NCBI GenBank assembly: GCA_017483945.1
Contig: JAFUUE010000038.1
Coordinates: 1-38,027, forward strand
DNA: 38,027 nucleotides
Source: Paludibacteraceae bacterium
GTDB taxonomy: Bacteria > Bacteroidota > Bacteroidia > Bacteroidales > Paludibacteraceae
Reading direction: 5' to 3'
Shown piece by piece: positions 1-38,027 of the stretch. The position numbers and the translations under genes are program-made. Numbering within the stretch: the stretch's first letter is position 1; the number at the start of each line of letters is the position of its first letter. Under the pieces are notes generated by a model. It made no database searches. It was not told the origin of the DNA and saw only the letters and a list, made by a program, of their open reading frames with translations.

Positions 1-3000
1 GGAAGTATAGGTTGCGCTGAATAATGTTGAGCCTCCGCCAGGGCAGGCATCCAAATCCTCGTTATGGTTGTTTTCAATAGCGGCATACGTGCCGACGGCG
101 GGGGCGGTGAGGGTGAAGGTGATGTCATCGTCCGCTACGTCACCGGCGACGGAGAAGGAGGCGACAATCTGCGCCTTGCTGTCCACGGTGCTGGTTGTGG
201 CAGTACCAAGGGTCACGCCCTCGGAAGCAGTCAGTTCCAAGCCAGCCGCATCGCCGGTCCACGAGGTGGTGTTCACTACCGCCTTGACGCTGTAACCGCC
301 GCCACCCTTATAGAGTTTGTCATCCACCTTGGTTATGGTCCAAACGACAGGTGCCGCCGCTGCCCACTTGGCGTGGTAGGTCTTGGCGCCCGTGGAGCCG
401 GAGGGGAGGATGGACACGGGGTTCGCGTACGCGCCCGTACTTTCATTATAGGTCTCGTACCAGCCCTGGAAGATATGCCCGCTCCAAGTCGGTGTCGGCA
501 GGTCATAGTCGGGGTCCGCGATGGTATAGGTGGTCTTTCCCGTGACCGCCCCGGCATCGCCGTCATGGAGGGTGTAGGTGATGGTGTAGGAGGTGGGGGT
601 CCAGGTAGCAGTGATGGTCTTTTCGTCCGCCGTGGCGTTGATGCGTATCGGGTTGCTTGCGGCAGTATAGCCGGAGGCAGCCGTCACGCCGTCCGGCAGC
701 GTCCAACCGGCAAAGGAGTAGCCGGAGGCCGGTGTGGCGGTGATGTCACCCGAAGCGGTTGCTATACCGACGCCGCTGACCGAGGAGGGGCTGACGGTGC
801 CGTGTTCCGTGCCTGCGGAGACAGCGACGGTGTGGGTGATTTCCGCGAAGGAGGCATCGACCGTCACAGCATACGCCGGCATGGCGAAGGTGGTGGTATT
901 GGCGGAAGAAGCGTCGGTGCTCACCGTCGTGCTCGGGTCGTCGGTCTTATAGACATTCCACGCGCTGAAGGTGTAGCCGCTGCCGGGCGTTGCGGTGATA
1001 TAGACGGTAGCGCCCTTGGCCGCAGAGGTAATGGCGGCCGACCCGTCTGTGATGGCGATAGTGCCGTTGGCGGGGTTGCCATTGGTGATATCGAAGTCGG
1101 ACAGCACCCAGTGGGGATACAGCGTGATAGCGGCATCGGCGGTGTACGAACCGCCGAGGTCATAGGCTTTGTCTCCGCCGTCCGTGGTAGCCCAACCGTC
1201 TTGCGTGTAGTTGGTGCGCGAGAAGGTGCTGCTGCTCAGCGTGAAGGCGACGCCATGCGTCTTGGTGTCCGCAGAGACAGAGCCGGTGCCATAGTCGCCC
1301 GCATCGTAGGTGATGGCATACTGCGGCACCCACTGGCTGCCGGTGATGAGGTAGGCGGCGGCGTTTTGGAATAACTTGACACCATCAGCATTCAAATCGT
1401 TTAACTTTGCACTGGATACACTTATAAGCAGATATTTCGCTGTGCTCACTCCACGCTGTGCCGCCGTCAACTCATGAATAGCAGCACCGCGAGTTGATGC
1501 CCCTTTTTTCGGAGAAGTAGCTAACATATAACCTTCATATCCCGACTGGAATTCAACTACCGGCTGCATGGCTTTCTCCGCTGCTGTGTTGATAATGGTA
1601 ATGGAATCGCTGGTTATGGTTAGACCATCAAATATCGGGTGGCTCAAGATATTCGAATATACTGTATTCAATTTTGCGCCTTTTATTGTTTGCCCATTAT
1701 CAGGCGTACCCCATCCCCAACGTCCCTTAGATGCCGTTGCATTATAGGTATAGAAATAACTTTTGGTATTCAATATCGGTACGTTCGCAGAACGAAGTTG
1801 GTAAATTTCTTTTGTTGCTACATCGCTCTGTGCACTATCTCCGTTCACGGATTCGTGCAGTACCACCAATGCCGTTGTATCGCTATAACTGAATGAAGCA
1901 GCGCGTTTAGGTTTGCGTACGGTGACCACATAATCGTCTTTCAGAGCATCGTAGAGGTCATCACCAGTCGTGGAGGCTGTTGTGAGATACAGCACCTTGT
2001 ATTTCCATTCGGCATATACCGTAATGGCGGAAGGAACGTCGTCATCCACATCATAGTGTGTGCCGGAGCCGTTGGCTTCTGTGTTCCAGCCGGTAAAGGC
2101 CTTCGTGGCGGGAGCGGTGAAGTTCGGGCCGGAGCCGTTGGCGGCAAAAGTCGCATCCGTCCGCACTACATAGGCTTCATCGGTGCCGTTGTTCGCATTG
2201 TAGGTCACGCTGTAGCCGGGAGCTACATAGGTGCATTCCCGGCTTGCCACATCGGAGTCCACGAAGCCGGATTGAATGGCAATAGCCTTGACGGTCTTGG
2301 TGGCATCAATGGTGAACGGCGCGCTATAGGCCGTACTGCTGCTTGTCGGCGTGCTGCCGTCCAGGGTGTAGTAGATGGTCGCCCCTTCTGTTCCGGTGAT
2401 AGTCACCGTGTTGGTCGCCGATTCAAAACTAATCGACGGTGTATTCACTTTCCATTGCGCATAGAGCGTTCTGTCGCCGTCCGCCCAGTTGCCGGAGGCA
2501 TCGGTACAGAGGTATTCGGTGGCAACCAGACTGCCGTCGGTATTGATTACCTGCATCCCTGTGCCGCCCGAACCGCTGTACCAGCCGTTGAAGGTGTAGC
2601 CGCTCTTCTCCGGATTGGTAATGGATGAAGACAGCGAATTACTTCCGGCAACCACCGTCACGCTGGAAGTATTGCCCGTTCCGCCGTTGCCATTCAGTGT
2701 AATCGTGTTGTTGTGCGTACTGCCGCAGTTGGCTACGGTCAGAGAGACGAGGTCCTCGCTCAGATAATTGCGTTGCAAGAAAAATTGATTCGTACCTGCC
2801 AAGCCGTCCTCGGCGACCACAGTGTACGTATATGTAAAGGTACTGCCATTTCCATTACCTCTCCATTGTTTTTTGGTAACACCGTCGGTATTGACCAAAT
2901 CCAGTCCACGAGAGTTCTCTCCGGGATTATGAAGCGTAGCCGTGATGATGGTTCCCACTTGCATATCTTTGGCAAGATAGACAGTCACTCTGCTATTATC

Positions 3001-5376
3001 ATTGACACTAAAACGCAGATATGCTCCGCCTGCCATGCAGTGCAGCCTGGCTTCAGTATCGCCGCCGGTGGGGGTATATTTCATTGCACCGCCGGTGGAA
3101 GTGTTCACTACTTCATTCTCTGTATATTTATAGTCCTCCGCAGGCTCATCTGTTACCGTGAAGGAATAATCATTGGCATACCAGAGGGCATAGAGTATTA
3201 TATTCGCAGTATAAGCCGTTGCACCCAAAGAAGCGGCATCAATCGTCCCTACTGCGCCACTGGCACAATCGGATGCCGTGAACCAACCGCCAAACGTGTA
3301 ACCCGCCTTCGTCGGAATCTTCAATGCCGTTGCCGTTCCATAAGTATGCGACATCGGCGCATCTGCCTGCGCGCCGCTAAAGGTATTATTCCCCTTGTCC
3401 TTGTAGGTGATGGTGTAGGTGTTCGGTGCCCAAACAGCATAAAGGGTAGCGTCGCTACTCAGCGTATAACTTGCGCTTGCGGCGTATGCCGCTCCGCTGC
3501 CGTTCGCTACTGTGTTCCAGCCTGTGAAATGCTTACCCGTCGGAGCAGTGAAACCATTAGCGGCAACAGTCACACTTTTGCTATCCGCATCGCATGCCAC
3601 CGACTGCTTCGCCATCGTGCCCGTTCCACCGTTGGCATCATAAATAAGCGCATAGTATGGATAGAAACGCACATACCAATTCTTATCCGTATAGTCCGCA
3701 TTCATACGGAACTTGCCATAATGAGTGTATGTTGACCAAGAACCGTTTGAAAAGCTGGACATTGTAAATAAGTTGTCCGTACCACTTATAGACAAATCTC
3801 CTGTCGCATCCCATTGATCAGTAAAGTTTGGTGACGTTGCCGAACTATTGTCACGTACAAACTTCAAGTTGGTATAACTGGAAGGAATCCAGCCTTCGTA
3901 TAGATGATCCTCACCTACGACTTTTCCCAAAAATCCACACCATCCATTAGAACCTCCATTCCAATAGTAGATTGCCAGTTTAGCACCATCTTTATCCCAT
4001 TCGCAATTATCCAATAGGAAGATATGCCGCATTGCTTGCGTATTGTCTGTGCTGACATAATTGCCGCTGCCGTCTATTACGCCCACACTGACATCGTAAT
4101 TTGCCGAAGTACTATTATATTGCACCAAGTCAGAACGGTACTCTTGTGTTTTCCCTACTTGGCTAATAGAATATTCTGCGCTGCCGAACTTCAGTTTATA
4201 GCCATCCGGAATGAATCGCGCATATAGGTTATTCCAATCGCTGTTATCATAGATGCTAATTGTTCCCATAGCACCTGTTGCCTGTCCAACTTTCGGACTG
4301 CCACTGGTATTTTCGTTATGTAGCGCATCCGCAAAATACATTTCGCTTCCCCATGTTTGAATGGATGAGCGAGAGTTATTGCTTCCTAATGCATCATCGT
4401 AGAAATAGCCGTTATAGCCAACAAACCACTTGGTATCAGAAGGAATGGTATAATTGGTTATTTGCCATTCGTTGGTAGAACCTACTTGTACAAAGTCCGT
4501 CCGTGTATTGGTTGTCTTTAACGTTGCATCTTCCGAACTACCAGTGTGAAGGGAATAAGGATTAGCAGCTGGAGTCGAAATTACTATTCTAGAACAAGTT
4601 GTAAGCCCAGAAGAAGAGGATCCTCTTCCTACATATACATATGCACTTTTGTTAGCGTTTGTCAATGTAGATACAGTAACGGATGCAGCTTCTCCATCGT
4701 TTGCACTTTTGTTTTCAGCACTCACACTTCCTCCTAAAGATGAGGAAAAGGCAGTCTCCCCATCCTTTACCACATATTTAAAATCAGCCTTCCCAGAGCC
4801 ATTGTAAACAGATATTGTAATCGTCCCGTCATTAATTCCTGTTATTGGTATTCCGACATAATATCCATTTGTTTCCATATTATTGTCACACCAAGTTAAA
4901 ATGCCAGAACTTATCGAAAAGGACCTAAAAGAAGAACCTGATTTTTTAGTAAAAAAGGTATATCCATTAACTATCTGCTGGGCAGCCTCGGAGCAAATTG
5001 TTTGATCACTCCAAGAAGAAAAATTAATATCAACTAACGTTTCATCTCCCCACATCTCCCCCACTCCCATGCACAACACCACAATCAGGCAGGCGGCATA
5101 GCGGAGCACCCGCACCGGGAGGCGGTGCGGGAGGCGGCATGACAAGTGGCGCGAGAGTGGCGCGAGAGTGGCGCAGGAAGATGCGCCGGAAAGTGTATCG
5201 GGACAGATATCGGAATCTACTCCTGAAGAAGCGGGGATGCGTATAGACCGACGGCCTACCGCCAGCCTACCGTAATCTGTTGCGGAGTCAGAATGCTGCG
5301 AATAGCCCCCCCCTGACGGCAAGGAGGCATTCGCTGCCGCTTTGAACAAATTAGAAATAAAATTAATACTTCTCAT
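1..5376 (-). CDS. Giant secreted multidomain protein with InlB/Listeria-Bacteroides repeats (3' end beyond window)
   Basis: The minus strand is open from the ATG at 5376 to the window edge, 1792 codons without a stop, so the C-terminus is missing. A hydrophobic signal-like segment lies at residues 90-110 and is followed by the apparent mature chain. It is preceded by about 88 low-complexity residues, so the true start may be an internal GTG or ATG (for example codon 88 or 103). InlB-type repeats, with patterns like YDANGGTG and GWxxxxxGSG followed by LYAxW, are visible at about 572-649, 652-732, 892-975, 1053-1126, 1351-1422 and 1596-1672. Residues about 980-1050 resemble a chitobiase/hexosaminidase C-terminal domain (YYTLDGSTPT). 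Such proteins are usually surface or secreted adhesin-like proteins; a sorting domain would be expected in the missing C-terminus. The start lies 42 nt after the DUF1016 gene and directly behind a repeated leader. The specific function is unknown. Confidence 0.85.
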   Translation of the reverse strand, partial: MRSINFISNLFKAAANASLPSGGGYSQHSDSATDYGRLAVGRRSIRIPASSGVDSDICPDTLSGASSCATLAPLSRHLSCRLPHRLPVRVLRYAACLIVVLCMGVGEMWGDETLVDINFSSWSDQTICSEAAQQIVNGYTFFTKKSGSSFRSFSISSGILTWCDNNMETNGYYVGIPITGINDGTITISVYNGSGKADFKYVVKDGETAFSSSLGGSVSAENKSANDGEAASVTVSTLTNANKSAYVYVGRGSSSSGLTTCSRIVISTPAANPYSLHTGSSEDATLKTTNTRTDFVQVGSTNEWQITNYTIPSDTKWFVGYNGYFYDDALGSNNSRSSIQTWGSEMYFADALHNENTSGSPKVGQATGAMGTISIYDNSDWNNLYARFIPDGYKLKFGSAEYSISQVGKTQEYRSDLVQYNSTSANYDVSVGVIDGSGNYVSTDNTQAMRHIFLLDNCEWDKDGAKLAIYYWNGGSNGWCGFLGKVVGEDHLYEGWIPSSYTNLKFVRDNSSATSPNFTDQWDATGDLSISGTDNLFTMSSFSNGSWSTYTHYGKFRMNADYTDKNWYVRFYPYYALIYDANGGTGTMAKQSVACDADSKSVTVAANGFTAPTGKHFTGWNTVANGSGAAYAASASYTLSSDATLYAVWAPNTYTITYKDKGNNTFSGAQADAPMSHTYGTATALKIPTKAGYTFGGWFTASDCASGAVGTIDAASLGATAYTANIILYALWYANDYSFTVTDEPAEDYKYTENEVVNTSTGGAMKYTPTGGDTEARLHCMAGGAYLRFSVNDNSRVTVYLAKDMQVGTIITATLHNPGENSRGLDLVNTDGVTKKQWRGNGNGSTFTYTYTVVAEDGLAGTNQFFLQRNYLSEDLVSLTVANCGSTHNNTITLNGNGGTGNTSSVTVVAGSNSLSSSITNPEKSGYTFNGWYSGSGGTGMQVINTDGSLVATEYLCTDASGNWADGDRTLYAQWKVNTPSISFESATNTVTITGTEGATIYYTLDGSTPTSSSTAYSAPFTIDATKTVKAIAIQSGFVDSDVASRECTYVAPGYSVTYNANNGTDEAYVVRTDATFAANGSGPNFTAPATKAFTGWNTEANGSGTHYDVDDDVPSAITVYAEWKYKVLYLTTASTTGDDLYDALKDDYVVTVRKPKRAASFSYSDTTALVVLHESVNGDSAQSDVATKEIYQLRSANVPILNTKSYFYTYNATASKGRWGWGTPDNGQTIKGAKLNTVYSNILSHPIFDGLTITSDSITIINTAAEKAMQPVVEFQSGYEGYMLATSPKKGASTRGAAIHELTAAQRGVSTAKYLLISVSSAKLNDLNADGVKLFQNAAAYLITGSQWVPQYAITYDAGDYGTGSVSADTKTHGVAFTLSSSTFSRTNYTQDGWATTDGGDKAYDLGGSYTADAAITLYPHWVLSDFDITNGNPANGTIAITDGSAAITSAAKGATVYITATPGSGYTFSAWNVYKTDDPSTTVSTDASSANTTTFAMPAYAVTVDASFAEITHTVAVSAGTEHGTVSPSSVSGVGIATASGDITATPASGYSFAGWTLPDGVTAASGYTAASNPIRINATADEKTITATWTPTSYTITYTLHDGDAGAVTGKTTYTIADPDYDLPTPTWSGHIFQGWYETYNESTGAYANPVSILPSGSTGAKTYHAKWAAAAPVVWTITKVDDKLYKGGGGYSVKAVVNTTSWTGDAAGLELTASEGVTLGTATTSTVDSKAQIVASFSVAGDVADDDITFTLTAPAVGTYAAIENNHNEDLDACPGGGSTLFSATYTS
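5146..5178. repeat. Three 11-bp tandem units near the 5' end of the giant gene
   Basis: The unit GTGGCGCGAGA (plus strand) occurs at 5146-5156 and 5157-5167, with a degenerate third copy at 5168-5178. It lies in the segment that would encode residues 67-77, ahead of the signal peptide. Similar 11-bp arrays elsewhere in this window are intergenic, which hints that this segment may be untranslated. Confidence 0.7.
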
Positions 5377-5377
5377 C

Positions 5378-5399
5378 GTATTATGTGTTTTTATGTTAT
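5378..5399 (-). repeat. 22-nt partial copy of the repeated leader element
   Basis: These 22 bases are identical to 6592-6613, which overlaps the distal end of the 83-bp repeat. On the minus strand they end one base before the ATG of the giant gene, so this copy forms its immediate 5' leader. Confidence 0.75.
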
Positions 5400-5418
5400 T
5401 CGTTTATTGGGTGTTGGG

Positions 5419-6462
5419 TTATTCGTGTTGTATTTGATAGATTTCTTTTTGCCGCTCTATCTCTCGGCGCAACTCATCCTCCGTAGGAAGATACAATTTG
5501 TATTTAGTGGCATATAACTGCTCATTCCCTTTTAGAATAGAATATCTCGCTATGTCTTCATCGGTATCTGCACAGAGCACTATACCTATCGTTGGATTAT
5601 CCTCTTTCCTTTTTTTCAACTCATCATACATCCGAACATACATGTCCATCTGTCCGACGTCTTGGTGCGTTACCTTAGTCGTCTTAAGATCAATCAGCAC
5701 AAAGCATTTCAAGATATAATTATAGAACACCAAATCTATATAATAATCCTCCTTTTCTGTACGAATATGTTGTTGTCTTGCCACAAACGCATACCCTTTT
5801 CCCAACTCCATCAAGAACTTTTGCAGATTGGTGATTATAGATTTCTCTAATGTGCTTTCCGTAAAATCCGTATTCTGCGATAACCCCAAAAACTCAGCGA
5901 TGACCGGACTCTTGATAAATTCATCTTTTTCTTGTAATGGCTTTGTTATCTCATGCATTTCTTCCTCTACGCGCTGCGGTTTGGGACTTTGTAATATCCG
6001 ATAGTAATATTGTGAAGATATATTACGTTGTAGTGTTTTAACACTCCATGTTTCTTTCGCCGACTCGTTTTCATACCATTTGCGGGCTGTTTCATCATCA
6101 ACTTGCAGCAATACTCTGTAATGCGACCAATCCAACACAAAAGATTTTGGAGACGCCGTGTCCAAAATGTCGGGGAAGTACTGATAGAAACGGATGTACT
6201 TATACAAACTACTAAAATCAAATCCTTTCCCATATGTGGCAGTTAAACTTTTTGATAGATTTTGTACCAAACTTTTACCATACAATTCTTCGCGGGTTTG
6301 ATCTCCTATCAGTTCTTCTGTTATGCGCTTCCCTAAAAACCAGTTCCTCTGAACCAGTACGTAATCTACAGCACGATAAGCCGTCTTTCTTGCAGACTCG
6401 ATAATCTTACTTGCGTCTGCAAGCAAGTTCGTGGATTTAATATATATCAATTCTTCTGTCAT
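5419..6462 (-). CDS. YhcG-like DUF1016 protein with PDDEXK nuclease domain
   Basis: The 347-residue product matches the full-length YhcG/DUF1016 architecture. An N-terminal DUF1016 region spans roughly residues 20-150 (NWFLGKRI, SLYKYIRFYQYFPDI). A PDDEXK-type nuclease domain follows at about 200-330. The likely active site is Asp243 in YYIDLVFYN with Asp258-x-Lys260 in VLIDLKT, plus the family's GQMDMY motif at 270-275. Glu207 in a preceding helix would be a further ligand. Members are predicted DNA nucleases that often occur near restriction systems and mobile DNA; their biological role is not settled. No restriction or methylase gene is present here. The 83-bp repeat ends 63 nt upstream of the start, and the region is A/T-rich compared with the core genes. 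Confidence 0.85.
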   Translation of the reverse strand: MTEELIYIKSTNLLADASKIIESARKTAYRAVDYVLVQRNWFLGKRITEELIGDQTREELYGKSLVQNLSKSLTATYGKGFDFSSLYKYIRFYQYFPDILDTASPKSFVLDWSHYRVLLQVDDETARKWYENESAKETWSVKTLQRNISSQYYYRILQSPKPQRVEEEMHEITKPLQEKDEFIKSPVIAEFLGLSQNTDFTESTLEKSIITNLQKFLMELGKGYAFVARQQHIRTEKEDYYIDLVFYNYILKCFVLIDLKTTKVTHQDVGQMDMYVRMYDELKKRKEDNPTIGIVLCADTDEDIARYSILKGNEQLYATKYKLYLPTEDELRREIERQKEIYQIQHE

Positions 6463-6525
6463 TTGCTACTGCTTTTCATTCGCTAAGGTTTTTCCCTAAC
6501 TCTCTAATTCCTTCATTCCTTCACC

Positions 6526-6608
6526 TTCTCATCCCCAAACCTGTCCTCGCAACTCTGTTGGTTGATTAGATTAAATGTAACGTTTTCCAGTGTATTATGT
6601 GTTTTTAT
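6526..6608 (-). repeat. 83-bp direct repeat, copy A (upstream of full DUF1016 gene)
   Basis: This segment matches 7194-7276 with 5 mismatches in 83 positions by eye, in the same orientation. It lies between the stop of the truncated DUF1016 gene and the start of the full one. On the minus strand it holds a short open stretch without an ATG (from CTG) reading LENVTFNLINQQSCEDRFG, which may be a remnant or a coincidence. Confidence 0.85.
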
Positions 6609-6662
6609 GTTATCCGTATTTTAAAATTCCTTTTAATCTCTCCTCATCCGGGAGTAACTCTT

Positions 6663-7103
6663 TTAGTCACTCCATGTCATATCATACTCCGCAAAAGGAT
6701 GATTTTTCTTTGCGACACTTTCCATAATAACCGCTTCACTTCCAATCTCTTGCATTTCGTCAGCCACGGCTGACGTTTTTATTTCTTCCATTTCGACAGC
6801 CGTGGCTGACGAATTAAGCATTGGACTCCACGCTTCATAGAATAGCCGCATAAACTTCAAACTTGTAGCCGAGAACCCTCTCAAGCCAGGCAACTCGGCA
6901 CATAGTTGGCGACTGATAGTCTCTATAGCATTCGTGCCCCATTTTCCTTCCCGCGTGTTGTCCGATACATATTTTCCAATTCCGAAATATAGTGCTAACT
7001 GCTCTTCATTTATATGACGAGCTGCACGTAACTGGCTATTCAGTATTGCCTGTTTGATGGCTTGAACTGCATCATTATATGTCGGATCTAATTTTTCTTG
7101 CAT
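6663..7103 (-). CDS. Truncated DUF1016 protein (N-terminal domain only)
   Basis: The 146-residue product carries the DUF1016 N-terminal signature: YFGIGKYVSDNTREGKWGT at about 39-57, followed by a region ending GFSATSLKFMRLFYEAW at about 77-93. It then enters a linker with two similar peptide repeats (SATAVEMEEI and SAVADEMQEI) and stops at 146. Full-length relatives run to about 340 residues and end in a PDDEXK nuclease domain that is absent here. The sequence just downstream contains copy A of the direct repeat and no nuclease remnant that I could read. It differs strongly from the neighbouring 347-residue paralogue, so it is not a recent tandem duplicate. It could be a decayed gene or a stand-alone binding domain. 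Confidence 0.65.
   Translation of the reverse strand: MQEKLDPTYNDAVQAIKQAILNSQLRAARHINEEQLALYFGIGKYVSDNTREGKWGTNAIETISRQLCAELPGLRGFSATSLKFMRLFYEAWSPMLNSSATAVEMEEIKTSAVADEMQEIGSEAVIMESVAKKNHPFAEYDMTWSD
6758..6811. repeat. Two hairpin palindromes inside the truncated DUF1016 gene
   Basis: 6758-6775 is an 8-bp stem with a 2-base loop (CGTCAGCC / GGCTGACG) followed by five T on the plus strand. 6794-6811 is a near-identical palindrome. They encode the two repeated peptides of the linker. The first looks like an intrinsic terminator for plus-strand transcription but lies inside a minus-strand gene. Confidence 0.6.
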
Positions 7104-7193
7104 TTTTTCTTCAAAAAATTTGTTCCCGCCTCCGTCAAGTTATCGGGTCTTGTATTTTATATCAAGTGTTTGTTTTATCTAATTGTCTTTTAG
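7104..7193. other. Leader between the truncated DUF1016 gene and repeat copy B
   Basis: About 90 A/T-rich bases upstream of the ATG at 7103. I see no convincing TTTG/TAnnTTTG promoter and no Shine-Dalgarno sequence. Confidence 0.4.
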
Positions 7194-7276
7194 TTCTCAT
7201 CCCCCCACCTGTCCTCACAACTCTTTTGATTGATTAGATTAAATGTAACGTTTTCCAGTGTATTATGTGTTTTTAT
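7194..7276 (-). repeat. 83-bp direct repeat, copy B (upstream of truncated DUF1016 gene)
   Basis: This is the second long copy of the leader element, about 95 percent identical to copy A by eye. It begins 91 nt upstream of the truncated DUF1016 start. Together with copy A it brackets that gene as a unit of about 670 bp. The embedded short open stretch is conserved (LENVTFNLINQKSCEDRWG). Confidence 0.85.
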
Positions 7277-7358
7277 ATATTATTTGTTTCGTTTTAGCTT
7301 GCTCTTTTTTGACCATTGTGTACATACTAAAGCAACAACCCCTTTCGGAATTGCTGCT

Positions 7359-7371
7359 TATAGGAAAATGA
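7359..7371 (+). repeat. Left arm of a 13-bp inverted repeat around the toxin-antitoxin remnant
   Basis: TATAGGAAAATGA is the exact reverse complement of 7902-7914. The pair encloses the whole toxin-antitoxin remnant. It could be a terminal repeat of a lost element, or a chance match in A/T-rich DNA. Confidence 0.4.
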
Positions 7372-7383
7372 TTTCGGAGAATG

Positions 7384-7491
7384 CTAACCTATCTCCTTTT
7401 TCAAATCTTCCAATGATTCGTAATGGATAACTTCTCCTCGCTCTGCTTCTTTGAGGGAGACCTCAAGCGCTCTTCTCAGTTCTTCACTCAT
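7384..7491 (-). CDS. 35-residue antitoxin-tail-like small protein
   Basis: The ATG overlaps the stop codon of the toxin fragment (ATGA) and is preceded by a perfect AAAGGAGG six bases upstream. The product (MSEELRRALEVS to LEDLKKEIG, 35 residues) ends in EAERGEVIHYESLEDL. This resembles the C-terminal toxin-binding tail of RelB/DinJ-like antitoxins and parallels IAAGRINHYNSLEEL in the 48-residue ORF upstream. No DNA-binding N-domain is present. It may be an antitoxin remnant or a minimal antidote. The assignment rests on short motifs only. Confidence 0.45.
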   Translation of the reverse strand: MSEELRRALEVSLKEAERGEVIHYESLEDLKKEIG

Positions 7492-7682
7492 GATTCTCCT
7501 CCTTTCTTATGAAATAAATAATCATGCGAACCGGTATCAGTCAGCAATAGAGTGAGTTGCTTGTTATTCTGCTTCCCGATTAGCAACCAATCATCCTCTA
7601 TATGACATTCCCAAAGACCGGCGTACTCTTCTGTTAAGATATGAGGCCTAAACTCATCAGGCAAATCGCTTAAACTTATTAA
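7488..7682 (-). pseudogene. YafQ-type toxin fragment, N-terminus missing
   Basis: The open frame between stops at 7683-7685 and 7488-7490 encodes 64 residues that read as the C-terminal two thirds of a YafQ/RelE mRNA-interferase toxin: PDEFRPHILTEEYAGLWECH, then IEDDWLLIGK, LTLLLTDTGSHDYLF. The final GSHxxLF carries the His expected at the YafQ active site. Roughly 30-40 N-terminal residues (KRFKKDLK-type helix) are missing and there is no ATG. The frame overlaps the end of the antitoxin-like ORF in another frame, as if a deletion had fused the antitoxin gene to the middle of the toxin gene. It is probably inactive. Confidence 0.65.
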
Positions 7683-7803
7683 TCAGCTCTTCTAAGGAGT
7701 TGTAATGATTGATACGACCTGCGGCAATATCAGCCATAGCGTAGTCCATACTACACATAGGACGCGTTTGCGTTGAAGGTTTGTTTTGTGCTACTGCTTG
7801 CAT
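7657..7803 (-). CDS. Antitoxin-like 48-residue ORF, probably deletion-shortened
   Basis: This ORF has a clear promoter, a perfect AAAGGAGG at 7809-7816 five bases ahead of the ATG, and 48 codons. The product (MQAVAQNKPSTQTRP... to ELINKFKRFA) contains DYAMADIAAGRINHYNSLEEL, similar to the acidic C-terminal tail of RelB/DinJ-type antitoxins. There is no recognisable DNA-binding ribbon-helix-helix. The last residues (KRFA) come from sequence overlapping the toxin fragment, consistent with a deletion junction near 7660-7685. It may be transcribed and translated, but its function is uncertain. Confidence 0.5.
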   Translation of the reverse strand: MQAVAQNKPSTQTRPMCSMDYAMADIAAGRINHYNSLEELINKFKRFA

Positions 7804-7833
7804 ATCTGCCTCCTTTCGTTACCTTTGACACCG

Positions 7834-7864
7834 CAAAGGTACTACTTTTTTTGAGATATACAAA
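7834..7864 (-). promoter_or_regulatory. Bacteroidota promoter of the toxin-antitoxin remnant
   Basis: On the minus strand TTTG (7864-7861) is followed after 19 nt by TACCTTTG (7841-7834), a close match to the -33/-7 consensus. It lies about 30 nt upstream of the antitoxin-like ATG. A small inverted repeat (about 7877-7899) lies just upstream and could be an operator. Confidence 0.65.
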
Positions 7865-8222
7865 CTTTTGAACTGAAAAATGATTTTTTATATCATTTTC
7901 TTCATTTTCCTATAGGTACACAATATGTCAAAGAGCGGGTGCGTTCTATTTTTAACGAACCATAAAGGACATTTTATGCATCAGTTCTTCCGCCATTGTA
8001 ATGTACTTTGCCGGACATTGTCTGCGGTTCTTTTTCTTGTCTCTTTCACTTATCAAGGCTTAAACGGGCGCAAAGATAATCAATTTTATTGATTCCTGCA
8101 AGAGAGGATGACATTTTAATAGCGGTTTGGGGATTTATACACTATTTTCGCCAATTTTTCCACTATGTCCCCGCAATTTCCACGGCGTTTTGAGGCCGGG
8201 ACGGGAAGAAATGGACAAAGAA
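7865..8222. other. A/T-rich intergenic region without a recognised gene
   Basis: I see no protein-coding gene of credible length in these roughly 360 bases. The right arm of the 13-bp inverted repeat is at 7902-7914. A weak minus-strand promoter-like pair (TATCTTTG at 8078-8071, TTGC at 8101-8098) points leftward without an obvious target. The stretch marks the boundary between the A/T-rich accessory block and the G/C-rich core. Confidence 0.5.
7902..7914 (-). repeat. Right arm of the 13-bp inverted repeat
   Basis: This is the reverse complement of 7359-7371. It lies upstream of the antitoxin promoter. Confidence 0.4.
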
Positions 8223-8254
8223 TTTGCACAGGTCGGGAAAAAGTTGTAACTTTG
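8223..8254 (+). promoter_or_regulatory. Promoter of the yicC-gmk-nadD operon
   Basis: TTTG at 8223-8226 and TAACTTTG at 8247-8254 are separated by 20 nt, matching the Bacteroidota -33/-7 consensus. The yicC ATG lies 58 nt downstream. Confidence 0.75.
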
Positions 8255-8312
8255 TCGTCCGAACGGGCTCGTGACATACGAGTAGGAAGATAACACAACA
8301 CACAAGCACACT

Positions 8313-9278
8313 ATGATATTATCCATGACAGGCTACGGCAAGGGCGAATACACCTACGCCGGCAAGACAATGACCGTAGAGATACGGTCGGTCAACAGCA
8401 AGCAGTTAGACCTCACCATCAAAGCACCGGCCTCGTTGCGCGAACGCGAGACCGCCATACGCGCCCTGATGCAACGGTGCGAACGAGGCAAAGTGGACGT
8501 ACTCATCAACACCGGCGCCCGGAGTCAGGAGACCTGCACGGACGCACAAACGGGAGCGACCGCCGGAGGCGAGAGACTGATAGACACGGCTTTACTGGCG
8601 CGCTACATGCAGGACTACCTGTTCATCGCAGGCGCTCCCCGCAATGCGGAAGGCGGGGTGCCGGCCGAGGTGATGGCTACCCTGCTGCGCATGCCCGACG
8701 TGGTCCGCAACGACGCCGGCGAGGAGCCGGTAAGCGACGAGGAGTGGGAACAGGTCCGAAGCGCCATCGACCAGGCCCTCACACAGTTCAATGCTTTCCG
8801 CACCCAGGAAGGCGCCGCCCTGCAGGCCATGTTCGAGGACAAACTGACCGGCATCGCCCGACTGCTGGAACAGGTGGAGCCCTACGAGGCTACGCGCGTG
8901 GAGAAGATACGCCAGCGGCTGCTGCTGAATCTCGATAAACTGCAGGAGACCAGTGCGGCACACGGCGAGAAAGTGGTCATCGACCGCAACCGGCTGGAGC
9001 AGGAGATGATATACTACCTCGAGAAACTGGATGTCACCGAGGAGAAAGTGCGCCTGCGCAACCATCTGCGCTATTTCCGCGAGACCATGGAGCAAGGCGG
9101 CAGCGGCGCGGAAGGCCAACAGGGCGTCGGCAAGAAACTCGGCTTCATCGCCCAGGAGATGGGACGCGAAATCAACACCCTCGGCAGCAAGAGCAACCAG
9201 AGCGAGATGCAGATACTGGTGGTGAAAATGAAGGACCTGCTCGAGCAAATCAAGGAGCAGGTGCTCAACGTAATGTAA
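8313..9278 (+). CDS. YicC family protein (endoribonuclease-like)
   Basis: The 321-residue product begins with the family hallmark MILSMTGYGKGE and EIRSVNSKQLD. It ends with the DUF1732 region (EQEMIYYLEKLDVTEE at about 231-246, LGFIAQEMGREINTLGSKSN at about 287-306). E. coli YicC is a ribonuclease implicated in small-RNA turnover; the same role here is inferred from family membership. Length is slightly above the usual 290 because of a variable insertion around residues 68-90. It is first in an operon with gmk and nadD, a common arrangement in Bacteroidales. A good promoter lies upstream, and the short 5' leader carries no clear Shine-Dalgarno sequence. Confidence 0.93.
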   Translation: MILSMTGYGKGEYTYAGKTMTVEIRSVNSKQLDLTIKAPASLRERETAIRALMQRCERGKVDVLINTGARSQETCTDAQTGATAGGERLIDTALLARYMQDYLFIAGAPRNAEGGVPAEVMATLLRMPDVVRNDAGEEPVSDEEWEQVRSAIDQALTQFNAFRTQEGAALQAMFEDKLTGIARLLEQVEPYEATRVEKIRQRLLLNLDKLQETSAAHGEKVVIDRNRLEQEMIYYLEKLDVTEEKVRLRNHLRYFRETMEQGGSGAEGQQGVGKKLGFIAQEMGREINTLGSKSNQSEMQILVVKMKDLLEQIKEQVLNVM

Positions 9279-9281
9279 AAC

Positions 9282-9353
9282 TCCGGAAATCCGGAAATCC
9301 AGAATTCCAGAATTCCAGAAATCCAGATATCTAGACATCCAGAGATCCCGAAA
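9282..9353 (+). repeat. Nine 8-bp tandem units between yicC and gmk
   Basis: The gap holds nine consecutive degenerate octamers of the form TCCRGANN (TCCGGAAA, TCCAGAAT, TCCAGATA, TCTAGACA and others). The period is kept exactly across 72 bp. It lies within the presumed operon transcript and would put weakly self-complementary units (for example GAATTC) in the mRNA. Confidence 0.85.
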
Positions 9354-9371
9354 CCCAACAATTAAACTACT

Positions 9372-9926
9372 ATGGTATTGATATTCAGCGCCCCATCGGG
9401 CGCAGGCAAATCGACACTGGTCAACCACCTGCTCGCTCAGCGGGACGACTTGGAGTTCAGCATCTCCGCCACGACGCGTGCCCCGCGCGGTCAGGAGCAG
9501 GACGGGCGGGAGTACTATTTCCTGACGCCCGAGGAGTTCGAGCGCCGCATCGCCGCGGGCGAGTTCCTGGAGTATGAGAATGTCTATGCGGGCACGTGGT
9601 ACGGCACCCTCCGCAGCGAGATCGAGCGCATCGAGCAGGCCGGCCACCACGTGGTCTTCGACGTGGACGTACAGGGCGGCGCGCACCTCAAGCAACTCTT
9701 CGGCGACAAGGCGCGGGCCTTCTTCATCGCCCCCCCAAGCGTGGAGGAACTGCGCAAACGCCTCATCGGCCGCGCCACCGACAGCCCGGAGAAGATAGAA
9801 GAGCGCGTGGCCAAAGCGGCGCAGGAACTGACCTTCGCACCACGCTTCGACCGAGTCATCGTCAACGACGACCTCGCTCAGGCCGAGGCCGAAGTGGAAC
9901 GCGAAGTCCGCGATTTCTTATCCTGA
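9372..9926 (+). CDS. gmk: Guanylate kinase
   Basis: The 184-residue protein starts MVLIFSAPSGAGKSTL, with the P-loop PSGAGKST at residues 8-15. GMP-binding signatures follow: SISATTRAPRGQEQDGREYYF at about 31-51 and FLEYENVYAGTWYGT at about 65-79. The lid region IGRATDSPEKIEERV lies near 132-146. It phosphorylates GMP to GDP with ATP in the cytoplasm and is essential for guanine nucleotide supply. It lies between yicC and nadD, with nadD starting 5 nt after its stop. Confidence 0.96.
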   Translation: MVLIFSAPSGAGKSTLVNHLLAQRDDLEFSISATTRAPRGQEQDGREYYFLTPEEFERRIAAGEFLEYENVYAGTWYGTLRSEIERIEQAGHHVVFDVDVQGGAHLKQLFGDKARAFFIAPPSVEELRKRLIGRATDSPEKIEERVAKAAQELTFAPRFDRVIVNDDLAQAEAEVEREVRDFLS

Positions 9927-9931
9927 CGCGC

Positions 9932-10489
9932 ATGAAGATAGGCATCTACGGCGGCTCCTTCAACCCCGTACATTTCGGCCATACGGGGCTGGCGCAATGG
10001 GTGGCAACCCACTGCGGGCTGGACGAGGTATGGCTGATGGTCTCGCCCGCCAACCCGCTCAAGTCCCCCGACATCCTGGCCGACGAGCAGGAGCGCGTCG
10101 CAGGCGTCCGGCGCGCCATCGCCGGCATGCCACGACTGCGCGTGTGCGACATCGAGCTGCATCTCCCCCGCCCCAGCTACACGGCCGACACCCTGCGCGC
10201 ACTGGCCCTGCGCTACCCCGAGCATGACTTCACACTCATCATCGGCGAGGACAACCTCACTATCCTCACCCGCTGGCGCGAGTGGGAATATATCGTCGCC
10301 CGCTATCCCATACTCGTGTACCCACGCGGGCGCGCGGAAGATAAAGAGGTGCCGCCCGAGTCACTGGCCGCCCTGGACACCGCACGACGCATCCCCGGAG
10401 CACGCATACGCATACTCGAAGGAGCACCCCTCTTCCACATCAGCAGCACCGAGATACGAGCAAAGAATAACAGCAAAAGTGCAAAATAA
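9932..10489 (+). CDS. nadD: Nicotinate-nucleotide adenylyltransferase
   Basis: The start chosen is the ATG at 9932, because the product then begins MKIGIYGGSFNPVHFGHTG. This contains the nucleotidyltransferase motifs GGSFNP and the HxGH signature HFGH at residues 14-17; a longer frame upstream is only the shadow of gmk. The C-terminus carries FHISSTEIRAKN, matching the conserved ISSTxIR motif. The 185-residue length is normal. The enzyme adenylates nicotinate mononucleotide to deamido-NAD in NAD synthesis. It is third in the yicC-gmk-nadD operon. Confidence 0.95.
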   Translation: MKIGIYGGSFNPVHFGHTGLAQWVATHCGLDEVWLMVSPANPLKSPDILADEQERVAGVRRAIAGMPRLRVCDIELHLPRPSYTADTLRALALRYPEHDFTLIIGEDNLTILTRWREWEYIVARYPILVYPRGRAEDKEVPPESLAALDTARRIPGARIRILEGAPLFHISSTEIRAKNNSKSAK

Positions 10490-10521
10490 TTTGCATATAT
10501 CAAATTTATATTGTAACTTTG
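10490..10521 (+). promoter_or_regulatory. Promoter of the small HTH-like gene
   Basis: TTTG (10490-10493), 20 nt, TAACTTTG (10514-10521). The spacer contains TTGCATATATCAAA, related to the palindromes in the bamD and dxs promoters. The -33 box overlaps the nadD stop region. Confidence 0.75.
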
Positions 10522-10548
10522 CATCCAGAAACCAAAAAATACCACTAT

Positions 10549-10794
10549 ATGATACGTACAACATTTAACAAACTCCGTGATGTAAAAGACTGCATGCCTA
10601 AGGGCAGCAGCGCAGTGATTGCAGCCGAACTCGGCATCGAAGCCGATGATGTTCGCGCATTCTTCAATGGGACGTACGTCGCCCCGGGTTATCACATTGA
10701 GCAGGGACCGGACGGCGGCATTGTCACGCTCGACGACACCCGCATCCTGGAGGTCGCCCTCCGAATCGGCTGGGCAGCGAAAAATGCTCTCTAA
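10549..10794 (+). CDS. Small HTH-like protein of unknown function
   Basis: The ATG at 10549 is preferred over a TTG at 10519, because that TTG lies inside the -7 promoter box. The 81-residue product has a segment KGSSAVIAAELGIEADDV at about 18-35, followed by RAFFNG. This reads like a helix-turn-helix (similar in pattern to the KEIAxxxGVSxxTVxxxFNG type). Its C-terminal third (DDTRILEVALRIGWAAKN) also fits small Bacteroidales regulators with a helical tail. It has its own promoter and a strong terminator, so it is probably a monocistronic regulator. The precise role is not recognisable. Confidence 0.7.
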   Translation: MIRTTFNKLRDVKDCMPKGSSAVIAAELGIEADDVRAFFNGTYVAPGYHIEQGPDGGIVTLDDTRILEVALRIGWAAKNAL

Positions 10795-10819
10795 CCGACA
10801 CAGACACAACGGATAAGAG

Positions 10820-10858
10820 CGAGGCACATCCTGAAAGGCAGGATGGCCTCGTTTTTTT
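10820..10858 (+). terminator. Intrinsic terminator
   Basis: A stem of about 13 bp with one bulged base (10820-10833 pairing with 10839-10851) is followed by seven T at 10852-10858. It closes the small HTH-like gene. Confidence 0.88.
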
Positions 10859-10905
10859 CATATAACCAACTCATTATAATCAACTAACTAAACTAAACAA
10901 GACAA

Positions 10906-11832
10906 ATGAAGAAACTTTACATTCTGCTTGCTGCGCTGGCGTTCAGCTTCAGCGTCTTTGCCAAGGATGAGGCACAGATTGACGCAAACGGAACACTCGA
11001 GGTAACTGCCCCCGACGAGAAAGAAATGGACACGTTTGAGTTCACCCACGAAGCGGGCGCGGACATCGTCTCCCACTACCTCTGGCGTGGTATGTACAAC
11101 GGAGGACTCTCCTTCCAGCCTACCGCCTCTGTCGGATGGGATAGCAAGCACACCGGCTTCAGCTTCGGCGTATGGGGCAATGTCGGCGCCAGCGACTGGC
11201 TCTTCCGCAAGGAGAGCAGTGAAGGAGCTGCTGACGGCACCTATTTCGTACCCGAGATTGACGTCTTCGCCACACTCAACGTCTATGGCGTCGTGGCGGG
11301 CTTCACCCACTACTATTACTTCGGCGGAAGCCCCTACTTCTGCTTCGGCAAAATCGACGACGTATGGAACAACAACGGCACCAGCCAGACCGAAGTCACA
11401 CTCGGCTATGACTTCAGCACACTCCTCGACTTCCCCCTCTCCGTCACGTGGAACACGATGATTGCCGGGGACGACGGCTATGTCAAGAACGAGGGCGAGG
11501 CCGATGAAGAGAGCGTGCGCGCCTACTCCAGTTATATAGAACTCACCTACACCCACGAGTTCGACCACGGCATGTCCCTCACGGGGCAACTCGGCATGAC
11601 CCCGTGGAAGAGCACCTACACCGGCTACGAAGGCGACTTCGCCGTGAACAATATCACGCTGAAATTCAACAAGGAGTGGGAGCTCGCAGACTTCTTCGTC
11701 ATGGACCTCTATGCCCAACTCAGCCTCAACACCTACGGCATCAACAAGAATAACGTCTATGTCAACGCCGCAGGCGACGACAAGTACGACCAGAAACTGA
11801 ATTTCTGCCTCGGCGCAGGCTTCTGGTTCTAA
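10906..11832 (+). CDS. Outer-membrane beta-barrel protein, signal peptide
   Basis: The product is 308 residues. A signal peptide (MKKLYILLAALAFSFSVFA, cleavage likely after residue 19) is followed by many alternating hydrophobic/polar strands and a C-terminal phenylalanine typical of outer-membrane barrels. SHYLWRGM at residues 56-63 resembles the conserved SxYxWRG motif near the start of the TIGR02001/Gcw_chp group of outer-membrane proteins. Substrate and partners are unknown. It follows the terminator of the small HTH-like gene and precedes apbE by 16 nt, so the two are probably co-transcribed. I see no clear -33/-7 promoter between the terminator and the ATG. Confidence 0.8.
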   Translation: MKKLYILLAALAFSFSVFAKDEAQIDANGTLEVTAPDEKEMDTFEFTHEAGADIVSHYLWRGMYNGGLSFQPTASVGWDSKHTGFSFGVWGNVGASDWLFRKESSEGAADGTYFVPEIDVFATLNVYGVVAGFTHYYYFGGSPYFCFGKIDDVWNNNGTSQTEVTLGYDFSTLLDFPLSVTWNTMIAGDDGYVKNEGEADEESVRAYSSYIELTYTHEFDHGMSLTGQLGMTPWKSTYTGYEGDFAVNNITLKFNKEWELADFFVMDLYAQLSLNTYGINKNNVYVNAAGDDKYDQKLNFCLGAGFWF

Positions 11833-11848
11833 GCATAAACAGCTTATC

Positions 11849-12886
11849 ATGAGCAAGAAAACAACTATACTGACAGGGCTGCTCCTTGGCGGAGCAGCCC
11901 TGCTTGTGTGGCTACTGAGCAGCGCCGGCAACCGCCGCACCGAGGCTGCCTTCCACACCGAGCGCGGACAGGTCTTCGGCACCTACTATAACATCCGATA
12001 CCGCAGCACGGACACGCTCCACGCGGTCATCATGGATGCCTTTGCGCGGCTGGACGGCTCGCTCAGTATGTTCAACGACACCAGCGTCATCAGCCGCATC
12101 AACCGCAATGAACCGGTGCTGGTGGACAGCCTCTTCATACGCGTCTGGCACACCGCCGAGGCCGTGAGCACAACCGGCGGCGGCGCCTTCGACATGACCG
12201 TCGCACCGCTGGTCCACGTATGGGGATTCGGCAAGAGCACCTCCTACGGCAGCCACGCACCCATGACCGAGGCGCAGCTGGACAGCCTGCGCGCACTCGT
12301 CGGCTATCGCAAAGTGCGGCTGACCGCAGACGGCCGCATCGAGAAAGACGACCCGCGTATCACGCTGGATGCGAGTGCTATAGCTAAGGGCTATGCCTGC
12401 GACCTCGTGGCCGAGGCACTGGCCGAAGCCGGCTGCACAGACCTGCTCGTGGACATCGGCGGCGAGGTCGTGGCGCGCGGGCACAACAGCCGCGGCGAAG
12501 CCTGGCGCGTGGGCATCACACGCCCCCAAGATGACCCGGACGGCACACACAATGATATACAGGAAATTATCACCACAGAGCATATCGACATGGCCACGTC
12601 CGGCAACTACCGCCAGTTCTACTACGACGGCGACCAACGACGCAGCCACACCATCGACCCGCGGACCGGATTCCCCGTCTCGCATAACCTGCTGTCAGCC
12701 ACCGTCGTTGCGTCCTCCTGCATGCGCGCCGACGCACTGGCTACCGCCTGCATGGTGCTCGGCACGGATTCGGCACTCGCCCTAATCGACGCCACACCCG
12801 ATGCCGCCTGCTACCTCATAGAGGCCGTCGGCGACACACTCCGCGTGCGGACCTCCGCCCGCTGGAACGACTTCTGCGCCCGCTGA
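11849..12886 (+). CDS. apbE: FAD:protein FMN transferase (ApbE)
   Basis: The 345-residue product has an N-terminal membrane or signal segment (LLLGGAALLVWLLSS, residues 11-25) and then the ApbE core: GTYYNIRY near 44, FDMTVAPLVHVWGFG at 114-128, ITLDASAIAKGYACDLV at 171-187, DIGGEVVARG at 202-211, SGNYRQFY at 251-258 and HTIDPRTGFPV at 267-277. Asp295 and Thr299 in ADALATA correspond to the family's metal-binding residues. ApbE attaches FMN to Ser/Thr of extracytoplasmic flavoproteins such as Na+-NQR and Rnf subunits. No such target gene lies in this window. There is no lipobox Cys after the N-terminal segment. Confidence 0.95.
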   Translation: MSKKTTILTGLLLGGAALLVWLLSSAGNRRTEAAFHTERGQVFGTYYNIRYRSTDTLHAVIMDAFARLDGSLSMFNDTSVISRINRNEPVLVDSLFIRVWHTAEAVSTTGGGAFDMTVAPLVHVWGFGKSTSYGSHAPMTEAQLDSLRALVGYRKVRLTADGRIEKDDPRITLDASAIAKGYACDLVAEALAEAGCTDLLVDIGGEVVARGHNSRGEAWRVGITRPQDDPDGTHNDIQEIITTEHIDMATSGNYRQFYYDGDQRRSHTIDPRTGFPVSHNLLSATVVASSCMRADALATACMVLGTDSALALIDATPDAACYLIEAVGDTLRVRTSARWNDFCAR

Positions 12887-12929
12887 CCCCGCCCCACCCT
12901 GTGATACACCGTGCAAGCGGGAAGCTTTC

Positions 12930-12973
12930 TCGCGTGATTGTCGCGTGATTGTCGCGTGATTGACGCGTGATTC
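12930..12973 (+). repeat. Four 11-bp tandem units after apbE
   Basis: The unit TCGCGTGATTG is repeated three times exactly, then once as ACGCGTGATTC. It lies in the 243-bp gap between apbE and bamD. That gap otherwise holds no gene; its right end is the bamD promoter. Confidence 0.85.
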
Positions 12974-13081
12974 GAGGAGCGTTTCCTTGTTGCATCCACC
13001 CTTCCACACCCTCACAACGGCTCCTTCTCCCGCAAAAATCACCTAAAAAGCACTCCACTCGCCCAAAAAATGCACCGGACT

Positions 13082-13113
13082 CTTGCATATATGCAATTTT
13101 TGTAGTAACTTTG
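13082..13113 (+). promoter_or_regulatory. Promoter of bamD with palindrome TTGCATATATGCAA
   Basis: A -33 box CTTG (13082-13085) is followed after 20 nt by TAACTTTG (13106-13113). The perfect 14-bp palindrome at 13083-13096 overlaps the -33 box. The bamD ATG is at 13130, giving a very short leader. Confidence 0.7.
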
Positions 13114-13129
13114 CACGTTATTTCGTACT

Positions 13130-13963
13130 ATGACGCAAAAGGGACTTAATAGAACAACTCAGCGGTTAGGCGTGGTCGTGTGCATCATGCTGAGCCTGCT
13201 CTTGACCGGATGCGGTGAGTATCAGAAGATTCTGAAGGAGCGCGACCCGGAGAAGAAGTACGCAAAAGCGCTCGAATACTTTGACCGGCAGAAATATACG
13301 AAGGCCCAGACCCTGCTGGACGACGTGGCCAGTTACTATAAGGGAACGGAGCGCAGCGAAGATGTATTAGCCTACCTCTCACGCTGTTACGCCGGCATGA
13401 AGGACTACGAGAGTGCCGTCACCTACTACCAGGCCTACATCCGCAACTATCCCAAAGGCCGTTATGCCACGGAGGCGCGCTTTCAGATAGGGCATTGCAA
13501 CTACCTCAACTCCCCCGATGCACGTCTGGACCAGACAGTTACGCGCGAAGCCATCCGGTCGCTGACGGAGTTCGTCGAGCTCTATCCCGAGAGCCCCTAT
13601 GCCAACCAGGCCTACGAGGAGATGGCGGAACTCTACGACAAGTTGGCCTACAAGGAGTACCTCAGCGCCAGATTGTACTATAACTTAGGCACTTACCTTG
13701 GCAATAACTACGAGAGTTGCGAGATAACGGCCCGCAATGCGCTGAAGGATTATCCGAGCAACCGCTACCAGGAGGAACTCAACTGGCTCATTGTTCAGGC
13801 TAAGTACCAGCAGGCCGTCAACTCTATCGAAGAGCGCCGACTCGACCGCGCACGCGATACACAGGACGAATGCTACGGATTTATCACGCAGTTCCCCGAC
13901 TCCAAACACCGCAGCACCGCGGAGAAATACGAACGGGAGATGCGCAAAATCACACACGAATAA
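13130..13963 (+). CDS. bamD: Outer-membrane assembly lipoprotein BamD
   Basis: The 277-residue product has a lipoprotein signal with lipobox LLTGC (Cys28). TPR-like repeats follow, characteristic of BamD: YAKALEYFDRQKYTKAQTLLDD, SEDVLAYLSRCYAGMKDYESAVTYYQAYIRNYP, and AIRSLTEFVELYPESPYANQAYE. BamD is the essential lipoprotein partner of BamA in folding outer-membrane proteins and acts at the periplasmic face of the outer membrane. It heads a bamD-rpoZ-coaBC cluster, a common Bacteroidota order. An adjacent promoter supports the ATG chosen. Confidence 0.93.
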   Translation: MTQKGLNRTTQRLGVVVCIMLSLLLTGCGEYQKILKERDPEKKYAKALEYFDRQKYTKAQTLLDDVASYYKGTERSEDVLAYLSRCYAGMKDYESAVTYYQAYIRNYPKGRYATEARFQIGHCNYLNSPDARLDQTVTREAIRSLTEFVELYPESPYANQAYEEMAELYDKLAYKEYLSARLYYNLGTYLGNNYESCEITARNALKDYPSNRYQEELNWLIVQAKYQQAVNSIEERRLDRARDTQDECYGFITQFPDSKHRSTAEKYEREMRKITHE

Positions 13964-14002
13964 CGAATCACGCGGCCAAGCCGCATAAACAACTCATAGA
14001 AT

Positions 14003-14335
14003 ATGGATTACAAGAAGAGCAAAGCACCACGCAACACGGTGACCCGTGACATGAACCAACTGACTGAGGGCGTGGGGAATGTGTATGAGACCATTGCCAT
14101 CATCGGCAAACGGGCTAACCAAATCAGCCTGTCCCTCAAACGCGAGTTGGACAGCAAGCTCCAGGATTTCAGCGTCCCCCAGGACACACTGGACGAGACC
14201 TTCGAGAACAAGGAGCAGATTGAGATATCGCGCAGTTACGAGGTGCTGCCTAAACCCACCCTGCTCGCCACCCAGGAGTTCCTGGAGAACGAACTCGTGT
14301 ACTCCGGCATGAACCGCGACGAGGCACTTAAGTAA
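14003..14335 (+). CDS. rpoZ: DNA-directed RNA polymerase omega subunit (Bacteroidota type)
   Basis: The 110-residue product begins MDYKKSKAPRNTVTRDM and contains GNVYETIAIIGKRANQIS (about 25-42), ENKEQIEISRSYEVLPKPTL and a helical tail. This pattern is shared by the omega/Rpb6-like proteins of Bacteroidota. Omega supports RNA polymerase assembly around the beta-prime subunit. It sits between bamD and coaBC, as is usual in the phylum. A small GC hairpin (13972-13984) lies in the gap upstream and may modulate readthrough or stability. Confidence 0.9.
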   Translation: MDYKKSKAPRNTVTRDMNQLTEGVGNVYETIAIIGKRANQISLSLKRELDSKLQDFSVPQDTLDETFENKEQIEISRSYEVLPKPTLLATQEFLENELVYSGMNRDEALK

Positions 14336-14353
14336 GTCGCAACATCCGTGTGC

Positions 14354-15568
14354 ATGCTACGAGCAAAGCACATACTCGTCGGTATTAGCGGCGGCATTGC
14401 GGCCTATAAGATACCCGAACTCATACGGCATCTGCGTAAAGCGGGTGCCGATGTTCGCGTATGTACAACGCCTAATGCCCTCGAGTTCGTCACCGAACTG
14501 ACGCTACGCACACTCAGCGGCGCACCCGTCTATAGCGATGTCTTCGCCGCCATCAACAGCCACAGCACCGAGCATATCTCACTCCCCGAATGGGCGGACA
14601 TGATGGTCGTCGCACCCGCCACAGCCAACGTGCTCGCCAAGATGGCGCACGGCATTGCCGACGACGCTCTCACCACCACCTTCTGCACCACCCTCGGAGC
14701 CGGCAAACCCATAGTCATCGCCCCGGCCATGAACGATAACATGTACAACAGCCCCGCCACGCAGGCCTCTCTCAACACCCTGCGCAGCTGGGCAAACGTG
14801 CGTGTGCTCGACTGCGCCGAAGGCGAGTTGGCCTGCGGGACGAGCGGCAAAGGGCGCATGCAGGAGCCCGATGTCATCGCGGAGGCCGTTCGCCAAAGCC
14901 TCACGCCGCAGGACCTGCTCGGCCGACACGTACTCATCACCGCCGGACCGACCAGGGAGAAGATTGACCCCGTGCGCTATATCAGCAACTACTCGTCCGG
15001 CAAGATGGGCACCGCCCTCGCACTGGCCTGCGCACGCCGCGGCGCGCACGTGACACTCATCGCCGGCCCGATGCGCGTGATGCCCGATTTCACGGCCTAT
15101 CCCCTTGTGAACGTGGTACATGTCGAGTCGGCCCGCGAGATGCACGAGGCCGCCCTCGCCGCATGGCCGACCGCCGACACGGCGGTCCTCTGTGCCGCTG
15201 TCGCGGACTTCGCCCCCGCCGAGACAGCGCCGGAGAAACTGAAGAAACAGCCCGGACAAACGGAGATGCTCCTGCGCCTGACCCTCAACCCCGACATCGC
15301 CGCCGCCCTCGGCGGCTCCAAGCGCACGGGGCAACGGATAATAGGCTTCGCCTTGGAGACGCAGAACGAGGAGGCGAACGCCCTGCGCAAGATGCACGAC
15401 AAAGGCCTGGATTTCATTGTGCTAAACAGCCTGCAGGACGCCGGAGCAGGCTTCGGCACGGACACCAACAAGGTCACCATCTATGCCCTCTCGGAACAAA
15501 AAAGAACGCTACCGCTCATGTCTAAACAAGCGGTAGCGGAACAAATCGTTTCGGCCTGCATCTCTTAG
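14354..15568 (+). CDS. coaBC: Bifunctional phosphopantothenoylcysteine decarboxylase / phosphopantothenate-cysteine ligase
   Basis: The product is 404 residues from the ATG at 14354; a GTG six bases earlier is possible, but MLRAKHILVGISGGIAAYK fits the family start. The CoaC flavoprotein half contains SEHISLPEW-type sequence with the catalytic His, PAMNDNMY, and ACGTSGKGRM with the active-site Cys. The CoaB half begins at HVLITAGPTREKIDPVRYISNYSSGKMG. It performs two successive steps of CoA synthesis in the cytoplasm: CTP-dependent joining of cysteine to phosphopantothenate, then decarboxylation. It ends the bamD-rpoZ-coaBC cluster and converges on the DUF3276 gene. Confidence 0.95.
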   Translation: MLRAKHILVGISGGIAAYKIPELIRHLRKAGADVRVCTTPNALEFVTELTLRTLSGAPVYSDVFAAINSHSTEHISLPEWADMMVVAPATANVLAKMAHGIADDALTTTFCTTLGAGKPIVIAPAMNDNMYNSPATQASLNTLRSWANVRVLDCAEGELACGTSGKGRMQEPDVIAEAVRQSLTPQDLLGRHVLITAGPTREKIDPVRYISNYSSGKMGTALALACARRGAHVTLIAGPMRVMPDFTAYPLVNVVHVESAREMHEAALAAWPTADTAVLCAAVADFAPAETAPEKLKKQPGQTEMLLRLTLNPDIAAALGGSKRTGQRIIGFALETQNEEANALRKMHDKGLDFIVLNSLQDAGAGFGTDTNKVTIYALSEQKRTLPLMSKQAVAEQIVSACIS

Positions 15569-15575
15569 CCGGACG

Positions 15576-15617
15576 AAACGCTCTCGGCTTCTGTCTGTTG
15601 CCGGAGCCAAACCGTTT
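15576..15617. terminator. Possible bidirectional hairpin between converging genes
   Basis: An imperfect inverted repeat (AAACGCTCTCGGC against GCCGGAGCCAAACCGTTT) lies between coaBC and the convergent DUF3276 gene. There is no T-run, so the role is uncertain. Confidence 0.35.
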
Positions 15618-15627
15618 CAGCCTCCTA

Positions 15628-16029
15628 TCAGTTACCCATAAAGCGCCCGAAGAATCCACGCTTCTTAGGCTCCTGTGCCTCTTCTTCCTTGGCCTCAACA
15701 GGCTCGCCTTGCGCCTCTTCCTGGCTCTCGGGATGCCATTCCTGACGCTCCTCTATCGTGCCCAGACTCTCTTGCACAAAGCGCATCACGTCCTGCAACC
15801 CCTCATTGAAATGGGCGAAATCCTCCTTGTAGAGGAATATCTTATGCTTCTCGAACTGAGGAACCTCGTCTGCAGGCCCCTGCTTCTTCTTACTTTCTGT
15901 GATACAGAGGTACAAATCGTCATTCTTCGCTTTCTTCACATCCAGGTAATAGATGCGTTTTCCCGCCTTCACGGACCTCGAGTAAGCTATCTCGGGTTCT
16001 TTTCTTTCTTCAAATCTGCGATTTTCCAT
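15628..16029 (-). CDS. DUF3276 (PUR-alpha-like nucleic-acid-binding) protein
   Basis: The start at 16029 gives 133 residues beginning MENRRFEERKEPEIAYSRSVKAGKR, which matches the DUF3276 pattern of SxxVRAGKRTYFFDVK. The core VKAGKRIYYLDVKKAKNDDLYLCITESKK (about 20-48) fits the PUR-domain fold, known in Borrelia and Bacteroides relatives to bind single-stranded nucleic acid. An acidic, Glu-rich tail (about 90-125) ends in basic KKRGFFGRFMGN. An upstream in-frame ATG at 16065 also fits the promoter position. It is the only minus-strand gene right of 8300 and is divergent from nusB. Confidence 0.85.
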   Translation of the reverse strand: MENRRFEERKEPEIAYSRSVKAGKRIYYLDVKKAKNDDLYLCITESKKKQGPADEVPQFEKHKIFLYKEDFAHFNEGLQDVMRFVQESLGTIEERQEWHPESQEEAQGEPVEAKEEEAQEPKKRGFFGRFMGN

Positions 16030-16094
16030 CACAACAAACTGATTTAATACAAGTTGAACATACATGACTCCCGCCGGGGGAATCAAAATCATTG

Positions 16095-16125
16095 CAAAGG
16101 TACACTTTTTTTTGTTATTGTCAAA
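16095..16125 (-). promoter_or_regulatory. Promoter of the DUF3276 gene
   Basis: On the minus strand TTTG (16125-16122), 19 nt, TACCTTTG (16102-16095). It is interleaved with the nusB promoter on the other strand. Confidence 0.7.
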
Positions 16126-16142
16126 ATTTTTTTGTAATTTTG
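16111..16142 (+). promoter_or_regulatory. Promoter of nusB-yajC
   Basis: TTTG (16111-16114), 20 nt, TAATTTTG (16135-16142). Its -33 box lies inside the spacer of the divergent DUF3276 promoter. Confidence 0.7.
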
Positions 16143-16166
16143 CACGTAATTTTGACTTATAGCTAT

Positions 16167-17114
16167 ATGATAAACCGAACGACCGTACGGACACGCGTAG
16201 TACAAACGCTGTTTGCGTACTATCAAGACGAAGAGAAAACGCCGCTCACGGCTCGCAAAGAGTTACTCAAGAGTTATGCGGACACCTATAATCTCTATTT
16301 CCTCCTCTTGGATTTTGCCAATGAGTTGACGGCATATGCCCAGACAAGCATCGACGAGATGCAGGCGCGTGCGAAAGCTACCCACACGCCCTACCAAACC
16401 AATCTGCGCTTCGTGGATAACCGATTCGCCTCACAGGTGTTCCACGACAACGCCTTGCGCAACCATCTGGAGCAGCAGCACCTAAGCTGGGACGCCGGAC
16501 ACAGCGCTGTCGTGAGTGTGTACAAGGCGCTCCTCAACATGGATGCCTACAAGGACTACATGGCTCAACGCGAGGTCAGCTACGAGGACGACAAGGCCCT
16601 CTGGCGCCGTATCTACACGGACCTGCTGCCCGACAACGAAGACATGCTCTCGGCCCTCGACGAGATGGAACTGAAGTTGGACGGAGGCAACTGGACCACG
16701 GACCTGAACATGGTGCTGAGTTATATCGTCAAGACCGTGAAGCGTAGCCGCTCCGGCGAACCGCTCCCCCTGCTGCCGATGTTTGACAACGAGCCGGAGG
16801 TGAACTTCGGACCCGAGTTGCTGAGCTATGCCATCGAGCATCGCCCCGAATATGACGAGCTGATAGCCCGCCACCTGAAGAACTGGGAAGCCGACCGCGT
16901 AGCCTACATGGACAAGATTATCCTCTATATTGCGCTGGCCGAGATTGAGCATTTCCCCGAGATTGCCCTGCAGGTGTCGCTCAACGAATATATCGAGATG
17001 GCCAAGGAGTTCTCCGGCGAGAAGAGCCACCTCTTTATCAACGGTATCCTCAACGAGATACTGCTGGAGCTGCGAGACGGCAACAAACTGCTCAAGGCCG
17101 CTTCTTTACGCTAA
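16167..17114 (+). CDS. nusB: Transcription antitermination protein NusB (long form)
   Basis: The ATG at 16167 (MINRTTVRTRVVQTLFAYYQ) is chosen because it lies 25 nt after the -7 box; the longer frame runs back through the promoter. The 315-residue product is roughly twice the length of E. coli NusB, as is normal in Bacteroidota. It has an N-terminal RVVQTLFAYYQ and a C-terminal NusB fold ending with ALAEIEHFPEIALQVSLNEYIEMAKEFS and SHLFINGILNEIL (about 250-302). NusB with NusE promotes rRNA transcription antitermination. It is followed by yajC after 23 nt. Confidence 0.93.
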   Translation: MINRTTVRTRVVQTLFAYYQDEEKTPLTARKELLKSYADTYNLYFLLLDFANELTAYAQTSIDEMQARAKATHTPYQTNLRFVDNRFASQVFHDNALRNHLEQQHLSWDAGHSAVVSVYKALLNMDAYKDYMAQREVSYEDDKALWRRIYTDLLPDNEDMLSALDEMELKLDGGNWTTDLNMVLSYIVKTVKRSRSGEPLPLLPMFDNEPEVNFGPELLSYAIEHRPEYDELIARHLKNWEADRVAYMDKIILYIALAEIEHFPEIALQVSLNEYIEMAKEFSGEKSHLFINGILNEILLELRDGNKLLKAASLR

Positions 17115-17137
17115 TAATCACCTAAAATATAACGAAA

Positions 17138-17482
17138 ATGCTTAATTACATTCTACTCCAAGTCGCCGAGACCGGCGCCGAAGGCCAGAACCAGTGGAGC
17201 TTCTGGATTATGATGATTGCTATCTTTGTCGTCATGTGGCTGTTCATGATACGCCCCCAACAGAAGAAGCAGAAAGAACTCCAAAAGCAACGCGAAGCCA
17301 TGCAACGCGGCGACAAAGTAATCACCGCCGGCGGTATCCACGGCGAGATTAAGGAGGTGAAAGACAACTATTTCGTCATCTCTATCGCCAAGGACGTACA
17401 TATCCGCGTGGATAAGGCCAGCGTCTATGCTATGGAAGAGCCGGACTCCGCCAAGAAAGACGACAAGAAAGAGGACAAATAA
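17138..17482 (+). CDS. yajC: Preprotein translocase subunit YajC
   Basis: The 114-residue product has a short N-terminus, one membrane helix (SFWIMMIAIFVVMWLFMIRP, about 22-41) and the YajC motif PQQKKQKELQKQREAMQRGD. This is followed by KVITAGGIHGEIKEVKDNYF. The C-terminus is charged. YajC associates with SecDF in the inner membrane. The order nusB-yajC-YbbR is widespread in Bacteroidota. Confidence 0.94.
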   Translation: MLNYILLQVAETGAEGQNQWSFWIMMIAIFVVMWLFMIRPQQKKQKELQKQREAMQRGDKVITAGGIHGEIKEVKDNYFVISIAKDVHIRVDKASVYAMEEPDSAKKDDKKEDK

Positions 17483-17506
17483 GAGGATAAATAATAGCCG
17501 CTTACC

Positions 17507-18472
17507 TTGAAGTTCTCCGCCACTCTCATAGAACAGGCGCGCCACTTGTGGCGATGGCTTCGCAGCCGCGACGCCGTCACCTTCCTGCTGTTTGTGCTCT
17601 TCGCCACCATCCTGTGGTACGGACACGCGTTAGGCTCGGTCCGCAACGGCATTCTCCATGTCCGGGTCACCTACACCCACCTGCCCGACGACATCGCGTT
17701 GGAGACTCCCCTACCCTCGGCCTTGGAAGTCGAGGTGCGCGATGCCGGCAGCCGCTTGCGTACCTACCGCCATAACCCGCCCGTGCTGGAGTTCAGTCTG
17801 GCCGGGCAGCTCCAGGGCGAGGAGGGCGACATCCGTATCTCCGCCGAGTCCATACGACGCAGTCTGAGCGACCTGCTGCAAGGCACCAGCAAGCTCCAGC
17901 GCGTGACACCCGAGCAGATAACGGCCCACTACTATCGCCAGGCCGAGAAGACCGTGCCCGTCACAATGGACTGTGAGGCGCAACCCGCTCCGCAGCAGCA
18001 ACTCGCCGCTCCCGTCCGCGTGACACCCGCCACCGTGCGCATCTTCGGCAGCAAAGCCGTATTGGACACGATACACACCCTCCGCACAGAGCCTGTCCTG
18101 CTGACAGCCGTCGCCGACACCGTCCGCATACCGGCCGCACTGCTGGTGCCGGCCGCCGTACGTGCGGAGGTGACCCACGTGCAGATAGAAGCCGTCGCCG
18201 AACGCTTCACGGAGAAGAGACTGAGAGTCCCCGTGACGGCAACAGACGTGCCGGAGGGAGAACAGCTGCATCTCTTCCCCAACGAGGTGACCGCCATCGC
18301 ACGGGTCGGACTCAGTCACTACTCCGAGCTGAAAGAGACCGACTTCCGGGTCACATGCGCCTACCCCGCCCCCGGAGACAGCACCCTGCAGGCCCGGGTG
18401 ACATGTACCAACCCGAACGCCACACACATACGCATAGAACCTAATCTATTAGAATTTCTGATTCAACAATGA
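17507..18472 (+). CDS. YbbR-like domain protein (CdaR-like), TTG start
   Basis: The 321-residue frame starts at TTG 17507. An in-frame stop lies only 4 codons upstream and the first internal Met is near residue 150, after the membrane helix, so TTG is almost forced. A single N-terminal helix (AVTFLLFVLFATILWYGHAL, about 23-42) is followed by extracytoplasmic YbbR-like repeats, for example VRVTPATVRIFGSKAVLDTIHTLRTEPV at about 165-192. YbbR proteins regulate diadenylate cyclase in some phyla; the role in Bacteroidota is not established. Its stop overlaps the aminotransferase ATG by 4 nt, so the two are translationally coupled. Confidence 0.85.
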   Translation: MKFSATLIEQARHLWRWLRSRDAVTFLLFVLFATILWYGHALGSVRNGILHVRVTYTHLPDDIALETPLPSALEVEVRDAGSRLRTYRHNPPVLEFSLAGQLQGEEGDIRISAESIRRSLSDLLQGTSKLQRVTPEQITAHYYRQAEKTVPVTMDCEAQPAPQQQLAAPVRVTPATVRIFGSKAVLDTIHTLRTEPVLLTAVADTVRIPAALLVPAAVRAEVTHVQIEAVAERFTEKRLRVPVTATDVPEGEQLHLFPNEVTAIARVGLSHYSELKETDFRVTCAYPAPGDSTLQARVTCTNPNATHIRIEPNLLEFLIQQ

Positions 18473-19602
18473 GACGTATTCAAATGGTTGATTTGCAGAC
18501 GCAATATCAACATATCAAGACCGACATAGACACCGCTATTCAGGAGGTCATCGACAGCGCAGCTTTCGTCAAGGGAAAGAAGGTCACTGACTTCCAGGAG
18601 CACCTGCAGCAATACACCGGGGCCAAGCATGTCATCGCGGTAGGCAACGGCACCGACGCGCTCCAGATTGCGCTGATGGCGCTGGGACTCCAACCGGGCG
18701 ACGAGGTCATCACACCCACCTTCACCTTCATCGCCACGGCCGAGGTCGCCGCACTGCTCGGATACAAACCCGTAGTGGTGGACGTGGACTGGGAGACGAT
18801 GAACATGGACGTGGATGCCGTGCGCCGATCTATCACCCCGCGGACCAAGGCAATCGTCCCCGTACACCTCTTCGGACAGTGTGCTAATATCGAAGCAATC
18901 CTAGACATTGCACGTACCTATTCCCTGTATGTAGTGGAGGATGCATGCCAGGCTATCGGCGCGCAGTACACCTTCTCCGACGGACATACGGCCCAGGCCG
19001 GCACGATGGGCGACTTCGGCTGCACCAGCTTCTTCCCCTCCAAGAACCTCGGCTGCTACGGCGACGGCGGAGCAATCTTCACCAACAACGACGCCTTGGC
19101 GGAACGGGCACGAGCCATTGCCAACCACGGCATGGTCGTCCGCTATCACCACAACCTCATCGGTGTCAACAGCCGGCTCGACACTATCCAAGCCGCTGTC
19201 CTCGATGCCAAACTGCCGCATCTGGATGACTATATAGAAGCACGTCGCCGCGCTGCCGCCTGCTACGACCGCGCCTTCGCCGGCAACCCGCATATTCTCA
19301 TCCCCGGCCACCAACCCCACTCTACGCACGTGTACCACCAATATACGCTCCGCCTGCAGGGCGTCAACCGCGACACCGTGCGCGACCGACTCGCCGAGCG
19401 CGACATACCCGCCATGATATATTACCCCGTGCCGCTCCACATGCAGAAGGCCTACCAAGACCCCCGCTACAAACAGGGCGACTTCCCCGTGGCCGAACGG
19501 CTGGCGGAGTGTGTCCTCTCGCTGCCGATGCATACCGAGTTAGATGCCGAGCAACTGGAATATATCACGCGCAACGTACTGGAAATCATCAACAACCAAT
19601 AA
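18469..19602 (+). CDS. DegT/DnrJ/EryC1/StrS sugar aminotransferase
   Basis: The 377-residue PLP enzyme has the family motifs GNGTDALQIALMALGLQPGDEVITPTFTFIATAEV (59-93) and VVEDACQAIGA (155-165, with Asp158 and Gln161 contacting PLP). SFFPSKNLGCYGDGGAIFT (187-205) has the PLP lysine Lys192. It transfers an amino group to a keto-sugar nucleotide; the closest pattern is the WbpE-like group making 3-amino sugars for surface polysaccharide. No neighbouring sugar dehydrogenase or acetyltransferase confirms the substrate. Confidence 0.92.
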   Translation: MRRIQMVDLQTQYQHIKTDIDTAIQEVIDSAAFVKGKKVTDFQEHLQQYTGAKHVIAVGNGTDALQIALMALGLQPGDEVITPTFTFIATAEVAALLGYKPVVVDVDWETMNMDVDAVRRSITPRTKAIVPVHLFGQCANIEAILDIARTYSLYVVEDACQAIGAQYTFSDGHTAQAGTMGDFGCTSFFPSKNLGCYGDGGAIFTNNDALAERARAIANHGMVVRYHHNLIGVNSRLDTIQAAVLDAKLPHLDDYIEARRRAAACYDRAFAGNPHILIPGHQPHSTHVYHQYTLRLQGVNRDTVRDRLAERDIPAMIYYPVPLHMQKAYQDPRYKQGDFPVAERLAECVLSLPMHTELDAEQLEYITRNVLEIINNQ

Positions 19603-19614
19603 GCCTAACATCCC

Positions 19615-21120
19615 ATGCAAGGAATCTCGCTCAGCCAACAGCTCAAGCAGCAGACCAAACTGTCACCCGAACAGATACAGGTGATACGGATGCTGGAAGT
19701 ACCCGCCGTAGAGTTGCAACAACGTATCAACGAGGAGTTGCAGACCAACCCCGCCTTGGAGGAGGGGAAAGACGACTGGGACCAAGACGAGCCCCTGACC
19801 GGCAGCGAGGACGACCTCTACGGCGATGAGGACGACCTCTACGACGAACGCAACGAAGGCATACTCAGCAAGGAGGACTATGGCAACGGCTATGACGACC
19901 ACTACACGGACGACGATGACAACTACGACCCGGGCATAGCGCCGGTTGGCAATGCCGCCTATGCCGACGAAGAACAGCACGAGACACCCATCGTCGGATC
20001 CACCAGCCTCATGGAGCACCTCAAGTCGCAGGTCTATCTCACCCGCATGACCAAACCCCAGCGCCATATCGCCAAGTGGGTGCTGGGCAATATCGACGAC
20101 GACGGATACCTCCGACGCACCACCGAGCAACTGGTGGACGACCTCAGCTTCCAGGAGGGACTCATCGTCTCCGATAACGAGATGGCAGATATAGTACAAC
20201 AAATCAAACAGTTCGACCCGGCCGGCGTCGCCGCCTTCGACCTGCAGGAATGCCTGCTTACCCAACTGCGCCAGCGCGAACAGACACCGGCCGTACAGAC
20301 AGCCATCAATGTCCTCACCACCTGCTTTGCCGACTTCAGCCAGCACCACCACAAGCATATCCTCACACGGCTCAACCTGACCGAGGAACAACTGCGAGAT
20401 GCCATCAACGAGATTATCCACCTCAACCAGAAACCCGCTAACGCCTTCAACGGCAACCTCTACGAGAGCCACAAAGAGACCATCATCCCCGACTTCTACG
20501 TCGAGAACCGCGACGGAGAGCTATTCGTCAGCCTCAACACCGGCGACATTCCCGACCTGCATGTCAGTCGTACCTACCAGCAGATGCTCAACGACTTAAA
20601 CAAACGGGACGGCGCCAAGAACAAGGAAGACGCACGCGTGCTGCGCACTTTCGTGGACAGTGCCGCATGGTTCATCAGTGCCATACAGCAGCGCAACGAG
20701 ACCCTCTCCCGCACCATGACCGCTATCGTCCATTTCCAACAGGACTTCTTCCTCGAGGGAGACGAGACCTTCCTCAAACCTATGATACTCCAGGACATCG
20801 CCGCCGTCACCGGCTACGACGTCAGCACCATCTCGCGCGTGAGCAATAGTAAGTATGTCCAGACCGAGTTCGGCATCTACCCCCTCAAGCACTTCTTCTC
20901 CGAGGCACTGACTAACACCGAAGGGGACGAGATTTCCTCGCGGGAGGTGAAGAAGATTCTGCAGGAAGTCATTGCACAAGAGGACAAACAGCACCCGCTC
21001 AACGACGACCAACTCGTTATCATACTGCGGCAAAACGGCTACCCCCTCGCACGACGGACTATCGCCAAGTACCGCGAAATGATGGGCATACCCGTCGCAC
21101 GGCTGCGCAAGAAAGTATGA
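19615..21120 (+). CDS. rpoN: RNA polymerase sigma-54 factor
   Basis: The 501-residue product starts with the glutamine-rich activator region (GISLSQQLKQQTKLSPEQIQVIRMLEVPAVELQQRI, 3-38). A highly acidic region II follows at about 45-110. A core-binding region and HTH come next, and the RpoN box ARRTIAKYRE lies at 479-488. It directs transcription that depends on AAA+ enhancer-binding proteins. No such activator is in the window. Its stop overlaps the next ATG by 4 nt. Confidence 0.96.
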   Translation: MQGISLSQQLKQQTKLSPEQIQVIRMLEVPAVELQQRINEELQTNPALEEGKDDWDQDEPLTGSEDDLYGDEDDLYDERNEGILSKEDYGNGYDDHYTDDDDNYDPGIAPVGNAAYADEEQHETPIVGSTSLMEHLKSQVYLTRMTKPQRHIAKWVLGNIDDDGYLRRTTEQLVDDLSFQEGLIVSDNEMADIVQQIKQFDPAGVAAFDLQECLLTQLRQREQTPAVQTAINVLTTCFADFSQHHHKHILTRLNLTEEQLRDAINEIIHLNQKPANAFNGNLYESHKETIIPDFYVENRDGELFVSLNTGDIPDLHVSRTYQQMLNDLNKRDGAKNKEDARVLRTFVDSAAWFISAIQQRNETLSRTMTAIVHFQQDFFLEGDETFLKPMILQDIAAVTGYDVSTISRVSNSKYVQTEFGIYPLKHFFSEALTNTEGDEISSREVKKILQEVIAQEDKQHPLNDDQLVIILRQNGYPLARRTIAKYREMMGIPVARLRKKV

Positions 21121-21758
21121 ACCGTCTCCTGCACATATCGGCCCAAGCGCTGAGCGTCCTGCTCTACCCGCTCTTCATACCGACATACGGCATGTTGCTC
21201 TTTTGGGCAGTCCTATCCGCGAACAGTGGAGACCTACTCCCCTTAGCGAAATGGATGATTATCGTGGGAACCACGTCGATATTCACACTCGTTTTCCCCC
21301 TCCTTATCATACTGATGATGATTTATCGCAAGAGGCTGGACGACATACAGATTCGAGAACCCGAGCAACGCACACTGCCCTATCTCTACACCTTCACCTG
21401 CTACCTCTGCTGGTGCATCTTCATTGCACGCATACACCTCCCCTACTTCCTCCTGCATACCGCCATCGGCGCAACGGTCGCACTCGTCGCCGTCATGCTC
21501 ATTAACACACGATGGAAAATCAGTGCGCACCTCACCGCTTGGGGAGGACTGCTCGGGGGGATAGCCGACTATTGCCTGTGGACCAACCGATTACCTGCCC
21601 GTTGGATACTGCTCTCCGCCATGCTCATCACATGCCTGCTCATGTATGCACGCATCATACTCAAAGCCCACACACCCGAACAGACAGCGGCCGGACTGCT
21701 GCTCGGACTGATAGCCACCGCCGGCTATGACACCGCCTATACACTGCTCACCGCATGA
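21117..21758 (+). CDS. PAP2-superfamily-like integral membrane protein
   Basis: The 213-residue product is mostly hydrophobic, with about six predicted membrane helices. KISAH (about 131-135) and ARIILKAHTPEQ (about 178-189) resemble the SGH and SRxxxxxH motifs of PAP2 phosphatases in a degenerate form. The full set of catalytic residues is not evident. It starts within the rpoN stop and overlaps the next gene, so it is part of a tightly coupled unit. The substrate is unknown. Confidence 0.7.
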   Translation: MNRLLHISAQALSVLLYPLFIPTYGMLLFWAVLSANSGDLLPLAKWMIIVGTTSIFTLVFPLLIILMMIYRKRLDDIQIREPEQRTLPYLYTFTCYLCWCIFIARIHLPYFLLHTAIGATVALVAVMLINTRWKISAHLTAWGGLLGGIADYCLWTNRLPARWILLSAMLITCLLMYARIILKAHTPEQTAAGLLLGLIATAGYDTAYTLLTA

Positions 21759-22771
21759 ACGCCTTTGCCCGACATATGACACGCCTGCTATGCTGCCTCA
21801 TCTGCCTTATGCCCTGCGCCTTACAGGCACAAGACAGCACCGTCACGCTCAGCCCCGACGCCCATGTCGCGCTCCTCACATGCCAACCCGGAGACATACT
21901 CTACGAGCGATACGGACACACCGGCATACTCATCCTTGACGATGCCCAAGGCATTCAGCACGTCTATCACTACGGCGTCTTCGACTTCAATACCGACCAT
22001 TTCTACTGGAAATTCGTGCGGGGCGAGACATGGTACGAACTGGGGCAGGCACCGCTCTCCTATTTCGCCTACCCCTATCGGGCGCAGAACCGCGACATCT
22101 ATGTGCAGTGGCTACGCCTCTCACCCGAGCAGAAACAGACGCTCTGGGACGCCCTGCAGGTCAACTACCTGCCCGAGAACCGTAAGTACCTCTATAACTT
22201 CGTCTTCGACAACTGCGCCACACGCCCCTGGCAACTCATCCTGCAGGCGGTCGGCTGCCCTGTCACCTCGGCTTACACCCCCGACGAGTCCCTGACCTAC
22301 CGCCGACTCCTGCGCCGTTATACCGGCGCAGGCTCTTGGGCGGACCTCGGAACCAACCTGCTCTTCGGGCCGCGGGCCGACCGGCAGATGACCATACAAG
22401 ACCGCCTCTTCCTGCCCGAACAACTCATGCTCTATCTCCACCATGCCACCCTGCCGGACGGCACACCCCTCGTGGAGCAAGAGTACATCGCCCCCTTCCC
22501 CGAACCGCGCACACCGTGGTATGCCACGTGGTACTTCGGCGTCGCGCTCTTCGCACTCATCATGCTGTTGCTCAACCTCTTCGACGCCGGACGCCACCGC
22601 CGCACCCGCTGGGTGGATTACCTCCTTTACACCCTCTACGCACTGCTGCTCATCATCGTCTGCTTCCTGCGTTTCTTCTCGATACACCCGCTCGTAGGCT
22701 TCGGACCCTACCTGCTCATAATACCGACAATACACCTATGCACACGACTCATCTATATACTACGACGCTGA
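21755..22771 (+). CDS. DUF4105 family envelope protein
   Basis: The 338-residue product has a signal peptide (MTRLLCCLICLMPCALQAQDS, from about residue 8). The DUF4105 region follows with GDILYERYGHTGILILD and a conserved YNFVFDNCATRPWQLI (about 147-162). Three hydrophobic helices lie in the C-terminal 100 residues (about 248-335). The invariant Cys in DNCATRP and the early His resemble NlpC/P60-like papain-fold residues, but no activity is established for this family. It is overlapped by the PAP2-like gene upstream and by the phosphatase-like gene downstream (34 nt). Confidence 0.8.
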   Translation: MNAFARHMTRLLCCLICLMPCALQAQDSTVTLSPDAHVALLTCQPGDILYERYGHTGILILDDAQGIQHVYHYGVFDFNTDHFYWKFVRGETWYELGQAPLSYFAYPYRAQNRDIYVQWLRLSPEQKQTLWDALQVNYLPENRKYLYNFVFDNCATRPWQLILQAVGCPVTSAYTPDESLTYRRLLRRYTGAGSWADLGTNLLFGPRADRQMTIQDRLFLPEQLMLYLHHATLPDGTPLVEQEYIAPFPEPRTPWYATWYFGVALFALIMLLLNLFDAGRHRRTRWVDYLLYTLYALLLIIVCFLRFFSIHPLVGFGPYLLIIPTIHLCTRLIYILRR

Positions 22772-24234
22772 ACCGACGCACACGACTGCTGCTCATCATG
22801 CTGGCGGCGGCACTCTATGCCGCTGCTGCCCCGCGTCTCACTGTCGTCGTCGCCGTGGACGGGCTCAACCAACAGAGCCTCAACGAGATGCGCTCCTATT
22901 GGCCGCAGGGTGGATTGCGGACACTCGCCGAAGAGGCATGGCAGACATCTGTCACCTTCCCCCACCTCGTCTATGGGGGCAACGAGACACTCGCCACACT
23001 CCTCACCGGGACCACACCCGACCGCCACGGGCTCGCTAACGACTACGCCTTCCTGCGCTCTGACAGACAGCCACATAACGCCCTGGAGGATAACACCGCC
23101 AACGGCATCGGATGCGACCTGCACATATCCCCCGCGGCACTCCTAACGCCCTCACTCACAGACCACATGCGCATGCAGTATGGCGAGCAAAGCAAAATCT
23201 ACGCCGTCGGACTCCGCCCCGAAGCCACCGTCCTCCTCGCAGGACATGCCGCCGACGCATGCTGCTGGCTCGACCCCGCACAGCAACGATGGGTCACCAC
23301 CGACTTCTACCGACAGGGGCTACCCGCCGCAGCCGATGCCATGAACATGAACGGACGCATTGCCGAACTCGCCGCACGGACATGGACTCCCCGCATGGAC
23401 ATCAACACCTACGCCCACCCCACGCCACAAGAACGCAAGCGACCCTTTGCCTACGACAACAACGCCGTGCTCCTTAACAGCCCCGCGGCCAACAAACTCG
23501 TCATCGAACTCGCACTCGCCATGCAGCAGCAGGAGCACCTCGGACAGGATCTCACGCCCGACATGCTCCTACTACAACTCACCGTCCAAACACCCAAAGC
23601 CACGCCCGACCCGATACAATCGGCCGAACAAGAGGACATCTACCTCGCGCTCAACCAGGACCTGGGCTTCCTCATCGAACAACTGTCCAAACGCATCGGC
23701 AGCGACCAATATACACTCCTCGTCCTCGGACTGCCGCGCCGGGGAGTCGGCACCGACACACGACTCGCCGCGGGACTGCCTTTCCGCTATTTCAACACCG
23801 ACCGCGCCGCAGCACTCACCAGCACCTACCTCATGGCGCTCTATGGACACGAACGTTGGATTGACGGCGCATATGCCAACAGTATCTACCTCAACCGCAC
23901 ACTCATCGAGAAGAAAAACCTCTCCGTCGAGACCATCGCACGCCAGGTGACGGCCTTCCTCCTGGAGTTCCAGGGAGTACAAGCCGCCTACACCATGCGC
24001 GAAGCACTACTCCTCAGCGGCACCCTACGCAACAGCATCAACAAGCACGCCACCGGAGATGTCTTCTTCTGCCTCGAGAGCGGGTGGCAACTCCGGCAAG
24101 ACGAACAACATATCATAGACCACGTCATTGACGACAACCCGACAGCACCTGTCATGCTCTGGTCAGGAGCGCAACAGGCCCTGCCGGCCGACATAAACTC
24201 CGCCACACAGGTCACCCGCCTCCTCGGCCTCTGA
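22738..24234 (+). CDS. Alkaline-phosphatase-superfamily protein, probably catalytically dead
   Basis: From the ATG at 22738 the product is 498 residues with a signal peptide (NRRTRLLLIMLAAALYAAAA, residues 12-31). It keeps the framework of the PafA-like alkaline phosphatase/phosphodiesterase family: VVAVDGLNQQ with Asp41, LLTGTTPDRHGLANDYAF (88-105) and NSPAANKLVIELA (247-259). The catalytic positions do not match. The nucleophile Thr expected about nine residues before TG is absent in FPHLVYGGNETLATLLTG. The usual TDxxGH block reads LTVQTPKATP (281-290). The usual ADHG block reads LGLPRRG (330-336). I infer a pseudoenzyme, perhaps a binding or scaffold protein in the envelope. An alternative start is ATG 22798. 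Confidence 0.75.
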   Translation: MHTTHLYTTTLNRRTRLLLIMLAAALYAAAAPRLTVVVAVDGLNQQSLNEMRSYWPQGGLRTLAEEAWQTSVTFPHLVYGGNETLATLLTGTTPDRHGLANDYAFLRSDRQPHNALEDNTANGIGCDLHISPAALLTPSLTDHMRMQYGEQSKIYAVGLRPEATVLLAGHAADACCWLDPAQQRWVTTDFYRQGLPAAADAMNMNGRIAELAARTWTPRMDINTYAHPTPQERKRPFAYDNNAVLLNSPAANKLVIELALAMQQQEHLGQDLTPDMLLLQLTVQTPKATPDPIQSAEQEDIYLALNQDLGFLIEQLSKRIGSDQYTLLVLGLPRRGVGTDTRLAAGLPFRYFNTDRAAALTSTYLMALYGHERWIDGAYANSIYLNRTLIEKKNLSVETIARQVTAFLLEFQGVQAAYTMREALLLSGTLRNSINKHATGDVFFCLESGWQLRQDEQHIIDHVIDDNPTAPVMLWSGAQQALPADINSATQVTRLLGL

Positions 24235-24246
24235 CCCGTACCGGAA

Positions 24247-24279
24247 CCCGAACCTGACCCGAACCTGACCCGAACCTGA
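24247..24279 (+). repeat. Three 11-bp tandem units (CCCGAACCTGA)
   Basis: Three exact copies directly after the phosphatase-like gene, followed by a partial fourth. Confidence 0.85.
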
Positions 24280-24313
24280 CCCACCTGGGAAGCATGGGAT
24301 GACCCGCCTGGGA

Positions 24314-24350
24314 CGCGGGCGGCTCGCCCGCGATTGCGCCAATAGGCGCA
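24314..24350. repeat. Two adjacent GC-rich hairpins (REP-like)
   Basis: CGCGGGCG (24314-24321) pairs perfectly with CGCCCGCG (24325-24332) over a 3-base loop. TGCGCC (24335-24340) pairs with GGCGCA (24345-24350) over AATA. No T-run follows, so it is more like a repetitive palindrome or mRNA-stabilising element than a standard terminator. It sits between two 11-bp arrays. Confidence 0.65.
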
Positions 24351-24355
24351 CGCAC

Positions 24356-24388
24356 ACCGTTACCTGACCGTTACCTGACCGTTACCTG
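24356..24388 (+). repeat. Three 11-bp tandem units (ACCGTTACCTG)
   Basis: Three exact copies upstream of the DUF4494 gene. The sequence differs from the array at 24247 but has the same period. Confidence 0.85.
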
Positions 24389-24423
24389 ACCCCGACAAGC
24401 GACTAACAAAAAACAACACATAT

Positions 24424-24840
24424 ATGATACTCTACGAAGTAAAAATCGATTACCAACGCCAGACAGGCGAAGACAACCCCGGCAAAGTCAAGGAGACATA
24501 CCTCGTCGAAGGGCTCACTCCTACCGATGTCGAGGCAAGACTCATGGACGAAATCACACCCTTCATCTTCGGTGGTGAGTCCGAGATAAAGAGCTGTAAG
24601 AAAGTGCAGTTCTTCGACATCTACCCCAACCCCGATGGAGAGAACTGGTACAAAGCACGCGTCGAGATGATTACCGTGGACGGCGACAAGGAGACCCGCA
24701 AGGCCGTCAGCGTACTCTGTCAGGACAACTCTGTCGCCGAAGCCGTCAAGCACCTGCAGACCCAACTCAACGGACTCGACTGCGAAATCATCTCCGTCGC
24801 CAAGAGCCCTATCATCGACTTCTTCCGAGCTGTTGACTAA
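24424..24840 (+). CDS. DUF4494 family protein
   Basis: The 138-residue soluble product begins MILYEVKIDYQRQTGED. It contains ETYLVEGLTPTDVEARLMDE, a Lys-Lys-Val-Gln strand (CKKVQFFDIY), VEMITVDGDKETRKA and ends SPIIDFFRAVD. This fits the small DUF4494 family common in Bacteroidota, whose function is unknown. It precedes the glsA-like gene by 12 nt and is probably co-transcribed with it. Confidence 0.82.
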   Translation: MILYEVKIDYQRQTGEDNPGKVKETYLVEGLTPTDVEARLMDEITPFIFGGESEIKSCKKVQFFDIYPNPDGENWYKARVEMITVDGDKETRKAVSVLCQDNSVAEAVKHLQTQLNGLDCEIISVAKSPIIDFFRAVD

Positions 24841-24852
24841 CACGCGACCCGA

Positions 24853-25722
24853 ATGAGCCAACCCCTGCATATTGACATACCCGCCGTGCTGAAGGCCAAA
24901 GCACCTGGCGCACATATACCGGCTTTCGTCGTCCGCTACTTGGAACGCATCACACACGTCCATCAGATGAACCGCTTCCTTGCAGCACACCCCGACGTCA
25001 CCGGCTATGACTTCATACGCCTTATCCTCGCCGAGGAGTTCCACTGCACCGCCTCCATACACGGCACCGATAACATCCCGCAGGACGACGCCCCCATGCT
25101 CTTCGTCAGCAACCACCCACTCGGCGGACTTGACGGAGTCATCGAGGCACTCATGATTGGCGAACATCGACGCTACAACCTCCGCGTCATCGTCAATGAC
25201 CTGCTCATGTACATGAAGCCTCTTGCCGAACTCTTCATGCCTGTCAATATAGGCGGAGGACAAAGCCGCGAGTACGCCACACAGCTGCGTAACATGTGGG
25301 ACTCGGGATGCGACGTGCTCTCCTTCCCCGCAGGAGCCTGCTCACGCAAGCAGAAAACGCGACGGGGACTCTTCGCTCCCAAGCAAATCAAAGACCTCGA
25401 ATGGAAGAAGAGCTTTGTCCAGCAGGCTGTCCGCTACCAACGGGACGTCGTCCCCATCTATTTCGACGGCCGCAACTCCGGCTGGTTCTACAACTTAGCC
25501 TACTGGCGCAAAAGACTCGGCATCAAACTCAATATCGAGATGCTCTACCTCGTGGACGAACTCTATGGCGCTTCCGGCAAACACTTCACCGTCCATGTCG
25601 GCAAACCCATACCCTGGCAGACCTTCGACAACACACGCACACCCGCGCAGTGGGCGCTGTGGGTCAAAGAACAGGTGTACCTCATCCCCGCTCAAAACGC
25701 ACAAACTAACCAAACGAAATAA
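24853..25722 (+). CDS. glsA: 1-acyl lipid acyltransferase, GlsA-like (glycine lipid synthesis)
   Basis: The 289-residue PlsC-like acyltransferase has the acceptor motif SNHPLGGLDG (His88, Asp94). FPAGACSRKQ (about 154-163) sits in the place of the second acyltransferase motif. In Bacteroides thetaiotaomicron GlsA adds the second, O-linked acyl chain to lyso-glycine lipids. Assignment here rests on the motifs plus adjacency to a GlsB-like GNAT gene 18 nt downstream. The broader alternative is a lyso-ornithine-lipid acyltransferase. It probably acts at the cytoplasmic membrane. Confidence 0.82.
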   Translation: MSQPLHIDIPAVLKAKAPGAHIPAFVVRYLERITHVHQMNRFLAAHPDVTGYDFIRLILAEEFHCTASIHGTDNIPQDDAPMLFVSNHPLGGLDGVIEALMIGEHRRYNLRVIVNDLLMYMKPLAELFMPVNIGGGQSREYATQLRNMWDSGCDVLSFPAGACSRKQKTRRGLFAPKQIKDLEWKKSFVQQAVRYQRDVVPIYFDGRNSGWFYNLAYWRKRLGIKLNIEMLYLVDELYGASGKHFTVHVGKPIPWQTFDNTRTPAQWALWVKEQVYLIPAQNAQTNQTK

Positions 25723-25740
25723 CCCTTAACAACCTATCGT

Positions 25741-26721
25741 ATGAAGCCTATCATACCACCCGTTGACCGCGACCTGCTCCGCAAAGAACTCACCAAGAAG
25801 TTCTTCCTGCGCCCCACCAACAAAGCCGGCAACGAAATCTACGACATCACCGCACACGACTGTCCCAATGTCATGCGCGAGATAGCACGACTCCGTGAAC
25901 TCAGTTACCGCGCATCCGGAGGCTCTACCGGAGAGGAACTGGATATGGATGCCATGGACACCATGGCCAAACCCTATCACCAACTCGTCGTCTGGGACCC
26001 AGAGAACCGGGAAATCATCGGCGGATACCGATACCTCCTCTGCCGCGACTGCACGTTCTCCGAAGACGGACAACCCTATATCACCAGTGCCCACCTCTTC
26101 TACTACACGGAGTATTTCATTAAGCACTACCTCCCCGCCACTGTCGAGTTCGGACGAGCCTTCGTCCAGCCCAAATACCAGGAGCGCGCCATGGGAGCCA
26201 AAGCCCTCTATGCGCTCGATAATATCTGGGACGGCATCGGAGCCGTGCTCTACCACAACCCCGACATCCACTACATGATAGGCAAAGTCACCATCTACCC
26301 CTCCTACGACGAGGGCTCACGCAACCTCATCTATGCCTATCTCCAACGCTTCCACAGCGACCGCAAAGGACTCTTCCGTCCCTACCGCCCCGTGGATATA
26401 TCCGTGGAGGGACAGGAACTTGCCGACGAACTCTTCGTGGGAGATAACGCACTGTTCAACTACCATATACTGCAACGCGCCGTGCGCGCACGCGGAGCCG
26501 TCATCCCCCCCATGTTCTCCGCCTACATGAACGTCACGCACAACCTCCAGTTCTTCGGAAACGCCGTCAATGACGAACTCGCCGACGTCTTCGAGACAGG
26601 CATCATGGTGGACGTTCGGGAAGTCAACGAGGACAAGAAACTGCGCTATATCGGCTCCTACATCGAGTATGTCAAACAGATACTCACCGAGAGACGCAAA
26701 CGACGCACTATCAGGAAATGA
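25741..26721 (+). CDS. glsB: N-acyltransferase, GlsB-like (first step of glycine lipid synthesis)
   Basis: The 326-residue product has the GNAT/autoinducer-synthase-like fold of OlsB and GlsB proteins: MREIARLRELSYRASGGSTGEELDMDAMD (about 44-72) and HQLVVWDPENREIIGGYRYLLC (about 80-101). Further blocks are TVEFGRAFVQPKYQ and FMIGKVTIYPSY-like sequence (YMIGKVTIYPSY). GlsB N-acylates glycine with a 3-hydroxy fatty acid, giving the mono-acylated precursor for GlsA. The head group cannot be deduced from sequence. Its end overlaps the start of the PLP-protein gene by 4 nt. Confidence 0.82.
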   Translation: MKPIIPPVDRDLLRKELTKKFFLRPTNKAGNEIYDITAHDCPNVMREIARLRELSYRASGGSTGEELDMDAMDTMAKPYHQLVVWDPENREIIGGYRYLLCRDCTFSEDGQPYITSAHLFYYTEYFIKHYLPATVEFGRAFVQPKYQERAMGAKALYALDNIWDGIGAVLYHNPDIHYMIGKVTIYPSYDEGSRNLIYAYLQRFHSDRKGLFRPYRPVDISVEGQELADELFVGDNALFNYHILQRAVRARGAVIPPMFSAYMNVTHNLQFFGNAVNDELADVFETGIMVDVREVNEDKKLRYIGSYIEYVKQILTERRKRRTIRK

Positions 26722-27347
26722 CACCCGTCAGCCGACATATAACCGCTATCCGGCGCACGCTCCCCGAGCACGTCACCCTCGTCTGTGTCAGTAAGTTCCA
26801 GCCCATCGAGGCCATACAACAGGCCTACGACTGCGGCGAACGGGACTTCGCCGAGAGCCGTGTGCAGGAACTGTTGCGCAAGTATGACGCACTCCCCAAA
26901 GATATACGTTGGCACTTCATCGGCCACCTCCAGACCAACAAGGTCCGCGCCATTCTGCCCTTCGTGCATCTCATCCAATCCGTGGACTCAACCCACCTGC
27001 TGGACACCATCAACAGCGAAGCCGGGCGCATCGGACGACGCATAAACGTCCTCCTGGAGGTACATCTCGCCCGAGAGACCACCAAGAGCGGATTCCTCCC
27101 CGACGAACTGCCTCAGGACTTCACGCCTTGGCCACAGGTCAATGTCTGCGGACTCATGACCATGGCCACTAACACCGACGACGAGGTAGAGACCCGGCGC
27201 TGCTTCCGGCTCCTCCGCCAATATGCCGCCCGATACGACGGCCTCCACATCCTGTCCATGGGCATGACCGATGACTACCCCCTCGCTATTGAGGAAGGAG
27301 CCAACCTCATCCGGATAGGCACCGGTATCTTCGGACTCCGGAACTGA
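26718..27347 (+). CDS. YggS-family PLP homeostasis protein
   Basis: The 209-residue product has the YggS/PLPBP pattern: LVCVSKFQP with the PLP-binding Lys26, FAESRVQELLRKY, WHFIGHLQTNKVR, and SMGMTDDYPLAIEEGANLIRIGTGIFG at the C-terminus. These proteins bind PLP and keep free PLP and amino-acid pools balanced; no catalytic reaction is established. It overlaps the upstream glsB-like gene (ATGA), so it is translationally coupled to it. Confidence 0.93.
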   Translation: MTPVSRHITAIRRTLPEHVTLVCVSKFQPIEAIQQAYDCGERDFAESRVQELLRKYDALPKDIRWHFIGHLQTNKVRAILPFVHLIQSVDSTHLLDTINSEAGRIGRRINVLLEVHLARETTKSGFLPDELPQDFTPWPQVNVCGLMTMATNTDDEVETRRCFRLLRQYAARYDGLHILSMGMTDDYPLAIEEGANLIRIGTGIFGLRN

Positions 27348-27392
27348 CACAGCAACAACCAACACGCATAACATATACAAAACAAATAACCT

Positions 27393-29099
27393 ATGCAACT
27401 CCTATTACAGATTATCACGCTCATCGGCTCCGTAGCGATGCTTATGTACGGACTGAAGGTGATGAGTGAAAGCCTCCAGAAGATGGCCGGTAGCACCCTG
27501 AGTAATGTCCTCAAGACAATGACTACCAACCGCTTCACAGGCGTACTCACCGGTGCGTTCATCACGGCCGCCGTACAGTCCTCCACGGCTACCTCCGTCA
27601 TGACCGTCAGCTTTGTCTCCGCCGGCATCTTGAGTCTGGCGCAAGCCATCTCTGTCATCATGGGTGCACACATCGGTACAACCTTCACGGCTTGGATTAT
27701 GGTGCTCGGTGGCGGTTCCTTCGACCTGCGCCTCATCATCTATACAATGATTGTGCTGGCCGTAGCCCTCATCTATACCAAGAAGAACGCTACGTTGGGC
27801 GACTTCCTCATCGGTCTCTCCCTCTTGCTGCTGGGTCTGACAACGCTGAGAATCAACGCTAACGAGATGCACCTTGACCAGATGAGTGCCGTCCGCAACT
27901 TCTTTGTGGCGACATCGAGTTGGGGCTATGGCAGTTACTTCCTCTATCTGCTCATCGGTGCCATACTGACATTCTCCGTCCAGTCCTCTGCCGCCATCAT
28001 GGCCATAACCATGACCCTGTGCTCCTCACACGTCTTGCCCATAGACATGGGTATCGCACTCATCTTGGGTGAGAACCTCGGCACAACCATCACCGCGAAC
28101 GTAGTAGCCCTCTCGGCCTCCACCATGGCACGCCGCGCCGCCTTGGCACACTTCGTCTCCAACCTGTTCGGCGTCATCTGGGTACTCTGCGTCCTCCGCC
28201 CCTTCGTCGGAACCATCTGCCACCTCTGGGGAGTGCAGTTTGAACCGGGCATGCCCTCCGAGGTATCGCCGGACAAACTGAATGCCGTACTTGCCACTTT
28301 CCACACCGGCTTCAACGTCACGAACACATTTATCCTCATATGGTTTGTACCCGTAATCGAGAGACTGGTGACGAGACTGCTGCCCTCCAAACCCGAGCAG
28401 AAAGATACTGACAGCCAGCTCAAGTTCATCTCCGGCGGCCTGATGTCCACCTCTGAACTCTCTATCCTTCAGGCCTGGAAAGAGGTGCATGTCTTTGCCA
28501 TACGTACCCAGCGCATGGTCGGCATGATTCACGAGTTGTATCGCGAGACTGACGACACTCAGTTCACCAAGATATTCTCGCGCGTAGAGAAGTACGAAGG
28601 CATCTGCGACCGCATGGAATATGAGATAGCGCAATACCTCAACCAGGTAGCGGACGGCCGCTTGTCCGAGCAGTCCAAACATGAGGTGCACAAGATGCTG
28701 CGTATCGTCTCCGAATTGGAGTCCGTCGGAGACGCGAACTTCAACCTCTCGCGGTATATACGCCATAAACATGACGCCAAGATTCAATATATTGAGGAAC
28801 AGGACAAGAACGTAGAAATGATGCTCTATCTCGTCTCCGGCGCGGAGACAAAGATGGTCGAAGCCCTCGAACGCATCAATATCACTGACGAAGAGTTCTT
28901 GGAAATGACCAATATGGAGAATGAAATCAACAACTTCCGCGACGAACTCAAGAACCAGAACATGCAGTCTATCACCGAGCACGTATATGACTACAGCACC
29001 GGCGTGAACTACATGGATATCATACTCGAGATTGAGAAAATGGGTGATTATATCATCAATGTGGATGAGGCACTCTACGAGCATAAGCATGATAAATAA
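27393..29099 (+). CDS. Na/Pi cotransporter family protein with PhoU-like domain
   Basis: The 568-residue product has an N-terminal pair of PF02690-type transport repeats, each with a QSS motif: VQSSTATSVM at 61-70 and SVQSSAAIMAITM at 195-207. About eight membrane helices extend to residue 330. The C-terminal 230 residues are helical and PhoU-like (LRIVSELESVGDANFNLSRYIRHK). The family carries sodium-dependent phosphate uptake. No co-transcribed partner is evident. The ATG follows a leader without a clear Shine-Dalgarno sequence. Confidence 0.9.
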   Translation: MQLLLQIITLIGSVAMLMYGLKVMSESLQKMAGSTLSNVLKTMTTNRFTGVLTGAFITAAVQSSTATSVMTVSFVSAGILSLAQAISVIMGAHIGTTFTAWIMVLGGGSFDLRLIIYTMIVLAVALIYTKKNATLGDFLIGLSLLLLGLTTLRINANEMHLDQMSAVRNFFVATSSWGYGSYFLYLLIGAILTFSVQSSAAIMAITMTLCSSHVLPIDMGIALILGENLGTTITANVVALSASTMARRAALAHFVSNLFGVIWVLCVLRPFVGTICHLWGVQFEPGMPSEVSPDKLNAVLATFHTGFNVTNTFILIWFVPVIERLVTRLLPSKPEQKDTDSQLKFISGGLMSTSELSILQAWKEVHVFAIRTQRMVGMIHELYRETDDTQFTKIFSRVEKYEGICDRMEYEIAQYLNQVADGRLSEQSKHEVHKMLRIVSELESVGDANFNLSRYIRHKHDAKIQYIEEQDKNVEMMLYLVSGAETKMVEALERINITDEEFLEMTNMENEINNFRDELKNQNMQSITEHVYDYSTGVNYMDIILEIEKMGDYIINVDEALYEHKHDK

Positions 29100-29116
29100 G
29101 TTTTATCAGTGCTTAT
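29083..29116 (+). terminator. AT-rich hairpin over the Na/Pi gene stop
   Basis: ATAAGCATGATAAA pairs with TTTTATCAGTGCTTAT across a 4-base loop, with small bulges. It spans the stop codon. There is no strong T-run afterwards, so termination is only possible. Confidence 0.4.
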
Positions 29117-29204
29117 AATCGTTTGAACGAAGTGAAATAAGAACATAAACACGACAAATAAACACTCTACCTCCCCCGACCACGCAAGAAAACAGCACCT
29201 CGCT

Positions 29205-29236
29205 CTTGCGTATATGCAATTTTTGTTGTAAATTTG
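29205..29236 (+). promoter_or_regulatory. Promoter of dxs-trkA-trkH with palindrome TTGCGTATATGCAA
   Basis: CTTG (29205-29208), 20 nt, TAAATTTG (29229-29236). The near-palindrome at 29206-29219 resembles that of the bamD promoter, as does the run of T after it. Confidence 0.7.
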
Positions 29237-29285
29237 TAGTTCGATTGTGCATCTTCCAGTTGCAGAACGAACGAGACAGACGAAA

Positions 29286-31202
29286 ATGGAGTATCAGTAC
29301 TTAGACCATATAGTGTATCCACGTGACCTGAAGGCCCTGCCGGAATCGGCGTTGCCACAGGTATGTGCCGAACTGCGCGACTTCATCATCCGTGAGCTGA
29401 GCCACAATCCGGGACATCTGGGCTCCTCGCTGGGAACCGTGGAACTGACGGTTGCCTTGCACTATGTCTTTGACACACCGGATGACCGTATCGTGTGGGA
29501 CGTGGGCCATCAGGCCTACGGCCATAAGATATTGACCGGTCGTCGCGAACGCTTCCATACGAATCGGCAGTTCAAGGGACTGGCTCCCTTCCCCACTCCG
29601 CAAGAGAGTGAATATGACGCCTTTGTGGCCGGACATGCGAGCAATAGTATCTCCGCTGCCTTAGGAATGGATGTCGCGCAGCGGATTGGGCAGCAAGCAC
29701 AGGACCCCACACCTAAATCGCGTCATATAGTAGCCGTCATTGGAGATGGAGCCATGACCGGTGGGCTGGCTTTTGAGGGCCTGAACAACACCTCCATGGA
29801 CAAGAACGACTTGCTCATCGTGCTCAATGACAACAATATGGCTATCGACCCGCTACGTGGAGGCTTCACCCAATACCTGGTGGACCTCACGACCAGTCCC
29901 GGCTACAACCGCATCCGCTGGTGGCTATATCGGCTGATGGTGCGACTTCACCTGATGAGCGACCGCAAGAAGCAAAACGTACAGCGATTCAACAACAGCC
30001 TGAAAGCCCTCTTCTCACGCCAACCGCAGAATATCTTCCAGGGCCTTAATATCCGCTACTTCGGCCCGGTTGACGGGCACAACGTACAGGACTTAGTGAG
30101 GATTCTGCGTGAGATTAAAGACTTCCGCGGCCCGAAAGTCCTGCATATCATAACCAAGAAGGGCAAGGGCTATGCCCAAGCAGAGAATAATCCCACGGTA
30201 TGGCATGCTCCGGGCGAGTTCAATATCGAGACCGGCGAGCGTGTTCAGCACGGATGTGGACCGGTACAGCCCTTATGGCAGGAGGTCTTCGGGCAAACGC
30301 TCTTAGAACTGGCGCAGCAGAATCCCCGTATTGTGGGCGTGACGCCCGCGATGCCAAGCGGTTGCAGCATGAGCATCATGCAGCAAGCCTTACCCGACCG
30401 CGTGTTTGACGTCGGTATCGCGGAGGGGCATGCCGTGACCTTCAGTGCCGGAATGGCCAAGGAGGGAGTCCTCCCCTACTGCAATATCTACTCCTCATTC
30501 CTGCAACGGGCCTATGACAACATCATTCATGACGTAGCGCTGCCCCGTCAGCATGTCGTACTCTGTATAGACAGAGCCGGCATCGTGGGCAACGATGGCG
30601 CGACGCATCATGGTCTGTTCGACCTGGCTTACCTGCGCCCCATACCCAACTTGACCATCGGTGCACCACGGACAGCCGATGATTTGCGGGCGATGATGAG
30701 GATAGCGCAAGACATCGACGGACCTATCGCGATACGCTATCCCCGCGGAAGGACTGCCCCCACCACACCCGAGCAGGCAGAGCTGTCCCGCCACACCCGA
30801 TGCGGCAAGGGCCTACTCCTGCATCAGGGCGACCAAGTAGCGGTGCTGAGCATCGGTGCCATAGGCAATACCGTCGCCGCTGCTATCACGCGTTTGGGCG
30901 AACAGGGCCGGCATTACGCCCACTATGACATGCAGTGGCTCAAACCGATAGATACCGCGTTGTTAGACGAAGTCGGACAACACTTCAAGCATGTCGTTAC
31001 CGTGGAGGACGGCGTCATACAAGGCGGTTTGGGAAGCGCTGTATTAGAGTACTTTGCCGACAAGGGCTATAGCGCACGCGTAACGCGTTTGGGCATTGAC
31101 AACCGGTTCGTTGAGCACGGCTCAACACAAGAATTATACCACTTATTGAGATTAGACGAAGAAGGGTTATGCGAATCATTATTGCAGGTGCCGGCGATGT
31201 AG
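29286..31202 (+). CDS. dxs: 1-deoxy-D-xylulose-5-phosphate synthase
   Basis: The ATG at 29286 (MEYQYLDHIVYPRDLKALP) is preferred to a GTG 39 nt earlier. The 638-residue product is of normal length. Thiamine pyrophosphate binding is shown by GDGAMTGGLAFEGLNN at 153-168 with LNDNNMAI at 180-187. SHNPGHLGSSLGTVELTVALHYVF (39-62) and the pyrimidine-domain segment CIDRAGIVGNDGATHHG also match. It condenses pyruvate and glyceraldehyde 3-phosphate, the first step of the MEP isoprenoid pathway. Its 3' end overlaps trkA by 34 nt. Confidence 0.96.
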   Translation: MEYQYLDHIVYPRDLKALPESALPQVCAELRDFIIRELSHNPGHLGSSLGTVELTVALHYVFDTPDDRIVWDVGHQAYGHKILTGRRERFHTNRQFKGLAPFPTPQESEYDAFVAGHASNSISAALGMDVAQRIGQQAQDPTPKSRHIVAVIGDGAMTGGLAFEGLNNTSMDKNDLLIVLNDNNMAIDPLRGGFTQYLVDLTTSPGYNRIRWWLYRLMVRLHLMSDRKKQNVQRFNNSLKALFSRQPQNIFQGLNIRYFGPVDGHNVQDLVRILREIKDFRGPKVLHIITKKGKGYAQAENNPTVWHAPGEFNIETGERVQHGCGPVQPLWQEVFGQTLLELAQQNPRIVGVTPAMPSGCSMSIMQQALPDRVFDVGIAEGHAVTFSAGMAKEGVLPYCNIYSSFLQRAYDNIIHDVALPRQHVVLCIDRAGIVGNDGATHHGLFDLAYLRPIPNLTIGAPRTADDLRAMMRIAQDIDGPIAIRYPRGRTAPTTPEQAELSRHTRCGKGLLLHQGDQVAVLSIGAIGNTVAAAITRLGEQGRHYAHYDMQWLKPIDTALLDEVGQHFKHVVTVEDGVIQGGLGSAVLEYFADKGYSARVTRLGIDNRFVEHGSTQELYHLLRLDEEGLCESLLQVPAM

Positions 31203-32503
31203 GCACCCACTTGGCCAAACTGCTGAGTCGCGAGAACATAGACATAAGCCTCCTGGATGAGAATCAGGAGCGACTGGGTGTGCTGGATGCTAACTATGAC
31301 CTGCTGACCAAAGCCGGCAGTCCGACCAGCATCCATGACCTGCAAGACATCGGTGTTCGCGATGCCGACCTGTTTATCAGCGTCACCCCTCAAGAGTCAG
31401 AGAACATGACAGCCTGCCTGATTGCCAATCAGTTGGGCGCCAAGAAGACTCTGGCGCGCATAGACAACTACGAGTACCTGCTCCCCGAAAACCGCCAGTT
31501 CTTCGAGAAGATGGGACTCAACCACCTGATATACCCGGAGGTCCTCGCAGCCAATGAGATAGCAGAGTCGCTCCGCACCAACTGGATGCGCTACCACTTA
31601 CCGCTATGCGGCGGCAAACTGGAACTCTGTGTCGTACGCGTCCGCCAAGGTGCAGATGTGCTGGGCAAGTCCTTCGACTCCGGCTATTACGAGCACGGCC
31701 GCTATCGTATCGTCGCCATCAAGCGCGGCTCAGAGACGATTATCCCGCGCGGAACAGACCGCGTAGAGACTAACGATACCGTATATGCCGTATGTACCGA
31801 AGATAATAAGGACTTCCTGCGCGAACAGTTGGGTAAGTCCAAACGGGCGATAAGCAACGTCATCTTCTTCGGAGGTAGCCGTATCACACAGAAAGCGGCA
31901 CAGTCATTGGGCAATGAATATAACATCAAGATATTCGAGGCCGACAAGGACCTCTGTTATAACCTGAGCCAGAAGTTGTCGAACGCCCTCATCATCAACA
32001 TCGACGGCACGGATATGGATGCGCTCCGCGAGGAGGGAATCCAGGACGCAGATGCACTGGTGGCCGTGACTGAGAGCAGCGAAGCCAATATCTTCGCCTG
32101 CCTTACAGCCAAGCGCTTCGGTGTCCGGAAGACAATCGCCGAGGTAGAGAACATCGACTATATCCCGATGGCAGAGGGATTGGATGTGGGAACGGTAATC
32201 AACAAGAAGACTATCACCGCAAGCTACATCTACCAATTGCTGCTGAATGCCTCCGTCCTGAACGTACGCAACCTGACCAGCGCGGATGCCGAGATAGTGG
32301 AGTTCGCCGTGACAGAGAGCAGCCGCATCACACGGGGCAAGATTCGCGAGATGGGACTGCCCTCCGACGCCAACATCGGCGGTATCGTCCGCGCGGGAGA
32401 AGGCATACTGGTCAATGGTGAGACGCAGATTCTACCGGGCGACCAAGTGGTCGTGTTCTGCAAGAGCCACGTGCTACGCGAGTTAGAGAGATTCTTCAAA
32501 TGA
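31169..32503 (+). CDS. trkA: Trk potassium uptake regulator TrkA
   Basis: The 444-residue product has two RCK halves. Each consists of a Rossmann domain (first GAGDVG at residues 7-12; second FFGGSRITQKAA in a degenerate form) followed by a TrkA_C domain (ELCVVRVRQGADVLGKSF, and IVEFAVTESSRITRGKIREMG). It binds NAD(H) or ATP and gates the TrkH channel. The start is inside the end of dxs and the stop overlaps trkH (ATGA), so the three genes are coupled. Confidence 0.95.
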   Translation: MRIIIAGAGDVGTHLAKLLSRENIDISLLDENQERLGVLDANYDLLTKAGSPTSIHDLQDIGVRDADLFISVTPQESENMTACLIANQLGAKKTLARIDNYEYLLPENRQFFEKMGLNHLIYPEVLAANEIAESLRTNWMRYHLPLCGGKLELCVVRVRQGADVLGKSFDSGYYEHGRYRIVAIKRGSETIIPRGTDRVETNDTVYAVCTEDNKDFLREQLGKSKRAISNVIFFGGSRITQKAAQSLGNEYNIKIFEADKDLCYNLSQKLSNALIINIDGTDMDALREEGIQDADALVAVTESSEANIFACLTAKRFGVRKTIAEVENIDYIPMAEGLDVGTVINKKTITASYIYQLLLNASVLNVRNLTSADAEIVEFAVTESSRITRGKIREMGLPSDANIGGIVRAGEGILVNGETQILPGDQVVVFCKSHVLRELERFFK

Positions 32504-33978
32504 CACGGACATTCAACACACGAATCGTTGCACGCACGATGGGAGCCCTGCTCCTCATCGAGTCGGTATTCATGGCTATTGCCACCGGCGTGAGCATGTG
32601 GTACGGCGATGCGGACAGCGACTCCTTCCTCGTCTCGACGATTATCACGATGTCTGTCAGCCTATATGGTTTCCTGTTCGGCCGCAAAGCCGATGCACGT
32701 GTGGGCGAGCGGGAGGGCTACGTGATTGTGGCCTGTGTGTGGATTGTCTGCTCCATGTTCGGGTTGCTGCCCTATTACCTCAGCGGGCAGATTCCCGACC
32801 TGACCGATGCATGGTTTGAGACCATGTCGGGCTTCACGACAACAGGAGCGACCATCCTGCCCGACATTGAGCAACTGACGCACGGCGCCTTGTTCTGGCG
32901 TGCCACAACCCAGTGGTTAGGAGGCATGGGCATCATCGTGCTCAGTCTGGCACTACTCCCCATGTTCGGCTTGAACGGAATGCAACTGTATGCCGCCGAG
33001 ATGAACGGCCTCAGTTATGAGAAACTGTCGCCGCGTATCTCCGACACGGCACGCCACCTGTGGCTGACGTATATCCTGCTTACCGTCGGCCTTGCTCTGC
33101 TCCTGTGGATAGAGCGCATGCCCATATTCGACGCTATCTGCCACGCGCTCACCACCATAGCCACCGGCGGATTCTCTACGAAGAACTTGAGTATTGCCTA
33201 CTATAGTCCGCTCATTCAGTACACGATTGCGCTCTTCATGTTGCTCTCCGGCCTGAACTTCGGCCTGATTATATTGCTCTTCCGCGGCAAGCCCAGGCGC
33301 TTGTTCCATGATGAAGAGACGCGTTGGTATCTGTCCGCCGTGGCTGCCGTCACCCTGGTCCTGACGATAGGCCTGAGCGTAGTGCACCTGCAGTACACCG
33401 GCGCGGTGACATGGCAGTCGCTGGAGCAGGCCTTCCGTGAGGGACTCTTCACCACCATCACCACGATGACCAGTTCGGGCTTCGGTATCACGGATTATAT
33501 GCAATGGACTTCGTTCCTGTGGGTGATAGTGTTCTTCCTCATGTTCACCGGAGCCTCCTCCGGCAGTACCAGCGGCGGCATCAAGTGGGTGCGCATTCTC
33601 ATCTTTGCTAAGAGCGGTGTGGCCGAGTTCAAACGGCGCATTCACCCGAATGCCATCGTGCCCATCAAACTCAACGACAAGCCGGTCTCCCAAGGGACTA
33701 TCAATAATGTCATGGCCTTCATGGTGTTCTACATCATGATCCTGGTGGCTACCACCCTGGCTTTCTGCGCCGTAGGTGTGAATTTCGACGAGTCTGTCGG
33801 CGCCGCAGTCAGTGCGTTGGGTAATATCGGGCCGAGCATCGGCCAATACGGTCCCGCCGGGACATATGCTGATTTTCCGGCGGTGGGCAAGTGGGTTATG
33901 ACGCTGGCTATGTTGATTGGTCGTCTGGAAATCTTCACGATTCTGCTTCTATTCTCCAAGTCCTTATGGAAAAAATAA
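32500..33978 (+). CDS. trkH: Trk potassium transporter membrane subunit TrkH
   Basis: The 492-residue polytopic protein has the four P-loop signatures of the Trk/Ktr family: MSGFTTTGATILPD, LTTIATGGFSTKN, TTITTMTSSGFGITD and SALGNIGPSIGQYG. These contribute the glycines of the potassium filter. It works with TrkA encoded just upstream. The SGNH hydrolase gene begins 13 nt before its stop. Confidence 0.95.
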   Translation: MTRTFNTRIVARTMGALLLIESVFMAIATGVSMWYGDADSDSFLVSTIITMSVSLYGFLFGRKADARVGEREGYVIVACVWIVCSMFGLLPYYLSGQIPDLTDAWFETMSGFTTTGATILPDIEQLTHGALFWRATTQWLGGMGIIVLSLALLPMFGLNGMQLYAAEMNGLSYEKLSPRISDTARHLWLTYILLTVGLALLLWIERMPIFDAICHALTTIATGGFSTKNLSIAYYSPLIQYTIALFMLLSGLNFGLIILLFRGKPRRLFHDEETRWYLSAVAAVTLVLTIGLSVVHLQYTGAVTWQSLEQAFREGLFTTITTMTSSGFGITDYMQWTSFLWVIVFFLMFTGASSGSTSGGIKWVRILIFAKSGVAEFKRRIHPNAIVPIKLNDKPVSQGTINNVMAFMVFYIMILVATTLAFCAVGVNFDESVGAAVSALGNIGPSIGQYGPAGTYADFPAVGKWVMTLAMLIGRLEIFTILLLFSKSLWKK

Positions 33979-35414
33979 GGCCGAACGCCATATTAACCGC
34001 TTGCTTCATATGGGTGTGCATCGCAGTCATGGCGGCGCTGAGCGCGTTATGGCCGGAACAGGGGCTGCCAATCGGGGATGCGACACTACGCTGGCCCACA
34101 CTGGCTCAGGTCTTCCGCACCTCCTCTACCCCCGACAATCCCGCTCCTCTTGTTACCGAAGACGTCCTTGTGGCAGACAGTGTGTCTGTTGCGCAGGAGG
34201 CGGCAGACAGCGTGGCAAGCATGCCTGTAGCGGCAGAGAGGCCGCTTGTCCGCCTCGATACGACGGCGGCTCCCGTCCGTCAGGAGGCCGGGGCCTTAGT
34301 GGCTTTTGCTTCGGCGCTGAAGCATGCCGATGCGGAACAGGTGCGGGTAGTCCACTACGGCGACTCGCAGATAGAAGAGGACCGCATCACAATGGTGCTC
34401 CGTGAGCACCTGCAAGCGCTATACGGAGGAGGCGGAGTCGGCTTAATCCCTCTGCATCAGACGATTCCGACGAGGACACTGCATCAGGTCCTCACGATGA
34501 ACGGGGCTGTACAAACGCCGAGCCAAGGGCCGAGGCGCTATATCGTGTACGGCCCGCGTAGCATGCGCCGCGAGGACAGGCACTACGGCCCTATGGGACA
34601 GGTGACCCTGATGGACGACGGCGTGTGCAAGGGAAGCGAGGATATAAGCCTGTTTGTCGAACCAATGGCGCCCAAGAAACAAGGCTCCGAGCAGTATTTC
34701 AGCCTGATACGGCTGTTTGCGACGGATAGTATCCTCTGCGCGGTAGAGGGCGACAGCCTGCGTCAGACAGCTCTGCTACGCGTGGCAGACAGCACCCGCA
34801 CCTGCCGCCTCCGCCTGGCGGGCAGAGGGGAAGTGTATGCGCTGTCCTTGGAGACGGAGAGAGGAGTCATCGTAGATAACATCCCTATGCGCGGAAGTTT
34901 AGGCACAGTGTTCACGGAGATAGACCGAGAGCAGTTGCAGGGCTTTTACGCAGAGACGAACACACGGCTGATTATCATGCAGTTCGGCGGCAATTTCATC
35001 GCTCAGGCCAAGTCGGAAGGCAGTGTGTATGCCGCCGTTCGCGGCTTGCGGCAGCAGGTCGCATACTTGAAAGAATGCGCCCCGCAGGCGTCGTTCCTGT
35101 TCATCGGACCGAGCGACATGCTGATCAATCAGGACGGACAGCAGGAGAGCAATCCGTATGTGCCCCTGATGGACCGCAGTCTGTCGCGTATGGCAGAGGA
35201 AGAGGGCATCGCCTATTGGAGCCTGTATCGAGCGATGGGCGGCACGGGGAGCATGGTGCATTGGCAGGAGATTGGGCTGGCGGGCAGCGACGGGGTGCAT
35301 TTCACCCGCAGCGGTGCCAAGCGGGCAGGCGAGTTGCTATGGAAATGGTTGGAACCGCAACTGGCGGAAACAGACGAAGAAACGCATGAGACTCAGGAGG
35401 CGCTCCCCGAATAA
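33966..35414 (+). CDS. Membrane-anchored SGNH/GDSL hydrolase-fold protein (O-acetylation partner)
   Basis: The ATG at 33966 overlaps trkH by 13 nt and gives 482 residues. An N-terminal membrane helix (ILTACFIWVCIAVMAALSAL, about 9-28) precedes a linker and an SGNH domain. Block I is HYGDSQIEED with Ser134; block III is FGGN; the catalytic Asp-x-x-His pair lies in SDGVHFTRSG (Asp442, His445). The domain spans about 300 residues, longer than usual, with an inserted beta-rich part. Together with the MBOAT gene downstream it resembles PatA/PatB- or AlgI/AlgX-like O-acetylation pairs, where it would transfer acetyl groups to a polymer outside the cell. The polymer is unknown. Confidence 0.85.
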   Translation: MEKIRPNAILTACFIWVCIAVMAALSALWPEQGLPIGDATLRWPTLAQVFRTSSTPDNPAPLVTEDVLVADSVSVAQEAADSVASMPVAAERPLVRLDTTAAPVRQEAGALVAFASALKHADAEQVRVVHYGDSQIEEDRITMVLREHLQALYGGGGVGLIPLHQTIPTRTLHQVLTMNGAVQTPSQGPRRYIVYGPRSMRREDRHYGPMGQVTLMDDGVCKGSEDISLFVEPMAPKKQGSEQYFSLIRLFATDSILCAVEGDSLRQTALLRVADSTRTCRLRLAGRGEVYALSLETERGVIVDNIPMRGSLGTVFTEIDREQLQGFYAETNTRLIIMQFGGNFIAQAKSEGSVYAAVRGLRQQVAYLKECAPQASFLFIGPSDMLINQDGQQESNPYVPLMDRSLSRMAEEEGIAYWSLYRAMGGTGSMVHWQEIGLAGSDGVHFTRSGAKRAGELLWKWLEPQLAETDEETHETQEALPE

Positions 35415-35454
35415 CATACTAATCACATACTAATCACATACTAATCACATACTA
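35414..35454 (+). repeat. 3.7 copies of an 11-bp tandem unit between hydrolase and MBOAT genes
   Basis: ACATACTAATC occurs three times exactly (35414, 35425, 35436), then 8 more bases. It occupies most of the 72-bp gap within a presumed operon. The array starts at the hydrolase stop codon. Confidence 0.85.
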
Positions 35455-35486
35455 TTACTACGGGATAGATACACGATAGATAAGCA

Positions 35487-37373
35487 GTGGAATTGATACG
35501 TCACATATTTGCCTTCAACAGCAGCAGTCCGTTGCTGTTCACTCAGTTCTACTTCTGGGCGTTTTTTGCCATCGTTTATACGGTGTTCGCTTGGATAGTG
35601 AGCGGTCGCGGAGGACAAGGCCGGACACATCTGCGCAATGTTTTCCTGCTGTTTGTCAGTTGGTTCTTCTACTATAAGACGAGCGGACTGGCGTTGCTGA
35701 TACTGCTGTTTGTGACATTGAGCGACTGGTTGATAGCGCGTCGCATCGACCGGGCGCAGGGAAACGGACACGCGGGAGCGGCACGGGGCTGGCTGATACT
35801 GAGCGTGACGCTGGACTTGGGACTGCTGGCCTATTTCAAATACGCATGGTTCTTCACGAACATGGTCAATGACCTGTTTGGAACAGGTTTTGCCGTATTC
35901 GACATCTTTGCTTGGCTGGGCAACGGCGGTTCGACGGCCGGCCGCTTCAGCGTGGACAGCATCGTGCTGCCGGTCGGCATATCCTTCTATATATTTCAGG
36001 TAATCAGCTACACAGCCGATGTGTATGCCCGTCGGATACGCCCGGTGGCGAACATCTTGGATTTCGGCTTTTACGTCTCGTTCTTTCCCCAACTGGTCGC
36101 CGGTCCGATTGTGCGTGCAAGCGAGTTTATCCCGCAGTTATACAAGCCGTTCCACCTGAGCCGGCGTCAGTTCGGCATAGCAGTCTTTTGGATACTCAAC
36201 GGCTTGATTAAGAAGATTGTGCTGTCGGACTACCTGGCCGTCAATTTCATCGACCGTGTGTTCGACAATCCGCTGCTGTTCACGGGCTTTGAGAACCTGT
36301 CGGCACTCTTCCTGTACTCGCTGCAGGTCTATGCGGACTTCTCGGGTTACACGGATATCGCCATCGGCGTAGCGATGTTGATGGGCTTTTACCTGCCCCG
36401 CAACTTCGACTCGCCTTATAAAGCCCGCAACCCGCAGGAGTTCTGGCGGCGGTGGCACATGTCTCTCTCCCGTTGGCTGAAGACCTATCTGTATATCCCG
36501 CTGGGCGGCAACCGCAACGCGACGTTCGGCACATACTTCTGGATTGTGACCATAGCGCTGGTGGCGCTCATCCTGACCGGTTCGTGGGCGGCCGGCATAA
36601 GCATCGCAGGTATCGGTCTGGTAGTCACGCTGGTAGGATGGCTTCGCCCGGAACGGCGCAAGAAGATATACGCGAACCTCAACTCGTTCATCACGATGCT
36701 GCTGGGCGGTTTATGGCATGGCGCCAGTTGGAACTTTATGATTTGGGGCGGCCTGAATGGTATCGGCATGATAATCAACAAGCTCTGGCGCGACATGGGT
36801 TGGCATTGGCGCATGCTGCTGCTCACCGTGGTGGCGGGTGCTCTATGCATATGCCGTCACAAGTGGCCGCTGCCGGTGCTCAATCTGTTCGCGATGTGGG
36901 GGCTGATAGTGTGGACGGGAACGCTGGTTCAGTACGTATGGCACCTGCTCGGCGCCACCAAGCGGACGGGGCTCTCGACCCTGGCCGACCGTCTGGGCAC
37001 GGCATGGGCCATTGCGCAGACATTCACGTTCATCACCTTTACCCGCCTATTCTTCCGCTCGAGCAGCAATCTGGATCCCCAGACGGCCAATCAGGAAGCG
37101 TGGGAGACGGCGCAGAACATGGTGGGACAGATTGGCGGAGCATGGAACAGTGCGGTCATCCCGGACGTATTGTGGGAGTATCGGTACGTGATGGTACTAT
37201 TCGTGATAGGCATGGTCATTCACTGGCTGCCCGCGAAATTCAAGCAGTGGTACCGCATCAATTTCGCGATGTTGCCTGTAGGCGTCATCGGGGCGGTGGT
37301 CGTCGTGACGGTGTTCATTATCTATCAATTCATCACAGCGGGGACACAACCCTTCATCTATTTCCAGTTCTGA
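35487..37373 (+). CDS. MBOAT family O-acyltransferase
   Basis: The 628-residue polytopic protein starts at GTG 35487 (no closer ATG in frame). It has family signatures RNPQEFWRRWHMSLSRWLKTYLYIPLGG (314-341) and GGLWHGASWNF with the invariant His411. It resembles DltB, AlgI and PatA, which move acyl groups across the membrane. About 60 residues with hydrophobic stretches (about 350-390) separate the two motifs, longer than the usual 40-50. It pairs with the SGNH hydrolase upstream, suggesting O-acetylation of a surface polysaccharide or peptidoglycan. Confidence 0.9.
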   Translation: MELIRHIFAFNSSSPLLFTQFYFWAFFAIVYTVFAWIVSGRGGQGRTHLRNVFLLFVSWFFYYKTSGLALLILLFVTLSDWLIARRIDRAQGNGHAGAARGWLILSVTLDLGLLAYFKYAWFFTNMVNDLFGTGFAVFDIFAWLGNGGSTAGRFSVDSIVLPVGISFYIFQVISYTADVYARRIRPVANILDFGFYVSFFPQLVAGPIVRASEFIPQLYKPFHLSRRQFGIAVFWILNGLIKKIVLSDYLAVNFIDRVFDNPLLFTGFENLSALFLYSLQVYADFSGYTDIAIGVAMLMGFYLPRNFDSPYKARNPQEFWRRWHMSLSRWLKTYLYIPLGGNRNATFGTYFWIVTIALVALILTGSWAAGISIAGIGLVVTLVGWLRPERRKKIYANLNSFITMLLGGLWHGASWNFMIWGGLNGIGMIINKLWRDMGWHWRMLLLTVVAGALCICRHKWPLPVLNLFAMWGLIVWTGTLVQYVWHLLGATKRTGLSTLADRLGTAWAIAQTFTFITFTRLFFRSSSNLDPQTANQEAWETAQNMVGQIGGAWNSAVIPDVLWEYRYVMVLFVIGMVIHWLPAKFKQWYRINFAMLPVGVIGAVVVVTVFIIYQFITAGTQPFIYFQF

Positions 37374-37374
37374 C

Positions 37375-37971
37375 ATGACAATCATCGGCATCACAGGAGG
37401 TATCGGCAGCGGCAAGTCCTATGTCTGCCAGGCGCTTCGCAAGCGAGGCTATGCGGTATATGACACAGACAGCCGCGCGAAGACGCTGATGGTTGAGGAT
37501 GCGCAGGTGCGGGCAGAGCTGATTGCGCTCTTTGGCGAGGAGGTATTCCGCGGAGGCGAGTTGGACAGGAAGCGTGTAGCGTCTATCGTGTTCCATGAGC
37601 CGGAGCAACTGAGCCGCCTGAACGCCATCGTGCATCCGGCCGTGATTGCCGATGTGCAGCGTTGGGCGGAGGAGCAGAGAGGCGACTGCTGCTTTGTGGA
37701 GAGCGCCCTGCTCTACCCGAGCGGCCTGGCCCGGCTGTGTGACCGCATTGTGATAGTGAGCACGCCCGATCCGACGCGTATTGCGCGCATTCTGGCACGC
37801 GACTATGCCGGTGCCGACACCACGCAGAATCGACATCATATACAGGCTCGCATCCGCGCACAGGCGGCGTACTACGAGCCGGAGGTACCGGCCGACCTGC
37901 TGCTCAACGGAGACGGGAGCATCCCTATTGAAGAGCGGATAGAGCAGATATTACGACTCGTTAAAATATAG
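37375..37971 (+). CDS. coaE: Dephospho-CoA kinase
   Basis: The 198-residue product begins MTIIGITGGIGSGKSYVC, with the P-loop GGIGSGKS at 8-15. DTDSRAKTLM and LNAIVHPAV follow, as expected. It phosphorylates dephospho-CoA, the last step of CoA synthesis. In many Bacteroidota coaE follows nusB-yajC-YbbR; here that place is taken by a sugar aminotransferase and coaE sits 1 nt after the MBOAT stop. Together with coaBC the window holds three of the CoA enzymatic activities. Confidence 0.96.
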   Translation: MTIIGITGGIGSGKSYVCQALRKRGYAVYDTDSRAKTLMVEDAQVRAELIALFGEEVFRGGELDRKRVASIVFHEPEQLSRLNAIVHPAVIADVQRWAEEQRGDCCFVESALLYPSGLARLCDRIVIVSTPDPTRIARILARDYAGADTTQNRHHIQARIRAQAAYYEPEVPADLLLNGDGSIPIEERIEQILRLVKI

Positions 37972-37977
37972 CATAAC

Positions 37978-38027
37978 ATGATAACCTTTTTAGTTTCTTT
38001 AGCATTGCTTGTGGCGGGCTATCTGAC
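37978..38027 (+). CDS. cstA: Start of carbon starvation protein CstA (cut by window edge)
   Basis: The ATG at 37978 opens a frame MITFLVSLALLVAGYLT that runs off the window. The N-terminus matches the first helix of CstA-type peptide/pyruvate transporters in Bacteroidales. Only 16 codons are visible, so the assignment rests on a short, hydrophobic match. Confidence 0.6.
   Translation, partial: MITFLVSLALLVAGYL

Follow-up and report, generated by a model that had tools for sequence, protein, structure and literature searches.

In the orphan-module displacement arrays of the Rhs, CDI and MafB systems, the conserved part of a large exported-protein gene is the homology for exchange, and old remnants lie beside the active copy. 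The locus described here resembles these arrays, except that its conserved part and its remnants are a 5′ module (leader to signal peptide), and the genes between the remnants are neither toxin tips nor immunity genes but small, unrelated ones. Integron gene cassettes are similar in another way, being single small genes in one orientation with a repeated element between them and one putative promoter upstream. In contrast to integron cassettes, the repeat at our locus is the coding 5′ end of a resident gene and has no significant RNA fold; no integrase was found among the small-gene products scanned, on a contig that ends inside the giant gene. The slipped-strand contingency loci of Neisseria and Haemophilus are a third likeness: in them, too, short tandem repeats with a unit length not divisible by three lie close to the beginning of a surface-protein ORF. 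Here, however, the 11-bp unit length is constant, its sequence is species-specific with 2–4 copies, and no switching was seen with one genome per species. A keyword search of the titles and abstract beginnings of open-licence papers found no published account of such a locus.

The window, the whole stretch of 38,027 nt that was analysed, is one complete contig (C47) of a 1.99 Mb Paludibacteraceae assembly of 93 contigs that is about 89% complete. A preliminary description had reported an 83-bp element that recurs at 6526–6608 with five mismatches, together with a 22-nt exact piece of it at 5378–5399, and both parts were confirmed. Direct comparison of 7194–7276 with 6526–6608 gave exactly 5 mismatches in 83 positions, while the third piece matched 6592–6613 exactly over 22 nt and the first copy exactly over 17 nt. 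A whole-genome search with the element returned two places only, the two long copies (E 1.2e-37 and 4.9e-31). The pattern ACATAAAAACACATAATA had 3 matches in the window at up to 3 mismatches, against 0.01 expected, and 3 in the genome at up to 2 mismatches, all at this locus, against 1 for the reversed control. With a looser leader profile, 10 places in the genome were obtained at E ≤ 1, and only the three window copies reached 1e-4. No further strong copy of the element was found in this genome's assembly beyond the window locus. Confinement of the element to one place in the genome had been named as evidence against a cassette array; in this assembly it is so confined, a point that is outweighed by the genus-wide link to gene starts described below.

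The features of the array all lie on the minus strand, in the order TAnnTTTG box, antitoxin- and toxin-like remnants, copy 1, truncated DUF1016_N gene, copy 2, full YhcG gene, third copy and giant gene. The TAnnTTTG box at 7834–7841, of the Bacteroidota-type −7 kind, is the nearest one upstream of the array and its putative operon promoter; other such boxes are at 8078, further upstream, and at 5738, within the YhcG ORF. At the array head, three-frame translation gave a small ORF of 48 aa (7657–7803), then a frame without its N-terminal half, then a second ORF of 35 aa (7384–7491), labelled by eye as antitoxin-like, toxin-like and antitoxin-like. A longer ORF of the same kind as the toxin-like frame occurs at another locus (L146), and in genome G042 DNA resembling 7384–7803 lies about 2 kb from a giant-type 5′ module of the same contig.

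Copy 1 (7194–7278) is a decayed module, with its leader at 7260–7278, CTG for ATG, N-terminal codons, a deletion, and a signal-peptide end (GGACAG..GGGGATGA) followed by a stop. The first small gene (6610–7103; Pfam DUF1016_N, 1.1e-17) is a DUF1016_N/YhcG-type pseudogene, whose ORF of 146 aa (6663–7103) stops early and whose C-terminal remnant (LKELLPDE...) continues to a TAA; the first base of the following leader lies within this stop codon. The pseudogene is without most of the C-terminal part of a 382-aa homologue at L180, which itself lies upstream of a giant-type ORF. Copy 2 (6526–6610), also decayed, has its leader at 6592–6610, CTG for ATG, and the signal-peptide end GGA CAG GTT TGG GGA TGA (GQVWG, stop). 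Next comes the second small gene (5419–6462), which encodes a full-length protein of 347 aa with DUF1016_N and YhcG_C (PDDEXK nuclease) domains (Pfam 1.1e-35 and 2e-52). Both domains were above the curated cut-off for this gene, and only the N domain was for 6663–7103. The third copy (5378–5399, leader core 5378–5396) opens the giant gene (1–5376), whose product is a surface protein with List_Bact_rpt / InlB B-repeat domains (Flg_new 1.1e-42, six stretches; TIGR02543); 1792 aa of it are encoded before the contig ends. Between the giant's start codon and its signal-peptide segment (...VLCMGVGEMWG, 5047–5106; profile match E 0.01 plus translation) is an 11-bp tandem repeat, GCGCCACTCTC × 2.7 (5145–5174).

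The statement that each copy lies just upstream of a start codon held for the third copy, which is 1 nt before the ATG of the giant and is the sole copy directly at one. It did not hold for copies 1 and 2, which end 90 and 63 nt, respectively, before the small-gene ATG and have CTG, not ATG, at their own in-frame start position. The two DUF1016 proteins had been judged too diverged for a fresh duplication, and they were indeed distant homologues, with 30% identity over 56 aa. Copies 1 and 2 carry identical lesions (the CTG start and the same deletion) in front of different genes, and one window module was therefore probably copied from the other, the copying probably coming after the decay.

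Its sequence identifies the element as the 5′ module of giant surface-protein genes, a family specific to this genus. The module starts with an A-rich leader of 19 nt immediately ahead of the start codon, goes on with the first codons and closes with the end of the signal peptide. Partial matches to the element were found in 5 other genomes of the genus. In one of these comparisons (G138) the same stretch reads as leader, ATG and MANVYFNLNQ..., opening a giant ORF, and the LENVTFNLIN... of the window is that same coding start with CTG for ATG. The full frame, LENVTFNLINxxSCEDRxG, resembles the N-termini of giants, for example MANVYFNLNQ and MKNLLNLN, and the tail of the same stretch, read in another frame, gives a signal-peptide end (GQMWG and similar in giants) and a stop. 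Since both the coding start and the signal-peptide tail match, the 83-base element is a giant gene's front end that has lost its middle part. The window holds three modules, two of them decayed and standing before small genes, and one intact, which opens the giant. The leader is probably a translation-initiation region.

Other identities for the element were considered and rejected. A dedicated leader peptide, proposed for LENVTFNLINxxSCEDRxG in the preliminary description, was not upheld, the frame being a decayed giant N-terminus. A promoter inside the element was rejected on the absence of a TAnnTTTG box from both long copies; a scan for E. coli-type promoters gave 4 sites in total against 6.7 in shuffles, with one promoter-like site overlapping copy 1 on the other strand. 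An RNA element was also rejected: Rfam had no match in the window at the gathering threshold, and folding of both long copies with RNA parameters was not significant (z −0.05 and 0.31). We regard as very unlikely the reading in which every cassette gene has the element as its own dedicated leader or promoter, is driven by it, and perhaps also has a leader peptide in it. The same element does stand before three genes, and in G021 the leader directly opens a non-giant ORF of 227 aa (MANITLKL...). However, in the giants seen the leader lies a few nt from the start codon, too close for a promoter, which adds to the missing −7-type box, the lack of a fold and the origin of the peptide frame.

The explanation we prefer, and hold to be probable, is that the module is the 5′ end of the giant gene, and that small genes were acquired beside it and exchanged via its homology. 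Small genes (YhcG, RhuM, Bro-N, KilA-N and others) would be acquired between an upstream promoter and the giant, in the direction of the giant, whose 5′ module would supply the homology for exchange. A circle or fragment carrying a module and a small gene would enter at the resident module by ordinary homologous recombination, leaving a module copy on both sides. As each acquisition would leave or bring a module copy, the small genes would come to be separated by module copies, and they would probably share one transcript with the giant. Because the 19-nt leader core is short for RecA recombination, a longer module homology must be assumed.

The position of the leader was then determined across the genus. 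A leader profile, made from 24 training sequences of the genomes searched, was run in 178 genomes of that genus and gave 46 places at E ≤ 1e-4, of which 45 were parsed (the other is G021:C32:69453, E 1.0e-4). The leader opened a giant at 30 of the 45: 28 of these ORFs have at least 400 codons, with a minimum of 464 in G041, and the other two, of 153 and 322 codons, are open to the sequence end. Of the 15 remaining places, 13 open short ORFs and 2, both in the window, are without an ATG, and all 15 have a giant ORF downstream on the same strand (in G164 one of 1797 codons, open). Among the parsed places outside the training set, a giant is opened at 16 of 23. When 300 genomes sampled from the family were searched at E ≤ 1e-4, 1 of 33 genera had the leader, with 0 of the 32 other genera positive under this threshold and a stricter filter that drops weak matches. 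A pattern search allowing 2 mismatches matched 37 of the 178 genomes, against 16 for the reversed control, indicating that part of these matches are due to chance.

Species were compared at the locus using one genome per species. The preliminary description had proposed that strains be compared for gain or loss of units exactly between the repeats, and related species do differ by whole units next to the element. Its reading of a conserved element with exchanged genes is borne out to this extent; the element as the small genes' own leader is not, being a remnant of the giant's 5′ module. The DNA around gcvH is common to four species (HSPs of at least 80% identity and at least 200 nt), and gcvH is there in G043 also. 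Over the 2.5 kb that end at the leader of the giant, G041 and G105 have 97% identity; at that point G041 has RhuM, a scar (a remnant module copy) and YhcG, and G105 has no small gene. Genome G162 has a Bro-N-like ORF (below the cut-off), and G133 has a fragment of that ORF and, between it and the leader, a broken YhcG that is absent from G162; the two sequences match again starting some 20 nt ahead of the leader. In G043 there are two YhcG genes.

The order in G109 is YhcG end, module, Bro-N gene, module, YhcG, leader, giant. Compared with it, G110 has a first piece that is 88% identical and a last piece that is 98% identical; one module joins the two pieces, and the Bro-N gene is absent. The giant of G110 ceases to match after the first 13 nt of the gene. 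The two genomes thus differ by one unit flanked by repeats that was lost or gained, and they form a mosaic. Likewise G013 and G109 share a YhcG end and leader that are 95% identical, followed by a giant in G013, and by a scar and the Bro-N gene in G109. In G030 two contigs (L044 = C4 and L045 = C99) have exactly 119 bases in common, ending just past the leader, and then continue into different giants. A length of 119 bases is a common assembler word size, and the identity may be an assembly-graph fork, arising from two loci or two strains.

Taken over these comparisons, the unit boundaries on one side vary between a point some 20 nt ahead of the leader and one 13 nt into the gene, and on the other side they reach into the signal peptide. 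Boundaries near the leader, and the single orientation of the units, would be expected if the element were the recombination site of a site-specific cassette system (integron-like attC, shufflon or MITE). We consider such a system the least probable of the readings and very unlikely, since the boundaries are variable, the element has no significant RNA fold, and no recombinase was present among the small-gene products scanned. In addition, the leader pattern was absent from viral contigs and copy 2 was unmatched in phages and plasmids, observations on which a phage or plasmid origin of the element was also rejected.

Scars resemble the N-terminus of the resident giant in seven arrays (G129, G134, G041, G043, G145, G018 and G176, by eye), and G015 and G104 each have two giants in tandem. 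Such scars are also what tandem duplication would give, which is a caveat for the exchange reading, and local duplication does occur as well. In its full form, this alternative holds that the giant was duplicated in place, that the upstream copies lost everything past the signal peptide, and that unrelated small genes happened into the gaps, with no movement of units between species. We consider it unlikely as the whole explanation. Against it are the G110 mosaic, in which a small gene and leader 98% identical to those of G109 lie between a stretch of 88% and an unlike giant; the shared YhcG end and leader, which precede a giant in G013 and a scar plus Bro-N gene in G109; and the window scars, with identical lesions and different genes behind them. 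The scar N-termini in G018 and G013 match the giants of other species, G054 and G021, respectively.

All 12 scars with a readable signal-peptide end, some of which are copies of each other and thus not independent, have a stop at that end or within one codon of it (9 by profile, 3 by eye). Six scars (L132, L127, G109, G110, G129 and G015) are intact mini-ORFs, consisting of a leader, N-terminus, signal peptide and immediate stop. Neither the stops at the signal-peptide ends nor the intact mini-ORFs are predicted by pure decay. The intact mini-ORFs may yield signal-peptide-only products.

The small genes between modules are of diverse families. Of 10 scanned, 7 had a family (YhcG, Bro-N, RhuM, KilA-N, ORF6N, AAA ATPase, and four-helix 23S IVP-like, the last a match below its cut-off) and 3 had none. 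Upstream of the leader, 16 of the 30 giants have an open frame on the same strand that is at least 100 codons long and ends no more than 75 nt away. The best other matches of the G109 Bro-N and YhcG genes extend little beyond the ORF, indicating a pool outside these loci as the source of the small genes; among the matching loci, some likewise precede giant-type ORFs. A strict partnership of YhcG with giants was dropped as an idea. In 25 genomes that were not chosen by the leader, with 59 YhcG matches in all, YhcG clearly preceded a giant-type ORF at only 4 of 48 parsed loci (28 of 29 loci plus 20 others), some of whose stretches end close by. The sequence AGTTTAGTGTTTAGAG was tested as a conserved border on the 5′ side of the small genes and dropped too, as it is part of a heptamer filler that also occurs in other intergenic DNA of the fetched loci.

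Domain scans placed List_Bact_rpt or InlB-type repeats in 5 of 5 giants scanned, and the window giant has both these repeats and the signal peptide of such surface proteins. A set of 31 giants, picked from the fetched loci and not a census, was read further. Most have about 15 to 150 residues N-terminal to the signal peptide, and a few, for example G145, are without them. Downstream of giants at L045, L050, L052, L054, L097 and L109 there is a small ORF of about 120–180 aa that begins like a signal peptide and ends in a basic stretch, often RRRK; NCBIfam had no match for two of these.

At least two exact 11-bp units were present in the first 330 nt of 14 of the 31 giants, against 0.005 on average in dinucleotide shuffles. 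These repeats sit between the start codon and the signal peptide, in 2–4 copies of a unit whose sequence differs between species; the 31 giants are not independent, four having one common unit. Exact lag-11 runs of at least 14 numbered 13 in 10.2 kb of N-terminal DNA, 0 in the 145.8 kb of the rest of the giants and 5 in 137.8 kb upstream. In DNA outside ORFs, runs of at least 10 were in excess at 11 and 22 bp (0.30 and 0.34 per kb, against at most 0.05 at lags 10 and 12), indicating that the 11-bp repeat process is not confined to giants. The exact-repeat spectrum outside ORFs (L043–L062, L093–L132 and L232–L271) had peaks at 11/22 and also at 7/8/14/21 bp, and GTTTAGN-type heptamers fill some of the gaps in those loci.

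The 11-bp unit is not a multiple of 3, lies in the 5′ coding region and shifts the frame, and in 14 of 14 cases the next stop in the other two frames came 0 to 59 codons past the repeat, so that a frame change ends translation, as in slipped-strand loci. Within G129, the scar has about 4 exact 11-bp units and the giant 2.4. The presence of the 11-bp repeats in many giants suggests phase variation of these by slippage, which we put forward as a fair hypothesis. A broader proposal, which we offer as speculative and doubt in its entirety, is a genus-specific system in which mini-genes running from leader to signal peptide act as docking homology that shuffles YhcG, Bro-N, RhuM and KilA-N genes and giant ectodomains between species. 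In this proposal, 11-bp slippage would switch the giants, and the upstream nucleases and DNA-binding proteins would possibly promote the recombination or control the giant.

The preferred explanation, acquisition of small genes beside the giant's 5′ module, would mean that unrelated small genes can land, and be exchanged, at a surface gene by way of its conserved 5′ module. It predicts that the antigens of these bacteria would vary by 11-bp slippage, and that YhcG, RhuM, Bro-N and KilA-N would move as single genes.
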